This document shows, piece after piece, positions 1 through 64,000 of a DNA stretch of 64,000 nt. Each line of letters opens with the position of its first letter. Position 1 is the stretch's first letter. The translations under genes were made by a program, and so were the position numbers. This stretch comes from Ignavibacteriota bacterium (lineage in GTDB: Bacteria; Bacteroidota; Ignavibacteria; Kapaibacteriales; UBA2268). A model generated the notes under the pieces. The model was not told the origin of the DNA. It did no database searches and worked only from the letters and a program-made list of their open reading frames with translations. The stretch covers positions 573,428-637,427 of the forward strand of contig JAHBUQ010000002.1 in NCBI GenBank assembly GCA_019637995.1. Reading direction: 5' to 3'.

Positions 1-20
1 TGAATTTAAGGATTATAACA

Positions 21-200
21 ATGGCTAAGAAAGAGCAACGAATTGTAATTACAGTTGAATGTACTGAAGCGAGAGCCGAAGGCAAGCCGCCCTCAAGATA
101 TTCGACTACAAAGAATAAACAAAATACGCCAAGCCGTCTGGAGATTAAGAAATATAATCCATTCTTAAGAAGACATACTTTACATAAAGAAATTAAGTAA
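21..200 (+). CDS. rpmG: 50S ribosomal protein L33
   Basis: A 59-residue basic protein with the L33 pattern: [17 protein letters not shown] at the start, SRYSTTKNK in the middle and [18 protein letters not shown] at the end. L33 is a small protein of the large ribosomal subunit. Only one Cys is present (residue 13), so this is the zinc-free form without the CxxC pairs. An AAGGA Shine-Dalgarno sits 7 nt before the ATG. The gene is followed by a large inverted repeat at 229-312 that may end its transcript. Confidence 0.93.
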
Positions 201-228
201 TTTAGGATTATATCCCTTAGAAATATTT

Positions 229-312
229 AAAGGGGTTGTCTCAAAATATTTTAGTAAGTAATATAGTAGTCTTACTACATATTATTTAAATTTTTGAGAC
301 AATCCCTTTTTC
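229..312. terminator. Long nested inverted repeat, probable bidirectional terminator
   Basis: The arms GGGGTTGTCTCAAAA (232-246) and TTTTGAGACAATCCC pair with a single G-T wobble. A second inner stem pairs AGTAAG (253-258) with CTTACT (271-276). Flanking A and T runs suit termination in both directions, between rpmG and the convergent gene at 327-2348. The GTCTCAAAA/TTTTGAGAC ends also resemble terminal inverted repeats of insertion sequences, so a non-coding mini-element is an alternative. Confidence 0.55.
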
Positions 313-326
313 CGTTTTTTTATTTA

Positions 327-2348
327 TTAATTCTTTAATTCTTTTAGTAATTTTTCAATTATTTCTTTGCCCATTCCGCTTTTTTCAGCTTTAACGGCGT
401 AATATCTAACTGAGTCTGCCATTTTCAAATCATTAAAGCATAACGCCATATTATAATATGTAGCAGGATTTCCGGGCTTTATTTTATCATATTTTCTGTA
501 AAATTCAATTGTACTTTTCCGATTATCGGATAAATAGCTTAACTCTATCAGATAATCGAGAGTTTCTTCATTTTCAGGATTAATGCTATATGCTTTTTTA
601 AAATAATCATAGGAATTTCTGGGTTCGCCGGCATTGTAGTACAAATGTGCAAGGTCAAGTTTAGGAGTTTCATTGTCAGGAAATATTTCTTCAATTTTCT
701 TAAGCTCATCAATTGCCGCTGTCAGATTTCCTTCATCTATAAATATTTTCGAAAGTAGAGCATATGCCAGATGCTTATTATCATAGTCTGATTCAAGAAG
801 CATTCTAAGATATTTTTTTGCTGATTCAGCATTTTTAAGCACATAAGCATACAGTGCCATATTATAGAGATATCGCTCGTTTTTTTCGTAATTATATGCA
901 AGCTCTGTATAATATAATGATTTCTCAATTTTAAACCGGGTTAATTCTGTTAATTTAAAATCCGAAGGATTTACTATTTCAACCCCTTCTTTGAAGTATT
1001 GTCTCAATATGTCATAGTTATTACTTTTTGCATAGTCAGGCAGATACGATATATTCGAGATGCTCATCATTCGTTCAAGCGAAAGTTTTTCATTTGAATT
1101 AATTATAATAAATGGTATAGTTTGAAGCAAGCCTATAACAATTATGACATATTTTCCATAATAATTATTATTTCTTGAAAAAAGTAGGATCATCAGCAAT
1201 AATGAAGGATAAGCAACGATTGAAAATAAATCCCAATCACGAACAAAGCTGATATCAGCTCTGAATATCAGCATAAATAACAGTGCAAGTATGATTGATA
1301 AAATTGTAAATCTGATGCTATTGTCATTTATCGAATTTCTCATATTCTTCAATGAAAAGAAAATTAGAAAAATCCCCGGCGAGACAAGGAAAATTTGATT
1401 TAAAATATCATTAAAATGTGTAAAATCCAGTATTCCCTGGTCACTTTCGCTTGGAAAAATGCTCAAAATATGATTTACTTTCGTAAGCCCGTCGTAATAT
1501 TTTTCAGCTGTAAAGCCTAAGTAATTAAGTAATAAAGCAACAACGACAGTTATAAATACAACTGAAATAACAGGAAGCACAAAATTAAACCATTGTGAAT
1601 TTTCTTTCCTGATTGTTACTTCATAATATGCATAAAGCACTGCAGGTGATAAAAACACAGCAGTCGGCGAAATAAAAAAAGCAGAAATTATCCATAATGC
1701 CGGATTCAATGAAAAATTTCCGGTTTTAAGCATTAAAAGTGTTGAAAGGTAATATCCAAAAAGAAATGTAAAAAAGAAAGGATAAGACTCTACGTAGCCG
1801 AAATACATTTGAATAATTGCAGATGAAAATAGTATCATTCCGGCATAAGTGAATTGCTTTGAATCATCAAACAACTTCCTTCCGATTACATAAAATGTAA
1901 TGAGTGAGATTATTCCTGCTAAATAGCTGATAATTCTCCAGACAGTTATCGCAGGAAATCCCATCGGCTTAAGAATTTTATCATAAAATAAAATTGTAAT
2001 ATAATTTCCTAGTGGCGAGCCGGATGAGTAATACTGGAGTGCTTCAGTATTTTTAATTCTCAGATATCCATCACCAAGGAAGAATGCCGATTGACTGAAT
2101 ATTATAAATAATATAGTAAATGCTATTATTGCGGCTATAATTTGATTATTAGATATTTTTAGATTCGAAATTAATTCATCAAATTTCAGATATGTCTTTT
2201 TGTTAAGCAATATCATCCCACCGCCTGTAAAAGCTATTATAACAGGCAAACCCAAATATGACCACAAGTTAAGCCCCCAGAAAAAATCAGGGGATAAAAT
2301 TGCTGCTAAGAAAAACAAAAAAATAACTATTAGACCGCCTGAATACAA
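327..2348 (-). CDS. Polytopic membrane protein with C-terminal TPR domain (GT-C-like)
   Basis: 673 residues. The first ~430 are strongly hydrophobic with roughly a dozen membrane segments; the last ~230 are soluble TPR-like helices (e.g. NMALYAYVLKNAESAKKY, LDLAHLYYNAGEPRNSYDYF). This layout resembles GT-C glycosyltransferase-type membrane proteins (O-antigen ligase/PMT style) fused to TPRs, but I see no diagnostic catalytic motif and do not assign an enzyme activity. The start is a TTG at 2348, preceded by GGGAG about 10 nt upstream; the next Met lies beyond the first membrane segment. It begins 6 nt after the rpiB stop, so the two are co-transcribed. Confidence 0.7.
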   Translation of the reverse strand: MYSGGLIVIFLFFLAAILSPDFFWGLNLWSYLGLPVIIAFTGGGMILLNKKTYLKFDELISNLKISNNQIIAAIIAFTILFIIFSQSAFFLGDGYLRIKNTEALQYYSSGSPLGNYITILFYDKILKPMGFPAITVWRIISYLAGIISLITFYVIGRKLFDDSKQFTYAGMILFSSAIIQMYFGYVESYPFFFTFLFGYYLSTLLMLKTGNFSLNPALWIISAFFISPTAVFLSPAVLYAYYEVTIRKENSQWFNFVLPVISVVFITVVVALLLNYLGFTAEKYYDGLTKVNHILSIFPSESDQGILDFTHFNDILNQIFLVSPGIFLIFFSLKNMRNSINDNSIRFTILSIILALLFMLIFRADISFVRDWDLFSIVAYPSLLLMILLFSRNNNYYGKYVIIVIGLLQTIPFIIINSNEKLSLERMMSISNISYLPDYAKSNNYDILRQYFKEGVEIVNPSDFKLTELTRFKIEKSLYYTELAYNYEKNERYLYNMALYAYVLKNAESAKKYLRMLLESDYDNKHLAYALLSKIFIDEGNLTAAIDELKKIEEIFPDNETPKLDLAHLYYNAGEPRNSYDYFKKAYSINPENEETLDYLIELSYLSDNRKSTIEFYRKYDKIKPGNPATYYNMALCFNDLKMADSVRYYAVKAEKSGMGKEIIEKLLKELKN

Positions 2349-2354
2349 TTCTTA

Positions 2355-2795
2355 TCAGCTCCCGGTAAGATAGTGAATTTTAATTATTCTTTTCTGATGT
2401 CTTCCACCTTCAAATTCAGTAGATATAAATTTTTCTGTAATTTCGACTGCTAATTCCGGTGAAATTAATCTCGAGCCATAAGTAAGTATATTTGCATTAT
2501 TATGGCTTCTTGCCATTACTGCCATTTCAGGTGTTACGCAATTAGCGGCTCTGATATTGTGAATTTTATTTGCAGTAATAGCCATACCTGTTCCGGTGCC
2601 ACAAATTAGTATTCCTATATCTGCTACTCCACTTGATACCGCTTCTGATGCCGGAAAGGCATAGTCAGGATAATCCACTGATTCTGATGAAAATGCACCA
2701 AAATCAAGTATTTTATATTCTTTTTGGGTTAAATATTCTCTTATGAACTCCTTTAGCTCAAAACCTGCATGGTCTGATGCCAATGCTATTTTCAT
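2355..2795 (-). CDS. rpiB: Ribose-5-phosphate isomerase B
   Basis: Interconverts ribose 5-phosphate and ribulose 5-phosphate in the non-oxidative pentose phosphate pathway. RpiB/LacAB hallmarks: MKIALASDHAGFELK at the N terminus, DYPDYAF, the active-site loop ICGTGTGMAITANK with its catalytic Cys (residue 65) and SHNNANILTYG. The length of 146 residues is normal. I chose the ATG at 2795 because an AAGGAA Shine-Dalgarno lies upstream of it; the in-frame ATG at 2813 adds six non-conserved residues and has no Shine-Dalgarno. It is followed closely by the membrane-TPR gene. Confidence 0.93.
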   Translation of the reverse strand: MKIALASDHAGFELKEFIREYLTQKEYKILDFGAFSSESVDYPDYAFPASEAVSSGVADIGILICGTGTGMAITANKIHNIRAANCVTPEMAVMARSHNNANILTYGSRLISPELAVEITEKFISTEFEGGRHQKRIIKIHYLTGS

Positions 2796-2813
2796 ATTTA
2801 TAAATTCCTTCAT

Positions 2814-3182
2814 TTATATTTAAATATCTGTATTTCTTCTGATTTATAAAACTATTTAGTATTTATAATATTTTTTTCCACAAACTATTAGTAAATTCAC
2901 TAATAATTAACGGAAAACTTACTATAAATTTGTGGAAAAGTATTTTCTTAACCTAAAATTTATTTTTGTCAACATTATCGTTGAAAACTTTTTATTGTCA
3001 ACATAGTTTTCAACACTTAAAATTTCTCAATCTATATCAATTAAATTATTTAATTGCAGCTATTTATCAGTAATCCAATTAATAAAATCAACATTTCAAC
3101 AGACCTTATTATTATAACATATTACTATATAGATAAAAATGAAAAAAATAAATATGTTAATAATATGTTTGGATAACTAATT
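2814..3182. promoter_or_regulatory. AT-rich gene-free stretch with DnaA-box-like sites
   Basis: This 370-bp gap between rpiB and tex is extremely AT-rich. It holds two matches to the DnaA-box consensus TTWTNCACA in opposite orientation: TTTTCCACA at 2874-2882 (+) and 2931-2939 (-). A TTTTCAACA variant lies at 3007-3015 and a TTTTCAAC on the minus strand near 2980-2987. An ATTAGT/ACTAAT palindrome sits between the first two. This could be a DnaA-regulated region or part of a replication origin; no dnaA or dnaN is nearby, so this is only a candidate. Confidence 0.35.
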
Positions 3183-5408
3183 TCATTTGAATTTTGATTT
3201 AAGGTCATTCAAATTGAAACTTATTTGCTCTTTTTGCTTTGATACAATATTTCCTTTGCCTGATTTCATTGAAAGCTGAATTCTCTTTAATTTTTCATTT
3301 ACATCCAGCACCTTTACTTTGACAAGCTGACCGACTTTAATAATCTTTGTCGGGTCTTTAACAAATGAATCGGACATTTCAGAAATATGAACAAGTCCAT
3401 CCTGATGAACTCCAACATCAACAAAGCAACCGAAATTAGTAATGTTAGTTACAATACCTTCAAGCTCCATTCCTTGTCTGAGATGAGAAATTTCAGTTAT
3501 TCCTTCCTTGAATATTGCGTATTTGAATTCTTCACGAGGATCGCGACCGGGTTTTTCGAGTTCAGACAATATATCCTTCAATGTATGCTCACCAATTTTA
3601 TCACTGAGATACTTTTTTAAGTCAATTGCAGACAATTTATCCTGAGCTTTGGTGATTTCTTTAAGTCCAACATTTATATCCTTAGCTATTTTTTCTACTA
3701 TATGATAGCTCTCCGGATGAACAGCTGTATTATCAAGTGGATTTTCACCATTTCTGATTCTTAGAAAACCTGCTGACTGCTCATAAGTCTTGTTGCCAAG
3801 TTTAGGTACTGACAATAACTCTTTTCTGTTCTTGAACATACCTATTTCATTTCTCCGGTTTATAATATTTTCAGCAATTTTGTCTGATAGTCCCGAAACA
3901 TGAGTAAGCAGCTCTTTTGAAGCAGTATTCAAGTCAACACCAACATAATTTACACAGCTTTCTACTGTTTCATCAAGTTTTTTCTTTAAAAGTTTTTGAT
4001 CTACATCATGCTGATACTGCCCTACTCCAATTGATTTTGGGTCTATTTTTACAAGTTCAGCAAGAGGGTCCTGCAGTCTTCTTCCAATTGATATAGCACC
4101 TCTGACAGTAAGATCTAATTCAGGAAATTCCTTTCCTGCAGTTTCACTTGCTGAATAAATTGATGCACCTGATTCATTAACCATTACTTTTATGGGCTTT
4201 TTAGGCACATCCTTTATTGTCTCAGTAACAAACTCATCTGTTTCCCTGCCTGCAGTACCATTTCCAATGGCGATGAGTTCTATACCATATTTTTCAATGG
4301 CATTTTTCAGATATTTTGTTGCTTCGTCTTTTTGAAATTTTGAACTATGCGGAAATATTGCCGAATATTCAAGGAATCTTCCCGTACCATCAAGAACTAC
4401 TACTTTGCAACCTGTTCTGAATCCGGGGTCAATACCAATAGTTGGTTTCATACCCGCCGGAGCGGCAAGAAGCATTTGACGTAAATTTGATTCAAATACT
4501 TTTATTGATTCCTCATCTGAAAATTCTTTTTTTAACATTCTCACTTCACCAATCAGAGAATGTTTCATTAACCTTGAAAAAGCATCTTTATTTACTGAAA
4601 CAAGAAAATTTGATATTTCAATATTTGAATTATGAATATTTTTAGAATTCATAAAATTTAAAATTTCTGATTCATCAAAAGTTATGTCCAGATTAAGAAT
4701 TCCTTCTGTCTCGCCTCGCCTTAATGCAAGCATAGCGTGAGGTGCAATCTCACTTACCGGTTTCTCAAAATTACGATAATTTTCATATTTTGTTGAGCCT
4801 TCCGGAAATTCATCTTTAATGCTTGATTTAAATTTACCATTTTTAATAAAGAAATCTCTGACCCAATTTCTAAAATCAGCATTTTCGGCAACTTCCTCAG
4901 CTATGATATCTGATGCACCTGCAAGAGCTGACTTAATATCTGTAACTCCAAGTTCCTCAGATATATACTTGGAAGCTTCAAGCTCAAGATTTGGATTCTG
5001 TATTTTATTTAAATTTGCGTTTTTAATAAATGCTGCAAGTGGCTCCAGACCCTTTTCTTTAGCAATTGTTGCACGTGTCCGGCGCTTTGGTTTATAAGGC
5101 AGGTATAAATCTTCGAGCTCATTTTTTTGGAGACAGGCAACTATTTTTTCTCTTAATTCATCAGAAAGTTTGCCCTGCTCTTCAATTGAAGCAAGTATTG
5201 TTTTCTTTCGGTCTTCAAGTTCAGTGAGATAATCGAATTTATCAAAAATATTCCTTAGCTCTATTTCATCAAGATTTCCGGTTATTTCTTTTCTGTATCT
5301 GGCAATGAATGGAACAGTACCACCTTCAGAGCGAAGCTTTAATGCATTTTCTACTCTACTGATTTCAATATTCAGATCTTTTGATATATATAATATTAAG
5401 TTTAACAT
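3183..5408 (-). CDS. tex: Tex-family RNA-binding transcription accessory protein
   Basis: 741 residues, full length for Tex. Order: N-terminal Tex helices (TVPFIARYRKE, LYLPYKPKRRTRATIAKEKG), an RNase H-like YqgF fold beginning near TIGIDPGFRTGCK, helix-hairpin-helix segments (VDLNTASKELLTHVSGL), and a C-terminal S1 domain at about residues 646-715 (GIVTNITNFGCFVDVG ... GLVHISE). Tex binds nucleic acid and affects transcription; its exact role is organism-dependent. It stands alone, with gaps of ~370-400 bp on both sides. No clear Shine-Dalgarno is visible before the ATG. Confidence 0.93.
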   Translation of the reverse strand: MLNLILYISKDLNIEISRVENALKLRSEGGTVPFIARYRKEITGNLDEIELRNIFDKFDYLTELEDRKKTILASIEEQGKLSDELREKIVACLQKNELEDLYLPYKPKRRTRATIAKEKGLEPLAAFIKNANLNKIQNPNLELEASKYISEELGVTDIKSALAGASDIIAEEVAENADFRNWVRDFFIKNGKFKSSIKDEFPEGSTKYENYRNFEKPVSEIAPHAMLALRRGETEGILNLDITFDESEILNFMNSKNIHNSNIEISNFLVSVNKDAFSRLMKHSLIGEVRMLKKEFSDEESIKVFESNLRQMLLAAPAGMKPTIGIDPGFRTGCKVVVLDGTGRFLEYSAIFPHSSKFQKDEATKYLKNAIEKYGIELIAIGNGTAGRETDEFVTETIKDVPKKPIKVMVNESGASIYSASETAGKEFPELDLTVRGAISIGRRLQDPLAELVKIDPKSIGVGQYQHDVDQKLLKKKLDETVESCVNYVGVDLNTASKELLTHVSGLSDKIAENIINRRNEIGMFKNRKELLSVPKLGNKTYEQSAGFLRIRNGENPLDNTAVHPESYHIVEKIAKDINVGLKEITKAQDKLSAIDLKKYLSDKIGEHTLKDILSELEKPGRDPREEFKYAIFKEGITEISHLRQGMELEGIVTNITNFGCFVDVGVHQDGLVHISEMSDSFVKDPTKIIKVGQLVKVKVLDVNEKLKRIQLSMKSGKGNIVSKQKEQISFNLNDLKSKFK

Positions 5409-5814
5409 ATTTCTGTAATTTGTATATAAAATAAGATTACAAAAATAAGAATATAAAACTTCATATAAAAGCAGATTACTGCTAATAATATTACTTCAAG
5501 GATAATTATTAATATTTTCCTTGTTCTTTTCTTCAATATTTTCTGAAAAATTAATAAAATTAAGATGTTAATTTCTTTTTGTAGTTTTACGAAGTATTTT
5601 TCTGGCGATAAAGAGACTATGTTGATTTGAAGAAGTATAATTTTCTGTTCTGAATATTTTTAATACATTGCAACCCTTAATGATGGATGATAGGAAGAAA
5701 TATGGAGTGAAATTAAATATATTTATTAAAAATAAAAAAAAATTTGGTTGTTTACTAAATTTTATTTAGATTTGAGTATGTTTATTTGTCAAACTTTTAA
5801 TAAAAGGTACTTTT
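5409..5814. other. Gene-free stretch between tex and the first secreted-protein operon
   Basis: About 400 bp, AT-rich. No supported gene or RNA is seen. The right end carries the Bacteroidota-type promoter at 5743-5774; the left end must hold the tex promoter on the minus strand, but I see no convincing motif for it. Confidence 0.5.
5743..5774 (+). promoter_or_regulatory. Bacteroidota-type promoter for the 5815-10262 operon
   Basis: TTTG at 5743-5746, a 20-nt spacer, then TAGATTTG at 5767-5774. This is an exact match to the -33/-7 consensus TTTG-N19-21-TAnnTTTG known in Bacteroides and Flavobacterium. Transcription would begin near 5781, leaving a leader of about 34 nt that contains AAAAGG 7 nt before the ATG at 5815. 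Confidence 0.65.
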
Positions 5815-6684
5815 ATGCCTAAACAATTACTTAATTCACAGTACAGTACAGTACAGTACAGTACAGTACAGTACAGTACAGTACAGTATAAAACCTTCTT
5901 ACTTGTTTTGATAATGTTCATTTTAGGTAATATGAACATTTATGCTGATTCTGATCCCACCTCTTGTGATTGCAATTGCAATGAAATTTTAAAACCTAAG
6001 TATTTTTATGACGAGAACAGCATTATATTGTTAGATGATGGGAATGATTGCTCAATTTTTTCTGTTGATATAACAGGATGTAACGAAAGGACTGTTTTAG
6101 GTTTTACTTTGGATTTTGCGATTGACCCCGATGATCCTTGTTTGAATCAGAATTGGACAGTTAGAGACAAGGTAACTAACCAGATTATTGGCATTTATAA
6201 TCCAACTGTAACTAATCCGACATTTGGTTTCTTTGATCCGCCAGTACAACCTTGCGAAACAAGACCATTTTCTTTTAGAATATGCCCTGAAAACATTATG
6301 CACTGCAGATATAAATCTTTTAACATTGGTATCAATTTAATATTTGCTGAAGGTGACCCACCATGTCCTACTATTAACAAAACTTTAACTTTTGCATGGG
6401 TTAGCTCTGTTACACCTGATGATATTAGTGAATACGTACACTACAACCACAAAGAAGAGAATCTATTTATTGACTACAGCCACTTAATTACAAAGTTTCA
6501 ACAAAAAGATTTGAGAATAATAATTAGCAATCTAAATGGTGAGAATCTTCTTAATGATATTTTTAATCATAATCAATCTATAATTAATTTATCAAACCTC
6601 AGTAATGGTAAATATTTTGGCTATATTAGCCGAAATTATGGGACAGAAGTGTTAGCTACATTTATTTTTTCAATCATAAAATAG
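5815..6684 (+). CDS. Cys-rich secreted protein with pentanucleotide repeat, phase-variable candidate (ON)
   Basis: 289 residues. After MPKQLLNSQ comes a repetitive (YSTVQ)n segment encoded by a 5-bp repeat, then a hydrophobic signal peptide (FLLVLIMFILGNMNIYAD) and a Cys-rich mature part (CDCNC, then scattered Cys). The last ~75 residues look like a divergent T9SS sorting domain (LRIIISNLNGENL ... NLSNGKYFGYI). The start is supported by AAAGG 7 nt upstream. It heads an operon with two more secreted proteins, the next starting 12 bp later. Because the repeat unit is 5 bp, slippage by one unit shifts the frame. The two other frames hit a stop just after the tract (TAA 5889-5891, TGA 5909-5911). 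Function unknown; a surface or extracellular role is inferred. Confidence 0.75.
   Translation: MPKQLLNSQYSTVQYSTVQYSTVQYKTFLLVLIMFILGNMNIYADSDPTSCDCNCNEILKPKYFYDENSIILLDDGNDCSIFSVDITGCNERTVLGFTLDFAIDPDDPCLNQNWTVRDKVTNQIIGIYNPTVTNPTFGFFDPPVQPCETRPFSFRICPENIMHCRYKSFNIGINLIFAEGDPPCPTINKTLTFAWVSSVTPDDISEYVHYNHKEENLFIDYSHLITKFQQKDLRIIISNLNGENLLNDIFNHNQSIINLSNLSNGKYFGYISRNYGTEVLATFIFSIIK
5838..5888 (+). repeat. Pentanucleotide simple sequence repeat (GTACA)9
   Basis: Nine uninterrupted copies of GTACA at 5841-5885, with a partial unit on each side. It lies inside the coding region, starting 8 codons after the ATG and ending just before the signal peptide. Three units make 15 bp, encoding the five-residue repeat YSTVQ. 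Any change that is not a multiple of three units puts the rest of the gene out of frame. Confidence 0.95.
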
Positions 6685-6696
6685 AGAGAGAGTGAA

Positions 6697-8127
6697 ATGA
6701 AGGGAGTTTTTTTTATATTATTTTCTTTGACAATAATATCAAGCAAAATTTTTTCAACACAGATAGAGTATACTGAAATAGATTTCGGGGATGTACCAAT
6801 CGGTAATAAATCAATGCCCAATATTAAAATGCTCCCTTTTTCAATTCTTAATAAAAGTGATAATCTACTGATTATTGAGCACATGTCTGTAGTGAATAAT
6901 TACGACCGAAAAATTGTTGACAGTGGAAATATTATCAGATTTATACCGGGATATATTTTCAGATATATGAATGGACCCCTTGAGATAAAACCGAATTCAT
7001 CATATACAATGAATGTTTCCTATAACTCTGTTTATGTTGATCCAATAAGTCAGTCCGGGGAAAAACTGAGTAAATCTGTATATATATTTTATAGATACGA
7101 GAATGAAACTGAATACAATATAGATTCTGTTTCATTTTATGCTAGGTCGGTTGAAGGTAGTGAAATAGAAGCCTTTGGACATAAATACGATTTTTATCTA
7201 TGTGAATCAGGTTCGAAATTTATAAGCAATCATTTTTTTGTTGGAGTAATAAACAAATCAAACTCAGATTTAAAAATAGATTCGATTGATGTTAATATAC
7301 TTGGGGATAATTTAATACCAGACAAATTGATAGATGGAGATGGCTTTGAAACCGATTTACTTTTAAGAGATAGCTATTTGTGGTATCAATTCAAATATGA
7401 ATATAAGAATTTTGAAAATTCAATAGGAAAAGTCAGGTTTTATGCTTCTGATAAGAATAATAATGAACTAAATTTAATAGCAGAGGATTCAACAGTTATA
7501 AAATATCATTCAGTTGCAGACGAAGGTAAGTTATCAATGTCAAACAGAAGTATTGTTTTTTATCAAGGAGAATCACAAAAAGTCAGAATGAGTTTACTAA
7601 CATGCAAAAATGAAAATATGGTTTTAGATACTTTGTATTTAGTTGATAACGAGAAAGATGAAATATATACTATTTTCGAACCATTTGATTCATTTCCTAT
7701 TTTTCTTAATACTGATTCAAATTATAATGCTTTTATTGAATTTAAATCAGTAAAACCAGGAACTAGACAGAAGCAAGTTTGTGCAGTTTTTTCAAATTCT
7801 AATAACGATAAATTCTTCAGATGCATAGACATAAATATTACTGTATTAACACTTTCAAGTATTGTTGAGTCTGAGAAAGTCAGCTCAAAATTTTTAATAT
7901 ATCCCCAGCCCGCTAACGATGTACTTAATATCAAATCAAATTCAGAATTTATAAATAAAATTGATTTGATTAAAATTTATGATTTATACGGTAATCTTGT
8001 TTTTCAAAAGACTATTGTTTTTGGTGATGTATCTATACCAATTTCAAATATAAGTAGTGGCATTTATTTTCTTCAAATACATTCATCAGGAAATATTTTT
8101 AATTACAAAATACCTGTAAGCAGATGA
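6697..8127 (+). CDS. Secreted protein with T9SS sorting domain
   Basis: 476 residues with a signal peptide (GVFFILFSLTIISSKIFS) and a C-terminal type A sorting domain of about 80 residues (FLIYPQPANDVLNIKS ... KIYDLYGNLVFQ ... SSGIYFLQI). The central part is beta-rich and reads like Ig-like or abnormal-spindle-type repeats (YTEIDFGDVPIGNKSMP at the start is typical of DUF1573/ASPM-like modules). It is the second gene of the operon, 12 bp after the first; the purine-rich AGAGAGAGAG just before the ATG may act as Shine-Dalgarno. Its last 4 bp overlap the next gene, implying translational coupling. Function unknown. Confidence 0.75.
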   Translation: MKGVFFILFSLTIISSKIFSTQIEYTEIDFGDVPIGNKSMPNIKMLPFSILNKSDNLLIIEHMSVVNNYDRKIVDSGNIIRFIPGYIFRYMNGPLEIKPNSSYTMNVSYNSVYVDPISQSGEKLSKSVYIFYRYENETEYNIDSVSFYARSVEGSEIEAFGHKYDFYLCESGSKFISNHFFVGVINKSNSDLKIDSIDVNILGDNLIPDKLIDGDGFETDLLLRDSYLWYQFKYEYKNFENSIGKVRFYASDKNNNELNLIAEDSTVIKYHSVADEGKLSMSNRSIVFYQGESQKVRMSLLTCKNENMVLDTLYLVDNEKDEIYTIFEPFDSFPIFLNTDSNYNAFIEFKSVKPGTRQKQVCAVFSNSNNDKFFRCIDINITVLTLSSIVESEKVSSKFLIYPQPANDVLNIKSNSEFINKIDLIKIYDLYGNLVFQKTIVFGDVSIPISNISSGIYFLQIHSSGNIFNYKIPVSR

Positions 8128-10262
8128 TTCGGCTAAGAATATTTATATTCAGCTTATTGCTTTTAATCCCAATATTTTTAAAATCTCAAAATCCGGATAA
8201 TATTGGCAAGGAATTTATCGTTTGTTTTCCAAAAAATGATGATGGAGAAAGTATTGGTGCAATTTTACAATTATTGATTATTAATTATGAAAATCAAGAA
8301 ACTCAATTATCAATAAATTTTAGTTATGATGATACTTTACTCAATGATAATATTAATCCATTAGGATCAAAAATTATAAAAATTGATTCGAAATATGAAT
8401 TAGCAACAATAAATGGCATTGAAAGAAATAGTATAAGAATTAAATCAAACACCGATATTTCAGTTTTAATGCTTTCAAAAACAAGAGAGTCTGCTGATGC
8501 GTGTCTTCTTCTTCCTATTTCATCTATTAGCAATAGTTATGTAATCGCTAATATTTCTAATAGAGATGAATTTAATTTAGCACGAATTAATATTGTTGCT
8601 ATTACAAATAATACTTTAGTTGAGATCAATTCTGATGTCAGAATATACAACAGTCATGTAGATTTAGGATTAAAGAAAACCTTAAATTTAGATGAAGGCG
8701 AAGTCTATGTGCTTGTAGCAAATATTAAAGATAATAGCGATTTTTCAGGTACTCATATAACTTCAAACAATCCGATCTCAATTTTTTCATCACATGACAG
8801 AACTTCCTTGCCAACTCATATAGGTACCCAAGATCACATTATTGAACAAGTACCACCAATCAATATACTTGGAAATGAAACAATTTTTACTTTAACTAAG
8901 TTCCCATTATTTAATAGTAATATATACTCAAAAATAGTCGCAGCTTTTGATTCAACAACTATCACTTGGATGAACAATGATACTGTTATATCAAAAGGAG
9001 AGTTCTTAATTTTAAATAGTAATAAACCATTCTACATTAAATCAGATAAATCTGTTCTATTCTCTCAATTCGAGCAATCTGCAAAGATTCCTTTAACTAA
9101 AGGAGACCCATTTTTAGCTTTCATTCCACCTATTCAGCAGTGGAAGAATAATTATAAATTTTTCAGTCCTGAACTTGAGGATTTTACAGAACATTGGATA
9201 AATATTGCTATTCATAAAAATTCACTAAATTCAATTATTCTTGATGGTCAAATTATTGATACCGGTAATTTTACAAATGTGGAAGGAACAGAGTACTATT
9301 CCGGTTATGTTGAAGTAAAAAAGGGACTTCACAGTATTGAAGCAGATAGTAATTTTTCTCTTTTAGTTTATGGCTATGGTATAATAATCAGTTACGGCTA
9401 CACAGGCGGTATGAAGACCGAAAGACTGCTCGAAAAAATTATGGATTCAAATCCGCCTGAATTACAGTCAAAAATTCATTGCGATGCCGAAATTGTCATA
9501 ACTGAATTAAATGAATACGATTCAGGGATTGAAAGCATTAAGCTAGTTGAACAAGATAATTTAACAGTGGATATTCCGGTTTTTGAAAAGGGTGCATTTA
9601 AAGCTGTAATAAACATGAAGCTTATTGATGAAAACCTCGATGGCTTTGCTATTCTGAAGTCCCGTGATGTAAAAGGGCATGAGCGGCTTGATACAATGCG
9701 GCTTTTCGGATTTGATTTATCCCATCATTTTGCAGGTTATTTTGATACATTGTTTTATTCAGAATTTCGATGCGATTCAATAAAATTGTCAAATCGCAGC
9801 TTATCAAAGCGTACATTTCATCTTTATTTTGAAAAAAATACTGAAATATCTGTCCCGCCAAGCTATGCTACAATAACTTTAGAGCCGACAAGGGATACAA
9901 TCGTACCATTTTGTGTTTATGCAGATTTTATGGGCAGTACAAGCGATAATTTGATCCTCCTTGATGATTGTAACCGTAAGTACAGGATTCCTGTGAGTTA
10001 TACAATTGCTGATTTCCCCTCCGATATAAATACAAAATGTGAAGTAACTCTGGAGTTTACAATCGTTAGTGATTTGAGAAGTATTGCAGCAAATAATGAC
10101 TTTGGTCAGAATATAATTATGAAAGTATTTAATTTATCCGGCAGAGAACTATATAGCGGCACACCAAATGATATAAGTAACAATTTCATAAGAGGCGTGT
10201 ATTTCGTACTCTTCATTGATAACAACTCAATAACAAAGCGTATGATGGTAAGAATTGATTAA
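8124..10262 (+). CDS. Secreted IgGFc-binding-like protein with degenerate T9SS domain
   Basis: 712 residues. Signal peptide (FIFSLLLLIPIFLKS), then an N-terminal region of about 420 residues resembling the bacterial IgGFc_binding family: NIGKEFIVCFP near the start, a run of short beta repeats, SIFSSHDRTSLP, FLAFIPPIQQW and the closing LLVYGYGIIISYGYTGG. A second beta-rich region follows, and a short sorting-like end (IMKVFNLSGRELY ... RGVYFVLFI). The family name comes from similarity to mucin/FcgBP domains; in bacteria these are secreted proteins of unknown ligand. The ATG overlaps the previous stop (ATGA), and it is the last gene of the operon. Confidence 0.65.
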   Translation: MIRLRIFIFSLLLLIPIFLKSQNPDNIGKEFIVCFPKNDDGESIGAILQLLIINYENQETQLSINFSYDDTLLNDNINPLGSKIIKIDSKYELATINGIERNSIRIKSNTDISVLMLSKTRESADACLLLPISSISNSYVIANISNRDEFNLARINIVAITNNTLVEINSDVRIYNSHVDLGLKKTLNLDEGEVYVLVANIKDNSDFSGTHITSNNPISIFSSHDRTSLPTHIGTQDHIIEQVPPINILGNETIFTLTKFPLFNSNIYSKIVAAFDSTTITWMNNDTVISKGEFLILNSNKPFYIKSDKSVLFSQFEQSAKIPLTKGDPFLAFIPPIQQWKNNYKFFSPELEDFTEHWINIAIHKNSLNSIILDGQIIDTGNFTNVEGTEYYSGYVEVKKGLHSIEADSNFSLLVYGYGIIISYGYTGGMKTERLLEKIMDSNPPELQSKIHCDAEIVITELNEYDSGIESIKLVEQDNLTVDIPVFEKGAFKAVINMKLIDENLDGFAILKSRDVKGHERLDTMRLFGFDLSHHFAGYFDTLFYSEFRCDSIKLSNRSLSKRTFHLYFEKNTEISVPPSYATITLEPTRDTIVPFCVYADFMGSTSDNLILLDDCNRKYRIPVSYTIADFPSDINTKCEVTLEFTIVSDLRSIAANNDFGQNIIMKVFNLSGRELYSGTPNDISNNFIRGVYFVLFIDNNSITKRMMVRID

Positions 10263-10276
10263 ATTAATATTAAAAT

Positions 10277-10312
10277 GTCACATTGGTTGTAATCTAAATA
10301 AACCAATGTGAC
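10277..10312. terminator. Hairpin between convergent genes
   Basis: A perfect 12-bp stem, GTCACATTGGTT (10277-10288) with AACCAATGTGAC (10301-10312), and a 12-nt loop. It sits between the ends of the genes at 8124-10262 (+) and 10335-11243 (-), so it probably ends both transcripts. T-runs are short. Confidence 0.65.
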
Positions 10313-10334
10313 ACTTTGAATTTAATTAAATAAA

Positions 10335-11243
10335 TTACTTGCCTTTTTGAGCATCTTCATATACAGGAGTATTTGAGGGGTCGAGATAAATCAAATCACG
10401 AAAAACACCGGGATGCTTTGTGTAGCCTTTAAATGTTTCAGCAAGTTCAAATGATTTAGCTTCAAAAAATGCCTGAAAAATTATACTCTGCTCAACAAGT
10501 TTATTTCTCTTATAGTCCGCCATTTCCTGAATCACAAAAGCAAGATTTTCGAGAGCTGCTTCTCTGTCTTCGTTCATATAATCCAGTCCGTCAAGATAAT
10601 AGCTGGCAATGAGCTTTCTCAAATCTTCATATCGCATATTAGTAAGTTCGTTAATGAAATTGAATCTTGTAAATTCTCCGGGCTGTGAAATTGTCTGCCA
10701 GCCATCAGCCTGATAAGATGCTGCCATAGTAGCTATTAGTTTTGCCTGCTCATAAGCGCGTGTACCGTCGAGCTCACCATAAGTATCCAAATCGAATCCG
10801 ATGATAAGTAACATATAAAAATCAAGCAATGTAGTGAATGGGTCATACCTTTGTGGATTATATGAGTGATTTGCGCCCATATTGTACTCAAATGACCATG
10901 TCTTGTCAAGAAGTCTCAAGACAATAGATTGACCGCCGTCAGTTCCGGCGATATGCCGCTTGGAAGCAATGAAAATCTGTGCCGAATACATATTGCGTGC
11001 ACCACCGGCAAGTGCTATACTGATATCAACCGGAATTTTTGGTCCTTCCCAATCTATATCTGTAAATTTTTGCGAACTCAAATATCTTTCTATATCTGTA
11101 GCAAGAGAATTGACACTGATTCTGTATTCCTGTGGAATTTGGTCCATATTTATTACTACTGTTGCCTCAATCTCCTGAGCATCAGTTTTTGTAAAAGCAA
11201 ATAAGAAAATGCTCAAAAAACATACAAAAAATAGTTTTTTCAT
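10335..11243 (-). CDS. DUF4835 family protein (T9SS-associated, PorD-like)
   Basis: 302 residues with signal peptide (KKLFFVCFLSIFLFAFTKTDAQ), then IEATVVINMDQIP, GPKIPVDISIAL, SFEYNMGANHSYNPQRYDPFTTLLDFYMLLIIG (conserved block) and a helical C terminus ending in LIYLDPSN. The whole length fits the DUF4835 family, found in Bacteroidota and, as I recall, named PorD for its link to the type IX secretion system. It is probably periplasmic or outer-membrane associated. It is divergent from the beta-barrel gene at 11330 with under 90 bp between starts. Confidence 0.8.
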   Translation of the reverse strand: MKKLFFVCFLSIFLFAFTKTDAQEIEATVVINMDQIPQEYRISVNSLATDIERYLSSQKFTDIDWEGPKIPVDISIALAGGARNMYSAQIFIASKRHIAGTDGGQSIVLRLLDKTWSFEYNMGANHSYNPQRYDPFTTLLDFYMLLIIGFDLDTYGELDGTRAYEQAKLIATMAASYQADGWQTISQPGEFTRFNFINELTNMRYEDLRKLIASYYLDGLDYMNEDREAALENLAFVIQEMADYKRNKLVEQSIIFQAFFEAKSFELAETFKGYTKHPGVFRDLIYLDPSNTPVYEDAQKGK

Positions 11244-11329
11244 TACTTCACCTAAAATATTTGAATATTATTAATAATTTTTTTCATAATTTCGTATTTT
11301 TAAAAACAACATACTGCGATTTTTATTTT

Positions 11330-12145
11330 ATGACGAATAAGTATTTGATTGTGGTACTATTTAGTTTCATATTTTGCAATTATTCTATTTTATCGCAAAA
11401 CTTTGGAAGCGTAAGCTATTTTTCTATGGCTAATTCATTAGGTCAGTCCCTGCTTGAGTCAAATTCTGCTGTAAATCCTGCTGCAATGACATTGGACACA
11501 TCTGATTATGTAATTCTAAGAACAAAACCGTCGAGATTCGGAATCAGCGAGCTATCGCCATTTATGTTAAACAGCAAATTTTCAATTGATGAAATGCGTA
11601 GTATCGGGCTAAATCTCACAGGGCTTGGTGGAAATTTATATTCAGAAGTATCCGGTGAAATAAGATTTTCAAATAAGTTTGCAGATATTTTGACACTTGG
11701 ATTATCTTACGAATATTCACGTCTTTCAATAAAAGATTACGGCATTACAGGGCTTTCAACTTTTAATATAGGTGCAGTACTTGAAATGGCTGATGATTTA
11801 AACGCTGGATTTTTGCTAAGAAATGTCACACGTAATTACACGGAATCCTATGACAAAACAATCTATCAGCAGTCTGTTATCGGATTGGCATACCGAATTG
11901 CAGACAATATGATAATCGAAGCTGATGCAGGGATAATCATAAACTCTAATACAACATTAGGTCTGGGATTTAAATATATGCCTCATACGGATATTTCTGT
12001 AAGGACGGCTTACAGGACAAATCCTAATATTTTTGAGCTTGGTGTCATATATTCGGCATTTCAGGATATATCAATTATGCTGTCTATCGAGCATAATGAA
12101 TTATTAGGCACGAATCCGGAAATTGCACTGAGATACATATTTTAA
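11330..12145 (+). CDS. Outer-membrane beta-barrel protein, PorV/PorQ-like
   Basis: 271 residues from the ATG at 11330 (an in-frame ATG at 11261 adds 23 residues before a good signal peptide, KYLIVVLFSFIFCNYSILSQ, so I prefer the internal start). The mature part starts with the NPAAM motif seen in PorV/PorQ/FadL-type barrels. It continues as alternating strands ending in an aromatic residue (EIALRYIF), as expected for an outer-membrane barrel. The repeated IGLAYRI...LGLGFKY...DISVRTAYRTNPNIFELGVIYS pattern is typical of this superfamily. Next to the DUF4835 gene it suggests a T9SS role, but the substrate or partner is not established. Its 3' end overlaps smc by 4 bp (convergent). Confidence 0.65.
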   Translation: MTNKYLIVVLFSFIFCNYSILSQNFGSVSYFSMANSLGQSLLESNSAVNPAAMTLDTSDYVILRTKPSRFGISELSPFMLNSKFSIDEMRSIGLNLTGLGGNLYSEVSGEIRFSNKFADILTLGLSYEYSRLSIKDYGITGLSTFNIGAVLEMADDLNAGFLLRNVTRNYTESYDKTIYQQSVIGLAYRIADNMIIEADAGIIINSNTTLGLGFKYMPHTDISVRTAYRTNPNIFELGVIYSAFQDISIMLSIEHNELLGTNPEIALRYIF

Positions 12146-15100
12146 GCTGCTTCATTATCAACACGAACAGCAACTACTTTTGATACACCGTCTTCCTGCA
12201 TCGTCACGCCATAGAGAGTATCGGCGGCTTCCATAGTCTTTTTATTATGCGTTACAATCAAAAACTGCGTGTCAATGCTGAATTCTTTGATTAGATGTAC
12301 AAACTTTTCTATATTTGCATCATCAAGCGGAGCATCAACTTCATCTAAGATACAGAATGGGCTTGGCTTTACAAGATAAATTGCAAATAGAAGTGCAATA
12401 GCTGTGAGTGTTTTCTCGCCACCTGAAAGCATTTCTATTGAGTGTGGTCTTTTGTTTGGTGGCTTGGCAGTAATTACGATATCGGATTCGAGCAAATCAT
12501 CACTTTCAAGCTTAAGGTCAGCTTCACCCTCTTCGCCAAATAGCTTTTTGAATAGTAATTTGAAATTACTCTGTATTTTATCAAAAGTTTCTTTGAAATT
12601 TCTTTCGGCTGTAGAATTAATTTCTTCGATAGTTTCTCGCAATATTTTGCCCGACTCTTCAAGGTCGCCCATTTGCTTTTCATAAAATTCAAGCCTTTCG
12701 TTTTGAACATCGTATTCTTCGAGAGCCATAAAATTGACATTTCCGAGCTGGGAAAGTCTCTCTTTCAGTGATAGAATTTCAGTTTTTGATGACTGTATAT
12801 CAAATTCGGGATTATCCTCCACCAAAGTAGTTTCGATGTCTGTTTCATATTGCTCCAAAGCCCGTTCGGTGATATTTTGAATATGAGAATTAGCTTCAGT
12901 CTCCTGAATTTCGAGCTGGTGAATATTTTCCTTCAATTTATCAAAATCACGCATCAAAATTTTATATTCGTTATTAACTTCATCAAATTTTGAATTTGTG
13001 CTTTTTTTGTTGTCTGAAAGAATATCAATTTTATTTTTCAGTTCGGTAATTCTGACTTCAGAACTGCTAAGATTTTCAGTATAAGTCTCAATTTTCTTGG
13101 CTAATTCATCTTTTTGTAAATCAAGAGAATCAAACTCATCCTTTCTTGATTTAATCCTTTGCAGGTATTGCTGAATTTCGTTTTCGATTCTTCTTATTTC
13201 GCCATCCAGTGATTTAATTTCTGACTCAATTTCAACCGATTCGAGCTCAGCATCTCTTAATATGTTTTGCTTTTCGGATAAATCGCTATGAGCATCAGCA
13301 AGCATTGCTTTAAGTTCAAGAAGCTCTGTTTGTTTTTGAGTGAGCTTATTTGTAAGTTCACTTATTTCATCAGCCGAGGATGAGTCATCATTTGTTATTT
13401 CGCTGATTTCGTCCTGTAGTCGAAAAGTATTATCCTCGATGAAATTAATATTATTTGTCAGCGACTCAAGCTTAAGTTTTAACTGTTCGGACTTGCGGCT
13501 GTTTTCGGCAATTTCATTTTCTGCAAGTTTGATATCCTGTTGAAGTTTGCTGATTTCAATAAAAGCGAGTTCCTCATTCAGAGAGGAAAGACTAACTTGA
13601 AGCTCATCAATATTGGAGGATAGTTCACCAATTTCCTTTTTTAACTTTGAAATACGTTCTTTCTTGCCGACCCATTGTCCTTCTTTTTGTGAAACAGAAC
13701 CACCGGAAATAATACCGGCAGAGTGAAAAAGAGTACCATCAGTGGTCACACAGACATCAGCAAGTTTCTCCGTTATTACTCTGTTTGCTGTGTCACTATT
13801 TTCAACTATCAAGGTCTTGCCTAAAATTGCCCGAAGCAGGTTGCGAATATTGTTTTCGACCCTAACGGTTTCGCTTAGCCATCCAATAACGCCGGAAATA
13901 TTGGGTTTGACACCTAAATCTGCTACTTCAGGAATAATGTCCAGACATATAAAACCGGATTTACCTTTGGCTTTATCACGAAGTAAATTTATCGCAAAAA
14001 ATGCTTCATTCTGATTTTCTACAACAAAGCTATGGGCAAAATCACCAAGTGCAGTAAGTACAGCAAGACGATATTCATCATCAGTCCCGATAATTTCTCC
14101 GAGAATGACTTTTTCTGAACTTGTTTGCCAGCTCTGTGAATCAGATAAAAATTTCGTTGCAGCACTGCTGTCAACAAGCGAATTAAGAAAATCAAGGGAT
14201 GCTTTTTTACCGCCGAGAGCATTCTTGTTATCGTTGATTTTTTGCTTTATTTTTTCGATTTCACTTTCAAGGGAAATTTTCTTTTCAAAAGCAAGTTTCA
14301 GCTCATTTTCTAAATGTTGAAGGTAATCTTTAAGTTCAGGTAACTTCAATTTATTACGACGGTTGTCTTCGTTAATCTCTTCTATTTGCTTTGAGTAACG
14401 AAATTTATCCTCTGATAACTGCTGAATTTTTCTCTCAAGATTTATTTTTCTCTCTTTACTTCTGTTGAGTATATTATTCAGAGATTCAATTTTATTTCTA
14501 ATACCTGAGATTTCATTATTTGCATTATTAACTTTAGATTCAGCATCCCGAACTTTGGCTAAAGCTGTATCTCGTAATGCTGACAAAGATTTTACTCTTT
14601 CGGTATGCTCTGAAAGTCTGCTTTTAACTTCCTCAATATTCAGTAAAATATCTTTATGTCGCTGCTCTCTTAATTTTAAACTATTTTCAGATTCCAAAAT
14701 ATCATCGGTCAGTCTTTTGGCTGTAGAGTCGAAGGAAGTTGTTTTTTCAGATGATACTGCTATTTTTTGCTTCAAATCGGCAATTTCTCGGATAAGGATT
14801 CGCTCATTTTCAGTTGCCGATGTAAGTTCCTGCTCGATTCGAAACAGAATTTCCTTTTGTTTTGCAATTTCAGTTTCATTGCTGCTTAGAGCAATTTCAG
14901 TTTTAATTTTTTCAGCTGACAGCACTTTCAACTTTTCTGATATTACTTTTTTGTTATTGTTGAAATGTGCAAACTCATGAGCAAAAAGCATAATTTCAAG
15001 AGTTTTGAGTTCACCCAAATATTGATTATATCGTTTTGTTTTTGCTGCCTGACGGGAAAGAGAATTGACATTTTTTCTGACCTCCTGCAAAATATCCTGA

Positions 15101-15672
15101 ATACGCTCCATATCGGATGTGACTGAGTCGAGCTTTTTCATTGATTCCTTTCGGCGCGCTTTATACTTTTTGATGCCGGCTGCTTCTTCGAACATAGCTC
15201 TGCGGTCGTCAACTTTGCCGCTGAGAATTGCATCAACCATTTTTAGCTCAATTACTGAGTATGAATCGGAGCCTATACCGGTATCCATAAACAAATCGAG
15301 TATATCTTTTAGCCGGCAATGAGTATTATTGAGAAGATATTCGCTGTCGCCATTTCTGAAAAGTCGGCGAGAAACAACTATTTGATTATAATCTGTAGGT
15401 AAAATATTTCTTGTATTATCAAAAGTAATCGAAACTTCTGCAAGACTTAGGGGTTTGCGGTCGCGAGTGCCATTGAAAATGACATTTTCCATAACGTCTG
15501 ACCTAAGAGTAGATGCTTTCTTTTCACCTAAAACCCATCTGATTGCATCAACTACATTCGTTTTACCGCAGCCATTCGGTCCAACAACAGCCGAAAGACC
15601 CGGAGCAAACTTGAGCTTAGTCTTTTGTGCAAATGATTTAAAACCAATTATTTCTATGTCAGAAAGATACAT
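12142..15672 (-). CDS. smc: Chromosome segregation protein SMC
   Basis: 1176 residues, full length. Walker A GPNGCGKT (31-38) in the N-terminal ATPase head, a long coiled coil, a hinge around residues 500-660 (ISGVIGWLSETVRV ... GTLFHSAGIISGGS), a second coiled coil, then the signature LSGGEK (1082-1087) and Walker B with D-loop (CILDEVDAPLDD). It organises and segregates the chromosome as the ScpA/ScpB-partnered condensin; scpA and scpB are not in this window. Downstream of nadE on the same strand, with a 122-bp gap containing an inverted repeat. Confidence 0.96.
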   Translation of the reverse strand: MYLSDIEIIGFKSFAQKTKLKFAPGLSAVVGPNGCGKTNVVDAIRWVLGEKKASTLRSDVMENVIFNGTRDRKPLSLAEVSITFDNTRNILPTDYNQIVVSRRLFRNGDSEYLLNNTHCRLKDILDLFMDTGIGSDSYSVIELKMVDAILSGKVDDRRAMFEEAAGIKKYKARRKESMKKLDSVTSDMERIQDILQEVRKNVNSLSRQAAKTKRYNQYLGELKTLEIMLFAHEFAHFNNNKKVISEKLKVLSAEKIKTEIALSSNETEIAKQKEILFRIEQELTSATENERILIREIADLKQKIAVSSEKTTSFDSTAKRLTDDILESENSLKLREQRHKDILLNIEEVKSRLSEHTERVKSLSALRDTALAKVRDAESKVNNANNEISGIRNKIESLNNILNRSKERKINLERKIQQLSEDKFRYSKQIEEINEDNRRNKLKLPELKDYLQHLENELKLAFEKKISLESEIEKIKQKINDNKNALGGKKASLDFLNSLVDSSAATKFLSDSQSWQTSSEKVILGEIIGTDDEYRLAVLTALGDFAHSFVVENQNEAFFAINLLRDKAKGKSGFICLDIIPEVADLGVKPNISGVIGWLSETVRVENNIRNLLRAILGKTLIVENSDTANRVITEKLADVCVTTDGTLFHSAGIISGGSVSQKEGQWVGKKERISKLKKEIGELSSNIDELQVSLSSLNEELAFIEISKLQQDIKLAENEIAENSRKSEQLKLKLESLTNNINFIEDNTFRLQDEISEITNDDSSSADEISELTNKLTQKQTELLELKAMLADAHSDLSEKQNILRDAELESVEIESEIKSLDGEIRRIENEIQQYLQRIKSRKDEFDSLDLQKDELAKKIETYTENLSSSEVRITELKNKIDILSDNKKSTNSKFDEVNNEYKILMRDFDKLKENIHQLEIQETEANSHIQNITERALEQYETDIETTLVEDNPEFDIQSSKTEILSLKERLSQLGNVNFMALEEYDVQNERLEFYEKQMGDLEESGKILRETIEEINSTAERNFKETFDKIQSNFKLLFKKLFGEEGEADLKLESDDLLESDIVITAKPPNKRPHSIEMLSGGEKTLTAIALLFAIYLVKPSPFCILDEVDAPLDDANIEKFVHLIKEFSIDTQFLIVTHNKKTMEAADTLYGVTMQEDGVSKVVAVRVDNEAA

Positions 15673-15756
15673 AAATTTGTGTTTATGACTTTTTTGAAAA
15701 TTGCAAAATTCAGAACCTTAAAAATATCAATTTTTGAGGACTTTTTATAAAATATG

Positions 15757-15787
15757 TTTCCACAATATTTTATTTAAATTGTGGAAA
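15757..15787. promoter_or_regulatory. Inverted repeat with DnaA-box-like arms upstream of smc
   Basis: TTTCCACAAT (15757-15766) and ATTGTGGAAA (15778-15787) are perfect inverted copies separated by 11 nt. The right arm extends to TTTTCCACA on the minus strand (15780-15788), a DnaA-box match. It lies between the nadE stop and the smc start. The same arms occur in the gap at 2874-2939. It could be a protein-binding site or a weak terminator hairpin. Confidence 0.4.
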
Positions 15788-15794
15788 AACAATA

Positions 15795-17717
15795 CTAATC
15801 CAACATCCAGATTTTTGAGTCAGCATCAGGCGGCATACGCCAGTCAGCTCTTGGCGATAGTGCAACAGTACCGATTTTGGGTCCGTCAGGCTGAGTATTT
15901 CGTTTAAATTGATTTCCAAAAAATCGCTTAAAGAAAGTATTTAAAGTATTTTTTATAAATTTCTTATCATATATTCCATCAAATGCGATTCCGGCTAAAA
16001 ATAAAATTTTCTCAGGCTGAAATGAATGTCTTACGGCATAATAAAGAAAAAAGTCGTGTAGTATATAAGGACCGATTGCAGATTCTGTTTCCTGAGCAAT
16101 ATTTCCGGCTTCATCCGGAGGAAGTAGCTCAGGTGAAATCGGAGTATTTGAAATATCATTTAGAATTTCTGAAATCTCGAGGTCTCCATTAGTGCGTGCA
16201 TACCATTCGATAAGATAGCGGACAAGTGTCTTCGGTACACCCGAATTAACACCATACATTGACATGTGGTCGCCATTATATGTACACCAACCGAGTGCAG
16301 TCTCGCTCAAATCGCCTGTGCCGATTACAATCCCGTTATATTTATTTGCGAGGTCCATAAGTATGTGGGTTCTTTTGCGGGCTTGAGCATTTTCATAGAC
16401 CACATCATGAATTTCAGGGTCGTGTCCGATTTCTTCAAAATGCAGTTTGACACTATCATTTATTGATATTTCCAATGTATTTAGCCCCAGCTTTTCGGCT
16501 AATCTCAGAGCGTTATTTTTTGTGCGTTGAGTTGTACCAAATCCCGGCATCGTAACAGCATGAATTCCCTTTGTATCAAGATTTAATTTTTTGAACGCAA
16601 AATATGTTACAATCAGTGCCAAAGTGGAATCCAGACCGCCGGATATTCCTATCACAGCGTTTTTCGATGATATGTGGGCAAGCCTGCGAGCAAGTCCTGC
16701 TACCTGTATATCAATTATTTCGGAGCACACTTTATTGATAGAGCTTTCATCTTCAGGTACAAATGGTGTTTTGGATATTTTACGCATTAGTGGCTGATTC
16801 AGATTTGCTTGAATTTCAATCCGAACAATCCTGAAATCCATATCCGATGAAGTCCCGGAAAAAGTATTGTTTTTAAGGCGGTCATTTATCAACCTTTCGA
16901 TATCTATATCAGCAATACATATTTCAGATTTGAAAGAATAATTATCAGTCTTAGCAAGAAGTGATGCATTTTCAAATATCATTGATTTGCCTGCAAATAC
17001 TGTTTCTGCTGATGATTCCCATACACCTGAAGATGAGTAAATCAATGCTGCTAAATATCTTCCGGAGTGCATTTTGACATTATTTAACCTGTAGTCAGAC
17101 TTGCCTAAATATTCGTTGCTTGCAGATAAGTTAACCAGAACTGTTGCTCCTGATACAGATAAATCACCTGCAGGCGGCTTTGGAGACCACATATCCTCGC
17201 AAATCTCTATACCAATTTTGAATCTTTTATCGAAAATATTCTCAAAGATTAAATCCCCGCCGAAAGGAACTTCCTCATTGCCAATCATTATTGTTTCAGT
17301 ATCTCTGTCAAATTCTGAGGCAAACCACCTTTCCTCATAATATTCCAAATGATTGCAAAGATATGTTTTCGGAACTACTCCGGCAATTTTCCCGCCTGAA
17401 ATAACCACAGCGGTATTAAAAAGTCGGGATTCAGTTTCGAGTGGTGCGCCGACAATTATGACTGCCCCTGATTTCTTGCTGATTTTGCATAATTCAACCA
17501 GTGACTGCTCTACAGATTTCAAAAGTTTCTTTTGAAAAAACAAATCCTGACAAGAATATCCGCTAATGCTCAGCTCCGGAAAAACATACAAAGCAGCTTT
17601 ATTTTCTGAGATTATTCTTGCAATTTCATTGGTATTAAATTCAGGATTTGCAATCCTGAGCTCAGGACTGACTGCTGCAACACGATAAAATCCAAAATTG
17701 TCGGTTGACTTATTCAT
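15795..17717 (-). CDS. nadE: Glutamine-dependent NAD+ synthetase
   Basis: 640 residues: an N-terminal nitrilase-type glutaminase fused to a C-terminal ATP-dependent synthetase. Glutaminase triad elements: Glu48 in YVFPELSISGYSC, the Lys region around VVPKTYLCNHLEYYEERWF, and the Cys in GIEICEDMWSP. The synthetase has the PP-loop GISGGLDSTLAL and GTGDLSETALGWCTYNGDHMS. It makes NAD+ from deamido-NAD+ using glutamine-derived ammonia. It lies upstream of smc on the same strand; the terminator of the secreted-protein array lies just upstream of its start. Confidence 0.95.
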   Translation of the reverse strand: MNKSTDNFGFYRVAAVSPELRIANPEFNTNEIARIISENKAALYVFPELSISGYSCQDLFFQKKLLKSVEQSLVELCKISKKSGAVIIVGAPLETESRLFNTAVVISGGKIAGVVPKTYLCNHLEYYEERWFASEFDRDTETIMIGNEEVPFGGDLIFENIFDKRFKIGIEICEDMWSPKPPAGDLSVSGATVLVNLSASNEYLGKSDYRLNNVKMHSGRYLAALIYSSSGVWESSAETVFAGKSMIFENASLLAKTDNYSFKSEICIADIDIERLINDRLKNNTFSGTSSDMDFRIVRIEIQANLNQPLMRKISKTPFVPEDESSINKVCSEIIDIQVAGLARRLAHISSKNAVIGISGGLDSTLALIVTYFAFKKLNLDTKGIHAVTMPGFGTTQRTKNNALRLAEKLGLNTLEISINDSVKLHFEEIGHDPEIHDVVYENAQARKRTHILMDLANKYNGIVIGTGDLSETALGWCTYNGDHMSMYGVNSGVPKTLVRYLIEWYARTNGDLEISEILNDISNTPISPELLPPDEAGNIAQETESAIGPYILHDFFLYYAVRHSFQPEKILFLAGIAFDGIYDKKFIKNTLNTFFKRFFGNQFKRNTQPDGPKIGTVALSPRADWRMPPDADSKIWMLD

Positions 17718-17762
17718 CTTTTTTCCATTTTCAAATTTATAAGTATTACAAAAATAAGAAAA

Positions 17763-17796
17763 AATCCGCTTTTATACTAAGTTATAAAAGCGGATT
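17763..17796 (-). terminator. Rho-independent terminator of the secreted-protein array
   Basis: A perfect 14-bp stem (17763-17776 with 17783-17796, core CCGCTTTT/AAAAGCGG) and a 6-nt loop, followed on the minus strand by a run of T. It ends transcription coming from 19301-17928 and lies just beyond the decayed norZ tail, in the same relative place as the terminators behind the two better norZ copies. Confidence 0.85.
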
Positions 17797-17807
17797 GAAT
17801 AATAATA

Positions 17808-17926
17808 TTATTTAAATAATTTATTTAATATTTGCATTATCAAAAACCAGGCAAAGCCGATTGAACCTACTGCAAATATAGAGATAAAATAAATCCCAAC
17901 TTTATGTGTGGTGCCATAATTTTTCT
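17808..17926 (-). pseudogene. Decayed norZ 3'-end remnant (third copy)
   Basis: An open stretch of about 38 codons ends in a peptide with IFAVGSIGFAWF, matching the norZ C-terminal IFAIGAIGFAWF at 9-10 of 12 positions, and is followed by a stop and a terminator hairpin as in norZ. There is no start codon or Shine-Dalgarno and it is open only to a TAG upstream. I read it as the 3' end of an old norZ copy, diverged further than the copy at 22774-23192. It marks the outer edge of the tandem array. Confidence 0.65.
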
Positions 17927-17927
17927 A

Positions 17928-19301
17928 TCAATTACCTATTTTCACAAAACCGCTTGTAACAGATAAGCCGGAACTATTGTAAAGCTGCAAATAATACGTT
18001 CCCTGCTCAAGACCGGAAATATCTATACGATAGCTTGACAACAACTCACTTTGCAATTTCCTGCCTTTAATATCGTAAATTTTGTATCGTTCGTAATGTT
18101 GTATCATATCGTGACTTAGAGTGATGAATGAGTATGCCGGGTTGGGATAGATCCCTAATTCTGTTGCTTCTTTAGAATTTACAGATAAAGGTAGTTTCCC
18201 TTTAAAAATACCATCATTTGAAGTGGCTAACAGAGGATTTTCTCCTAAAAATGTGATAAATTGATAAACTCTGTTTTGCTTTTGACTAACATCCTCAGGA
18301 CTTTCATTTATCCACGAGTTGCCACCATCGGTCGTTCTAAGTATTAAGCCGTTTGAACCGACTAAAATACCAATATCTAAATTATGAAAGGAAATATTGC
18401 TGAATGTTGAACTTGAATCCATAAATTCATAGATAACTTGCCAACTTTCACCGCCATCAATGGTTTTGAGAAGTACAGACTTTTTTTGGTCTTTTTCAAC
18501 ATTGTCATCTTCTGTTGCTATAATCCAGCCAGTTGATTTATCGAAGAAATATATATTCTTTATAAATATATATGGCTCATCCATCGTTTTCCTTTCAAAC
18601 AATGTTGTTAGATGCCAGGTATCTCCAAAATTACTTGTTTTTGCTATTACTGATTTTGTTTCAAGAAATTGCTCAGTTATTTTCTTGTGAAAAATCACAC
18701 TCACAAAGAAATTTCTTTCATCAATTGAACATACAAATTTTGTCGGAGTATTACTATTACGAACACTGAATCCTTCAGGTATCATTTCTTCATCAAAAAT
18801 TAACTCACGGTAACTATTCCAACCATCATTTGTTATAAAAACATAAGCAGGAAATCCGGCTATTCCTGATAAATTGTTATACATATCAATATCCCATACA
18901 GGCATATTTATTTTTCCTGTATGTTTCTGACTTACAAAAATAATTGTATCATGAATATTAGTAATCAAGTTATGAATAATCAAATGTGCATCACTTGAAC
19001 CAATAAATATTTTATCCCCAACAGGATATGAAATATTGGTTGAAGTCAGTGGAAATGGTTTGTTTGGTTGATTCACATCATCGTATAGTACATCCCAATT
19101 TAAACCAGCGTTAGTAGAATACATAAGTCTTCTATAAAAAGACTTATGTGCTAAAGCAGCACAAAGACTACCGTTTGCACAGTCAATTGATTGCACATAC
19201 TCACTATTTGTTCGAACCCTGTCCCATTCAATTTGTGAATTTAATATGGATGGTACAAATGTTATGAAAATTAAACCAATTATAATAAATCGAATTTTCA
19301 T
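17928..19301 (-). CDS. Secreted YCF48/Asp-box-like protein with T9SS sorting domain
   Basis: 457 residues: signal peptide (FIIIGLIFITFVPSILNS), a beta-propeller-like region with Asp-box motifs (KTIDGGESWQVI, RTTDGGNSWINES; an earlier STNAGLNWDVL) and a C-terminal sorting domain (LGIYPNPAYSFITLS ... KIYDIKGRKLQ ... GTYYLQLY). This sorting domain lacks the two palindrome-encoded insertions found in its neighbours. YCF48-like propellers in bacteria are secreted or assembly factors; the role here is unknown. The start follows the previous gene's stop by 2 nt and uses a Shine-Dalgarno inside that gene's last codons. Paralogous to 19304-20713 and 24494-25927. Confidence 0.8.
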   Translation of the reverse strand: MKIRFIIIGLIFITFVPSILNSQIEWDRVRTNSEYVQSIDCANGSLCAALAHKSFYRRLMYSTNAGLNWDVLYDDVNQPNKPFPLTSTNISYPVGDKIFIGSSDAHLIIHNLITNIHDTIIFVSQKHTGKINMPVWDIDMYNNLSGIAGFPAYVFITNDGWNSYRELIFDEEMIPEGFSVRNSNTPTKFVCSIDERNFFVSVIFHKKITEQFLETKSVIAKTSNFGDTWHLTTLFERKTMDEPYIFIKNIYFFDKSTGWIIATEDDNVEKDQKKSVLLKTIDGGESWQVIYEFMDSSSTFSNISFHNLDIGILVGSNGLILRTTDGGNSWINESPEDVSQKQNRVYQFITFLGENPLLATSNDGIFKGKLPLSVNSKEATELGIYPNPAYSFITLSHDMIQHYERYKIYDIKGRKLQSELLSSYRIDISGLEQGTYYLQLYNSSGLSVTSGFVKIGN

Positions 19302-19561
19302 CTCTATCTCTCCATTTTAATGAATTTATCAAAATAACTTCCAATTCTTATGAAATACACTCCTGCCGGCAAATGAGAGACATCAATTCTTAAATTCCCC
19401 TCACCCGTGGGTGTCAGCGCAGCTGACGGGGTGGATATGACTTCAATTCCAAGCATATCAAATATCTGCACTTTATCAACCAACCCATCAACCCTGCGGT
19501 TAACCGTAGGGTTGATTTCAGGGATAGAAATTGTAATGAAATCACTTGCGGGGTTGGGATA
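19298..19561 (-). repeat. Sorting-domain module copy A with two palindromic insertions
   Basis: About 260 bp nearly identical to 24488-24751 and, over most of its length, to 23279-23520. It encodes the T9SS sorting domain and, at its end, the Shine-Dalgarno and start of the next gene. Palindrome 1 (19402-19432) encodes the segment around PSAALTPTGEGN. Palindrome 2 (19489-19514) is a 26-bp near-perfect palindrome encoding the segment around NPTVNRRVDG. Both are richer in G+C than their surroundings. Confidence 0.85.
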
Positions 19562-20713
19562 GATATTATGAAATGATTCATTATTATCTAGAAATGAAGT
19601 TGTATAATATCCCTTTAGAATACCATCGCCAATTGTTACAAGAATAGGGTTTTCACCTGCAAATGCAACTCTTTGAACTGCTCTTTTGCTCATTTGGTGG
19701 GCTGTGATATTGGAATCTGTAACATCAATCCAATTCCTACCTCCATCATAAGTAGCCATTATAGTTCCAATACGCCCAGCTGCTATGCCGAATTCTGAAT
19801 CTCTGAAGCTAATACTGAATAGTTCCCGACTAATATGCGGATCATCCTCCCATATTATTTCCCAATTAAATCCACCATCAGTTGTTTTATAAACTATATT
19901 ATGTTCCACTCTGGGATAAACTTTTACATTATATCTTAGAGCCAATGCCCACCCTGTCATTTTATCTAAAAAATGAAAATCATATAAAATGACTGAAGTG
20001 TCATTTAAGGTTTCCTGATTTGCTAACTCAAACATATTCCATGTTTTACCGCCATCGCTTGATCTTGAAATATAATTATACCTAATTGCTTCATATTGAG
20101 TTACATACTTAAGAGCATTTATGTTGAGTAAAATATTATCTTTGTCAAATGTATGGGCTGTATTGCCAAATAAACCTCCAAAGTACATAGTATAGCCCTC
20201 GGGAATAATAGAACTATATCTTATATCAGTTAAGTCTTCAATAGTTTTCCATCCATCGGTTGTTTTAAATAATGAGGTAAGTGAAAAAGTTATACCGGAA
20301 AGCGAATCAGACATACTGAGACTTCTGAAATATTCTTTCTTAGAAGGGTGGATTGAATCTCTTAAAGGTATTGTATCCATCGTTTTAAAATCATCCAATG
20401 TACGTAATAAAACAGGGAAATCCGTTGATATATAAACTACTCCCGGTGATGGACAGGACATTGCACATCCATAAGCAAGGTACGGAATTGTATAAGAACT
20501 ATAAACCTGATTCCAGGTTTCGCCATAGTCAGAAGAACTAATTACATTTATCAAATCCTCAAAATGATGTCCTAATACATAACATTTGCTTCCAAGACAA
20601 TTAATGTACAAAAAATCTTCCAATTGAGCAACAGTTTTTGTTCGTTCCCAATTTATTTGACTTTGCAATGTGCTATGACAGGTAATAAGAATAATTAATA
20701 CAAATAATTTCAT
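19304..20713 (-). CDS. Secreted YCF48/Asp-box-like protein with T9SS sorting domain
   Basis: 469 residues from the ATG at 20713, chosen because GGGAG precedes it and a signal peptide follows at once (KLFVLIILITCHSTLQS); an upstream in-frame ATG at 20782 would overlap the preceding gene. Asp-box-like repeats: SSDYGETWNQV, SSDGGKTWNMF, KTTDGGFNWEII, ATYDGGRNWIDV. The sorting domain carries the two palindromic insertions and is almost identical at DNA level to those at 23279-23520 and 24493-24748. It is the middle gene of the second array unit, after the repeat protein at 20772-22538. Extracellular role unknown. Confidence 0.8.
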   Translation of the reverse strand: MKLFVLIILITCHSTLQSQINWERTKTVAQLEDFLYINCLGSKCYVLGHHFEDLINVISSSDYGETWNQVYSSYTIPYLAYGCAMSCPSPGVVYISTDFPVLLRTLDDFKTMDTIPLRDSIHPSKKEYFRSLSMSDSLSGITFSLTSLFKTTDGWKTIEDLTDIRYSSIIPEGYTMYFGGLFGNTAHTFDKDNILLNINALKYVTQYEAIRYNYISRSSDGGKTWNMFELANQETLNDTSVILYDFHFLDKMTGWALALRYNVKVYPRVEHNIVYKTTDGGFNWEIIWEDDPHISRELFSISFRDSEFGIAAGRIGTIMATYDGGRNWIDVTDSNITAHQMSKRAVQRVAFAGENPILVTIGDGILKGYYTTSFLDNNESFHNIYPNPASDFITISIPEINPTVNRRVDGLVDKVQIFDMLGIEVISTPSAALTPTGEGNLRIDVSHLPAGVYFIRIGSYFDKFIKMER

Positions 20714-20734
20714 TTCATTTTTCTCCCAAAAGGT

Positions 20735-20761
20735 AGAGCTACTTTTATGAAAAGTAGCTCT
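20735..20761 (-). other. Intercistronic hairpin
   Basis: A perfect 12-bp stem (AGAGCTACTTTT with AAAAGTAGCTCT) and a 3-nt loop in the 58-bp gap between the repeat protein gene (ends 20772) and the YCF48-like gene (starts 20713). There is no T-run, so an RNA-processing or partial attenuation role is more likely than full termination. Confidence 0.6.
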
Positions 20762-20771
20762 GTATTTAAAG

Positions 20772-22538
20772 TTAATTGACAATAATCACTTTCTCAGTCT
20801 TAACTGAAATACCATCAATAACAAGTGAATAAAAATAAACACCGTTTGAAAGGTTTATAGTGTTAAGATTAAGATGTTTGTTTGTATCAGTAAACACAAT
20901 ATTATGAATCACAGAACCATGCAAATTATAAATTTTAAGTTCTGCTTTCTGACCTTTTTTTATGTATTTACTTAAATCAATACTTTCTTTATTGTAATTA
21001 ATAGTACCGATTGTAGTATTTATATTTTCAATGTTGAAATTTTCAATTAATTTTTTATTTATTGCTAAAGGGTAAAAATCACCTATTAATAGCATCCAAT
21101 CACAATTTGGCAAACAAAAATACAAATTTCCCCAAATGTTTATGAAATTAAAACCACAAATTGAAAGCCAATCCGGTACAATATTTGGCATTACATGCAC
21201 ACCATTTGAATCCTTGCAAACTGTGATTGGCAATATACAACAATCAGAACTATCACATTTTACAGACACCATAACAGAATCAATCACAAAATCGAAAGGA
21301 TTATAAGTAGGGTCTAATATCGGGTCAGCTCTTCTCATATAGTACTCAGGATAAGTTGCCCAACAGCCACCTGAACCTACCTGCCAAGTAGTATCACATT
21401 GACCTGGTTGTTGAGGTTTAAATTGCATTTCGTTCATATTAATAATTTTTCCGAAAGCTTCTTTCATCAACAAATCCTTGCTGCATAACTCACATTGCCA
21501 ATTTTTTCTAACTAATGCAAGTATTTCCAATTCTTGCTTGCCTTGGCAAGTTCTTGTAACATAATTTACTTGAACATTACATCCCGGGCAAATATCAGAT
21601 GGGTAGATTGCTACATGATATTCCCAAGTTTCTCCCTCACATTCTGTCATACATGGTTCGGGTAAATCAATATCAATTGTGTCAGGAATATTTGTTGTAT
21701 CACAAAATTTGGTATGTGAAAGAATGCATGGATTAGGGTCGCCCGGATACCTGAGAAGTGTTATATATGCTTCACTTGTTTCACCCGGATTAATACATCC
21801 GTTATAATTTGATATAGGATAAGTTTCTATACTATGAGGTGGCTCTGAAGCAATAACATTCATAGGCAGATTATCGTAATAGTAGTATTTAAAGCAAGTA
21901 ATGTTATCAGGAATATTAAGATTATGAACAACGGCACATCCATCAGGACATAAATCGGGATTAGGTCCAACCGTAGTTGTAAACCAGCCATTAGTGGTTT
22001 CATCAGGACATTCGCAGCACTGGCTGGCATCTCTTGAATAAGAATATGAATTGTAACCCTCGGCAGGTTCTGAACTCCAAATACAGAAATAGTTACTTGT
22101 TCCCGGGTCAATGAAAGCGACTCTTATTTCAAAGATGTCCAATCCATATTTCGGACATATTAAGAAGCTGATATTTGAATTATAAGAATCATTGTAGTCA
22201 ACTGTTTCATACTCTTGCGTTATTGGATTAAACAACTGAAACAGGATTTTTGCAGAACAGTAGGGATTATAAATTTCAATAAAAACACAACAATTTGTAG
22301 TATCAGTGAAATTCACATCAATATAGTCACAGCATAAACTACTACTTATTTCATCTGATATTGCTTTGTTATAATTTGACAAAAATAGAATCATAATAGC
22401 TGCTATCAGTAAATATTTTGAAAAGCTGTTATGTAATAACTGCTGCTCTGCTGCTCTGCTGCTCTGCTGCTCTGCTGCTCTGCTGCTCTGCTGCTCTGCT
22501 GCTCTGCGAGCAGCTACTAAGTAAATATTCGACATCAT
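20772..22538 (-). CDS. Cys-rich secreted protein with octanucleotide repeat, phase-variable candidate (ON)
   Basis: 588 residues. The N terminus MMSNIYLVAAR is followed by an AAEQQSSR repeat encoded by an 8-bp tandem repeat, then a signal peptide (KYLLIAAIMILFLSNYNKAIS) and a Cys-rich mature region with paired Cys (LCCDYIDV, NCCVF, SQCCECP, CDSSDCCILP). The C terminus reads as a sorting domain (LKIYNLHGSVIHN ... LSNGVYFYSLVIDG). GGAGG lies 7 nt before the first ATG. It is a clear paralog of 25951-27706 (shared QPGQCDTTWQVGSGGCWA and other blocks), sharing its whole upstream region. In this sequence the tract leaves the gene in frame. Function unknown; surface display is inferred from the signal peptide and C terminus. 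Confidence 0.8.
   Translation of the reverse strand: MMSNIYLVAARRAAEQQSSRAAEQQSSRAAEQQLLHNSFSKYLLIAAIMILFLSNYNKAISDEISSSLCCDYIDVNFTDTTNCCVFIEIYNPYCSAKILFQLFNPITQEYETVDYNDSYNSNISFLICPKYGLDIFEIRVAFIDPGTSNYFCIWSSEPAEGYNSYSYSRDASQCCECPDETTNGWFTTTVGPNPDLCPDGCAVVHNLNIPDNITCFKYYYYDNLPMNVIASEPPHSIETYPISNYNGCINPGETSEAYITLLRYPGDPNPCILSHTKFCDTTNIPDTIDIDLPEPCMTECEGETWEYHVAIYPSDICPGCNVQVNYVTRTCQGKQELEILALVRKNWQCELCSKDLLMKEAFGKIINMNEMQFKPQQPGQCDTTWQVGSGGCWATYPEYYMRRADPILDPTYNPFDFVIDSVMVSVKCDSSDCCILPITVCKDSNGVHVMPNIVPDWLSICGFNFINIWGNLYFCLPNCDWMLLIGDFYPLAINKKLIENFNIENINTTIGTINYNKESIDLSKYIKKGQKAELKIYNLHGSVIHNIVFTDTNKHLNLNTINLSNGVYFYSLVIDGISVKTEKVIIVN
22441..22507 (-). repeat. Octanucleotide simple sequence repeat, 8 full units
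   Basis: Eight perfect copies of an 8-bp unit (plus strand GCTGCTCT) at 22442-22505 with partial units at both ends. It lies about 10 codons after the start and immediately before the signal peptide. Three units (24 bp) encode the eight-residue peptide repeat AAEQQSSR. Eight is not a multiple of three, so gain or loss of one unit shifts the frame. Confidence 0.96.
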
Positions 22539-22567
22539 AAAAAATCCTCCAAAAATTTATAAAATTG

Positions 22568-22590
22568 GTACAAATTTTGTTAATTTGTAC
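22568..22590 (-). promoter_or_regulatory. Inverted repeat GTACAAAT-N7-ATTTGTAC in leader of repeat protein
   Basis: A perfect 8-bp inverted repeat with a 7-nt spacer, about 17 nt upstream of the Shine-Dalgarno of the gene at 20772-22538. It could be an operator or an RNA hairpin in the 5' leader. It is conserved in the second copy at 27736-27758, but that may only reflect recent duplication. No clear TTTG/TAnnTTTG promoter is found nearby. Confidence 0.5.
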
Positions 22591-22717
22591 ATGATAAAGC
22601 CCCAAATCATTAAAATAAATTATCAAAGTGCTGATTCCTATATGCAACTTAATTCATTTTCAATTAATTTCCAAATTTTATTTTAAAATATTTTAAATGT
22701 TTTCCATTTTTATAAAA

Positions 22718-22750
22718 AAATCCACCGTATATTTTTCATACGATGGATTT
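22718..22750 (-). terminator. Terminator behind norZ tail copy 1
   Basis: A stem of 12 pairs out of 13 (AAATCCACCGTAT with ATACGATGGATTT), followed on the minus strand by a T-run. Identical to the norZ terminator at 27886-27918. It insulates the repeat protein from transcription reading out of the unit upstream. Confidence 0.85.
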
Positions 22751-22773
22751 ATTTTTATCTGCGATAGTTCTTT

Positions 22774-23192
22774 CTACTTTCTATTAACTTTTAATGTCAA
22801 TACGAACCAGGCAAATCCGATTGCACCAATTGCGAAAATAGTATCACCAAAAACACGCATCCACTTGAAGAAACCTACAACCGGTGTCTGCAAAAATTCA
22901 GCTGAACGTGCATACCATAATCCGTGATTTACACTTGCTATTGTCTGCAAAAGTCCGACCGGAAGCAAACTGAGTAATGCCATTGCCGCAAGACCAATAT
23001 TTATACTCCAGAATGAATATTTTAACAGTTTCTCATTCCACGCGATCTCTGTATTCATACTGCGGAGAACGAAAAGCATCAATCCGATACCCAACATTCC
23101 ATATACTCCGAAAAGTGCAGTATGACCGTGGAGTGGCGTTGTGTTTAAGCCCTGCATATAGTATAATGCAATAGGCGGATTAATCAAAAAGC
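22774..23192 (-). pseudogene. Truncated norZ 3' fragment
   Basis: Encodes the last ~139 residues of the quinol-dependent nitric oxide reductase, nearly identical to the intact norZ at 27942-30170 (INPPIALYYMQGLN, HGHTALFGVYGMLG, IFAIGAIGFAWF). It lacks the N-terminal extension and the part carrying the HLWVEG and FHHLY motifs. No Shine-Dalgarno precedes the first Met, and the break at 23192 runs straight into foreign sequence, so it is a duplication by-product rather than a gene. Confidence 0.9.
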
Positions 23193-23225
23193 AGATGGAC
23201 TACACTGACAAAGTGGAGTCCATCT
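23193..23225 (-). terminator. Hairpin at the duplication junction
   Basis: A 13-bp stem with one mismatch (AGATGGACTACAC with GTGGAGTCCATCT) and a 7-nt loop. It lies 30 bp beyond the stop of the 23256-24491 gene and is followed on the minus strand by CTTTTTG, so it can end that unit's transcript. It starts exactly at the edge of the duplicated block. Confidence 0.65.
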
Positions 23226-23255
23226 ATAAAATTAACTCTATAAAATTAAACTGAT

Positions 23256-24491
23256 TTACATCTTCACAAATTTCTCTACACGTGTGCCAATCCTAATGAA
23301 ATACACTCCTGCCGGCAAATGAGAGACATCAATTCTTAAATTCCCCTCACCCGTGGGTGTCAGCGCAGCTGACGGGGTAGATATGACTTCAATTCCAAGC
23401 ATATCAAATATCTGCACTTTATCAACCAACCCATCAACCCTGCGGTTAACCGTAGGGTTGATTTCAGGGATAGAAATTGTAATGAAATCACTTGCCGGGT
23501 TGGGATAGATCCCTAATTCTGTTGCTTCTTTAGAATTTACGGAAGTATTTTTAGAGATTACTTCTGCCAAAACCGATAATGAAGAAATTGCTATTTTTGA
23601 GTTATCATACAAATAATCTAAATTCAAATTTTCGAACTTATCATTTATACCGGAAGCAATGCTATCTATTGCTCTGTAAGAATTAGTAAAAGTTAGGTCA
23701 GAAACATGAGGTAATTGCGACCTAAGTGTAGCAAAGCCTTTAACTGTATTGTTTTTAAAAGTATTCAGATTCAAAACCTCAGTGGAGAATTTAAAAGTGG
23801 ATACAAGATGAGATGCTTTTACAGTATCTGAAGTAAAAAATGTATTTTCATTTTGGAAAAGTTCTCTTCCTAAACCCGTAAGAAAAATATTCTCCTGAAA
23901 TTCAATATCTGATTTATTTAAAGAATCCAACAAATGACCGGGACCATAACCTGAATCATAAACATCATCAAATCCTGCAAATACAATAGTTTTCTCATTT
24001 TCGTAACTTTTCAAGATTCTTGCTGCTTCGAGCATAATGGCAATACCTGTAGCATTTAAATTTGCACCGGGCAATGTATCAGTTAGTGGATCTACCATTA
24101 ATGAATAGCGTGTATCAAAGTTAGCTGAAAATAAAACAACATTTTGAGGTTTAGTTCTTCCGGGCTTAATAGCATAAGAGGTTTCCAAAGAAACAGTCCA
24201 GTTTGAAGGAAATACTGATACAAAGTGTGCATCATAACCATATTCGGCTAATTTATTTGTTATATACTTTGCAGCTAATTTATTAAGGTCTGACTTGTAA
24301 TACCTGTTAATAAATTTAATCTCCTGTCCATCAACAATCACAGTGTTTTCGCCTGACAAATCCTTGATTATCTGTTCAATATTTTCAATATTGACTTTTG
24401 ATGCAATTTCTTTTATAAGTATCTCATTAGATACTGAGCCGATTACAAAATACAACATAAAAAATATGATAATTATTGCTATTCTTTTCAT
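23256..24491 (-). CDS. Secreted M28-peptidase-like protein lacking zinc ligands, with T9SS sorting domain
   Basis: 411 residues. Signal peptide (RIAIIIIFFMLYFVIGSVS), then a fold that follows M28 aminopeptidases: VVLFSANFDT (122-127 aligns with GAHYDS), LPGANLNATGIAIMLEAARIL (aligns with PGADDNASG) and TIVFAGFDDVYDSGYG (aligns with the AFxxEE block). The zinc ligands are replaced: His by Asn, Asp by Leu, Glu-Glu by Asp-Val. It is therefore probably not an active peptidase. The C terminus is a sorting domain with the two palindromic insertions and ends RVEKFVKM. It is the last gene of the first array unit, starting 2 nt after the previous stop. Confidence 0.75.
   Translation of the reverse strand: MKRIAIIIIFFMLYFVIGSVSNEILIKEIASKVNIENIEQIIKDLSGENTVIVDGQEIKFINRYYKSDLNKLAAKYITNKLAEYGYDAHFVSVFPSNWTVSLETSYAIKPGRTKPQNVVLFSANFDTRYSLMVDPLTDTLPGANLNATGIAIMLEAARILKSYENEKTIVFAGFDDVYDSGYGPGHLLDSLNKSDIEFQENIFLTGLGRELFQNENTFFTSDTVKASHLVSTFKFSTEVLNLNTFKNNTVKGFATLRSQLPHVSDLTFTNSYRAIDSIASGINDKFENLNLDYLYDNSKIAISSLSVLAEVISKNTSVNSKEATELGIYPNPASDFITISIPEINPTVNRRVDGLVDKVQIFDMLGIEVISTPSAALTPTGEGNLRIDVSHLPAGVYFIRIGTRVEKFVKM
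23279..23520 (-). repeat. Sorting-domain module copy B
   Basis: Nearly identical to copies A and C across the sorting domain, including palindrome 1 (23348-23378) and palindrome 2 (23435-23460). Its 3' end differs from A and C. Upstream of it, the codons for NSKEATELGIYPNPA match the gene at 17928-19301 instead, so this sorting domain is a mosaic. Confidence 0.85.
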
Positions 24492-24751
24492 CTCTATCTC
24501 TCCATTTTAATGAATTTATCAAAATAACTTCCAATTCTTATGAAATACACTCCTGCCGGCAAATGAGAGACATCAATTCTTAAATTCCCCTCACCCGTGG
24601 GTGTCAGCGCAGCTGACGGGGTAGATATGACTTCAATTCCAAGCATATCAAATATCTGCACTTTATCAACCAACCCATCAACCCTGCGGTTAACCGTAGG
24701 GTTGATTTCAGGGATAGAAATTGTAATATAATCACTTGCAGGGTTGGGGTA
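24488..24751 (-). repeat. Sorting-domain module copy C
   Basis: Matches copy A base for base over almost all its length, including the last codons, the stop, and the Shine-Dalgarno and ATG of the following gene. Palindrome 1 is at 24592-24622, palindrome 2 at 24679-24704. Similarity stops near 24751, where the two host proteins diverge. Confidence 0.85.
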
Positions 24752-25927
24752 TAAACCAAATCCACCATCCTGATAATCAACTGATGATGTATTATAAGTG
24801 CCGACGAATATTCCATCATCAAGACAACTTAACATGGGTATATCGCCCGCAAAATCACCACTCATAAGTGATTTACCATGACTCCATTCGCTTGACATAT
24901 TTGGATTTTCATCATTCCAGGTCTCTCCGCCATCGTATGTGGAAAGTATTTTTCCGATTCTACCTAATACAAATCCGTGAAGTGAATCACGAAAGAACAA
25001 ATTATTAAGTTCAAATACAAATGGGTCAGAATATGCAAGTTGAACCTTCCAGTTTAAACCACCATCCGTTGTTTTATAGACATAGGATGAATCATTACCA
25101 ATTCTACCACTACCTACTGCCCAACCAATTTTGTCATTTACAAAGTCGAAGCGTATGACATAATATACTGGTTGTTCATGTGTATCGTTATCACATAAAG
25201 TAAAAAAGTCCCATGATTTTCCACGATTGCTTGTTTTTGCTATTCCTGATTTACTTATAAAGACAAATTGACTGGGATTATGATAAAATTTAACATAAAG
25301 TAAAAAATTATTACTGTCAATCATATATAATGGATTCCCAGCACCAAGTCCTAATGCCATTATATAGCCGTCAGGTTTATGTTCCAAAGGACCCGGAATA
25401 CTATCAAAAGTATTCCACCCGTCTCTGGTGAAAAACATTTGTTTTGAGGTTGAAGCTACACCATAATTTGTATCAACCATAGATATATGTCTTATACCTG
25501 AAGCATATAAATTTTCTTCTTCCCATTCTTCATGAAGTATAAGACGAACTGTATCCATAGTTTTAAAATCGTCCTTTGTTCTTCGTATCATACCTCGGTC
25601 TGATGCCAAAAAAACATGCCCGTTAAAAGGTGCAGCAATTTCATACGCTTTAGAATATTTAGGTCGGGGAAATGTATCCACTTTTGTATAAAACTCATTC
25701 AACTTACTTCGCCAAAGTCTTTGTGGATTCTCTGATTTCAAAACTCCTGTATAACCTTGCATAGCTGTAAGACAATAACAATTACTGTTATCTGCACATA
25801 TCAGACTTCGGTACATCATATCTTTTGCAGGAATATTTTTCTGTGCCCAAGTGATTTCTGCAAATGAGTTATTTATATAAGAAAGCAATATTAAAATAAC
25901 AAGTATAAGCAATCTGTGGAAAATCAT
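24494..25927 (-). CDS. Secreted YCF48/Asp-box-like protein with T9SS sorting domain
   Basis: 477 residues. Signal peptide (FHRLLILVILILLSYINNSFA), a propeller-like body with Asp-box-like motifs (KTSNRGKSWDFF, KTTDGGLNWKVQ, STYDGGETWNDE), and a sorting domain identical over its last ~85 residues to that of 19304-20713. AAGGAG lies 6 nt before the ATG, and the gene starts 23 bp after the repeat protein's stop. It is the paralog in the first array unit of the gene at 19304. Extracellular function unknown. Confidence 0.82.
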   Translation of the reverse strand: MIFHRLLILVILILLSYINNSFAEITWAQKNIPAKDMMYRSLICADNSNCYCLTAMQGYTGVLKSENPQRLWRSKLNEFYTKVDTFPRPKYSKAYEIAAPFNGHVFLASDRGMIRRTKDDFKTMDTVRLILHEEWEEENLYASGIRHISMVDTNYGVASTSKQMFFTRDGWNTFDSIPGPLEHKPDGYIMALGLGAGNPLYMIDSNNFLLYVKFYHNPSQFVFISKSGIAKTSNRGKSWDFFTLCDNDTHEQPVYYVIRFDFVNDKIGWAVGSGRIGNDSSYVYKTTDGGLNWKVQLAYSDPFVFELNNLFFRDSLHGFVLGRIGKILSTYDGGETWNDENPNMSSEWSHGKSLMSGDFAGDIPMLSCLDDGIFVGTYNTSSVDYQDGGFGLYPNPASDYITISIPEINPTVNRRVDGLVDKVQIFDMLGIEVISTPSAALTPTGEGNLRIDVSHLPAGVYFIRIGSYFDKFIKMER

Positions 25928-25950
25928 TAGTTTCTCCTTTTTATTAGTGT

Positions 25951-27706
25951 CTATTTTATAATAATAATTTTGTCGGATTTGATAACAACACCATCAAAAT
26001 AAATATTATAAAAATAAATACCGTTATTCAAATCTGAAAAATCGAATTCTTCATTTGTTACATTATTAGTTGTTTTCAATTGAATATTCTTAATTACTCT
26101 GCCCTGTAGATCGAATATTTTAATAGAAGCACTCGTAATGTCCGGTTTAAAGTAAGTAAGTCCTAATTTTGAATTAACCCATTGAGTATGTATTTCCTTG
26201 TTATTTAAATTCTTAATAATATTTTTATTTAACATAATATTCTCATACACTGGGGGAGACCATGGTTCTATTTCAAGGGAATCTAACCAGTTACAATTAG
26301 GAGCACAGTCAAATTGTCTTCCATAAATGTCAGTAGTCTTAATAGAATCACAATTGCTGTGAAGTGGTCCAATATCACGATAAACTCTAATACCATCAGG
26401 ATACCTACAAACTTTAATTGGGATAAAACAACAGTCTGTAGAATCACATTTCACATGATGAAGTATTGAGTCGCGAACGAATATGGGAAATGGATTTTGA
26501 GTTGGGTCAGGCATTGGGTCTGGAAATACGATTTTCCAATAATACAAATAGTATGACGCCCAACAGCCACCTGAACCTACCTGCCAAGTAGTATCACATT
26601 GACCTGGATCTTGAGGTTGAAATTGCATCTGATTTTCATAAACAATAAAATTAAAAGCCTTTCTCATTAATGAAGCATTATTATAACTGCTACTACATCC
26701 CGGGCCACTTATCGAAATCATAGTAATTTCTAATTCCTGTTTACCACAGTTGTCTCTTGTATAATAGTAAATTTTCGCGTTACAATCAACATCCAATGGC
26801 ATATCAATTGTTCTCAAATCCCATATTCCTGCACAATCTGTTGAACAAGGGTCAGGAACATCAGGATCAGGTGCTATAGTAGTATCACATATTGCTTCAG
26901 CAAACATCTCACAAGCTTCCGGGTCATTAGGATAGCGTTGCAGCATTATCGCCGGTGATGTAGTTGTACCATAAGGCATACAACCATCATACATCGAAAT
27001 AGGTTCATTTGTAAGACTTCTGTTTATATTAATATCATTAATGCCTTGTGGGATATTTTCATAAGAGTAATATTTATAACAAGTAATATTCTCAGGTATA
27101 TTTAGGGTATGAACGTATCGGCATCCATCAGGACAACTTGGGTCTGCAAAAGCTTGAACGGTAAACCAAGTATTTTGATGAGGAGGACATTCGCAGCACT
27201 GGCTGGCATCAGTTTCAAAGGTAAATGAATTCCACCCTTCTTCGCGATAGAATCCTGTATTACACCAGTACTTATTTTCATCTCCCGTATCAACAACCGA
27301 AACTCTGAATTTTAAAATAGTTTCCCCATTTTCAGGACAAATAATGAACTTAACTGTATCATTATAAACTCCTTCTAAATGTTTTGTTTCATATTGTTGG
27401 GTAACAGGATTATAGTATTGGAACTTAAAATTGGCGTCACAATCCAGGTTGTATGCAGAAATCTCAACACAGCAATTGTCAGCCGGTCTATAATCTACAC
27501 TGACACACCAACAACAAACTCCTTCGGGACACGTTGTTAAAGAGTATGAATTATGATAACAAATCATAATTGCAACTATTATTGTAAAGAATAAAGTAGA
27601 ACCATTAAACCTGCTCTGCTGCTCTGCTGCTCTGCTGCTCTGCTGCTCTGCTGCTCTGCTGCTCTGCAGCTCTGCGAGCAGCTACTAAGTAAATATTCGA
27701 CATCAT
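25951..27706 (-). CDS. Cys-rich secreted protein with octanucleotide repeat, out of frame (phase OFF)
   Basis: Paralog of 20772-22538. The ATG at 27706 (GGAGG upstream) reads MMSNIYLVAARRAAEQQSSR... and then stops at TAA 27605-27607, after 33 codons. The long downstream frame is open from the repeat tract: it reads through a signal peptide (RFNGSTLFFTIIVAIMICY) into 538 further residues of Cys-rich sequence (CCWCVSVD, NCCVEI, SQCCECP, QPGQCDTTWQVGSGGCWA) and ends in a sorting domain (IKIFDLQGRVIKN ... LNNGIYFYNIYFDG). The two frames differ by one base; adding one 8-bp unit, or losing two, joins them. The Met at 27567 lies inside the signal peptide and is unlikely to be a real start. The rest of the reading frame is intact, arguing for a switch rather than decay. 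Confidence 0.8.
27611..27675 (-). repeat. Octanucleotide simple sequence repeat, about 8 units with one variant
   Basis: Six perfect 8-bp units (27618-27665), a seven-base partial unit on the downstream side and one unit with a T-to-A change next to the start codon (27666-27673). Same unit and position as at 22441-22507, but the total length leaves the gene out of frame. Confidence 0.95.
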
Positions 27707-27735
27707 AAAAAATCCTCCAAAAATTTATAAAATTG

Positions 27736-27758
27736 GTACAAATTTTGTTAATTTGTAC
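27736..27758 (-). promoter_or_regulatory. Inverted repeat GTACAAAT-N7-ATTTGTAC in leader of repeat protein
   Basis: Second copy of the element at 22568-22590, identical in sequence and in position relative to the start codon. Confidence 0.5.
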
Positions 27759-27885
27759 ATGATAAAGCCCCAAATCATTAAAATAAATTATCAAAGTGCT
27801 GATTCCTATATGCAACTTAATTCATTTTCAATTAATTTCCAAATTTTATTTTAAAATATTTTAAATGTTTTCCATTTTTATAAAA

Positions 27886-27918
27886 AAATCCACCGTATAT
27901 TTTTCATACGATGGATTT
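27886..27918 (-). terminator. norZ terminator
   Basis: A stem of 12 pairs out of 13 with a 7-nt loop, followed on the minus strand by a run of seven T. It lies 24 bp past the norZ stop. Confidence 0.88.
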
Positions 27919-27941
27919 ATTTTTATCTGCGATAGTTCTTT

Positions 27942-30170
27942 CTACTTTCTATTAACTTTTAATGTCAATACGAACCAGGCAAATCCGATTGCACCAATTG
28001 CGAAAATAGTATCACCAAAAACACGCATCCACTTGAAGAAACCTACAACCGGTGTCTGCAAAAATTCAGCTGAACGTGCATACCATAATCCGTGATTTAC
28101 ACTTGCTATTGTCTGCAAAAGTCCGACCGGAAGCAAACTGAGTAATGCCATTGCCGCAAGACCAATATTTATACTCCAGAATGAATATTTTAACAGTTTC
28201 TCATTCCACGCGATCTCTGTATTCATACTGCGGAGAACAAATAGCATCAATCCGATACCCAACATTCCATATACTCCGAAAAGTGCAGTATGACCGTGGA
28301 GTGGCGTTGTATTTAAGCCCTGCATATAGTATAATGCAATAGGCGGATTAATCAAAAAGCCAAAAATTCCGGCACCTACAAGATTCCAAAAGGCAACTGC
28401 AATGAAGCTGTATATTGCCCATTTATATTTTTCAAGCCAAACAGTTGCTTTACTTATTTTCAGATTATGAAATACTTCAAAGCCAATCATCACAAGAGGC
28501 ACGACCTCCAGAGCGCTGAATGTTGCTCCAAGAGCCAGTACTTCGATTGGTGTTCCCGAAAAATACAGGTGATGAAATGTACCTAATATACCACCGGACA
28601 GGAATACTGTAGTAGATGTTAATGATGCGACTGTTGCGGTCTTTATTTTAAGCAAACCAAGTTTCACAAATAAGAATGCAATTACAACAGTTGCAAAAAC
28701 TTCAAAGAAACCTTCAACCCAGAGATGTACCACCCACCAGCGCCAGTACTCAGTAATAGCAAGATGAGTGCGCTGTCCCCACATCAATCCTGCACCATAG
28801 AAAAGAGCTATTGCGATGATTGATATTGCAAAAAGTATCAGCAAGGGTTTGTTCTCATCAGCTTTTTTGATGGCAGGCATAAGTGGTCTGAACATCAGTA
28901 CTAACCATATTATTAAACCTACGAAGAGGAATATCTGCCAGAATCGCCCTAAATCAACATATTCCAAACCTTGGTGACCGAACCAGAAGTTTGCAGTATA
29001 ACCTAATTTCTGCATAATTCCGAACCATTGACCTGCAAGAGAGCCGACAACTATAATTAAAAGAGCTATAAACAGGAAATTCACCCCAAATTTTTGATAT
29101 TTCGGCTCATAACCTGAAATAGCCGGAGCAATGAACATTCCGGTTGCAAGCCATGAAGTAGCAATCCAGAATATCCCAAGCTGAACGTGCCAGGTACGTG
29201 TAAGACTGTAAGGCATAAAATCAGCAATCGGGATTGAATAGAAAGCCTGACCTTCAACACCATAGTGAGCTGTTACAATACCTGAAATTATCTGTGCTAC
29301 AATTAACAATACCACAACCCACAAATATTTCAGTATTGCATGCATTGATGGGGTGATGGTAAGTCCAGCCATCGGATTAGTAACTGGATAGGAATCAGGG
29401 TGGTCTTCTTTCGTAGATGCATGCAGGAATATCATTCCACCAATACCGGCTATAAGCATAATTACGCTGAAACCTGTCCAGAGCATAAGACTTCCTGCCG
29501 GTTTATTTTCTACTAATTCTTCGTGGGGCCAGTTATTAGTATAGGATATATCCTGTCCGGGACGTTGAGTTACTGCCGCCCATGCAGTCCAGAAGAAGAA
29601 CGCATTTAACTTTTCCATTCTATCTTCATCCTGGATTGTATTATTTTTCATTGCATACGCTTTTCGCAACTCGAGATACTCAGGGTCATTCATAAAGAGC
29701 TTTCTGTAATGCTCGCTGTTTGACTGATATGCTCTTGCTCTGACTTCAGATATTGCTACAGTTTCTGTTTCAGGGTCGTAAGAATTGAATCTTATGTCCT
29801 TGATTAATCTCGCTTTCAGTGCTGCTTTCTTTTCGACATCAAGTTTTTCATACTCAACGCCAAATTCGGCTCTACTAAAGTCATTCAGTATAAAAACTGC
29901 TTCTCTGTGGAGCCAGTCTGCTGTCCAGTCCGGAGCAATGTATGCTCCATGTCCCCAAACAGAGCCCAGTTGCTGACCACCCGTAGAATGCCATACATTT
30001 TGTCCGTCAAGTATGTCTTCGCTTTCTGCAATCAGATTGCCGTTAGCATCTATTATCTTCAAAGGGATGGGCGGTTTTTCACGGTAGATTTCTCCGCCAT
30101 AATAAAGCAATACGGCGAACGAAATACCGATTACTGCACTTAAAATATACCAGTATTTTTTGTAACTCAT
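27942..30170 (-). CDS. norZ: Quinol-dependent nitric oxide reductase
   Basis: 742 residues from the ATG at 30170, which has GGAG 8 nt upstream; an in-frame ATG at 30209 lacks one. A single-chain qNOR: a membrane anchor (YILSAVIGISFAVLLYYGG), a periplasmic cytochrome-c-like extension without a haem CxxCH motif (GQNVWHSTGGQQLGSVWGHGAYIAPDW), then about 12 NorB-type membrane segments with metal-ligand regions VVHLWVEGFFEV and GTFHHLYFSG, and HGHTALFGVYG. It reduces nitric oxide to nitrous oxide with electrons from the quinol pool, for detoxification or denitrification. It is divergent from a TetR gene that may control it, and upstream of the secreted-protein array with a terminator between. Confidence 0.93.
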   Translation of the reverse strand: MSYKKYWYILSAVIGISFAVLLYYGGEIYREKPPIPLKIIDANGNLIAESEDILDGQNVWHSTGGQQLGSVWGHGAYIAPDWTADWLHREAVFILNDFSRAEFGVEYEKLDVEKKAALKARLIKDIRFNSYDPETETVAISEVRARAYQSNSEHYRKLFMNDPEYLELRKAYAMKNNTIQDEDRMEKLNAFFFWTAWAAVTQRPGQDISYTNNWPHEELVENKPAGSLMLWTGFSVIMLIAGIGGMIFLHASTKEDHPDSYPVTNPMAGLTITPSMHAILKYLWVVVLLIVAQIISGIVTAHYGVEGQAFYSIPIADFMPYSLTRTWHVQLGIFWIATSWLATGMFIAPAISGYEPKYQKFGVNFLFIALLIIVVGSLAGQWFGIMQKLGYTANFWFGHQGLEYVDLGRFWQIFLFVGLIIWLVLMFRPLMPAIKKADENKPLLILFAISIIAIALFYGAGLMWGQRTHLAITEYWRWWVVHLWVEGFFEVFATVVIAFLFVKLGLLKIKTATVASLTSTTVFLSGGILGTFHHLYFSGTPIEVLALGATFSALEVVPLVMIGFEVFHNLKISKATVWLEKYKWAIYSFIAVAFWNLVGAGIFGFLINPPIALYYMQGLNTTPLHGHTALFGVYGMLGIGLMLFVLRSMNTEIAWNEKLLKYSFWSINIGLAAMALLSLLPVGLLQTIASVNHGLWYARSAEFLQTPVVGFFKWMRVFGDTIFAIGAIGFAWFVLTLKVNRK

Positions 30171-30194
30171 AGTAATTCTCCAAAAGTTTTTTAA

Positions 30195-30214
30195 ATCAGA
30201 CAAATTCATCTGAT
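30195..30214 (-). promoter_or_regulatory. Inverted repeat in the norZ leader
   Basis: ATCAGA and TCTGAT flank an 8-nt spacer just upstream of the norZ Shine-Dalgarno. Separately, the direct repeat TACGTT occurs at 30362-30367 and 30371-30376, nearer the TetR gene. Both lie in the 250-bp divergent region; either could be a regulator site, but neither is proven. Confidence 0.3.
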
Positions 30215-30420
30215 ATAAAAATACGACTATTTATTTAATTTTCCAATTAATTAATTATTTTTATAAAAAGTTTTAATATTATTGTTTACGAGAACTTGAA
30301 AAAGAAAATAATTTTTTATTATTAAATCATTATACAATGCTTATAATATATTTATTATCAATACGTTAACTACGTTATATTTAAATAACATTGTTGCTTA
30401 TTATTAAAGGAATTATTAAA

Positions 30421-30990
30421 ATGTCTAAAAAGGATATTCAAACAGAGAGATTACTCCGTTACTTTCTGGAAAGTACAAAGAATATTATTAAATCTGAGGG
30501 AGTAGATGCTCTAACAGTCAGAAGTATTGCTGATAATGCAGGATACTCATTTGGTACACTGTATAAATATTTTAAAGATATCAAGGAGTTAGTAACTCAA
30601 AGCGGACTTGAATTTATTGCAGAATGTGAAGAATATGTTCTTGAAAATACTCCTGAAAGCACTAATCCATCCGACAGAATTAAGTTTAAATCCGGTAAGT
30701 ATATTGAATATTTTGTTCAATATAGCGGTATTTATAATTTATTATTTTTATCAGGAAAAAAATCAATTGGTGATATTAAAAATTATAATCATGCATTACT
30801 GAAAATGCACCAAAATGTATTTGGTACAGAGTTCGGGAGTATATTTGGTGATAAATCCAGAGAAATGCTTGATTTGTTTATAAATATTATCAATGGCGGA
30901 TTACTTCTGTACAACAATAGGCTTTATCCCGAAACATTTTCGGAATTCAGGCAAAGAATAAATTTCCAGATTGAATTTTTACTCAAGTAA
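30421..30990 (+). CDS. TetR-family transcriptional regulator
   Basis: 189 residues from the ATG at 30421 (AAAGGA upstream; an ATG at 30391 adds a hydrophobic stub). The N-terminal helix-turn-helix is typical: ALTVRSIADNAGYSFGTLYKYFKDIKELV. The C-terminal ligand domain is not recognisable. It is divergent from norZ with 250 bp between starts, so control of norZ is a fair inference; the ligand is unknown. Its 3' end overlaps the end of trmD by 12 bp (convergent). Confidence 0.85.
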   Translation: MSKKDIQTERLLRYFLESTKNIIKSEGVDALTVRSIADNAGYSFGTLYKYFKDIKELVTQSGLEFIAECEEYVLENTPESTNPSDRIKFKSGKYIEYFVQYSGIYNLLFLSGKKSIGDIKNYNHALLKMHQNVFGTEFGSIFGDKSREMLDLFINIINGGLLLYNNRLYPETFSEFRQRINFQIEFLLK

Positions 30991-31665
30991 ATAAGGTTTT
31001 CTGAGCTTTGTTTTTTCAATTGATTTTTCAATTTCCCAATCACGGATTTTTTTCGGGTCACCTGAAAGGAGAATCTCCGGTACTTTTTTGCCGCGGAAAT
31101 CAGCCGGTCTTGTATATCTTGGCGGCTCAAGAAGACCATCCTGATATGAATCTTCAAGAGCTGAAGATAAATCTCCGAGCACTCCCGGAAGTAGTCTTAC
31201 GATAGCATCAGTAAGAACAATAGCCGGGAGCTCTCCACCGCTCAGTACATAGTCACCGACCGAGATTTCGCGTGTTACGAAAGTATCGCGAATCCTCTGG
31301 TCAATACCTTTGTAGTGTCCGGCGATAATTATAATATTTGATTTAAGTGATAGTTCATTGCAAATTGTTTGATTTAGATTTTCACCATCAGCTGACATAT
31401 AGATAATTTCATTGTAATCACGTTCTTCTTTCAGCTTTTCGATACAATCGAAAACCGGCTGACATTTAATAAGCATACCGGCAGCACCACCAAAGGGATA
31501 ATCATCTATATGTTTAAATTTATTATCAGCATAGTCATGCAAATTGTGCAAAATAATCTCCGCAATGCCTTTGTTTCTGGCATTTTTGATGATGCTTGCA
31601 TTAATTGCTGATTCCATTATTTCAGGCACAGCCGAGAGAATATCAATTCTAATCAATTGAATCAT
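30979..31665 (-). CDS. trmD: tRNA (guanine-N1-)-methyltransferase
   Basis: 228 residues from the ATG at 31665. TrmD SPOUT features: RIDILSAVPEIMES at the start, DDYPFGGAAGMLIKCQPVF, AGHYKGIDQRI (the knot motif, usually GRYEGVDER) and EISVGDYVLSGGELPA. It methylates G37 of tRNAs with the S-adenosylmethionine cofactor to prevent frameshifting. The start overlaps the end of rimM by 17 bp, the usual rimM-trmD coupling. The family's rpsP and rplS are not here. Confidence 0.93.
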   Translation of the reverse strand: MIQLIRIDILSAVPEIMESAINASIIKNARNKGIAEIILHNLHDYADNKFKHIDDYPFGGAAGMLIKCQPVFDCIEKLKEERDYNEIIYMSADGENLNQTICNELSLKSNIIIIAGHYKGIDQRIRDTFVTREISVGDYVLSGGELPAIVLTDAIVRLLPGVLGDLSSALEDSYQDGLLEPPRYTRPADFRGKKVPEILLSGDPKKIRDWEIEKSIEKTKLRKPYLLE

Positions 31666-32194
31666 TGCCTGCACCTGTTTTTGGCTCTTCAAGTTCTTCA
31701 ACTCCATCAGGCAGATTTAGAAATAATTTTCCGGCGTTCAGATCAATATCTGCAATAAATTCTTCAACAAAGGGAAGACTAAGTATTGTCAACCCTGTAT
31801 CAATAACGATAACATCATTTGCCGGAAGCATAATCAAATCAGCGACCAGTCCGATTTCATTTTTGGTAGAATTATCAATTGCCATAAGCCCGACAATTTC
31901 ATGAGAAAAAGTCGTTTCGGGATTGCTTTTCTTAAGCATATCTTCTTCAACGAAAACACCCATTTCCATAAGCGCCTTGGTTCTTTCATCACTTGTGATT
32001 CCTTCAAGCCTTAGCTTAGCACTTCTCTTGCCTGATTTCCAATAGACTAATTTATACTTATGTGAAAATCTTTCAGAATATCCGACTGATACATCAATAT
32101 CAGCCGGAACTTCAATTCTCTCGGCTATGAGATTGCTAACACTCATTTCGCCGTTAAATCCACGTTTGTCGGTAATTACACCTAACATCACCAT
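31649..32194 (-). CDS. rimM: Ribosome maturation factor RimM
   Basis: 181 residues. Begins MVMLGVITDKRGFNGEMSV, the RimM N-terminal pattern (GxIxxxxGxxGEV), followed by a PRC-barrel half (HEIVGLMAIDNSTKNEIGLVADLIMLPANDVIVI) and LPFVEEFIADID near the end. RimM helps assemble the 30S subunit head. It starts 2 bp after the UPF0316 gene and overlaps trmD, forming a three-gene run. Confidence 0.92.
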   Translation of the reverse strand: MVMLGVITDKRGFNGEMSVSNLIAERIEVPADIDVSVGYSERFSHKYKLVYWKSGKRSAKLRLEGITSDERTKALMEMGVFVEEDMLKKSNPETTFSHEIVGLMAIDNSTKNEIGLVADLIMLPANDVIVIDTGLTILSLPFVEEFIADIDLNAGKLFLNLPDGVEELEEPKTGAGNDSID

Positions 32195-32196
32195 AT

Positions 32197-32793
32197 TTAT
32201 TTTTTCCTCGTTATAAATCTGAAATACTTGCCTGCAAACATTGGATTGGTTTGCGAGGGAAATACCCCTCCACTAACAAATTTGACATCCTCAATTGTAT
32301 AAAAAGCATTAGGATTATAATGCTTGATTGATTGGATAAGATCAGCACTGCTTGAGCGTTTAATAACAAGAAATATTACTTTGACGTCTCCATTTTGACC
32401 TTCTGCGTCAATGACTGTTGCAGGATGGTTGGACTCTCTCAGATGTCTTACAAGTTCGGTAGCATCTTTATAAGTTATCACTCTAACAATAACAAATCCC
32501 AAAGATAATTTCTCTTCCAAAACAATCCCAAAATAAGTGCCCGTGGCAAATCCCATAGAATAAGCAAAATAGTAATAAAAGTTATTGAGATTAAGCATAA
32601 TCTGGCTTACAGCGATAATCCATATAAATGATTCCAGAAATCCTAAAATAGGTGCAATCTTCTTCAATCCCTTTGCAATGAGTATAATTCTTATGGTTCC
32701 TATACTGACATCTAAAATTCTTGCAAGAAAAATTAAAAATGGTATCAAGAACCATGAAGTAAATACGTCTCCAAAAATATCTGATAAGTTCAA
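32197..32793 (-). CDS. UPF0316/DUF2179 membrane protein
   Basis: 198 residues: three hydrophobic segments in the first ~95 residues (WFLIPFLIFLARILDVSIGTIRIILIAKG, FLESFIWIIAVSQIM, FAYSMGFATGTYFGIVLEEKL), then a soluble DUF2179-like domain (ATVIDAEGQNGDVKVIFLVIKR, FYTIEDVKFV). The pattern, including FLARILDVSIGTIRII, is that of the UPF0316 (YebE-type) family, whose function is unknown. It is the first gene of the run with rimM and trmD and divergent from nuoF. Confidence 0.85.
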   Translation of the reverse strand: MNLSDIFGDVFTSWFLIPFLIFLARILDVSIGTIRIILIAKGLKKIAPILGFLESFIWIIAVSQIMLNLNNFYYYFAYSMGFATGTYFGIVLEEKLSLGFVIVRVITYKDATELVRHLRESNHPATVIDAEGQNGDVKVIFLVIKRSSSADLIQSIKHYNPNAFYTIEDVKFVSGGVFPSQTNPMFAGKYFRFITRKK

Positions 32794-32931
32794 TTTAAAT
32801 AATTATTTTTATTTTTGTAACAAAACTGATTGTAAAATTAAGTAAATTTGCTTATTTTTCAAATTTGTATTTTACAAAAATGAAAAATATTTTTAAAAAT
32901 ATGAAATTATATAATTTTTCGAGTAATAAAT

Positions 32932-34263
32932 ATGAGTGAAAATTTTCCTAAACTGTTGTTACCTGATATAACTGATTTGCATAAAATAGATGTCTATGTT
33001 GCAAATGGTGGCTACGAACAATATCGCAAAGCATGTCAAATGACTAAAGACGAAGTAATCAATGAAGTGAAAGCTTCCAAACTTCGTGGTCGTGGTGGCG
33101 CCTGCTTTCCAACGGGATTAAAATGGAGTTTCATGCCAAAAGGCAATGATAAACCGAAATATCTTGCTATTAACGGAGATGAATCCGAGCCGGGTTCATT
33201 TAAAGACAGACAGATTTTTGAATACAATCCCCATCAGTTGATTGAAGGCATACTTATTGCCGGATATGCTATGGGTATTAAAGCCGCTTATATTTACATC
33301 CGCGGTGAATACCATAAATGGGTAAATTGTATGCAGGATGCAGTTGACGAGGCATACTCTGCAGGTTATATCGGTGAGAAAATGAAAGAAAAATTCGGCT
33401 CTGATTATACAATTGATATTTATGTACACAAAGGTGCCGGTGCTTATATATGCGGTGAGGAAACTTCACTGATGAACTCACTCGAAGGCGACAGAGGTTA
33501 CCCGAGATTCAAACCGCCATTTCCTGCTCAAGTAGGATTATGGCAGATGCCTACAACCATCAATAATGTGGAAACTATTGCAACTGTCCCCGCTATATTC
33601 AGAATCGGTGCTGCAGAATATGCTAAAATCGGTGCTGAAGGTCATCCCGGAACTATACTTTTTGGTGTTAGCGGCCATGTTAACAAACCAGGAGTTTACG
33701 AACTGCCTACCGGCTTTCCGCTCAAGAAATTAATTTATGAAGTATGCGGGGGTGTGCCCGGCGATAAAAAAATCAAGGCAGTTATTCCGGGCGGCTCATC
33801 AATGCCTCCGCTCAGAGGTGACGAAATTGACGACATACTGATGGATGAAGAATCACTCAAGAAATTGGGCACTCATATCGGTACTGCCGGAGTAATGGTA
33901 ATGGATGAAGACACAGATATTGTTAAAATTACCCAGAGAATTGCACACTTCTATCATCACGAATCATGCGGGCAGTGTACTCCTTGCCGCGAAGGTTGTG
34001 GCTGGATGGAAAAAATCCTGAAACGTATCAGTAAGGGTGAAGGAACAAGACAAGACCTTGATTTACTTCTTTCTGTTTGCGATAATATCGAAGGCAATAC
34101 TATCTGCGCTCTTGGTGATGCAGCGGCTTGGCCCGTGAGAGGATTTATACTGAAATTCCGGGATGAATTTGAAGCAAGAGTTCAGGACAAACGTACTTTC
34201 AAAGCACTTAATGTAGTTCACGGAAAACGCGAAACAGCCGAAACACTGGTTTTTGAGAATTAG
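32932..34263 (+). CDS. nuoF: NADH-quinone oxidoreductase subunit F-like protein
   Basis: 443 residues. FMN/NADH domain: KASKLRGRGGACFPTGLKWSF, the NGDESEPGSFKDR loop and GAGAYICGEETSLMNSLEG. SLBB-like GVSGHVNKPGVYELP follows, then the 4Fe-4S ligands Cys346, Cys349, Cys352 (ESCGQCTPC) and Cys392. In complex I this subunit takes electrons from NADH. Unusually, no nuoE, nuoG or other complex I gene lies beside it; neighbours are unrelated. It may belong to a dispersed complex I or to another NADH-linked enzyme such as a hydrogenase or formate dehydrogenase. Confidence 0.9.
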   Translation: MSENFPKLLLPDITDLHKIDVYVANGGYEQYRKACQMTKDEVINEVKASKLRGRGGACFPTGLKWSFMPKGNDKPKYLAINGDESEPGSFKDRQIFEYNPHQLIEGILIAGYAMGIKAAYIYIRGEYHKWVNCMQDAVDEAYSAGYIGEKMKEKFGSDYTIDIYVHKGAGAYICGEETSLMNSLEGDRGYPRFKPPFPAQVGLWQMPTTINNVETIATVPAIFRIGAAEYAKIGAEGHPGTILFGVSGHVNKPGVYELPTGFPLKKLIYEVCGGVPGDKKIKAVIPGGSSMPPLRGDEIDDILMDEESLKKLGTHIGTAGVMVMDEDTDIVKITQRIAHFYHHESCGQCTPCREGCGWMEKILKRISKGEGTRQDLDLLLSVCDNIEGNTICALGDAAAWPVRGFILKFRDEFEARVQDKRTFKALNVVHGKRETAETLVFEN

Positions 34264-34280
34264 TATAAATATTTAAAAGT

Positions 34281-34301
34281 AACATTTCCGACAGAAATGT
34301 T
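34281..34301 (+). other. Small hairpin downstream of nuoF
   Basis: AACATTTC and GAAATGTT pair around a 5-nt loop, 18 nt after the nuoF stop. There is no clear T-run; the stronger terminator follows at 34327. Confidence 0.4.
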
Positions 34302-34326
34302 GTTATGATTATAATCGTAATAAAAT

Positions 34327-34361
34327 AGCCCTGCAAATTATATTATTGTCAGGGCTTTTTT
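34327..34361 (+). terminator. nuoF terminator
   Basis: AGCCCTG (34327-34333) pairs with CAGGGCT (34350-34356), followed by a run of T. Flanking CAA/TTG bases can extend the stem with a mismatch. It lies between convergent nuoF and the TPR gene. Confidence 0.75.
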
Positions 34362-34382
34362 CATTATATGTATTCTATGAAA

Positions 34383-35090
34383 TCAAATCACAGTTTCGCC
34401 AAAGTCATCCAGATGGGACAGCCCATTCCTTGCTTTGATGTCATCCGGGTCGAGCTCTAAAGCTTTACGGTATGCAGTTCTTGCATCAAATCTTCTGTCC
34501 AGACTTAAGTAAGCATCACCAAGAAGTGCATAGGCAGAAGGACTTTCAGGATTATCCGTTACAACCTTATTCAAGCTCGCTGCAGCTTCTTCATACAGAC
34601 CAAGTCTAAGGCATACAACACCAAGATGAAAAAAAGCAACCAGAAACTTTGGATTATTTCTTGTAACATGCTTGAAAAACCCATGGGCGTCGTTTAGGTG
34701 ACCACAGTGATAAGACAAAATCCCTGACCAGTAATAAGCCATAATGAATTCCTTGTCAAGTTCAATTACTTTTGCAAGAAATTTCAATCCTTTCTTGATA
34801 CTGCCTATTCTATAATATGCAAGACCTAATTCATAATATACTGTTGGGAATTCGGGTAAAAAACTTGTAGCAATTTCTAAATGCTTTACAGCATCATCCA
34901 TATTGCCCAAGCGGTAATATGCATTGCCAAGATGTTTATGTACAATGCCAAGTTCAGGGTTCCTCTCTAAAGCTTTATGGTAATGCTCAATTGCTGCACC
35001 ATACTGCCCGTTAGTTTCATGCTGATATGCTTCTAAAACATCAACATCATCAGAATCATATTTTACTTTCAGGTTATGGTTAGAAAGCAT
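34383..35090 (-). CDS. Cytoplasmic TPR protein
   Basis: 235 residues made of about five tetratricopeptide repeats (YGAAIEHYHKALERNPELGIV, LGNAYYRLGNMDDAVKHLEIA, LGVVCLRLGLYEEAAASL, RTAYRKALELDPDD). There is no signal peptide or membrane segment, so it is a soluble scaffold. Partners are unknown; it is not in an operon with its neighbours. Confidence 0.85.
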   Translation of the reverse strand: MLSNHNLKVKYDSDDVDVLEAYQHETNGQYGAAIEHYHKALERNPELGIVHKHLGNAYYRLGNMDDAVKHLEIATSFLPEFPTVYYELGLAYYRIGSIKKGLKFLAKVIELDKEFIMAYYWSGILSYHCGHLNDAHGFFKHVTRNNPKFLVAFFHLGVVCLRLGLYEEAAASLNKVVTDNPESPSAYALLGDAYLSLDRRFDARTAYRKALELDPDDIKARNGLSHLDDFGETVI

Positions 35091-35247
35091 ATTAACTCCA
35101 TTTATTATAAAAACGAATTTTCAGAATTAGGAAAAAATCAAAAAGCAAATATATAATTAATAAAATGAAAATACGAATTATTTTGTTGATTAGTATTAAG
35201 CAGATTAGTTTTTTTGAATTTAGCTAAAAATATTCAGTATTTATAAT

Positions 35248-35289
35248 AAAAAAACTGCTTCAAAATGCAAGTAATGAAGCAGTTTTTTT
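35248..35289 (-). terminator. Strong bidirectional-looking terminator
   Basis: A 15-bp stem (35248-35262 with 35275-35289, core ACTGCTTCA/TGAAGCAGT) flanked by A and T runs. It lies 20 bp after the stop of the DUF1573 gene on the minus strand. Confidence 0.9.
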
Positions 35290-35309
35290 AATATAATAAA
35301 TTATTGAAA

Positions 35310-36038
35310 TTAATTTTTGCCGGTTTGTGGTTCTATAATGTTACCCCAAATTGGTAATTCTATTGTTGGGGATTCCTTGCTGTCAGTTTGGATAGTCAAA
35401 GTAGACTGAAGTCTGCCGGTTTTCTTTGGCTTATATTTCATTTCAACAGTATAAGAAGCTTTAGGTTCGATAATTGTATTTCTTCTGATATTATGTTTAA
35501 GTTCGGTAGGGTCAATATCTTTAGAAGCCATTCTTAGTGAAAAATTTATAATTTTGATTGGTTTATCCGTATTGTTCGTAATAACTGAGCGCGTTGATGA
35601 TTCCTCATCTACGATCAATCTGTTGAAGCCCAGATATTTTGGTGCAGTACCAACATGTACTACAACATTACATTTTAAAAGTAAATTCTGCTCAGGTTTT
35701 TCAGGGTCATTTGAAGATATTCTTACTGATTTAACAGTATTACCCTGATAACCGGAAATATTAAGATTTACTCTTAAAGTAGCGAATTTCCCCGGAGCAA
35801 TAATGTCGGTATCAAGCGAATCGGTAGTACATCCGCAACCCGGCTTAACCCTTTTGATTTCCAGAGTCTTGTCGCCTTTGTTATGTAATTTGATATCACC
35901 TTTTAAAACGCCTTGCTCAGGCTTGACGTTTCCCCAGTCATGAACTGAGTTGTTTTCGATGAATAGTTTTGGCTGTGCAGAAAGTGATATAAAAGCAGCC
36001 ATTAATGCAACTATTGATAACTTAAGTATATTTAACAT
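35310..36038 (-). CDS. Exported DUF1573-domain protein
   Basis: 242 residues. Signal peptide (LKLSIVALMAAFISLSAQ), then the DUF1573 signature VHDWGNVKPEQGVLKGDIKL...IKRVKPGCGCTTDS, followed by ISSNDPEKPEQNLLLKCNV. A second Ig-like module fills the C-terminal half. DUF1573 is common in exported Bacteroidota proteins; the role is unknown. AGGAG lies before the ATG. Monocistronic with its own terminator. Confidence 0.85.
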   Translation of the reverse strand: MLNILKLSIVALMAAFISLSAQPKLFIENNSVHDWGNVKPEQGVLKGDIKLHNKGDKTLEIKRVKPGCGCTTDSLDTDIIAPGKFATLRVNLNISGYQGNTVKSVRISSNDPEKPEQNLLLKCNVVVHVGTAPKYLGFNRLIVDEESSTRSVITNNTDKPIKIINFSLRMASKDIDPTELKHNIRRNTIIEPKASYTVEMKYKPKKTGRLQSTLTIQTDSKESPTIELPIWGNIIEPQTGKN

Positions 36039-36208
36039 GAATATAACTCCTGAATAAATATAAAATCAATTTGTTTAAAAACATAGTTAATATGTAATAA
36101 GACTGATAAAAGTAGATTTTGTTTCATTATGATTAAATAAATATCCATCTAAATAGTTAATTATGATTATATGAAAATGATTTTTAGAAATTTAATCGGA
36201 GATAAGTA

Positions 36209-37360
36209 ATGATTTCTTTTGAACTGAGTGAAATACAAGAACAAATTCAGGATGCAGCAAGAAAATTTGCAAGAGAAGAAATAGCTCCAGGAGTTATTCA
36301 GCGGGATATTTCTACAGAATTTCCACGCGATATTCTAATGAAAATGGGCGAACTCGGATTTCTTGGTATGATGGTATCGCCTGATTGGGGTGGAAGTGGA
36401 CTTGACGCTGTGAGTTATGTGCTGGCACTTGAAGAGTTTGCCAAAGTTGATGCAAGTATAGCAATCGCTACTTCCGTTCAAAATTCGCTTGTATGTTGGA
36501 TTTTGGAAAATTACGGAAATCATTATCTTAAAGAAACATATCTCAAGCCGCTTGCTGAAGGAAAATATCTTGGTGCATACTGTCTGAGTGAACCTGAAGC
36601 CGGTTCAGATGCACGCGACCAACATACACTTGCAGAATACAGCGATGGATACTGGACTATTAACGGTACAAAAAACTGGATTTCAACTGCGAAAAATGCT
36701 GATGTTCATATTGTTTTTGCTCAATCGAATCCTGAACTAAAGCACAAAGGTATAGTTTGCTTCGCTATTCCAAAGGATGCTCCCGGTCTGGAACCGGGTC
36801 TGAAAGAAGACAAAATGGGTATGCGATCAAGCGAAACTTGCTCAATTGGACTGACTAATGTAAAAGTAAGTAATGACAACCTGATTGGTTCTGTAGGCGA
36901 GGGCTTTTATATAGCTATGCGAGGGCTTAACGGCGGACGAATTGGTATAGCTTCTCAATCTGTCGGAATTGCTCAGGGGGCATTTGAACTTGCTGTAAAA
37001 TATTCTCTGGAACGCAAAACAATGGGCAAGCCGATTGCTGAGCATCAGCTTATTCAGGCAAAACTTGCTCAGATGGCGATGAAAATTGATGCCGCAAGAC
37101 TACTCACTCTCAAAGCAGCATGGCTCAAAGATAATGGCAAAGACCATATACAGGAAGCATCACAGGCAAAGCTTTTTGCTTCTACTATTGCAAACGAAGT
37201 TACAAGAGAAGCTGTGCAGATTCATGGTGGTTACGGCTATGTCAGAGAGTATCAGGTTGAGAGAATGATGCGTGATGCAAAAGTTACAGAGATTTACGAA
37301 GGAACATCTGAAATTCAGCAATTAGTAATTGCGCGTGAAATTCTTAAGAAACATTCCTGA
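36209..37360 (+). CDS. Acyl-CoA dehydrogenase
   Basis: 383 residues, the usual length. FAD and substrate motifs: YCLSEPEAGSDA, WISTAKNADVHIVFA, MGMRSSETCSI, RGLNGGRIGIASQSVGIA and the C-terminal HGGYGYVREYQVERMMRDAKVTEIYEGTSEIQQLVIAR, whose Glu in YEG is the catalytic base. It closely resembles short-chain (butyryl-type) enzymes of beta-oxidation; chain specificity cannot be read here. GGAG lies 8 nt before the ATG. nadD follows after 14 bp. Confidence 0.93.
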   Translation: MISFELSEIQEQIQDAARKFAREEIAPGVIQRDISTEFPRDILMKMGELGFLGMMVSPDWGGSGLDAVSYVLALEEFAKVDASIAIATSVQNSLVCWILENYGNHYLKETYLKPLAEGKYLGAYCLSEPEAGSDARDQHTLAEYSDGYWTINGTKNWISTAKNADVHIVFAQSNPELKHKGIVCFAIPKDAPGLEPGLKEDKMGMRSSETCSIGLTNVKVSNDNLIGSVGEGFYIAMRGLNGGRIGIASQSVGIAQGAFELAVKYSLERKTMGKPIAEHQLIQAKLAQMAMKIDAARLLTLKAAWLKDNGKDHIQEASQAKLFASTIANEVTREAVQIHGGYGYVREYQVERMMRDAKVTEIYEGTSEIQQLVIAREILKKHS

Positions 37361-37374
37361 TAATTGGATAATAA

Positions 37375-37974
37375 ATGAAAATTGGAATATACGGCGGCTC
37401 ATTCAATCCGGTTCATAATGCACATATTGACTTGGCAGGGCACTTTCGGGATATTTTAAATCTTGATGCGGTATATTTAGTTCCGGCATATAAATCACCT
37501 TTTAAAGAAAGAGGTGATTTTATGTTCAGTGACAGCCAGAGAATTCAGATGCTGAATCTCGTCGCCACCAATTTGGATAAAATCTTTGTTGACGATTATG
37601 AAATTACGAAAGGCGATACATCATTTACCATTGATACTATAAATTATTTTGTTGATAAATTTGGGCATAGATCTGAACTCTGTTTGCTGATTGGGTCTGA
37701 CCAATGGGTTAGTTTTCATAAATGGAAAGACTGGAAACTCATTCTGGATAAGGTAAAACTATGTATCGCAGGTCGTGATATTGAAAATAATTCTATCAAT
37801 GATGTATTAACGGAGTACTTATTCTATAATTCAGAAAAGGTAATTTTTTTGGATACTCCGCTTTTGGATATATCATCTGAAAATATAAGAAAACTCCTTA
37901 ATCAGAACCAAGATGTAAAAGATTTAGTACCTCAAAGCATTTATAAGTATTTGAATGATTTAATCAAGAGATAA
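37375..37974 (+). CDS. nadD: Nicotinate-nucleotide adenylyltransferase
   Basis: 199 residues. Nucleotidyltransferase motif GGSFNPVHNAHIDLA at the start (GxxHxxH site), VPAYKSPFKE, IGSDQWVSFHKWKDW, and the ISSENIRK form of the ISSTxIR signature near the end. It converts nicotinate mononucleotide to deamido-NAD, the substrate of the NadE encoded at 15795-17717. It is 14 bp after the acyl-CoA dehydrogenase gene and probably co-transcribed with it. Confidence 0.93.
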   Translation: MKIGIYGGSFNPVHNAHIDLAGHFRDILNLDAVYLVPAYKSPFKERGDFMFSDSQRIQMLNLVATNLDKIFVDDYEITKGDTSFTIDTINYFVDKFGHRSELCLLIGSDQWVSFHKWKDWKLILDKVKLCIAGRDIENNSINDVLTEYLFYNSEKVIFLDTPLLDISSENIRKLLNQNQDVKDLVPQSIYKYLNDLIKR

Positions 37975-38142
37975 TTCCTTGGAAGAAAAATTCATTTTTG
38001 ATTGTTTTTGCGCTCAATTTCTACAACATTTTAAATTTATATAAAAAAATATCAACCTTAATCTCGTGAAATAAAAAAAAATTACTCTCTATTTAATAAA
38101 TTTTGAGTACTTTGCAAAGATATTAAAAATTATTTTGAAATT

Positions 38143-40005
38143 ATGAAAATTGTATTAAGTTTATTTATTATTATTTGCATTAATGCAGTATCTCTCTATT
38201 CCAATCAGTTCGTGGACTATAAAGAGAAATTTGATGATTTATTAAATAATAATCCGGATTCCCTTATTTTTGAAGCCGATTTACTTAAAAAAATTGAAAA
38301 CGAAAAAGAATCTCCCGGGCTTTTTGCTCTTGCAGAACTCTATACCGGTTTTTTTTATGGCAGGAAAAGACTGTCTGAGAAAGCAATTCAACAATATTTT
38401 AAAGCTGAACAATATTTCCTAAAAGCAGGGAACAATGAATATTTAGGTATCGTTTACCGTAGCATAGGAGCGGCTTACAGGCACATGAAAGATTTTGATA
38501 AATCAAGTCATTATTTTGCTAAAGCACTCGAGTTTATTCCTGATACCAATGTTAGAGAAAAATCGAAAGTGATGAATCATTATGGTGATATTTTAAGAGA
38601 TATGGGTAGAATTGATAGCGCATTTCATTATTATCACCTAAGCCTTTCTATTGCAGACAAACTTGATACAGCAGTAATGGCAAATAATTTCAATAATTTA
38701 GGCGATTTATTCATGCTAAGAAATAATTATGATTCAAGCGCCTATTATTTTAATAAATCTCTGGAGTGGCTATTGCCTACAGGAGAAATTTCTGAGGCTG
38801 CCGAAAATTACACATCCCTTGCTGACCTTAATCTTAAGCACGGAAAGTCAAAAGAAGCAATCAGCTACATAACCAAATCAATTGAAATGCTTGATGGCAG
38901 ACACTCTGATTATGAGTTGTATAATGCTTATGAAGCAGCTGTAAATATTTACAAAGAGCTGAATAAGAAAGATTCGCTTATAAAATATTTATTCAATTTG
39001 TATGAACTTGAGAAAATAACCGGAAAATTAAGGTATCAGCAAAATATCTCAGCAATAGAAGTCGAGCGTTCACTTCAAGCGAAAGAGAATGAATTTAATT
39101 TACTAAAAAAAGAGAGTATTTTTAATCAGCTGATTAACTATCTCCTTATAATAATTGTGGTACTTGTAATTATTGCGGGTATTCTTTTATGGTTTCAGAT
39201 TAAGAATAAAATGAAAGAAAATCTGGTTCTAATTAAGCAAAAGGAAGAAATAAGTCAGGCTAAGAGTGAGCTGGAAGCTGCTTATAAAGATATACAACAG
39301 CTTAATGCCACAAAGGATAAATTTTTCTCTATTATTGCACATGATTTAAGAAATCCTCTTGGAAGTTTTCGTGATATAACAAAAACACTCTTTGATTTAC
39401 ATGATGAATTTTCTGCTGAAGAGCGAGTTAATTTTTTGAGATTGATGAATGAGTCTGCTGATAAAGTATATAATCTCCTTGAAAATTTATTGGAGTGGTC
39501 AAGAACTCAAAAAGGAAAAATTGATTTCAACCCGGAACCATTTGATTTTCATTCAATTGTTTCATTCAATATAAATCTTTTGAATCCTGCAGCTGAGAAT
39601 AAAAATATAAAGATAATCAATAATACTATTGAAAATTCAATCATATTTGCTGATCCGAATTTAATTAATGCTATAGTTCGTAATCTTGTTTCAAATGCAG
39701 TTAAATTTACTGATATTAATGGCGAAGTAAAGATTTATTATGAAGTTAAAGATAAAAAAGCACTTATTTCAGTCGAAGACAATGGAATAGGAATGTCACC
39801 TGGAGATATTGAAAAAATCTTTAGAATAGATATCAGTACTACCACTATTGGCACTTCTAATGAGAAAGGTTCAGGGCTTGGATTGATTTTGTGCAAAGAA
39901 TTTGTTGAAATGCACGGCGGAGAGATTGGTGTGGTCAGTACGATTGGTAAAGGTAGTAAATTCTGGTTCACAATTCCGATTGAGTCTTTTCCTGATCAAA
40001 CTTGA
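38143..40005 (+). CDS. TPR-containing sensor histidine kinase
   Basis: 620 residues. Signal peptide (IVLSLFIIICINAVSLYS), a periplasmic region of about six TPRs (residues ~55-300), one membrane segment (LINYLLIIIVVLVIIAGILLWF), a short coiled coil, HisKA with phospho-acceptor His400 (IIAHDLRNPLG), and an ATPase domain with NLVSNAVKFT (N box), VEDNGIGM (G1) and GSGLGL (G2). A Bacteroidota-style hybrid-free kinase; no response regulator is adjacent, so its partner is elsewhere. The signal sensed by the TPRs is unknown. Confidence 0.92.
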   Translation: MKIVLSLFIIICINAVSLYSNQFVDYKEKFDDLLNNNPDSLIFEADLLKKIENEKESPGLFALAELYTGFFYGRKRLSEKAIQQYFKAEQYFLKAGNNEYLGIVYRSIGAAYRHMKDFDKSSHYFAKALEFIPDTNVREKSKVMNHYGDILRDMGRIDSAFHYYHLSLSIADKLDTAVMANNFNNLGDLFMLRNNYDSSAYYFNKSLEWLLPTGEISEAAENYTSLADLNLKHGKSKEAISYITKSIEMLDGRHSDYELYNAYEAAVNIYKELNKKDSLIKYLFNLYELEKITGKLRYQQNISAIEVERSLQAKENEFNLLKKESIFNQLINYLLIIIVVLVIIAGILLWFQIKNKMKENLVLIKQKEEISQAKSELEAAYKDIQQLNATKDKFFSIIAHDLRNPLGSFRDITKTLFDLHDEFSAEERVNFLRLMNESADKVYNLLENLLEWSRTQKGKIDFNPEPFDFHSIVSFNINLLNPAAENKNIKIINNTIENSIIFADPNLINAIVRNLVSNAVKFTDINGEVKIYYEVKDKKALISVEDNGIGMSPGDIEKIFRIDISTTTIGTSNEKGSGLGLILCKEFVEMHGGEIGVVSTIGKGSKFWFTIPIESFPDQT

Positions 40006-40281
40006 CAGTAATTCGAGAAAAATGATGTCCAAATACCAAATCTAACTAAAATATGTAAATCAGGTTCTGCAGCTATTTCAAATTTTGGTTGAAGACAATT
40101 CAAAATATAAGTAAACTATATAATATCTTACGATATAATATACTTGACTACCGGCATTATTATTCAAAATCAAATTATATTTCTCCTACTTATATTTAAA
40201 TCCATAAAGATACTCCAATAATTCTGTTTAATTTGCGTATATTATTGCAATATAAATGTTTTATTAAAATAAGTCTCAGGA

Positions 40282-41970
40282 ATGACAATAATTAAATCCC
40301 CGCTGATAATACTCATTTTATTTATTTATGCGGTAAATGCTTTTTCAAATGATTCCGAAACGCTTTTCCGAGCGATGGATAAAGAGCTTAAACGCACAAT
40401 GGATGTGCTTTCCAAAGAGGAAAAACCGCCATATTTCATATCCCTCAATGTTACTGATGTTGAAACAGTCAGCATTTCGTCAAGATTCGGCAAGTTGATA
40501 AATTCAAGCGATAATGATTCACGAATTTTGGATATTGATTTAAGAGTTGGTGATTATGAGTTCGATAATACTCATATAATTCGCGGTAATCCATTCAATT
40601 TTGGTGGTGGCGCAGGCACAATTCTTCTTCCACTCGAGGATGATGAGTCAACAATCCGAAATGCTGTTTGGTTTGCTATTGACAAGAAATACCGTTCAGC
40701 AATCGAAAGACTCGACAAAGCAATCACTAATCAGGCAGTTAAAGTGAAAGAAGATGACGAGTCGGCAGACTTTTCCCGCGAAAAGCCTGTAAAGTATAAG
40801 GGTGAATTAAGTAAAATAGCAATCAACAAATCAAAGTGGGAAGAATATACTCGATCAATTTCGGCTGAGTTTAATAAATACCCATGGATATTAAGCAGTT
40901 CTGTTTCATTCACTGGTGAGAATAAAGCCAAATATTTTATCTCAACTGAAGGAAGTAAATTGGAATGGTACGAAACGGCTTGCCGTTTGTTCGTCAGTGC
41001 ATCAACAAAATCCGATGACGGAATGAGCCTGCCTCTTTACAAAAGTTACTTTTCGTTTACTCCCGATGGGCTCCCTTCAGCAGAAACAGTAATGAAAGAT
41101 ATTGAGCGAATGGTAGAATTACTTTCTGCATTAAGATTTGCTCCGCTTGCTGAGACATTTTCGGGTCCGGCAATATTATCAGGCGAAGCATCCGGCGTAT
41201 TTTTCCATGAAATTTTTGGTCATCGTGTGGAAGGTCACCGCGAAAAAGACCCAAATTCCAGCCAGACATTTAAAAAATCAATTGACAAGAAAATTTTACC
41301 GGAATTTATAGATGTTGTTTTTGACCCAACTATGAATAATCTTCGTGGTACAGAGCTTTCAGGTTATTACAAATATGATGATGAAGGTATGCCCGGCAAG
41401 CGTGTAGTTACAGTTGAGGAAGGTATTTTCAAGAATTTTCTTATGAGTCGCTCACCTATAGAGGGCTTCAATAATTCCAACGGTCATGGCAGGCGTCAGG
41501 CCGGATATTCGGCTGTATCGCGGCAGTCCAATTTAATAGTTGAATCTAAGGAAGCTGTTTCAAACAAACAGCTTAAAGATATGCTAAAAGCAGAAATAAA
41601 AAAACAAAACAAGGATTATGGGCTATATTTCGAGGAAGTTTCCGGTGGTTTTACTTTTACATCCCGGACAATTCCAAATGCTTTTAATGTAACTCCGCTG
41701 GTTGTTTATAAAGTCTTCCCCGATGACCGTCCTGACGAGCTGGTTCGTGGTGTTGATTTAATCGGTACCCCACTTATGACATTCGCAAATATAGTTGCTG
41801 CAGCTGATGATATGGGAATTTTTAACGGAATCTGCGGAGCTGAATCCGGTGGAGTACCTGTATCGGCTTGCTCACCGAGCCTGCTTGTATCAACTATTGA
41901 GGTTCAGAAAAAGCAGAAATCTCAGGCGAAACCACCGATATTATCATCTCCGGTTGCTTCAGGACAATAA
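40282..41970 (+). CDS. Exported TldD/PmbA-family metallopeptidase
   Basis: 562 residues. A signal-peptide-like start (SPLIILILFIYAVNAFS) precedes a TldD/PmbA fold. The zinc motif HEIFGH (309-314) followed by RVEGHR is intact, as in TldD proteases; FNGICGAESG occurs near the end. E. coli TldD/TldE act together in the cytoplasm; here both members of the pair appear exported. The next gene, 40 bp downstream, is a paralog lacking the zinc site, mirroring the active/inactive TldD-TldE pair. Confidence 0.88.
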   Translation: MTIIKSPLIILILFIYAVNAFSNDSETLFRAMDKELKRTMDVLSKEEKPPYFISLNVTDVETVSISSRFGKLINSSDNDSRILDIDLRVGDYEFDNTHIIRGNPFNFGGGAGTILLPLEDDESTIRNAVWFAIDKKYRSAIERLDKAITNQAVKVKEDDESADFSREKPVKYKGELSKIAINKSKWEEYTRSISAEFNKYPWILSSSVSFTGENKAKYFISTEGSKLEWYETACRLFVSASTKSDDGMSLPLYKSYFSFTPDGLPSAETVMKDIERMVELLSALRFAPLAETFSGPAILSGEASGVFFHEIFGHRVEGHREKDPNSSQTFKKSIDKKILPEFIDVVFDPTMNNLRGTELSGYYKYDDEGMPGKRVVTVEEGIFKNFLMSRSPIEGFNNSNGHGRRQAGYSAVSRQSNLIVESKEAVSNKQLKDMLKAEIKKQNKDYGLYFEEVSGGFTFTSRTIPNAFNVTPLVVYKVFPDDRPDELVRGVDLIGTPLMTFANIVAAADDMGIFNGICGAESGGVPVSACSPSLLVSTIEVQKKQKSQAKPPILSSPVASGQ

Positions 41971-42010
41971 TCTTAATTTATATTAATAAATAACAAGGCA
42001 ATTAAAATAA

Positions 42011-43780
42011 ATGCAAAAGAATAAATTTTTAATTATAATATTTCTAATATTTCTTACTTCATTAAAATCACTTTTTTCAGCGAACGATGAAGATATTCTG
42101 ATGGCAATGCGGGATGAAATTAAACGCTCAATGAAAAGCCTCCAACTCGAATCGCTCAAGAAGCCTTACTTTATTGAGTATAAATTGCGCCTTCGTGAAG
42201 CCGGCAAAGTCGTTGCTTCGCTTGGGAAAGTCCTGGAATCTGATAATACAAAATTTGCACAACTTACAGTTGATCTGCGAATTGGTGATTATAATTTCGA
42301 TAATACCAACTTCTTTGATGTTGGATTGAGTTTCTTTGGCAGTTCGGATGATGAAGAGTCGTTCAAAAACCGAAGAGTTCAATATGAGCAGGATTACAAC
42401 ACGCTCCGGAGAGAACTTTGGCTTGCGACTGATGCCGCATACAAACAAGCGTCAGAAATTTACACAAAGAAGGAATCTACTCTCAAAGGCAGAATGAGAC
42501 GAGATACAACACCCGATTTTATTCAGGTAACGCCACAAAAAAATTATCAAAAGAAGGAATATCCAAATTTTGACTTTAAATATTTTGAAAATGTTGCTAA
42601 GGAATTATCCGGTGTTTTCCTAAAATATCCGTCAATTCACCGCTCTCAGGTAGGATTTGAGTTTATTCCCGAAACTGTATATTATGTCAATAGCGAAGGA
42701 ATGGAATATATCAAAACCGAGTATCAAACAGGACTTGAAGTAGCAGCTTTCGCTCAGGCAAATGACGGTATGCCGCTTTCAGATTATTACACTGCTTTTT
42801 CGCTTGCGCCGCAGGACTTGCCTAATGCCGACTCGCTCAAACGTGGTACAGAAATAATGGCAGCCACATTCTCAAAAATTTTGGATGCACCATTTCTTGA
42901 AGAGCCGTATTCCGGACCTGTAATATTTGAAGGTGCTGCCGCTGCAGAAGTCTGGGCACAGGTATTTATGCCTAATCTTGTGGCTCAACGCTCTCAGCTC
43001 AGCGAAGGTGGCATTCAGCAGCCTAACAGATTTCAGGCATTTCAAACAAAAATTGGCGGAAGAGTTCTACCCGAATTTATGTCCGTTGAAGCCAAACCAA
43101 ATATTGAAAAACATGCTTCTACTAAATTAATCGGTACATATGACCTTGATGAATCAGGTATAAAACCACAGGATGTTAAACTTGTTGAAAATGGTTACCT
43201 CAGAAATTTACTTTCTGAAAGAGTACCCACAAGACGTGTTAAATCATCTAATGGTCACAGAAGAGGAGGCGGTGCTATGCTTAGCAATATGATAGTAACG
43301 ACTGACAAAACAAATACTGCCGAATTAAAAGACTTAAAAAACCGTATGATGATGCTTTGCAAAGACAGAGAATTGCCTTTTGGTGTTATAGTAAGAAAGA
43401 CTTCCAACCAGAATATGATTTTCACTACACTATTCAAATTATCAATGGGTGGGCTTGGATTTGCCAGAGGTGACGGAGCGATGAATCTGCTTAACGCATA
43501 TAAAGTTTATCCCGATGGAAGTGAAGAACTTATTCGCGGAGCTGAAGTTGCAGGAATTTCACCACAGACTTTTAAGGATATAATAATGGCAAGCAACAGA
43601 CAGTTTGTTTATAATTATCTATCTCCTTCGGTAATTTCGCCTTTTATGACGGGCGGTGACCAGTATGTCGGAGCTAGTATTGTAACACCTGACCTTCTTT
43701 TCGAAGATATGGAAATCAAAACTCCCGATGAAGATTTCAGAAAACCACCGGTATTGAGCAATCCTATATCTGCGAAGTAA
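42011..43780 (+). CDS. Exported TldD/PmbA-family protein without the zinc motif
   Basis: 589 residues, signal peptide (FLIIIFLIFLTSLKSLFS). It is similar along its whole length to the upstream gene (MRDEIKRSMKSL, LRIGDYNFDNTNF, EEPYSGPVIFEG, LIGTYDLDESG, SSNGHRRGG), but where that protein has HEIFGHRVEGHR this one has EVWAQVFMPNLVAQR, so no zinc site. It is probably the structural partner of a heterodimer, like TldE. Co-transcribed with the preceding gene. Confidence 0.85.
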   Translation: MQKNKFLIIIFLIFLTSLKSLFSANDEDILMAMRDEIKRSMKSLQLESLKKPYFIEYKLRLREAGKVVASLGKVLESDNTKFAQLTVDLRIGDYNFDNTNFFDVGLSFFGSSDDEESFKNRRVQYEQDYNTLRRELWLATDAAYKQASEIYTKKESTLKGRMRRDTTPDFIQVTPQKNYQKKEYPNFDFKYFENVAKELSGVFLKYPSIHRSQVGFEFIPETVYYVNSEGMEYIKTEYQTGLEVAAFAQANDGMPLSDYYTAFSLAPQDLPNADSLKRGTEIMAATFSKILDAPFLEEPYSGPVIFEGAAAAEVWAQVFMPNLVAQRSQLSEGGIQQPNRFQAFQTKIGGRVLPEFMSVEAKPNIEKHASTKLIGTYDLDESGIKPQDVKLVENGYLRNLLSERVPTRRVKSSNGHRRGGGAMLSNMIVTTDKTNTAELKDLKNRMMMLCKDRELPFGVIVRKTSNQNMIFTTLFKLSMGGLGFARGDGAMNLLNAYKVYPDGSEELIRGAEVAGISPQTFKDIIMASNRQFVYNYLSPSVISPFMTGGDQYVGASIVTPDLLFEDMEIKTPDEDFRKPPVLSNPISAK

Positions 43781-43803
43781 TTTATTTGTTTACAAAATTT
43801 TTC

Positions 43804-43831
43804 AAAGGGCTGAAGTTAATTCAGCCTTTTG
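43804..43831 (+). terminator. Terminator after the TldD/PmbA pair
   Basis: AAAGGGCTGAA pairs with TTCAGCCTTTT through one bulged G and a 5-nt loop, followed by a short T-run. Confidence 0.7.
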
Positions 43832-43962
43832 CATATAATGATTTACTGAAATACAATACTTAGTATTGTGATAAGAGTTAATAAATAGAAATTATGTATT
43901 TTATAATTTTCTTAATTTTCGACTACTAAATAATAAACATCAGCATTTCAAATATAATTGAC

Positions 43963-44391
43963 TTAATGACTGTTTCTTTGCCTTAATTCCGTCTGCAAAT
44001 CCTTAAATTTTGCAAGATCGTGCGCTAAATCAATTAAATTCTTTACAGCTCCGCGTGTCAGAGCTAAATAAACATCTTCAAATCTTGATTTTAATTCAAA
44101 ATCAGCAAATTCTGAAATTTCTCTCAGGAATTCTGACATTTCATTGCACAGTCGCTCGGTTTCCTTTTGAAGAAGCTCGATACCCTCAGCGTTTGGATTT
44201 ACTTTTCTCATCTTAGAATATATATTCCACAGACTTTTTCCTGAGAAAACCAATCTGTTTAAAGTGTCAGCATTATCATAATTGGCACATATTTCCAATA
44301 TTGATTCGAAATCATTTTTCTTTCTTAAATTTCCATTTGTATATTGATTTAAATAATCAACTACTGCTTTTGTATCTTCTGAAATTATCAT
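43963..44391 (-). CDS. Conserved-looking hypothetical protein
   Basis: 142 residues, mostly alpha-helical and charged, no signal peptide or membrane segment. I do not recognise a family. The C-terminal half (FADFELKSRFEDVYLALTRGAVKNLIDLAHDLAKFKDL) reads like a helical bundle. Codon use is like its neighbours. It is divergent from lpxC-fabZ with ~220 bp between starts. Confidence 0.65.
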   Translation of the reverse strand: MIISEDTKAVVDYLNQYTNGNLRKKNDFESILEICANYDNADTLNRLVFSGKSLWNIYSKMRKVNPNAEGIELLQKETERLCNEMSEFLREISEFADFELKSRFEDVYLALTRGAVKNLIDLAHDLAKFKDLQTELRQRNSH

Positions 44392-44612
44392 AAATAAATG
44401 AATTAATACTAAAAATTTAGAGACGCAAAAGTCGTTATTTATAATATAAATTTAAAATATAATAATAATTAATTTTTATACATAATTGCAATTTAAGGTG
44501 TTTGAAATTAATATAATTAGAAAAAAATGCAACTTTTTAACATAGATTTTCGTATTTTTGTATTTTGTAGAAGTATCATCTGAAATATCGAATATAAATT
44601 TAAATTAGATAT

Positions 44613-46007
44613 ATGGAAAAACAACGCACAATTGCACGAGCCGTATCATTTTCGGGTACAGGTTTACATACGGGCAACCCTTCAACTATAACATTCAATC
44701 CGGCTCCGGCTAATTATGGTTATGTTTTTATCAGAACAGACATTGAACCTAATTTTGAAGTACCAGCGTTAATAGAAAATGTTGTTGACCTCTCAAGAGG
44801 AACAACACTCGGTATAGGTGATATTCACGTTCATACTGTAGAGCATGTATTAGCTGCACTGGTCGGGCTTAAAATTGACAATTGCAGAATTGAGTTATCC
44901 GCAAATGAGCCTCCGGTAGTTGATGGAAGCTCAATGCCCTATGTAAATGCTTTGATTTCAGCGGGCGTACATGATCAGGATGCTGAAAGAGAGTATTTCA
45001 TTGTAGATGAAACTCTTCGATATACAAATGAAGATAAGCATGTTGATATTGTAGCACTCCCAAATCCTGAGTACAGAATTACAGTGATGATTGACTATTT
45101 CAATCCTGCCTTAGGAAGTCAACATACAGGAATGTTTGACCTTGAGAAAGAATTTGTTACAGAATTTGCTCCGGCAAGAACATTTTGCTTTTTGACTGAG
45201 GTTATGGAGCTTCATAAGCAAGGACTTATTAAGGGTGGTAGCCTTGATAGTGCAATTGTTATAAATGATGCACAAATTTCTGATGAGCAGCTCTTAGAAC
45301 TTAAGGAAGTCTTCAAACTTAATAAACCGCCAATAAGAGGTAATAACGGCATACTGAACGGCGAAGAACTCAGGTTTAAAAATGAACCTGCAAGGCACAA
45401 ACTGCTGGATATGATTGGTGATTTGGCTCTTGTCGGTGTTCCGATTAAAGCACAGATTTTAGCTGCCAGACCGGGACATGCAAGTAATATTGAATTTGGT
45501 AAAAAAATAAGAAAATTATATCTTGAGAAGAAAAAAATTCAAAGAGTATTGCCTTCCAAAAACCAAACTACCCTGATGGATATTCATCAGATACTTGATA
45601 TAATGCCTCACAGATACCCATTTTTGTTAATTGACAGAGTTACTTCATTCGATGAAGAAAATGAAATACTCATTGCCTATAAAAATGTTTCTATCAATGA
45701 GCCATATTTTAACGGTCATTTTCCCGGCAAACCAGTTATGCCCGGCGTTCTGATTCTTGAAGCTCTTGCTCAGACAGGTGGCTTACTGCTTTTCAAAAGA
45801 TTCCCTGAAGTTTATGGCAAACTTGCATTCTTTATGGGAATTAAAAATGCGAAGTTTCGCAAACCGGTATTTCCGGGTGACCAACTTATCATGGAAGTTA
45901 AGCTGGTTTCAAAAAGATTCAATACTTATTTATTTGACAGCAAGGCTTATGTTGATGGTTCTTTAGTTACTGAATCCGAATTTCAAGCCGCAATTGTGGA
46001 AAGATAA
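44613..46007 (+). CDS. lpxC-fabZ: Bifunctional LpxC deacetylase / FabZ dehydratase
   Basis: 464 residues. The N-terminal ~300 are LpxC: FSGTGLHTGNPSTITF, the zinc site HTVEHVLAALVGL, EPPVVDGSS, FAPARTFCFL and the basic RHKLLDMIGDLALVG. The C-terminal ~150 are FabZ: ILDIMPHRYPFLLIDRV and the catalytic region YFNGHFPGKPVMPGVLILEALAQ. The first commits UDP-acyl-GlcNAc to lipid A; the second dehydrates 3-hydroxyacyl-ACP. This fusion is characteristic of the Bacteroidota/Chlorobiota group. lpxA follows 1 bp after the stop. Confidence 0.96.
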   Translation: MEKQRTIARAVSFSGTGLHTGNPSTITFNPAPANYGYVFIRTDIEPNFEVPALIENVVDLSRGTTLGIGDIHVHTVEHVLAALVGLKIDNCRIELSANEPPVVDGSSMPYVNALISAGVHDQDAEREYFIVDETLRYTNEDKHVDIVALPNPEYRITVMIDYFNPALGSQHTGMFDLEKEFVTEFAPARTFCFLTEVMELHKQGLIKGGSLDSAIVINDAQISDEQLLELKEVFKLNKPPIRGNNGILNGEELRFKNEPARHKLLDMIGDLALVGVPIKAQILAARPGHASNIEFGKKIRKLYLEKKKIQRVLPSKNQTTLMDIHQILDIMPHRYPFLLIDRVTSFDEENEILIAYKNVSINEPYFNGHFPGKPVMPGVLILEALAQTGGLLLFKRFPEVYGKLAFFMGIKNAKFRKPVFPGDQLIMEVKLVSKRFNTYLFDSKAYVDGSLVTESEFQAAIVER

Positions 46008-46008
46008 T

Positions 46009-46785
46009 ATGCTAGGTTTAATTCATAGCACCGCTATTGTATCCGAGAAAGCTAAAATCGGAGCAAATGTAAAGATTGGTGCTTTTACAATTATTGAAGA
46101 TGATGTTGAAATTGGCGATAACTGCGAGATTCGCTCAAGTGTTATAATCGCTGATGGTGCCAGAATTGGCAATAACTGCAAAATATATGCCGGCGCTATT
46201 TTAAGTACAGAGCCTCAGGATCTGAAATTCGATGGTGAGCCTACTTATGTTCGAATTGGCGATAACACAGTAGTTCGTGAGTTTGCTACTATTAATCGTG
46301 GAACCAATGAGACCGGCGAAACTGTAATTGGCTCTAACTGCCTGATTATGGCTTACTGCCACGTAGCTCATGACTGCCATATAGGTAATAATGTCATTAT
46401 TTCAAATATTACTCAACTTGCAGGACACGTAAATATAGAAGATTGGGTAGTTTTAGGTGGTGCAGCCAAGATACATCAATTCTGCACAGTTGGTAAACAT
46501 TCTATGGTTGGTGCTGACTGCAAGGTTGTTAAAGATGTGCCTCCGTTTACTTTGGTTGACAGAAAACCAGCGCAGGTTGAGGGTGTTAATAAAGTAGGTT
46601 TGAGGCGACGTGGTTTTTCCAAAGAAACAATTCAGGAAATTGAACAATTCTATGATACAATACTTTTCTCGGGATTTAATAACCGCGACGGAATAGCTAA
46701 ATTTAATGAGCGTAAGCAAATCTGTGATGATGTAAAGTATTGCATAGATTTTATAGAAAATTCTGTCAGAGGAATTCACCGGTAA
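46009..46785 (+). CDS. lpxA: UDP-N-acetylglucosamine acyltransferase
   Basis: 258 residues from the ATG at 46009, preceded by GGAAAG; the stop of lpxC-fabZ is 1 nt upstream. A left-handed beta-helix of hexapeptide repeats (IGANVKIGAFTIIEDDVEIGDNCEI), the catalytic-His region YCHVAHDCHIGNNVI, and the LpxA C-terminal helices (VEGVNKVGLRRRGFSKETI). First step of lipid A synthesis; supports a Gram-negative envelope. Confidence 0.95.
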   Translation: MLGLIHSTAIVSEKAKIGANVKIGAFTIIEDDVEIGDNCEIRSSVIIADGARIGNNCKIYAGAILSTEPQDLKFDGEPTYVRIGDNTVVREFATINRGTNETGETVIGSNCLIMAYCHVAHDCHIGNNVIISNITQLAGHVNIEDWVVLGGAAKIHQFCTVGKHSMVGADCKVVKDVPPFTLVDRKPAQVEGVNKVGLRRRGFSKETIQEIEQFYDTILFSGFNNRDGIAKFNERKQICDDVKYCIDFIENSVRGIHR

Positions 46786-46807
46786 TCACCAACATTATTC
46801 CGAAATT

Positions 46808-47602
46808 ATGAAGTATTTAATTTTATTTATATCATTCGCCGTAATTGCTAATGCAAATGACGGTGTATTGATGTTCAAACCGTTTACCGCATCAGTATTC
46901 GAACCGAGAATTGGAAGTATAATAAATACTACTGATGAAAATCTGCGACTTGATATCGGCGCTTCATTCGATTTATACCGTTTTGAAATCAACTCAGATT
47001 TTAAGATGAGCATGGGTACTGATTTCTTTACATTCACCAGATTACGCTCAGAAGAAAATTTTAAATTTCCCGTCGAAACCTCTGACTATTTCTTCGGAAT
47101 TAATTCTGCTGCTGTGTTTAAAGCATTTAATCAGAATTTTACTTCCAGATTTCGCCTTGCACATATTTCTTCGCATTTAGTTGACGGTTATTCAAAGGAT
47201 GGGATATTTTTTAGTGAGCCATTTGTTTACAGCCGGGAATTTACAGATTTGTCAATCGCTTTGAATAAAAAATCAGGATTCATTGATTACAGAATTTATT
47301 CAGGTTTTATGTATATTTTTTCAACTACCCCTGATGATGTTAACAATATTACGTATTACATAGGTGCTGACTTTACCAAACTATTATCTAAAAATATTGC
47401 ACTGGTAGGTGGTCTTGACATACGAAATGGTGAAGTCTCCAGAACAAATATCGCAGGTCAGTTGGGTCTCAATTTCAAATTTTTTAAAGATTTTGGTATA
47501 TTTATCGGATATTATAAATATCACGGTAGCAGTATGCACGGAATGTTTTATAAAGATTTTGATAATTATGATGGAATTGGATTCCAAATTATATATTTTT
47601 GA
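46808..47602 (+). CDS. DUF1207-like outer-membrane protein
   Basis: 264 residues. Short signal peptide (KYLILFISFAVIANA), then LMFKPFTASVFEPRIGSI, the opening typical of DUF1207. A series of amphipathic strands ends in an aromatic residue (IGFQIIYF), as in a small beta-barrel. A central LAHISSHLVDGY is reminiscent of lipid A deacylase-like (PagL/LpxR) barrels. Given that lpxC-fabZ and lpxA lie just upstream, an envelope function is likely; an enzymatic role is not shown. Confidence 0.65.
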   Translation: MKYLILFISFAVIANANDGVLMFKPFTASVFEPRIGSIINTTDENLRLDIGASFDLYRFEINSDFKMSMGTDFFTFTRLRSEENFKFPVETSDYFFGINSAAVFKAFNQNFTSRFRLAHISSHLVDGYSKDGIFFSEPFVYSREFTDLSIALNKKSGFIDYRIYSGFMYIFSTTPDDVNNITYYIGADFTKLLSKNIALVGGLDIRNGEVSRTNIAGQLGLNFKFFKDFGIFIGYYKYHGSSMHGMFYKDFDNYDGIGFQIIYF

Positions 47603-47662
47603 TTGAAAAATCAAAATATTTCATTATTTTACTTTTTTTTGAATGCAAATTTTGGAGATATT

Positions 47663-48163
47663 ATGGCGATTAGTGTAAATAAGGTAATTTTAGTCGGCAA
47701 TCTGGGTAAAGACCCCGAATTGCGTTCAACACCTCAGGGCAAATCTGTATGTACATTTAGTATTGCAACTTCTGAAAGATACCTTGATAAAGCATCAAAC
47801 GAATGGAAAGATGCCACTGAATGGCACAATGTAGTTCTTTGGGAAAGACTTGCCGAATATTGGGCTCAACGGCTTAAAAAAGGAAGCAAAGCTTATATTG
47901 AAGGCTCGCTGAGACATAGAAGCTACGAAAAAGATGGCGTAACAAGATATACTACCGAAGTTCTTGGAAGAGAAGTTGTCAGTATGGAGAAAGTTGAAGG
48001 TGGCAGCTCTTACTCAGGAGGCAGCAGTAGTGGTGGTTATAGTGGAGGTTATGGTGGCTCAGCAAATGTAACAAGTTCATCTCCTGCTCCAACTAAATCT
48101 TACGACCCACCTTCGCCTGATTACGATTCTGAAGTATCAGATGATGATGAAGTGCCGTTTTAA
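47663..48163 (+). CDS. ssb: Single-stranded DNA-binding protein
   Basis: 166 residues from the ATG at 47663, with GGAG 6 nt upstream; an ATG at 47603 would add a non-conserved stub. OB fold (VNKVILVGNLGKDPELRST, WHNVVLWERLAEYWAQRLKKGSKAYIEGSL), a Gly/Ser-rich linker and the acidic protein-interaction tip DDDEVPF. Binds ssDNA in replication and repair. Confidence 0.96.
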   Translation: MAISVNKVILVGNLGKDPELRSTPQGKSVCTFSIATSERYLDKASNEWKDATEWHNVVLWERLAEYWAQRLKKGSKAYIEGSLRHRSYEKDGVTRYTTEVLGREVVSMEKVEGGSSYSGGSSSGGYSGGYGGSANVTSSSPAPTKSYDPPSPDYDSEVSDDDEVPF

Positions 48164-48188
48164 GAATTGATTAAGCCATTACTTCATT

Positions 48189-48217
48189 ACAGAGCGAGTT
48201 TTTTAAACTCGCTCTGT
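48189..48217. terminator. Terminator after ssb
   Basis: A perfect 13-bp stem ACAGAGCGAGTTT / AAACTCGCTCTGT with a TTT loop, between ssb (+) and the restriction gene (-). Confidence 0.85.
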
Positions 48218-48256
48218 AAGTATCGTAAAGTGATCAAATTGTCAATATATATATGG

Positions 48257-49036
48257 TTATCTTATAAATCTTGAAAAATAATCATCAATTTCATCTCGTA
48301 ACTCCAAGCCTATTCTTTCGAATATGTCGAGTAAATCTGTATATGCACCTTCACCACCGAGGAAATCCCAGAATTCAGCACCGACTTTCAATTCTTTATC
48401 CAAATCCAACATTCCTCTCATTGTCCATCGGTTATATGGTTGTGGCTCATAAGGGTTATAGGGAATCGCAATTAAAGTTTCAACTTTAGCTTCAGGATTA
48501 ATTGCAAGTGTAGAAGCTGCCCATTCCAACAATGTTCTTTTGAATTCTTTAAAACCCCCAGCATTAGGTTTAGCGGTTTTAATATCAATCAGATAAATTG
48601 TATTTTCATGATTAATCAATTTTAAATCAACTCTAGTCGGTTTAACTGTTCGCATTTCACCACTTTGACAAACTTCTCTTATTGCTTCAATTTCGTCAGC
48701 TTTATTTGGAGTTCTAACCGCGATTGAGAGACCATCCATTATATTTTGAATCACATGATGTGCTTCAGTAGAAATCTTTACGCCAGCAATTTGTTGTGAT
48801 GAAGCTTCGGCGAAACTTGTTGAAGCCAAAACCAATGCAACCGGTTCAAATATAGTAGTACCAAAATTTGTATTCAATGAATGAATAAAAGCATACAGAG
48901 CTAATCTGTCTTTTCCTAATAATCTGGTATGAAAAGGCATTACCGCAGGTTCTGGATTATATGTCTGAAACCTGCGTCTTAAACTGTTTTTAAGAACAGT
49001 TTCAATATTTTCTGTTTGTGTATTAGTAAGGGGCAT
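48257..49036 (-). CDS. TdeIII-like type II restriction endonuclease
   Basis: 259 residues. The organisation fits the TdeIII family: helical N terminus (RRRFQTYNPEPAVMPFHTRLLG), then a PD-(D/E)xK-type core with TRVDLKLINHENTIYLIDIKTAKP, whose Asp and Asp-Ile-Lys supply metal and catalysis, and a C-terminal helical part. TdeIII from Treponema denticola recognises GGNCC; whether this one does is inference. It lies 11 bp beyond a small unknown gene, with a DNA methyltransferase at the head of the run. Confidence 0.75.
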   Translation of the reverse strand: MPLTNTQTENIETVLKNSLRRRFQTYNPEPAVMPFHTRLLGKDRLALYAFIHSLNTNFGTTIFEPVALVLASTSFAEASSQQIAGVKISTEAHHVIQNIMDGLSIAVRTPNKADEIEAIREVCQSGEMRTVKPTRVDLKLINHENTIYLIDIKTAKPNAGGFKEFKRTLLEWAASTLAINPEAKVETLIAIPYNPYEPQPYNRWTMRGMLDLDKELKVGAEFWDFLGGEGAYTDLLDIFERIGLELRDEIDDYFSRFIR

Positions 49037-49047
49037 TTATTTCTTTT

Positions 49048-49428
49048 TTAGCTTTGAATAATTTCTTTAATTGTTTTTTGGAATTTTTCATCAAAATTAC
49101 CAAAGACCTTTTCGCCTTGTTGAATACTATCTACTGTTTTGTATAGAATTTTTTCTTTATCTTTCGTAAGATTTGCAGTAAGAATAGGATAGTCATTATT
49201 TAAAACATCAATTATGTAATTTACTGACTTTTGAAAAATTTCTTTGTCATTGATAACCCAAAATATATTTGAATAGATAGAATTAATCAACTTATCCTGT
49301 TCTAAAATTTCTTCATCTGAAAAATTTTCTGAATCTGGTTTTCTTTTGTTCGTATTTTGGAATTCAAAATCTACGTCAGAAAAATATTTTTCAATAAAAT
49401 CTTCGATTTTTTTATTAATTCTATCCAT
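49048..49428 (-). CDS. Small unknown protein inside the restriction-modification operon
   Basis: 126 residues, acidic, helical, no signal peptide. I do not recognise a family. It starts 3 bp after the methyltransferase stop and ends 11 bp before the endonuclease start, so it is translated with them. It could be a controller, an endonuclease subunit or a repair accessory such as is sometimes found in such operons, but it has no obvious helix-turn-helix of the C-protein type. Confidence 0.6.
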   Translation of the reverse strand: MDRINKKIEDFIEKYFSDVDFEFQNTNKRKPDSENFSDEEILEQDKLINSIYSNIFWVINDKEIFQKSVNYIIDVLNNDYPILTANLTKDKEKILYKTVDSIQQGEKVFGNFDEKFQKTIKEIIQS

Positions 49429-49431
49429 TTT

Positions 49432-51024
49432 TTACTTCCTTTTTAAGTGAAAAATTATTTCTGAATAAGCACCTTTATCTTTTTCGGTGCGGTTTAGTAC
49501 TGGTCTTTTAAACTGATTTACTATCTGCATACCTGCTTTTTCTGCGATTGTAGGGTACATATTATATTTGTCATTTGCAACAAGAAAAACATCAAAATCA
49601 TCAATCATATATTTTCTGCTGTTCAACAATACATCTGAAATACCATTTATATAAGATTCTTTTGCTTCTCTTCCCTGACCTTTGAACAAAGGACCGATTT
49701 CAAGATTATCATTTCGTTCAAATCCAAATAAATCATAAGCATAAGCATGCTGTTCGTGATAATCTATCAATCCAACATAAGGGGGACTTGAGAAAATACC
49801 TTTAATTTTTTGATTTTTTAATACTTTAGCAAAATCAGGCTTTTTAGTTTCAAGTATTTCAAAAATATTAACATTTCTACTGTCTCCAGTTATGCAATAT
49901 TGATAAGTATTTGTTCTTATCTTTTGAAACTGGTTAAGTCTATTGATTGTATCTTTACTGTAACTCTCCCACCATTTCAGTATTGAAAAAAGTGGTTTGC
50001 AAACTTTACCATGCTTGGCACAATAATAAGTAGTAACAACTGGTTCTTTTAAAGTAGCCAAATCTGCATGAGTTGTTGCTCTGCATGACCTAATTGTACG
50101 ACTTAATATTACACTCATTAAACTTTTTGTTCTTAAATTTTGAATCTCTTTAATTTGTGAGAACACAAAATCAATTTCATTCCTGACATGTCGGCTGAAC
50201 CATTTTTCTAAAAATGATGATGAACTGGATTGCAATAATTCAATTCCGAACTGCTTAACTAAATTCATATAAATTGGTAAAAATTCAATTTCTTTTTCTT
50301 TTCCAAATTTATCACCATCAATAATTTTTCTCTGAACATTATATTTATATTCAGGTATAGGAAAATATTTATTATTGAATTTAGCTAATTCAGATAAAAG
50401 TGTTTCTTCAAATTGTGTAGTATTGCTAAGTTTTAAAAATTCTTTTAGATTATTGGTTATTTTGTTAATTTCGGTTTGAAGATTTAAAATATCATACCGT
50501 TTTACTTTGCAATTTGAAATCAAAGCATTAAATGCAGAGACATCTACACCAATTGCGTGAATTCCAAGTTCATTTGCCTGTACCATTGTTGTTCCACTTC
50601 CGTTGAAAGGGTCTAATACTATATCATTTGGCTTAAAATAGACTTCCTTTTTAAATTTATCAGTATGACTATCTAAGAAATATTCAACTAACTGTGGTAT
50701 AAATTTACCCTTGTATGGATGCAGTCTGTGAACATGTTTTGTTGTTTCTGCCTCTTTATATCCATCAAATGATAAAGTCCAGTTGAGGTCTTCACCTAAT
50801 TGGCGTCTCCAGTTATCTTCCTTATTACCGTGAAGATTTTCGTAATATTCAATTAACTCTTTCAAATCAATAACAGTTGAACCGTTATCACCTATTTTTC
50901 TGATTTTTCCATATTGTATTAAATACGATATATTCGAGGTAGTAACATATTTTCCTAAGTAATCGGTTGCCCAATTACTTGCTTCCTTAATCGTTAGTAA
51001 TTTGTTAGATTCTTCAATTATCAT
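49432..51024 (-). CDS. Site-specific DNA methyltransferase (amino-methylating)
   Basis: 530 residues from the ATG at 51024 (a TTG at 51036 is an alternative). An N-terminal excisionase-like helix-turn-helix (LLTIKEASNWATDYLGKYVTTSNISYLIQYG ... IRKIG) precedes the methyltransferase. Motif X is HPYKGKFIPQLVEYFL, motif I (S-adenosylmethionine) is LDPFNGSGTTMVQANELG, and the catalytic motif IV is FSSPPYVGLIDYH. The SPPY form points to N4-cytosine or N6-adenine methylation; with a GGNCC-type partner, cytosine is more likely. It should protect the host from the nuclease encoded two genes downstream. Confidence 0.85.
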   Translation of the reverse strand: MIIEESNKLLTIKEASNWATDYLGKYVTTSNISYLIQYGKIRKIGDNGSTVIDLKELIEYYENLHGNKEDNWRRQLGEDLNWTLSFDGYKEAETTKHVHRLHPYKGKFIPQLVEYFLDSHTDKFKKEVYFKPNDIVLDPFNGSGTTMVQANELGIHAIGVDVSAFNALISNCKVKRYDILNLQTEINKITNNLKEFLKLSNTTQFEETLLSELAKFNNKYFPIPEYKYNVQRKIIDGDKFGKEKEIEFLPIYMNLVKQFGIELLQSSSSSFLEKWFSRHVRNEIDFVFSQIKEIQNLRTKSLMSVILSRTIRSCRATTHADLATLKEPVVTTYYCAKHGKVCKPLFSILKWWESYSKDTINRLNQFQKIRTNTYQYCITGDSRNVNIFEILETKKPDFAKVLKNQKIKGIFSSPPYVGLIDYHEQHAYAYDLFGFERNDNLEIGPLFKGQGREAKESYINGISDVLLNSRKYMIDDFDVFLVANDKYNMYPTIAEKAGMQIVNQFKRPVLNRTEKDKGAYSEIIFHLKRK

Positions 51025-51160
51025 TAGTATTACCAATTTAAAATAGTTAAAAAGTTTATATTAATATATTATTTTATTAAAAAATATTTATAACTTTTTT
51101 ATTGACATTTTGATATTATTTTCATAGTTTAAGAATCTCACTCTTCTCTTTATTAATTTT

Positions 51161-51190
51161 AAGGGCTGTCCGAAATGCCGGTCAGCCCTT
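51161..51190 (-). terminator. Hairpin between subtilisin and methyltransferase genes
   Basis: AAGGGCTG (51161-51168) pairs with CAGCCCTT (51183-51190), with a further inner CCG/CGG pairing. It lies 34 bp beyond the subtilisin stop on the minus strand; T-runs are weak. Confidence 0.6.
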
Positions 51191-51223
51191 ATTTAATTTA
51201 ATTAAATAAAAATGATAGTATAA

Positions 51224-54200
51224 TTACATTTTAATAAATTTCTTGACAAGTCTGTCAGAATCAGTTTTGATTATCAGCATATAAGCCCCGGAAGTCAGAT
51301 TCGTAAGGTCAATTACGCTTTCATAATTGTTTGAATAACCATTTTCACCGATATAAACAGTATTGCCAAGCAAATCGGTAACTACTACAGAGTATTGTGT
51401 TTCGGAAGCAAATTCAGCACTGATATTCATATAATCATTGACTACTGAAGGATATGAAATCATTGAAGCAAAACCATTTATGCTTTCTGTGATGTCAATA
51501 TTGTCTTTTCTGAATGAACCAACAACAGTAACACGACGTGTATGTTCCGAAACACATCCGTGGCTGTTAGCTGCAACAACATAGAGATATGTCATTCCGG
51601 TTGGAACTTTCCAGTTTTCTGCTTCTTCAGTATCAAGTGGTTCAGAGCTGTTTCCGACATACCAGTAATAAGTATTATCACTTGAATAATTTGTAATATA
51701 ATTATTAATATTCACATAAGTACCTGCTTTGATTCTTACTAAAGTAATAATACCGACATTCGGAGGTTGAACAACGCTTACATTAGTTATCGTCTCAGCG
51801 GAGTGGTCAAAATACTGGTCAGTTACAGTTAATTTGAAAGTAGTATTATTCGGCAAGTTAGCAACAGTTGGATTGGCAGTATTTGAATTTTCCAAATATT
51901 GACTGTTAGTCCAGCTGAAATTATAATTACCTGAGCCACCTGTTACTGATTTATTCAAATATGAATCAGTTTTACAATCGTAAGTTAGTCCCGGATGAAT
52001 TTCAACTTCGCCATTCTTGCAAATTGATAAGTGAGATGGCAAATTAATTTGAATAGGTCTTAGTAAGCCCATAAAATCAATAATATTATCAAGTAGTGTC
52101 GAGCGGGTTGAAGGACAGTCGCCATCCTGAAGCTGACCGAGAGCAAATGACATAAGCACTACTCTCTGTCCCATTAAGCCTGCCGTCTGAATACCGACAG
52201 TACCGTAGTTTGCTTCATTAAGCATTGCTTTGCCGCCATAGTTAGCCGATGGTGTATATCGTTCAGTTAAATATGTTCCCGGCTGATTTGTGCCTGTGAA
52301 GAGCATACCTTCTGCAGCAGAGTTTGCTTGTCCGGCAACAGAACCGAAAGCAGGATTGGTTGGATTGCCATAATTTGCGGCACTGATACCGAAAAGTATC
52401 TGTAAGTCAAAATTTGAAATATTTGGAACAACCTGGCCGGCAAACAAAGATGAGCCGTCATAATATAACTTCCCGCCGGACTGTAAATAGGAACCTATTT
52501 TATCAAAATCAGAGTTAGAGAGTTGATAAATCGGAGACTGTGAATAATTACCAAACGACATAAAAACAGCATCAAATCCATAAAAACTTCCAGGCATTTT
52601 ATTTGTATAGACTACATCAAATCCTTTACTCTCAAGTTCATCTTTTATGAATGTACCTGATTGATACTGGCTTTGCATAATATGTTCGAATACAAGCACA
52701 CCACCTGATATATTAAATTGTGCAGGGAACTGCATCAGGAATGTACCGTCTAATTTTTCAACTAAAATATCAATTTCAACAATTGCCGGTTTAGCATTAT
52801 CTGATACTTTTAAAGCAATACCTTCGACTGTGGTCATATCGTCTGCTTTGACATAATGCACAATATTTTGACCATAAGGAGTTATCAACGGATTGCTTGA
52901 AACAGGTTTGAAAACAAGAGCACCGGCATCATGAAACATATTGAAATTACGCATAAGCGCATCAATATAAACAATATCGCCGGGATTTATTGATTGCGAG
53001 CCATCTTGGTTGTAATAATCAACATCTAAAAGTGCAAGTCTTGGCTCAGTCGAAACAGTTACATTCGTTTCCGTTAGAGAGCGATAGGCGTTAATCCTTC
53101 CGGCGCCAAGTTTCCCTGTCAAAGATGGATTCACGGGATAAATATCATCGGCAGTTCCAGCAATCTGCTTGCGAATCTGAAGCGGAGTCCAGTTTGGTTT
53201 GTAAGATTTAATAAGACCTGCAAGTCCTGCTACAAGCGGTCCTGCCATTGATGTACCCTGAAGTTTCCTATAAGTATTTAGTGGGTATGTACTGTTAATA
53301 CCACCATCTACATAAGCATCTCCGCCCGGGGATGAAACATCAACCTGAATGCCGTAAGTTGAATAGTATGCTCTTGCATCACTTGATGCTACTGAAGCAA
53401 TACTCATAACTTTTGGATATGAATTTGGATATAGAATTTCGTCGCGGTTGCTGTTTCCGGCTGATGAAATAAGAGTTACACCAATGTCATCGAGATAATG
53501 GAACAGTTCAGCCATCATAAATGAAAATCCACCACCGCCCCAGCTCATATTGACAACATCCACTCCTGCTGCAGCCATATACCATAACCCCTGGTCAACA
53601 GCATATAAGTATTGAGCACCGCTAAGTGCACTATGACGTGTAGCAATAAATTTAACATTATAGCTGATTGCAGCAATACCTACATCATTGTTGGTGACCC
53701 CCGCAGCTATACCTGCAACATGTGTTCCATGAGTATTTGAAGTCGAGCCGTATGGGTCGTTACGTGGAGTTGTGTCATAAGGATAAAAATTGTATCCGAT
53801 AACATCATCAATATAGCCGTTTCCGTCACTATCCTCGCCATTTACTGCAAGAGGATTAATTACAAGTCTGCTGCCTTGCTGAACGAAAAGCGGTTCATTT
53901 TGGTTAGTCCATTCATCGTAGTTAATATGAAGATTTGCAAATAAATCAGGGTGGTCCCACTGGCAACCTGTGTCGTGAATACCTATAATTACTTCCGGTC
54001 CGTTTTCTCCTTTGTGAATCTGCCACGCTTCTTCAGCTTTGATTTGGGGAAGATGTTGCAAAGTATTGTAAAGTGCGTCATTAGGAACATCGTATGGCTC
54101 GTAAACGTATGAATATTCGACCAATTCAACATTCGGGTCGCGTTTTAAACCGGCGATAATTTTTTCAATTGGAATTGACTGGTCAATCATTACCTTGTAA

Positions 54201-54544
54201 TATCGCTCCAAGCTACGTGCTTGCTCAATTAATTTATTATTACCGGCAGCACGTTTAAATGTAACTTGTTCGGCATTTCTAAAGGATTTTTGAGTTGCAT
54301 ATCCACCATTTTGCTGTAAAGTGCGGTCGAGAGATGGAATACCGAAAAAGCTTCCGGGACTCGATGAGCGATTTACAGCATCAACATTATTAATATCAAC
54401 ATGGCTTGCAAGTTTGATTATTAATTCGCCTTTAACATATTCTATACCGTTGGCAGTCTTCCCAATTTCCGGTGTGTTGGAAAAAAGGGTAATGCTGAAA
54501 GAACAAATCAATAACATTGAAATTAGTGCAAATTGTCTGTACAT
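51224..54544 (-). CDS. T9SS-exported subtilisin-like serine peptidase
   Basis: 1106 residues. Signal peptide (YRQFALISMLLICSFSITLFS), a propeptide-like region to ~150, then an S8 catalytic domain with Asp191 (IGIHDTGCQWDHP), His272 (NTHGTHVAGIAAG), the oxyanion-hole Asn364 (SSAGNSN) and Ser432 (GTSMAGPLVAG). A long C-terminal part of Ig/PKD-like modules ends in a type A sorting domain (IDLTNLTSGAYMLIIKTD ... KFIKM). Secreted by Sec and then T9SS; likely an extracellular or cell-attached protease. It has its own hairpin terminator. Confidence 0.93.
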   Translation of the reverse strand: MYRQFALISMLLICSFSITLFSNTPEIGKTANGIEYVKGELIIKLASHVDINNVDAVNRSSSPGSFFGIPSLDRTLQQNGGYATQKSFRNAEQVTFKRAAGNNKLIEQARSLERYYKVMIDQSIPIEKIIAGLKRDPNVELVEYSYVYEPYDVPNDALYNTLQHLPQIKAEEAWQIHKGENGPEVIIGIHDTGCQWDHPDLFANLHINYDEWTNQNEPLFVQQGSRLVINPLAVNGEDSDGNGYIDDVIGYNFYPYDTTPRNDPYGSTSNTHGTHVAGIAAGVTNNDVGIAAISYNVKFIATRHSALSGAQYLYAVDQGLWYMAAAGVDVVNMSWGGGGFSFMMAELFHYLDDIGVTLISSAGNSNRDEILYPNSYPKVMSIASVASSDARAYYSTYGIQVDVSSPGGDAYVDGGINSTYPLNTYRKLQGTSMAGPLVAGLAGLIKSYKPNWTPLQIRKQIAGTADDIYPVNPSLTGKLGAGRINAYRSLTETNVTVSTEPRLALLDVDYYNQDGSQSINPGDIVYIDALMRNFNMFHDAGALVFKPVSSNPLITPYGQNIVHYVKADDMTTVEGIALKVSDNAKPAIVEIDILVEKLDGTFLMQFPAQFNISGGVLVFEHIMQSQYQSGTFIKDELESKGFDVVYTNKMPGSFYGFDAVFMSFGNYSQSPIYQLSNSDFDKIGSYLQSGGKLYYDGSSLFAGQVVPNISNFDLQILFGISAANYGNPTNPAFGSVAGQANSAAEGMLFTGTNQPGTYLTERYTPSANYGGKAMLNEANYGTVGIQTAGLMGQRVVLMSFALGQLQDGDCPSTRSTLLDNIIDFMGLLRPIQINLPSHLSICKNGEVEIHPGLTYDCKTDSYLNKSVTGGSGNYNFSWTNSQYLENSNTANPTVANLPNNTTFKLTVTDQYFDHSAETITNVSVVQPPNVGIITLVRIKAGTYVNINNYITNYSSDNTYYWYVGNSSEPLDTEEAENWKVPTGMTYLYVVAANSHGCVSEHTRRVTVVGSFRKDNIDITESINGFASMISYPSVVNDYMNISAEFASETQYSVVVTDLLGNTVYIGENGYSNNYESVIDLTNLTSGAYMLIIKTDSDRLVKKFIKM

Positions 54545-54646
54545 AAATCCACCTAATATATTTTTAATACAAATAACATAATTAACAAAAATAAGGAAAT
54601 TTTGTTAATAAAAAGATTATTTTTTGTTAATTTAGGTTTCTTTTTT

Positions 54647-55357
54647 TTATAAAATTGAAATTATAAAAAATATAATTTGGGCAAAGAAAAAATGATGAGC
54701 AGATTTAGGTAGCCTAATATCCAATACTTCAAATTTGTAGCCAATATATGCAAACATACTTCCAAAAACAAACCACGCCAAATAATTAACGGTCGGAACA
54801 ATGCCAATCTGCCAGGTCCAGTAGCCAAGTTTGATTGCAGCCATTTCGAGTACATAATCGAATACTGTCATTAGAAAGCCGGCTATTAATGCTTTTTTTA
54901 AAGGTGAAAAAAGTCTCAAATTAATTTTTGTGAATTTTTGCATGATTCCAACGGAAACTATAAGCGTGCTGAACCATGCAAATCCAATAGCTGCAGGGAC
55001 GCTTGAAATTTGTGGTTTCAGAACTTTGCCATATTCATAAGTGCCAAAAGGATAGCCGGTTTTAACACCAACAAATTCAAGTATCCAGCTTGCAATTACA
55101 ACAAATATAAAAAAGAAAATAAGGTTCTTTTTATATTTTGATTCAGATTTTTCCATTAAGTTTTCAGCTGCTGAGAATTTCTTATTCTGCATTTCATAAA
55201 GCAGAATAAGAGATATAATTATTATCAGAGGTCCCGCAAGAGTCTGCATAACATTCTGAAAATATCCGAGATAATTCCATAATCCTCCAAATCCGAGGAG
55301 TACATATATCAATACAATTTTAATATTACTAAGATTATTTAATAATTTTTCTATCAT
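54647..55357 (-). CDS. CruF/DUF422-type carotenoid biosynthesis membrane protein
   Basis: 236 residues with about seven membrane segments and the DUF422 motifs VGVKTGYPFGTYEYG, AWFSTLIVSVG, TVFDYVLEMAAIKLGYWTW and PTVNYLAWFVFGSMFAY. Members of this family include bacterial CruF (gamma-carotene 1',2'-hydratase) and archaeal bisanhydrobacterioruberin hydratase. No other carotenoid gene is in the window. The ATG overlaps the stop of the upstream lipoprotein gene by 1 bp. Confidence 0.85.
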   Translation of the reverse strand: MIEKLLNNLSNIKIVLIYVLLGFGGLWNYLGYFQNVMQTLAGPLIIIISLILLYEMQNKKFSAAENLMEKSESKYKKNLIFFFIFVVIASWILEFVGVKTGYPFGTYEYGKVLKPQISSVPAAIGFAWFSTLIVSVGIMQKFTKINLRLFSPLKKALIAGFLMTVFDYVLEMAAIKLGYWTWQIGIVPTVNYLAWFVFGSMFAYIGYKFEVLDIRLPKSAHHFFFAQIIFFIISIL

Positions 55358-55803
55358 TACTGAAGTTTATTTAGTTTCATTGCCACAAAAATAGCGAGAG
55401 TCTCCATTTTGGAATTATGAAGTTCCAGAGTGTCTCCTGTTAAAATATATTTTTCTGCGTTTGAAAAAACATTTAAAAAAAATTGCTCAATTTCCATTTC
55501 TTCGCACATCATTTTCGTAGATGCCATTGCATTAAAATGAATTCTGCTGTCTTCACTTATTTCATATCCACCGGAAAAATTATTACAGCCGGCATTTCCG
55601 TAAGCTCTATTTTCATTGCCATCGAAAATAATATGCGGCTCCTTACCGGGAGTGGTATAATCTTCAATATCTTTGCCGTTTAATACCACTAATTTCCAAT
55701 ATTTTCCTGAAATAGTATCTGTGTTAGCGACTTTTGTCGAGTTGCATGAAAATGCAAAACAAGTCAACAATACTATAACAACATAACCTGATAATAATTT
55801 CAT
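55357..55803 (-). CDS. META-domain lipoprotein (HslJ-like)
   Basis: 148 residues. A lipoprotein signal ending in the lipobox CFAFSC, then a META/HslJ domain (ISGKYWKLVVLNGKDIEDY, IIFDGNENRAYGNAGCNNFSGGYEI, MASTKMMCEEMEIEQFFLNVF). META domains are small envelope-localised folds sometimes linked to stress or copper/novobiocin resistance in E. coli; function here unknown. Co-transcribed with the CruF-like gene (overlapping stop and start), and starting 6 bp after the Asp-box protein gene. Confidence 0.88.
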   Translation of the reverse strand: MKLLSGYVVIVLLTCFAFSCNSTKVANTDTISGKYWKLVVLNGKDIEDYTTPGKEPHIIFDGNENRAYGNAGCNNFSGGYEISEDSRIHFNAMASTKMMCEEMEIEQFFLNVFSNAEKYILTGDTLELHNSKMETLAIFVAMKLNKLQ

Positions 55804-55809
55804 ATAAAA

Positions 55810-57705
55810 TTACCTGACAATATTGAACTGTTTAACTGAGTAGCTGTCTTTACCTGAAACTCTCAACATATAAACTCCTGAAGGTAAGTTTGAAATATTG
55901 ACTTTCTCAAAGCATTTACCTAATGAAGAATGTTTATAAAACTTTAGAAATGATTTACCTGAATTATCATAAATTTCAATAATCAAATCATCAGAGCGTA
56001 ATGATGAAAATTCCAAATTCAGGAAATCGTTAGCAGGATTTGGTGACAAATTATCAATTTTCACAGCCTCACTAATAGGAGTTATCTCGCTTACTTTTAC
56101 TGAAACTGTAGGGTCAAGCGAAACTTTTGCCATATATATATTGACATTTCCGTTATTAGTTCTGCCATCTCCCCAAACAGGATAAGCGTAATCATCTGTC
56201 ATCATTATTGCATTATATTCTCCAATTCCAAAACCATCATTGATATTGCCAATTGTTCTGAAATTTGATGGAGTACTGCTTATCTTGATATTTGAGAAAG
56301 ACTTGCCGCCATCGTGAGAAAATCCAATATAATAATCTGTAAGTGATTGGTTTGACGAAGCAATATGCTCGCGGTTATCGTACCAACTGACAGCTATCAC
56401 ACCTTTTGAATTTATACCTATTGAAGGATAAAAATTATGAATGCCGTTTAGATTGTCATTATTGACCAGTCCTGGAGATGCCCATGTTTTTCCGCCGTCG
56501 GTTGAACTAGAAAAATAGACATCCATCCCCTTGGCAAGAGGTGCATTTATTCCTGTAGCTGACCAAGTAATATAGATGTTGCCGTCATTAACTCCACCAC
56601 TTTTGTCAACAACCATATATGGAGATGGGTACATTCTTTCCGTAGAAATACCGGGTACATTAGTAACATTCTGCGTTTGTCTCATGGAGCCGACAAGATT
56701 GCTGATTAAAACAGGATTTGAAAAAGTTTTGCCACCATCATTAGAAGAAGTGTAATATAATGACTGTGTTACAAGATTTGAACCGTAGAAAGTCAAATGA
56801 ACGGTACCTTTACTATCAACATCAATACTGCCATATTGGACAATAAACAACTGACCGGTATTGATTACAGCCGGTATTCTGTCAAATACATCATCATCAG
56901 GACCTTTTCTGTAAACGTTCATATTTATTTCAGGAAAGAAACCGCTATTTACGAGCGACAACGCTGAGGTATAAACACTGTTGCGATATTGTGAATTTGA
57001 ATAATCAGCCGCCATCCATTGCTTGTCAAGCATTCCGGGTATATCTACTTGTTGAGTATAAACATTACTGAATATTCTATTACCAAAATAATAGTCATTC
57101 TCGAATTCAAATGTTTCTCCTCCGTCGTAAGATCTTGCCCAGAATAAAGCCACATGAATTGAATCAGGATTGCCGCCTTTTGTTGTTAAATACAGATTTA
57201 TCCATGAAAAATAAAGCACTCCTTCGGCATCAAATACAAATACAGGGTCACCTCCGCCTACAAGTAAAACATTATCAATTTTTGGTTTTGATATAAATGA
57301 ACTCTGTGACCAGTTTTTCCCGCCATCTTTGCTGAAATATACAGGACAAGTGACAGTCATCGAGGGGTTTGAGACATTTTGAAGTATTGGCGATACTACC
57401 ATAATGTCAGGATTGATAGGGCTTATTGCCGCATGAACTTCTGACTCGGGTAGGTTTTTCCCTGAGATAAGCAGCTCGGATTCCGATGCCTGAAAATTCG
57501 GACTTGTTTCTGTAAATTGCTTTTCATTTTCGTACTTTTCAGGGTGCATATATCTGTCGACAATTTCTCTGACATTTACTCTGAATTTTTCTTTGTTGAT
57601 AAATCCAATTACAGGATGATTACTTTTATTTGGAATATTATCTTCCGCTATCAGTGGAAGTGATATTACGAAAATGAAGACTGCCGCTAAAATATTTCTA
57701 AGCAT
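55810..57705 (-). CDS. Secreted sialidase-like Asp-box protein with T9SS sorting domain
   Basis: 631 residues from the ATG at 57705, chosen for GGAG 8 nt upstream and the signal peptide that follows (RNILAAVFIFVISLPLIA). At least five Asp-box motifs (SKDGGKNWSQS, SYDGGETFEF, SNDGGKTFSN, STDGGKTWAS, SHDGGKSFSN) show a six-bladed propeller of the sialidase superfamily. No clear sialidase arginine triad is evident, so enzyme activity is unproven. C-terminal sorting domain: LSPNPANDFLNLEF ... VNISNLPSGVYMLRV. First gene of a run with the META and CruF-like genes. Confidence 0.85.
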   Translation of the reverse strand: MLRNILAAVFIFVISLPLIAEDNIPNKSNHPVIGFINKEKFRVNVREIVDRYMHPEKYENEKQFTETSPNFQASESELLISGKNLPESEVHAAISPINPDIMVVSPILQNVSNPSMTVTCPVYFSKDGGKNWSQSSFISKPKIDNVLLVGGGDPVFVFDAEGVLYFSWINLYLTTKGGNPDSIHVALFWARSYDGGETFEFENDYYFGNRIFSNVYTQQVDIPGMLDKQWMAADYSNSQYRNSVYTSALSLVNSGFFPEINMNVYRKGPDDDVFDRIPAVINTGQLFIVQYGSIDVDSKGTVHLTFYGSNLVTQSLYYTSSNDGGKTFSNPVLISNLVGSMRQTQNVTNVPGISTERMYPSPYMVVDKSGGVNDGNIYITWSATGINAPLAKGMDVYFSSSTDGGKTWASPGLVNNDNLNGIHNFYPSIGINSKGVIAVSWYDNREHIASSNQSLTDYYIGFSHDGGKSFSNIKISSTPSNFRTIGNINDGFGIGEYNAIMMTDDYAYPVWGDGRTNNGNVNIYMAKVSLDPTVSVKVSEITPISEAVKIDNLSPNPANDFLNLEFSSLRSDDLIIEIYDNSGKSFLKFYKHSSLGKCFEKVNISNLPSGVYMLRVSGKDSYSVKQFNIVR

Positions 57706-57803
57706 TGTGTTGGCTCCGGAAGAAAAATAAATAATCATTTAAGTCAATTTAGAGTTAAAAATATTGTATTGATAATAGTTATAATTATAAACCTAATCAA
57801 TGA

Positions 57804-59999
57804 TTATAACTCTCCATCGAACTGCAAACTGAGATATCTTGTACGAGCAAGATTTCCAACCATTTCTGTATAATAATAATCAAACAAATTGTTTGCATTC
57901 AGAGTAAATCTGAAAGGCAGGTCCGCAAGTTTTTTCATATCAAAAATGAGTCTGACATCAACTACATTCATATCAACCCTTGCTTCTGTGTCGCGAACAA
58001 TTAATCCGAGCTGAGCATCAATATTTTGAACTCTTGATTTATAGCGGTAGTCTATCTGGAATTCAAAATATTTAAGTGGAAGCAATACTCTGGAATACCA
58101 TAATACTTCAGATCTGTAATTCAGTATCCTGTCTGTTGATAAATCACGCGGGTTCATCAGAGTTAGTGATGTTTCAAGTCCAACAGCTCCAAAAAGTAAT
58201 GTGCGCAATCCGGTTTCGACCCCTTGAATTCTAGCTTTGACAACATTTCTGAACTGAATATTTGCAGCTCCGTCAGTAACAAAAGTCGGCTCAATCAAAT
58301 TTTCGAGATCATTATTAAATACTACAAAATCAATTTCAAACGGTGTGTTTCCAAGCAATGTCTGCCAAGAGCCACCTGCTTCGTAAGACCAGCTGGTTTC
58401 GGGTTTCAAGTCCGGATTTGGCAATACTTCAAATCCCTGAAGCAATATTGCTGAATATCTTTCGGCAACAGCAGCAACACGAAATCCGCGACCGGCTGAA
58501 GCCCTGAGATTAAGACCTTGAGCCACAGGAACGTTGATTCCAACCTTTGGAGAAAACTCTAAATCGCTTTCGATTCCTTCGGTTAGCTCTTTGTCAAGTC
58601 TACCCCCAAATGTCAAAGTAAAAACATCAGGAAGTGAATATTCTGCCTGAGCATATCCTGAAACAATATGCTGATAGCGGTCACCATAAGTAAACGATTT
58701 CACATCGGTATAAACTTGTGATGCTCCGTAAGTCAGGTTTATGCCTCTACCTAAAATACCGAAATTACTTACCCCCTGAAGTTCTGCAAAATAGGCAGTT
58801 GCATCTGATTGGCGGTATTCGGGATTATCAAGAGGATATGAATTATTATACTGAGTTTGATTAATTCCTAATTTGACTAAACCAAAATGATTCTGATTAA
58901 ATGAATGAGAAAGCTCGGAAAATGCAGAATATTTGTAGGAATCAATTCTTATATCACGATTAGCAGAAGTTGGAGGTCTTGTAGCAGAATCGAGAGAATT
59001 CCAGTAAACCCAGTCTGCCCTGTCTTCAAGTGCCCCGTTCAGTATGACTTTTAGCTTAGTATCGGCAGAAAATTCATAGCCAACTTTCGAGAAAAGGTTC
59101 CAGCGGAAATTATCGTCAAAATCGCGGTATCCTTGATCGCCGTATAAACTGCCTGATGTAACAAGCGATAATTTATTAAATTTTTGGGAATATGACAAAT
59201 TTAAACCGCTACTGAGGTTCGCTCCGTCTGTGAATCTCCATTGCTCGTATCTCGGCTGAGTATACAGCCCTGAAAATGCGCGATACTTGATATTTGCCTT
59301 CTCATTTGGCTCTTCAATCATCAAATTAATAACACCGCCAATTGCACCTGTACCCCATAGAGCAGAGCCGGCACCCTTGACAACTTCAATTCTGTCAATA
59401 TTAAAAATTGGCAAAGCGTCAAATTTAATATCTCCGTTATCACCAGCCATCATTGGAAAGCCATCAATTAACAGAGTAACTCTTGAACCGACTCCAAAAG
59501 AGAATCCCGCAGAGCCGCGAATGCTGACATCATCCTGATTTACTTCTATTCCGGGAACATATTCAAGAGCGTCATCAAGGCGGTTAATGCCTCTATCTAT
59601 AAGTACTCTTTTATCAATTACCGATACAGAAATCGGTACATCTTGAATTGCCTGAACTTTTTTATTTGCCGATACAATTACTTCGCCTGTTTGGAGCGGT
59701 TGAACTTTGAGATAATAGACAGCGGCATTATCAGAATCAAAATCAACCCTTTTTTTGATTGATTCATAACCGATCATTGATATAATTAATGTACCATTCT
59801 TAAAATTTTGAGGAAGGTTCTTAATTGTAAATATGCCTTTTGAATTTACATTAGCACCGTATTGAGTATTTTCAATTCTTACACTTGCACCCGGTAAAGA
59901 CTGCTCCGTTCCCTGCTCAAAAACTTTTCCGGTGAAGTCCTTTCGTGAATAAGCTGAAGATAAAATCAATAAAAATAAGATCGGTATATATAATTTCAT
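57804..59999 (-). CDS. TonB-dependent outer-membrane receptor
   Basis: 731 residues. Signal peptide (LYIPILFLLILSSAYS), a CarboxypepD_reg-like domain (~20-100, FTGKVFEQGTEQSLPGASVRIEN), a plug (~105-225, IQDVPISVSVIDKRVL...IEVVKGAGSALWGTGAIGGVINLM), then a 22-strand-type barrel. It takes up a siderophore, vitamin or saccharide powered by TonB; the substrate cannot be read. It does not end in the usual aromatic residue (it ends ...LSLQFDGEL), which is unusual. No cobalamin riboswitch is seen upstream. Confidence 0.93.
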   Translation of the reverse strand: MKLYIPILFLLILSSAYSRKDFTGKVFEQGTEQSLPGASVRIENTQYGANVNSKGIFTIKNLPQNFKNGTLIISMIGYESIKKRVDFDSDNAAVYYLKVQPLQTGEVIVSANKKVQAIQDVPISVSVIDKRVLIDRGINRLDDALEYVPGIEVNQDDVSIRGSAGFSFGVGSRVTLLIDGFPMMAGDNGDIKFDALPIFNIDRIEVVKGAGSALWGTGAIGGVINLMIEEPNEKANIKYRAFSGLYTQPRYEQWRFTDGANLSSGLNLSYSQKFNKLSLVTSGSLYGDQGYRDFDDNFRWNLFSKVGYEFSADTKLKVILNGALEDRADWVYWNSLDSATRPPTSANRDIRIDSYKYSAFSELSHSFNQNHFGLVKLGINQTQYNNSYPLDNPEYRQSDATAYFAELQGVSNFGILGRGINLTYGASQVYTDVKSFTYGDRYQHIVSGYAQAEYSLPDVFTLTFGGRLDKELTEGIESDLEFSPKVGINVPVAQGLNLRASAGRGFRVAAVAERYSAILLQGFEVLPNPDLKPETSWSYEAGGSWQTLLGNTPFEIDFVVFNNDLENLIEPTFVTDGAANIQFRNVVKARIQGVETGLRTLLFGAVGLETSLTLMNPRDLSTDRILNYRSEVLWYSRVLLPLKYFEFQIDYRYKSRVQNIDAQLGLIVRDTEARVDMNVVDVRLIFDMKKLADLPFRFTLNANNLFDYYYTEMVGNLARTRYLSLQFDGEL

Positions 60000-60299
60000 G
60001 TTTTTGTCTCAGTATGTTACTATTTTATATTTTTAGAATTGAGTTCAAAAAAATAAAATGACGAAAATGTCAATGCAAACATTGGGAAATATTTTTATAA
60101 ATTCATGAACAATAAATCAATTCAACAGTCAATTAACTTATCAAAATTCAATTCACATGTTCTTCGCTTTGTTAAATAAATTATACTTAAATCTATTCAT
60201 CAAATAATAATTTGTTGGTGATTTGCAATTAACATTAATTTTCAATTAAAGAAAAAATATAACGTCTATAAATGTTCGAATTATTTTGAATTTACAATT
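60000..60299. other. Divergent intergenic region
   Basis: 300 bp, AT-rich, between the divergent starts of the receptor gene and mtaB. A short inverted repeat, CAATG-N4-CATTG, lies near 60071-60084. No riboswitch or RNA gene is recognised, and no clean Bacteroidota promoter was found. Confidence 0.4.
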
Positions 60300-61592
60300 A
60301 TGAAAAAAGTAGCATTACATACATTGGGTTGCAAGGTGAATTTTGCCGAAACAGCCCAGATTAAAGATAAATTTGAACAGATGGGCTATCAGGTTGGTGC
60401 AAATGGAAGCTTAGCTGATATTGTTTTGATTAATACTTGCTCTGTAACAAATAATGCCGATGTCGAAGCGCGCAAACTTATCAGACGCCTGAAGAGGGAG
60501 TCACCCAAAGCATTTTTAGGTGTGATGGGTTGCTATGCTCAGTTGAAACCTGAAGAAGTAGCATCAATCGAAGGGGTGGATGCAGTATTTGGTCAAAGAG
60601 AGAAGTTCAGAATTCCAACTCTGATTAATGATATATTAGGCGGTGAAAAAACTCAGGTAAATGTTTCCTGTATTGACGATTTGCCTTTTGACGGTGCTGT
60701 TACTACAGATAATGAACTCCGCACAAGAGCATTTTTCAAGATGCAGGACGGTTGCAATTATTTTTGCACCTTTTGTACGATTCCTTATGCAAGAGGAAAC
60801 AGCCGTAGTATGGAAATCGAACGTATTCCTCAACATATTTATAAGATTGTAGAATCAGGATATAAGGAAGTAGTAATATCAGGAATTAATCTTGGCGATT
60901 ATCAGGCTCCGGGTGGTGAGAAATTCAAGGATGTGGTTTCTTTGATTGATAAAATGGATATTGACCTTCGTGTCAGAATTTCATCAATCGAACCAAATTT
61001 GCTGAATGATGATATTCTTAGTACAGTAGCGGGTTCGAATATATTCTGTCCTCATTTTCATATACCTCTGCAAAGTGGTTCACCTGAAATTCTCAGAAAA
61101 ATGAAACGTCGCTACAAAGCTGAATATTACAGAAATCTGATATACAAAATCAAAGTACAAATTCCAAATTGCGGAATTGGTGTAGATGTAATTGTAGGTT
61201 TTCCGGGCGAAACAGATGAGCATTTTATGCAGACTTATGATTTACTGAATGAGCTTCCGGTTTCATATCTTCATGTATTTACATATTCTGAGAGAGATAA
61301 TACACCTGCTGCAAGTTTTGAAGGCAAAGTACCTGTCAATATCCGAAAGGAGAGAACACGGAAACTACGTGAACTTTCTATCGAAAAGCAGAGAAAGTTT
61401 TATCTTGAGCAGGTCGGAAAAATTCTAACTGTGATTCCTGAAACTTATTTACCTGTTGAAAATATGTGGAAATCATGGTCTGAAAATTATGTGAGAGTTA
61501 AGTTCGAAGCTCCACGCGAAATAAATAAAGATTTTTACAAAGTAAAAATTAATTCAGCTGCCGGTGAATACGCTTATGGGGAATTAATTTAA
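60300..61592 (+). CDS. mtaB: tRNA t6A37 methylthiotransferase
   Basis: 430 residues of the MiaB/MtaB family. N-terminal cluster Cys in TLGCKVNFAET, TCSVTNNAD and GCYAQ; radical-SAM site CNYFCTFCTIPYARG; PHFHIPLQSGSPEILRKMKRRY. The start KKVALHTLGCKVNFAE is typical of MtaB rather than MiaB. It adds a methylthio group to t6A at position 37 of tRNAs reading ANN codons. hslO follows after 12 bp, then miaA, another position-37 enzyme. Confidence 0.92.
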   Translation: MKKVALHTLGCKVNFAETAQIKDKFEQMGYQVGANGSLADIVLINTCSVTNNADVEARKLIRRLKRESPKAFLGVMGCYAQLKPEEVASIEGVDAVFGQREKFRIPTLINDILGGEKTQVNVSCIDDLPFDGAVTTDNELRTRAFFKMQDGCNYFCTFCTIPYARGNSRSMEIERIPQHIYKIVESGYKEVVISGINLGDYQAPGGEKFKDVVSLIDKMDIDLRVRISSIEPNLLNDDILSTVAGSNIFCPHFHIPLQSGSPEILRKMKRRYKAEYYRNLIYKIKVQIPNCGIGVDVIVGFPGETDEHFMQTYDLLNELPVSYLHVFTYSERDNTPAASFEGKVPVNIRKERTRKLRELSIEKQRKFYLEQVGKILTVIPETYLPVENMWKSWSENYVRVKFEAPREINKDFYKVKINSAAGEYAYGELI

Positions 61593-61604
61593 ATTATTAT
61601 AAAT

Positions 61605-62513
61605 ATGAATAAAGAAGAATTAAAAAGAAATATTCAATTGCGAGACAGAACTGTCAGAGTACTCTCAAATGACGGATTTTTCAGAGCTGTTTGTGTAAAA
61701 AATTCTACATCAGCGAAAACTGCACAGGAAAATCATAAACTCGATTCAATTTCAGCAACAATGCTTGCAAGAGCTTTGTCTGGTGCTTCTCTTGCCGCTG
61801 CTTTACTAAATGGCGAAGAAAGAGTATCAATTGAAGCAAATGGCGACGGCGATATAAGCAAAGTTTTTGCTGAAGCAATTCAGTTGGGAGAGGTTAGGGG
61901 ATTTGTCGAATTTAAGGATGCCGGTCGTAGTATAAATTTCACCGGAATGGATAAGTTATTAGGTGAAGGTTTGCTTAGGGTTACCCGTGTTCTTTACAAT
62001 CGTTCTGAACCGGTGCAGGGAATAGTCCCAATCCAGAAGGGCGATATATCAACTGATTTGGCTTATTTTTATTCTCAATCGGAACAAATACCCTCTGCTG
62101 TAATACTTGACTCCAAGCCCGACAGCAATGGTATGATTATTCAATCAGGTGGGTTGCTTGTTCAAGCAATGCCGGGCTTCAGCGAAATTGAACTTATTAA
62201 ACTATTTACGCATTTATCTCAGCTCGATCCACTAACAGATTATTTCGAGAAGGATTTGAATCCACTGCAAGTTTTGAAAGAAGTTTTGCCATTTGAGTTT
62301 GAAGTACTGAGCAGTTCGGCTGTTGATTTCTTTTGCAGGTGCTCAAAGGACAATTTCATCAGCAAATTGATGACACTAGGCAAGCAAGAAATAATAGATA
62401 TGCAGAAAACCGGTCAGAATGAGCTTGTTTGCAAGTATTGCAATAAGCATTATTATCTCACTGAAGAAGATTTCATGACTTTAACAACTGATTTGACAGC
62501 TAAGAATAATTAA
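61605..62513 (+). CDS. hslO: Redox-regulated chaperone Hsp33
   Basis: 302 residues. Hsp33 fold (LDSISATMLARALSGASLAAALL, YFYSQSEQIPSAVILD, GGLLVQAMPGFSE), then the zinc switch: CRC near residue 246 and CKYC near the end (CxC...CxxC). Under oxidative stress the cysteines form disulfides and turn on holdase activity. It lies in a run with mtaB and miaA. Confidence 0.95.
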   Translation: MNKEELKRNIQLRDRTVRVLSNDGFFRAVCVKNSTSAKTAQENHKLDSISATMLARALSGASLAAALLNGEERVSIEANGDGDISKVFAEAIQLGEVRGFVEFKDAGRSINFTGMDKLLGEGLLRVTRVLYNRSEPVQGIVPIQKGDISTDLAYFYSQSEQIPSAVILDSKPDSNGMIIQSGGLLVQAMPGFSEIELIKLFTHLSQLDPLTDYFEKDLNPLQVLKEVLPFEFEVLSSSAVDFFCRCSKDNFISKLMTLGKQEIIDMQKTGQNELVCKYCNKHYYLTEEDFMTLTTDLTAKNN

Positions 62514-62519
62514 ATATGT

Positions 62520-63440
62520 ATGAATAATAACGTAATTGTTATCACAGGACCTACAGCTTCAGGCAAGACAGATTTTGCACTTAAAATTGCTGAATATACC
62601 GATATCGAAGTTATCTCAGCAGACTCAAGGCAGGTTTATAGATATATGGATATTGGCACAGCCAAGCCAAGTGCTGTAGAGCTTGCAGGTGTTAAACACC
62701 ATTTAATAGATATTCTTAATCCTGATGAGGAATTTAGTGCCGGACGATTTGCAGAAGTTTCAATCAGCATCATTAATGATATTAAGAATCGTGGAAAAAT
62801 ACCGGTTTTGGTCGGCGGTACAGGTTTTTATATTAAAGCACTTTTTGAGGGGTTGTCGGATATTGAAGATGATGAAAGTGAAGCAAGACTAAAAATACGC
62901 GAAGAATTAAATCTCGAATTTGAAAAATTCGGAAAAGATTATCTTTACGGAATTTTATCAGCTGACGACCCAATCGCTGCCAATAAATATTCTGATAAAA
63001 ATCCTCGGCGAGTAATTAGAGCACTTGAGTATTTCAGGCTTACAGGGAATAAATTTTCCGATACATTTGGTATGGAAACAGGCTCGGGGTATAATCCTCA
63101 GTATTATGTTTTGAAGCCAAACAGAGAAGACCTCTACAACAGAATAAATAAACGCTCTGAAATGATGTTCGAAAAAGGGCTCATTCGAGAAGTTGCTCAA
63201 ATTCTTGAGATGGGTTATCCTCCAATGCTAAATAGCCTGAATACAGTAGGATACAAGGAATGTATCAGTATGATTTATGGTGAAATTCCGCTTGAAAGAG
63301 CCATCGAACTTACTAAACAAAATACAAGAAGATATGCCAAAAGGCAATATACATGGCTGAACCAAATCAAATCTTATGATGTTATCAGCAACACCACACC
63401 GGGCAAAATTAAAAGTATGATTGAAAAATATTCGATATGA
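62520..63440 (+). CDS. miaA: tRNA dimethylallyltransferase
   Basis: 306 residues. P-loop ITGPTASGKTDFALKIA, substrate motif SADSRQVYRYMDIGTAKPS, VGGTGFYIKALFEGLSD, and the C-terminal KQNTRRYAKRQYTWL. It transfers a dimethylallyl group to A37 of tRNAs that read UNN codons. Third gene of mtaB-hslO-miaA, starting 6 bp after hslO. Confidence 0.95.
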   Translation: MNNNVIVITGPTASGKTDFALKIAEYTDIEVISADSRQVYRYMDIGTAKPSAVELAGVKHHLIDILNPDEEFSAGRFAEVSISIINDIKNRGKIPVLVGGTGFYIKALFEGLSDIEDDESEARLKIREELNLEFEKFGKDYLYGILSADDPIAANKYSDKNPRRVIRALEYFRLTGNKFSDTFGMETGSGYNPQYYVLKPNREDLYNRINKRSEMMFEKGLIREVAQILEMGYPPMLNSLNTVGYKECISMIYGEIPLERAIELTKQNTRRYAKRQYTWLNQIKSYDVISNTTPGKIKSMIEKYSI

Positions 63441-63640
63441 AAATTTTCTAATTATGACGACCTCAATATTAGAGCAGCTTCAATTCTTTCGGTAAAACAA
63501 CTGACATTGTCCATCTGAATGAAACGAAGACTACGAAGCAGCAGCACAGCCTATCCGGTGGTTTTATGTTGATTATTTTTTTTGGGTTTCGTTTTTCTAT
63601 TACAAAACGAGATATAACTTATCTATTGAATTAATTGGAA

Positions 63641-64000
63641 TTAATATGAAACAATTCTATCAATATATTCAGCAATAGCAATGCAAGAAGTAAGTCCGGG
63701 AGATTCGATTCCAATCAAATTAATCATGCCCGGAAGACCTTTATCAGTTTCTTCATTTATTATAAAATCTCGAGGCTGTTGACCGGGTTTTTGCAGTTTT
63801 GGACGTATTCCCGATTGGTCAGGTGTCAGGTCTTCGAACTTCAGCTCAGGAATAAATCTTTTTGCTGAACGGAAAAAAATTTCAGTGTATTCTTCAGGAA
63901 CTGAATAATCTGCAACCCTTTCATTTAAATAATTTACATCAGGACCTAATTTCAATCCACCCGCTAAATCAATTGTTACATGAACTCCCAATCCGGTAAA
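63641..64000 (-). CDS. FAD-dependent oxidoreductase, C-terminal part (LhgO/DAO-like)
   Basis: Partial: the reading frame runs off the right edge of the window. About 120 residues are visible, beginning FTGLGVHVTIDLAGGLKLGPDVN and ending ESPGLTSCIAIAEYIDRIV, the C-terminal FAD-contact region of the DAO family. The combination with GIRPKLQ and DFII resembles L-2-hydroxyglutarate oxidases. The flavin-binding GxGxxG and active site lie outside, so the substrate is uncertain. Confidence 0.7.
   Translation of the reverse strand, partial: FTGLGVHVTIDLAGGLKLGPDVNYLNERVADYSVPEEYTEIFFRSAKRFIPELKFEDLTPDQSGIRPKLQKPGQQPRDFIINEETDKGLPGMINLIGIESPGLTSCIAIAEYIDRIVSY

Follow-up and report, generated by a model that had tools for sequence, protein, structure and literature searches.

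What is the function of a perfect octanucleotide repeat that stands between the start codon of a gene and the signal peptide which that gene appears to encode? The question is raised by gene A, which lies in a window of 64,000 nucleotides, the whole stretch of DNA analysed here. As judged from sequence features, the repeat, tract A, very probably makes gene A translationally phase-variable (a contingency gene) by serving as its switch, operated by slipped-strand mispairing.

The tract and its reading frame

The features of gene A on which the argument builds are the following.

20772..22538, minus strand: gene A, 588 aa, Cys-rich secreted protein with a T9SS C-terminal sorting domain (TIGR04183)
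22440..22507, minus strand: octanucleotide tract A, (AGAGCAGC)8.5, in frame (ON), found with Tandem Repeats Finder
22498..22514, minus strand: inverted repeat GCTGCTC-GCA-GAGCAGC at the 5' edge of tract A, read from the sequence

The ATG of gene A at 22538 is preceded by a GGAGG ribosome-binding site (22546-22550, minus strand) and followed in order by ATGATGTCGAATATTTACTTAGTAGCTGCTCGC, the tract (AGAGCAGC)8.5, a hydrophobic stretch, the Cys-rich mature part and the T9SS sorting domain. The tract begins about 12 codons past the ATG and encodes RAAEQQSS repeats; the hydrophobic stretch downstream of it, YLLIAAIMILFLS, is typical of a signal peptide, so that the placement of the tract between ATG and signal peptide, as an earlier note on this DNA had it, is borne out. 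That note had also described eight perfect 8-bp units at 22441-22507. The array is indeed perfect (period 8, 100% matches), but it comprises 8.5 copies and starts at 22440. Its G+C content of 63%, against 34% and 31% in the 500-bp flanks, agrees with the description of the unit as G+C-rich relative to its surroundings.

Substantiating secretion of the product is a TIGR04183 score of 27.4 bits, above the curated NCBIfam cut-off of 23, which marks gene A as T9SS cargo; with Pfam Por_Secre_tail the score is 25.5 bits, slightly under the cut-off of 27. Together with the signal-peptide-like stretch, the T9SS CTD assigns gene A to the secretion class among envelope, secretion and restriction genes. 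The AlphaFold model of the product is weak (pLDDT 60.8), and fibronectin-III/Ig-like structure matches were discarded at TM-scores below 0.25 to the query, nothing being used beyond the description "beta-rich".

With a unit length not divisible by three and a position within the 5' coding region, the tract is laid out like that of a gene with SSR-mediated translational phase variation. In a frame table covering 2 to 14 units, gene A is open to codon 588 at its present 8 units, as the ON state proposed earlier implies, and equally open at 2, 5, 11 and 14; at all other counts translation terminates ahead of or within the signal peptide, 25-54 codons from the start, which is what the earlier prediction that OFF cells make no exported product calls for. 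The corresponding table for the paralogous gene B (0 to 12 units) follows the same rule: a change of one unit truncates, and changes by multiples of three restore.

These properties suggest how the switch could work. During replication the 8-bp units would slip, adding or removing one or more of them, while the ribosome would always start at the ATG with its Shine-Dalgarno (SD) sequence upstream of the tract. Because eight is not a multiple of three, each single-unit change would shift the signal peptide and the mature protein out of frame, and the frame would be restored by two further changes in the same direction or by one back. ON cells would thus display or release a T9SS-exported Cys-rich protein, and OFF cells would make a peptide of 25-54 aa only. 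A high rate of unit-number change in living populations, the slippage mechanism itself, the export and surface location of the product and a benefit of switching, for example in evading phage or predators, are what we infer from this arrangement.

The 3' arm of the inverted repeat at 22498-22514 forms part of the first unit of tract A. An analogous inverted repeat, GGCGGCTC-GAA-GAGCCGCC, precedes the GGACAGCC tracts in the leaders of three other loci of this genome (L129, L130 and L209, described below). Short GC-rich inverted repeats thus mark precisely the 5' border of two distinct octanucleotide tracts, where they may have seeded the tract or may stall the polymerase.

The paralogue B and the duplicated upstream segment

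Gene B and the segments upstream of both genes are laid out as follows.

25951..27706, minus strand: paralogous gene B with T9SS CTD, ATG at 27706, gene frame +1
27611..27675, minus strand: octanucleotide tract B, OFF (out of frame), of 8.1 copies including the variant unit AGAGCTGC, found with Tandem Repeats Finder
22508..23192, minus strand: upstream module of A, comprising the 5'UTR, the promoter region and the 3' end of norB; differs from 27676-28360 at 3 of 684 bp
27676..28360, minus strand: upstream module of B, the same sequence as the A module, continuous with the intact norB
27942-30209, minus strand: intact norB, upstream of gene B
22774..23187, minus strand: 3' fragment of norB left by duplication, upstream of gene A

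Gene B has the same first codons as gene A, and its product carries the sorting domain at 36.7 bits (TIGR04183, NCBIfam cut-off 23). The frame set by its ATG stops after 33 codons, and the +1 gene frame is open for 576 codons; as assembled, gene B is therefore OFF, and one additional unit would open it.

The two genes lie behind direct repeats (22443-23192 and 27611-28360) of 750 bp that are 99.5% identical and 5,168 bp apart, each holding part of the tract, the start codon, everything upstream of it and the final 414 bp of norB. The near-identity is lost within the tract. As the mature parts are only 42-43% identical, compared with 99.5% over the 750 bp, the upstream part must have been copied or converted recently. 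Downstream of A and B are genes with YCF48-like propeller and T9SS domains; in several other genomes, too, the A/B homologue is followed by a partner of this kind. The 3' CTD-coding ends of three neighbouring T9SS genes (19295-19558, 23287-23510 and 24485-24748) are 97-98% identical over 218-264 bp, and the genes differ elsewhere; such near-identical ends may have arisen by gene conversion or by shuffling of sorting domains.

The direct repeats raise the question of whether RecA-dependent recombination between them is the main source of variation, deleting the 5.2-kb B operon and putting A behind norB, with the tract being incidental. Their identity and spacing are suited to such an event, and the 97-98% identical CTD-coding ends nearby are in keeping with it. 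We nevertheless consider this explanation very unlikely, as it leaves unexplained the tracts at 5838, L074, L087 and L129, where no such repeats are known.

Tracts elsewhere in the genome

The genome comprises 3.92 Mb in 6 contigs and has at least 150 T9SS-domain matches. Tracts were surveyed in 1.25 Mb (32% of the genome), made up of the window and of stretches chosen to hold T9SS gene starts; the rest was covered by pattern searches. The earlier note had proposed a scan for further tracts at gene starts, and the survey did find others, of period 5 and period 8:

5838..5888, plus strand: pentanucleotide tract (ACAGT)10.2, ON, after the ATG at 5815 of a 289-aa secreted gene (5815-6684)
L074, own genome: tract with unit AACAGAGC, ON
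L129, own genome: tract with unit GGACAGCC and some GGAAAGCC, OFF

Six tracts of period 4-9 with at least 3.5 copies are present in the 1.25 Mb, namely A, B, the one at 5838, L074, L129 and an intergenic 7-mer in L133. Five of the six, with A and B not being independent in this count, fall within the opening codons of genes for secreted proteins; these, by our estimate, account for no more than a few per cent of the DNA sampled. Simulated sequence (Markov-1) contained no tract of period 4-9 with at least 3.5 copies; for period 8 alone, 4 were observed in the 1.25 Mb and 0 expected. The arrays are far longer than chance would yield, a mark of the phase-variable class of genes.

The ACAGT tract is the sole occurrence in the genome, and so is a C14 tract among C/G homopolymers of 10 or more in the whole 3.92 Mb. 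The latter immediately follows the L087 gene's ATG, itself preceded by an SD sequence; the L087 protein has a T9SS domain and is a hit to the A profile (E 1.8e-8). The product of L074 is rich in Cys, begins with what resembles a signal peptide and shows no sorting domain of its own; direct BLAST did not link it to A, and hhalign was not significant for either L074 or the 5815 protein. Since L087 alone is a clear domain relative, we claim no single protein family for the tract-bearing genes.

The intergenic (CTGATAC)5.4 in L133 (11259-11296) was rejected as a gene-start tract, no ORF start being found before it; it lies upstream of a short lipoprotein-like ORF, and promoter-type variation is possible there. 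An 11-bp repeat, (TCTCAACGAAT)n, was seen beyond the window in a conserved promoter-like module of the same genome, with 2.8-10.9 copies (L075:5810-5885, L079:2511-2553, L082:17246-17321, L101:15380-15499, L108:480-533, L133:17890-17920 and L145:4500-4542). The genes about 200-300 bp downstream of it mostly begin with signal-peptide-like sequence, and the pattern of repeat plus flank occurs in eight places genome-wide. As 11 bp is about one helical turn, this repeat could tune promoter spacing.

Relatives and the distribution of ON and OFF states

Among the genome contigs scanned, five relatives were found, none of the same species, labelled as Candidatus Kapaibacterium, Ignavibacteria or Bacteroidota MAGs. 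The congener G002 has (GCAGCACA)4.1 in its orthologue of the L209 gene and (CGCAGCAT)2.25 in that of A/B; in the congener G001, a tract (TATTCATT)4.5 lies within the region coding for the signal peptide, with only a short open frame following it; and in G019, of another genus in the same family, two homologues of the L209 gene have (AATACTTC)3.5 and (TTCAATGG)3.9 behind a similar leader. The unit TTCAATGG, on the minus strand of G019 L212, contains an ATG, and this tract could offer starts in another frame. Poly-C tracts of 12-15 follow the ATG in G009, G017, G020 (two loci) and G041, which represents a different family of the order; those found at contig ends in relatives were set aside as assembly artefacts. 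Two Cys-rich proteins of G014 (L246, L261) have G12 tracts just past the putative signal peptide, a placement that differs from that of the tracts before the signal peptide. No octanucleotide tract was seen at a gene start in 400 kb sampled from G022/G020, so that the abundance of these tracts differs between lineages.

We tallied 13 tract-bearing loci from the own genome, G001, G002 and G019. In all 13 the ATG lies upstream of the tract, nearly always with a plausible SD sequence. Five are ON and eight OFF, which is close to the one-third ON expected of a random frame and unlike a fixed coding repeat; tract lengths could carry assembly error, most of the genomes being MAGs. OFF genes for the most part retain long, uninterrupted frames (about 338-1304 aa), the exception being G001 L185 with an open frame of only 125 aa.

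This distribution bears on two other explanations. Could the tract be kept for its peptide, a Q/R/A-rich N-terminal extension of the signal peptide, rather than for switching? Gene A is in frame, and RAAEQQSS is a cyclic octapeptide that reads identically whichever frame is used, so that no change of length would abolish the extension. However, the units AGAGCAGC, GGACAGCC, AACAGAGC, GCAGCACA, TATTCATT, AATACTTC, TTCAATGG, ACAGT and C14 differ by locus and species and their peptides are unrelated, most of the tallied loci are out of frame, and no gene-start tract has a period divisible by three, which together make a role of the peptide very improbable. The earlier suggestion that the tract is selected for slippage and not for peptide function is instead supported: gene-start periods are 1, 5 and 8 and never a multiple of three, the genes downstream of the eight out-of-frame tracts are mostly intact, the units differ while period 8 is constant in four species, and near-identical paralogues differ in unit number.

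Alternatively, the tracts could be neutral slippage debris or assembly frameshift errors, and the OFF genes decaying pseudogenes. Tracts can be created by chance duplication, some of the genomes are fragmented MAGs, and the short frame of G001 L185 would fit decay. But their concentration at the starts of secreted-protein genes, the long frames retained by the other OFF genes, a dN/dS of about 0.10 between two OFF paralogues (see below) and the 8-bp unit, atypical as a sequencing error, render this origin highly improbable.

Shared leader modules

A leader ATGTATTCTAATTTATTTTTAGGCGGCTCG[A/C]AGAGCCGCC followed by (GGACAGCC)n occurs in three places in the genome, L129, L130 and L209, and is absent from the viral contigs scanned. 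L129 (about 12 units) and L130 (about 2 units) are DUF7948/SBBP paralogues; L209 (4.5 units) encodes a T9SS protein unrelated to them. L129 and L209 are alike from -168 to +73 relative to the ATG, with no similarity past the tract, and L129 and L130 are about 94% identical just upstream of the tract and 96-97% downstream, yet about ten units apart. The repeat number thus ranges over about 12, 2 and 4.5 behind near-identical 5' ends, within one genome. Over the 750 nt past the tract, L129 and L130 give dN 0.019 and dS 0.194; both are OFF, yet selection on them is purifying, as it would be for genes that are expressed from time to time.

The three GGACAGCC loci share one out-of-frame state (+2). 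By chance this would happen with a probability of 1/9, and a different explanation is conceivable for them. Out-of-frame loci might be rescued by programmed frameshifting or a non-canonical start, with a GC-rich hairpin as the stimulator and the tract as a mere spacer; the inverted repeats before the AGAGCAGC and GGACAGCC tracts and the common +2 frame would suit such a device. Behind one and the same leader, however, the frame is 0 for A and +1 for B, the L074, 5815 and G002 loci are all in frame 0, and no clear slippery heptamer was seen. We therefore hold rescue by frameshifting to be most unlikely, and return to phase variation by change in unit number as the preferred explanation.

The two tract loci of G002 likewise have a common leader, ATGAAAAAGTATTTC..., and share -129 to +39 and little else. 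In three genomes, then, promoter, ATG, leader and tract form a shared module in which similarity ends at the tract, and in two of the three the module is attached to unrelated genes. Tentatively, and with somewhat less than even confidence, we propose that in this family of bacteria promoter, SD/ATG, short leader and frame-shifting tract constitute a transplantable "switch cassette" copied before unrelated secreted genes. The tract would be its downstream edge and its unit sequence would be replaced over evolution with period 8 being kept, yielding a modular phasome of T9SS cargo. Such modules suggest a route by which new genes could be placed under an existing stochastic switch.

Comparison with known systems

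Phase variation by SSRs has mainly been described in pathogens and commensals adapted to a host. A set of octanucleotide switches on T9SS proteins in an uncultured lineage related to Kapabacteria/Ignavibacteria suggests that stochastic surface switching may also serve bacteria that have no animal immunity to escape, perhaps as a defence against phage or protozoan predators. A full-text search of limited literature returned no description of such a system for Kapabacteria, T9SS or Bacteroidetes phase variation, which does not prove its absence.

The precedent is provided by the SSR contingency loci of Haemophilus, Neisseria and Campylobacter, which vary in phase by slipped-strand mispairing (PMC2651432, PMC5953494, PMC6321876). 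With Haemophilus our loci share non-triplet short tandem repeats and reversible switching of surface genes, demonstrated or proposed (PMC2651432), as well as several unit types per genome and paralogues differing in copy number (PMC2651432, PMC3309571). However, Haemophilus has mostly tetranucleotides, and its cited octanucleotide tracts, those of hmw1A/hmw2A in Haemophilus influenzae biogroup aegyptius, lie in promoters (PMC3309571), whereas here octanucleotides dominate and are placed at the beginning of the coding sequence, ahead of the signal peptide; the lineage is related to Kapabacteria/Ignavibacteria, and the genes encode T9SS cargo. The Campylobacter and Neisseria phasomes (PhasomeIt) resemble ours in having poly-G/C and other SSRs inside the coding sequence of surface-structure genes, with ON and OFF set by frame (PMC6321876, PMC5953494); the genes are unrelated, though, and this genome has a single poly-C tract, the rest being mainly 8-bp units, and promoter-leader-tract modules are shared by unrelated genes. 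The TAACTGA heptamer arrays of Beggiatoaceae, Cyanobacteria and some Bacteroidetes are likewise short direct repeats near start codons in environmental bacteria, but they consist of one conserved heptamer, mostly just upstream of the start, and are a proposed regulator binding site (PMC4679880), while our units vary freely in sequence and lie downstream of the ATG. What appears to set the present system apart is thus its lineage, the dominance of 8-bp units with turnover of sequence at constant period, the T9SS cargo and the occurrence of its modules on unrelated genes.

Follow-up and report, generated by a model that had tools for sequence, protein, structure and literature searches.

The window analysed here, a stretch of 64,000 nucleotides from an Ignavibacteriota bacterium, carries on its minus strand a gene (gene B) whose start codon and long coding frame are set apart by a tandem octanucleotide repeat and do not join. 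Read in the direction of transcription, the elements of gene B are as follows.

27736..27758, minus strand: inverted repeat GTACAAATT-N-AATTTGTAC upstream of the Shine-Dalgarno sequence, a possible operator or hairpin
27714-27718, minus strand: Shine-Dalgarno sequence GGAGG, preceding the ATG at 27706
27605..27706, minus strand: start-codon frame (OFF product), ATG at 27706, 33 codons, TAA at 27605-27607
27611..27675, minus strand: octanucleotide tract (CAGAGCAG)n, 8.1 copies by TRF, 98%, with 57 bp perfect
25951..27681, minus strand: intact downstream frame, +1 from the ATG at 27706, with a signal-like segment, a Cys-rich body and a T9SS type A sorting tail

On the minus strand the leader has the sequence ...TTGGAGGATTTTTT ATG ATG TCG AAT ATT TAC TTA GTA GCT GCT CGC AGA GCT GCA GAG CAG CAG AGC..., and the start frame encodes the peptide MMSNIYLVAARRAAEQQSSRAAEQQSSRAAEQV before the TAA stop. 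The downstream frame runs for 538 codons from its first ATG (25951-27567) and is open back to 27681, and the ATG frame would connect with that of the body if the tract gained one 8-bp unit or lost two. An initial annotation had proposed just this arrangement, namely a good Shine-Dalgarno sequence and ATG, a start frame closed after 33 codons, a 65-bp tract of 8-bp units, a one-base discrepancy between frames, an undamaged downstream frame with a signal peptide, and a near-identical leader copy at 22538 that is in frame. Every element of that observation holds to the base: re-reading of the sequence and TRF reproduced the start, the stop and the tract, the offset is +1, the downstream frame holds, after the tract, the signal-like hydrophobic segment LFFTIIVAIMI (by inspection), and the leader at 22538 is 99.5% identical over 750 bp and continues open for 588 codons from its ATG. 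That second leader belongs to a paralogue, and the surrounding features are listed below.

20772..22538, minus strand: paralogue A, ON from its ATG, 588 aa, with a T9SS tail, ~42% identical to B
22440..22507, minus strand: octanucleotide tract of paralogue A, 8.5 copies by TRF, 100%, perfect
22443..23192, minus strand: leader cassette copy A, comprising a qNor remnant, intergenic region, Shine-Dalgarno sequence, ATG and tract, with the breakpoint inside the tract
27611..28360, minus strand: leader cassette copy B, comprising the qNor 3' end, intergenic region, Shine-Dalgarno sequence, ATG and tract
24494..25927, minus strand: BNR/Ycf48-like T9SS-tail protein, 23 bp after gene B
23256..24491, minus strand: M28-peptidase-like protein with a T9SS tail, encoded third in the probable B operon

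Proteins A and B are Cys-rich, and only their sorting tails match Pfam. TIGR04183, which describes the T9SS type A sorting tail, scores 36.7 bits for B and 27.4 bits for A, both above the cut-off of 23, while for Pfam PF18962 (cut-off 27) B lies above at 33.7 and A narrowly below at 25.5. Structure prediction (mean pLDDT 74, pTM 0.41) gives a fold of successive beta-sandwiches that yields only weak Ig/FnIII-like matches in the PDB (query TM at most 0.21), and an Rfam search of the leaders and the window returned no match. Since its downstream neighbours follow within 25 bp, gene B probably heads an operon of three, and its frameshift may lower the two downstream genes by polarity. BNR-type T9SS genes in the same direction also come after A and after many homologues of the pair.

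The 750-bp A/B duplication takes in the 3' end of the nitric oxide reductase (qNor) gene, and its identity ends within the tract, directly ahead of which stands GCTGCTC-GCA-GAGCAGC in copy A, with one mismatch in copy B. Such near-identical leaders on diverged bodies point to a recent duplication or gene conversion in which the tract may have been the joint. T9SS tails that are 97-98% identical are found on three otherwise different genes (window positions 19295-19561, 23287-23510 and 24485-24751), a pattern suggestive of gene conversion or of a shuffling of sorting domains; with leaders and sorting tails both near-identical, both ends of these genes appear to be undergoing homogenisation. Gene B might then be a decaying pseudogene, in which the duplication joined leader to body out of frame and left the tract as a recombination scar. 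The duplication ending inside the tract does establish that recombination occurred there, and a qNor remnant was left ahead of A. We nevertheless consider this explanation very unlikely, because the downstream frame of B is intact through to its T9SS tail, other OFF genes described below are intact too, and the A/B family has gained different tracts at the same point in other species.

Because 8 mod 3 = 2, each of the three frames of the octamer tract specifies one and the same repeating peptide (SSRAAEQQ), free of stops, and phase is set only at the tract exit. A signal-like hydrophobic segment follows that exit in paralogue A (YLLIAAIMILFLS, by inspection), as it does in the offset frame of gene B. 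Since the tract precedes this hydrophobic core and is stop-free in every frame, it would lie ahead of the cleaved part, and all ON lengths should yield one mature protein. Loops of eight bases evade mismatch repair better than short loops, a property that suits a switch. The tracts in the window are also not produced by chance. In first-order Markov versions of the window, tracts with at least 3.5 copies number 0.17 per 64 kb, and the longest does not pass 20 bp. The real window contains three, measuring 51, 57 and 68 bp, and all of them lie no more than ~100 bases into a gene for a secreted protein. The third of these, a further candidate switch, consists of the following.

5815..6684, plus strand: secreted-protein gene with a Por_Secre_tail match below cut-off
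5838..5888, plus strand: pentanucleotide tract (ACAGT)10.2, just inside that gene and in frame (ON)

An IgGFc-binding-domain protein (8124-10262, PF17517) comes after this gene.

Beyond the window, the 3.9-Mb genome, which encodes at least 150 T9SS tails and on that content probably belongs to a Bacteroidota-like lineage, was sampled at the 5' ends of T9SS-tail genes (139 starts in 100 stretches, 210 kb, representing most of those detected); for tract enrichment at T9SS starts, the comparison set was the window and its flanking sequence only. At three loci a tract of GGACAGCC lies in a related leader beginning MYSNLFLGGS. One, from the T9SS-start sampling, has 4.5 copies and is OFF (L023); a second, recovered in a paralogue search, has 6.5 copies plus imperfect units and is OFF (L020); a third has two units only and is OFF, its frame nevertheless open (L021). 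Elsewhere, a gene without a Pfam match that lies among T9SS-tail genes carries CAGAGCAA in 5.8 copies plus imperfect units and is ON (L211), and a gene with a T9SS tail carries a C14 tract and is OFF (L190). Additionally, an 11-bp repeat, TCTCAACGAAT, occupies a 5' element that three T9SS genes have in common, with 6.9 copies at L182:2264-2339, 4.9 at L199:236-289 and 3.9 at L214:2255-2297; at about one helical turn per unit, changes in its copy number may alter promoter or UTR geometry. None of the tract units found in this genome is a multiple of three, and 293 kb of it contained no tract of at least 3.5 copies (at least 18 bp) whose unit measures 6, 9 or 12. These unit sizes bear on the possibility that the tracts are neutral short tandem repeats or protein linkers without a switching role. 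The same octamer does sit in intergenic places of unrelated genomes, but among neutral or linker tracts within coding sequence, units divisible by three should predominate. The units at gene starts are instead 1, 5 and 8 (2 in a relative), and at least 10 genes are out of frame, such that we regard neutrality as highly improbable.

The ~200-bp GGACAGCC leader precedes genes of DUF7948 type at two of its loci (L020, L021) and an unrelated gene at the third (L023), and its upstream ~150 bp also stand before two genes that lack a tract (L077, L078), making five dispersed loci. Around position 1630 of L077 the ~150-bp element leads into a short leader peptide and then a terminator-like hairpin; at L078 it leads directly into the gene. 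The distribution supports a dispersed, possibly mobile, leader cassette in this genome. Given that the A/B duplication ends in the tract and that the GGACAGCC leader stands before unrelated genes, we tentatively suggest, at somewhat less than an even chance, that recombination carries a cassette, made up of the 5' region, Shine-Dalgarno sequence, start, short inverted repeat and octamer tract, from one dispersed T9SS gene to another, rendering the secreted proteins to which it is joined phase-variable, with the tract itself as the recombination joint.

A perfect inverted repeat, GGCGGCTC-GAA/GCA-GAGCCGCC, lies directly before the three GGACAGCC tracts. This arrangement invites an explanation in which the hairpin GGCGGCTC-GAA-GAGCCGCC stimulates programmed -1 frameshifting at these leaders, and perhaps elsewhere, or in which a non-canonical start is used, so that nominally OFF loci are translated. 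All three loci require the same -1 shift (all are in offset 2, an agreement that random phase predicts 1 time in 9), TTTTTA stands immediately ahead of the hairpin, and the units at the beginning of the L020 tract are grouped into repeated blocks of 24 bp, a length that preserves the frame. On the other hand, no spacer separates the hairpin from the heptamer, A TTT TTA does not match a canonical slippery site, and A and B, with their common leader, require offsets of 0 and +1, their homologues 0, 1 or 2. Programmed frameshifting at the GGACAGCC loci is thus decidedly unlikely.

Of 119 genomes of the order, 77 yielded homologues in a profile search with A and B, many through the sorting tail only. 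Comparison of the tract among relatives, which the initial annotation had recommended, upheld the proposal in other genera and families, where different tracts occupy the same place, and failed to do so in the sister species, where the nearest homologue (L031 in genome G002) has no tract. The main octamers are private to this genome, their common pattern CAGCMGRR x3 having been found in no other of 395 genomes of the phylum, so that an orthologous comparison of tract lengths is impossible. The majority of A/B homologues have no tract; among true homologues in other genera, those with different tracts at this position and related cases are:

L233: C7, OFF, A/B homologue; its counterpart L234 in a sister species has C6 and is ON
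L263: C10, OFF, A/B homologue from another genus
L272: (TA)14.5, OFF, A/B homologue
L264: G9, OFF, relative of the L020 type
L246: G13, OFF, from another family, with the tract just past the signal-like segment

Further tracts at L245 and L258 are located upstream. At L233:3903-3920, a tetramer tract, (TTGG)4.5, lies inside the BNR gene downstream of the A/B homologue and is a possible second switch in that operon. That homologous genes bear different repeats at one functional point is difficult to account for without selection for switching. More broadly, 30 of the 54 genomes of the family contain runs of at least 10 G, and of the 30 loci read several lie at secreted-protein starts; L319 and L337 (BspA-type LRR), with poly-G/C tracts, are OFF, and two subtilases that are 42% identical carry poly-C at the same position, C14 and OFF at L325 vs C10 and ON at L338. 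Matches to the octamer across GTDB (39 loci in unrelated bacteria, many intergenic) were rejected as homologues. In a Myxococcales MAG (JACRDA), the same octamer comes after an ATG, at or near the beginning of conserved dispersed leaders of the form ...GGGGTTGCGATG(AGCAGAGC)n, at L106, L108, L117, L129 and L130, as it does at L100 and L119; these loci are candidates for an independent phasome.

Over 18 loci, 5 are ON (A, the gene at 5815, L211, L234 and L338) and 13 OFF (B, L020, L021, L023, L190, L233, L263, L264, L272, L246, L319, L325 and L337), against one-third ON expected at random (binomial p 0.80). The C6, C7 and two-unit L021 tracts are too short to be called hypermutable, and the count without them is 4 of 15 ON. 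The OFF copies that were checked have long open downstream frames, that of gene B being an example, and related copies stand in opposite phase (A ON and B OFF, L338 ON and L325 OFF, L234 ON and L233 OFF). This 5 ON to 13 OFF distribution argues against both extremes, that all such genes are constitutive (all ON) or that they are pseudogenes (decayed frames).

The count is based on one assembly per species, and any single OFF length could be an assembly slip, homopolymers above all. For gene B, an error of assembly or consensus would mean that the real tract differs in length, that the gene is in frame and that its OFF state is an artefact; tandem tracts are error-prone, and a miscount of a single unit would give exactly the observed picture. 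We regard such an error as unlikely, however: at 57-68 bp the tract is short enough for an ordinary short read to span it, an OFF to ON ratio of ~2:1 recurs across many independent assemblies and tract types, and even were the length wrong, a non-triplet tract would still lie between the ATG and the signal peptide.

The slipped-strand phase variation that the initial annotation proposed for gene B therefore gains support from the non-triplet tracts at other secreted-protein starts, the different tracts of homologues and the opposite-phase pairs. Gene B combines what is expected of a slipped-strand locus, a tract beyond chance with a non-triplet unit placed before an intact gene with a Shine-Dalgarno sequence and a start, and from sequence comparison it is very probable that the tract is a translational slipped-strand phase-variation switch of T9SS-secreted proteins. 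Several observations count against such a switch: the three GGACAGCC loci share one offset, the nearest homologue in a sister species and most other homologues have no tract, and L021, which with two units only ought to be fixed in the OFF state, has kept an open frame. In the proposed mechanism, replication slippage would add or remove octamer units, and each single-unit change would shift the frame, 8 not being a multiple of 3. About one-third of lengths would join the strong Shine-Dalgarno sequence and ATG to the signal peptide and the Cys-rich, T9SS-exported body (ON), and the other two-thirds or so would give a short peptide ending at the stop (OFF). In this assembly B would be caught OFF and A ON, the two loci sharing a leader cassette kept near-identical, presumably, by recent duplication or gene conversion. 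The switching that we infer, with its slippage rate, its reversibility, its protein output and any selective benefit, would act upon the anatomy, frames, non-chance tracts and recurrence observed above.

Slipped-strand phase variation is already known as a mechanism; the novelty lies in its lineage, in its association with type IX secretion and in a leader cassette that recombines. The closest known case is that of the opa genes of Neisseria, in which (CTCTT)n lies in the region coding for the signal peptide. As with opa, a multi-copy surface family has a non-triplet tract between the ATG and the mature protein, each copy would be ON or OFF independently, and copies recombine. The present system differs in its octamer and other units as opposed to a pentamer, in its T9SS Cys-rich beta-sandwich proteins as opposed to outer-membrane barrels, in the position of the tract ahead of the signal core, and in a leader cassette common to unrelated genes. 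No homology to the Opa beta-barrel was found, Pfam matching the sorting tail alone and the prediction being a beta-sandwich string; the A/B system is opa-like in logic, not in homology.

Contingency loci of Haemophilus influenzae include the tetranucleotides of lic and the 7-/8-bp repeats of hmwA (PMC11868660), likewise an SSR-mediated multi-locus phasome for surface structures, and the 11-mers described here resemble its promoter-located repeats. The octanucleotide GCATCATC of biogroup aegyptius is part of a putative promoter ahead of hmwA (PMC3309571), whereas the octamer here is in the coding region. In Campylobacter/Helicobacter, poly-G/C tracts switch the frame of surface genes (PMC6321876, PMC2823697); the G9-G13 and C10-C14 tracts of this genome's relatives are comparable, while the phylum, the secretion system and the mixture of unit types in one genome are different. 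Surface features of Bacteroides, a related part of the bacterial tree, are also phase-variable, but by invertible promoters (PMC11868660), that is, by recombinase inversion as opposed to repeat slippage. A search of the open-licence literature found no report of phase variation in Kapabacteria or Ignavibacteria, nor one that combined it with T9SS and Bacteroidota.

Most known examples of multi-locus phase variation driven by repeats come from pathogens, and the present system bears on whether multi-locus phasomes are limited to them (PMC11868660). With several tract types showing the same pattern across its family, it makes that question testable outside the usual pathogens. Automated annotation will label many such genes truncated or pseudo. 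Finally, ordinary metagenomic reads are enough to tell whether genes of this family of T9SS surface proteins are ON or OFF.
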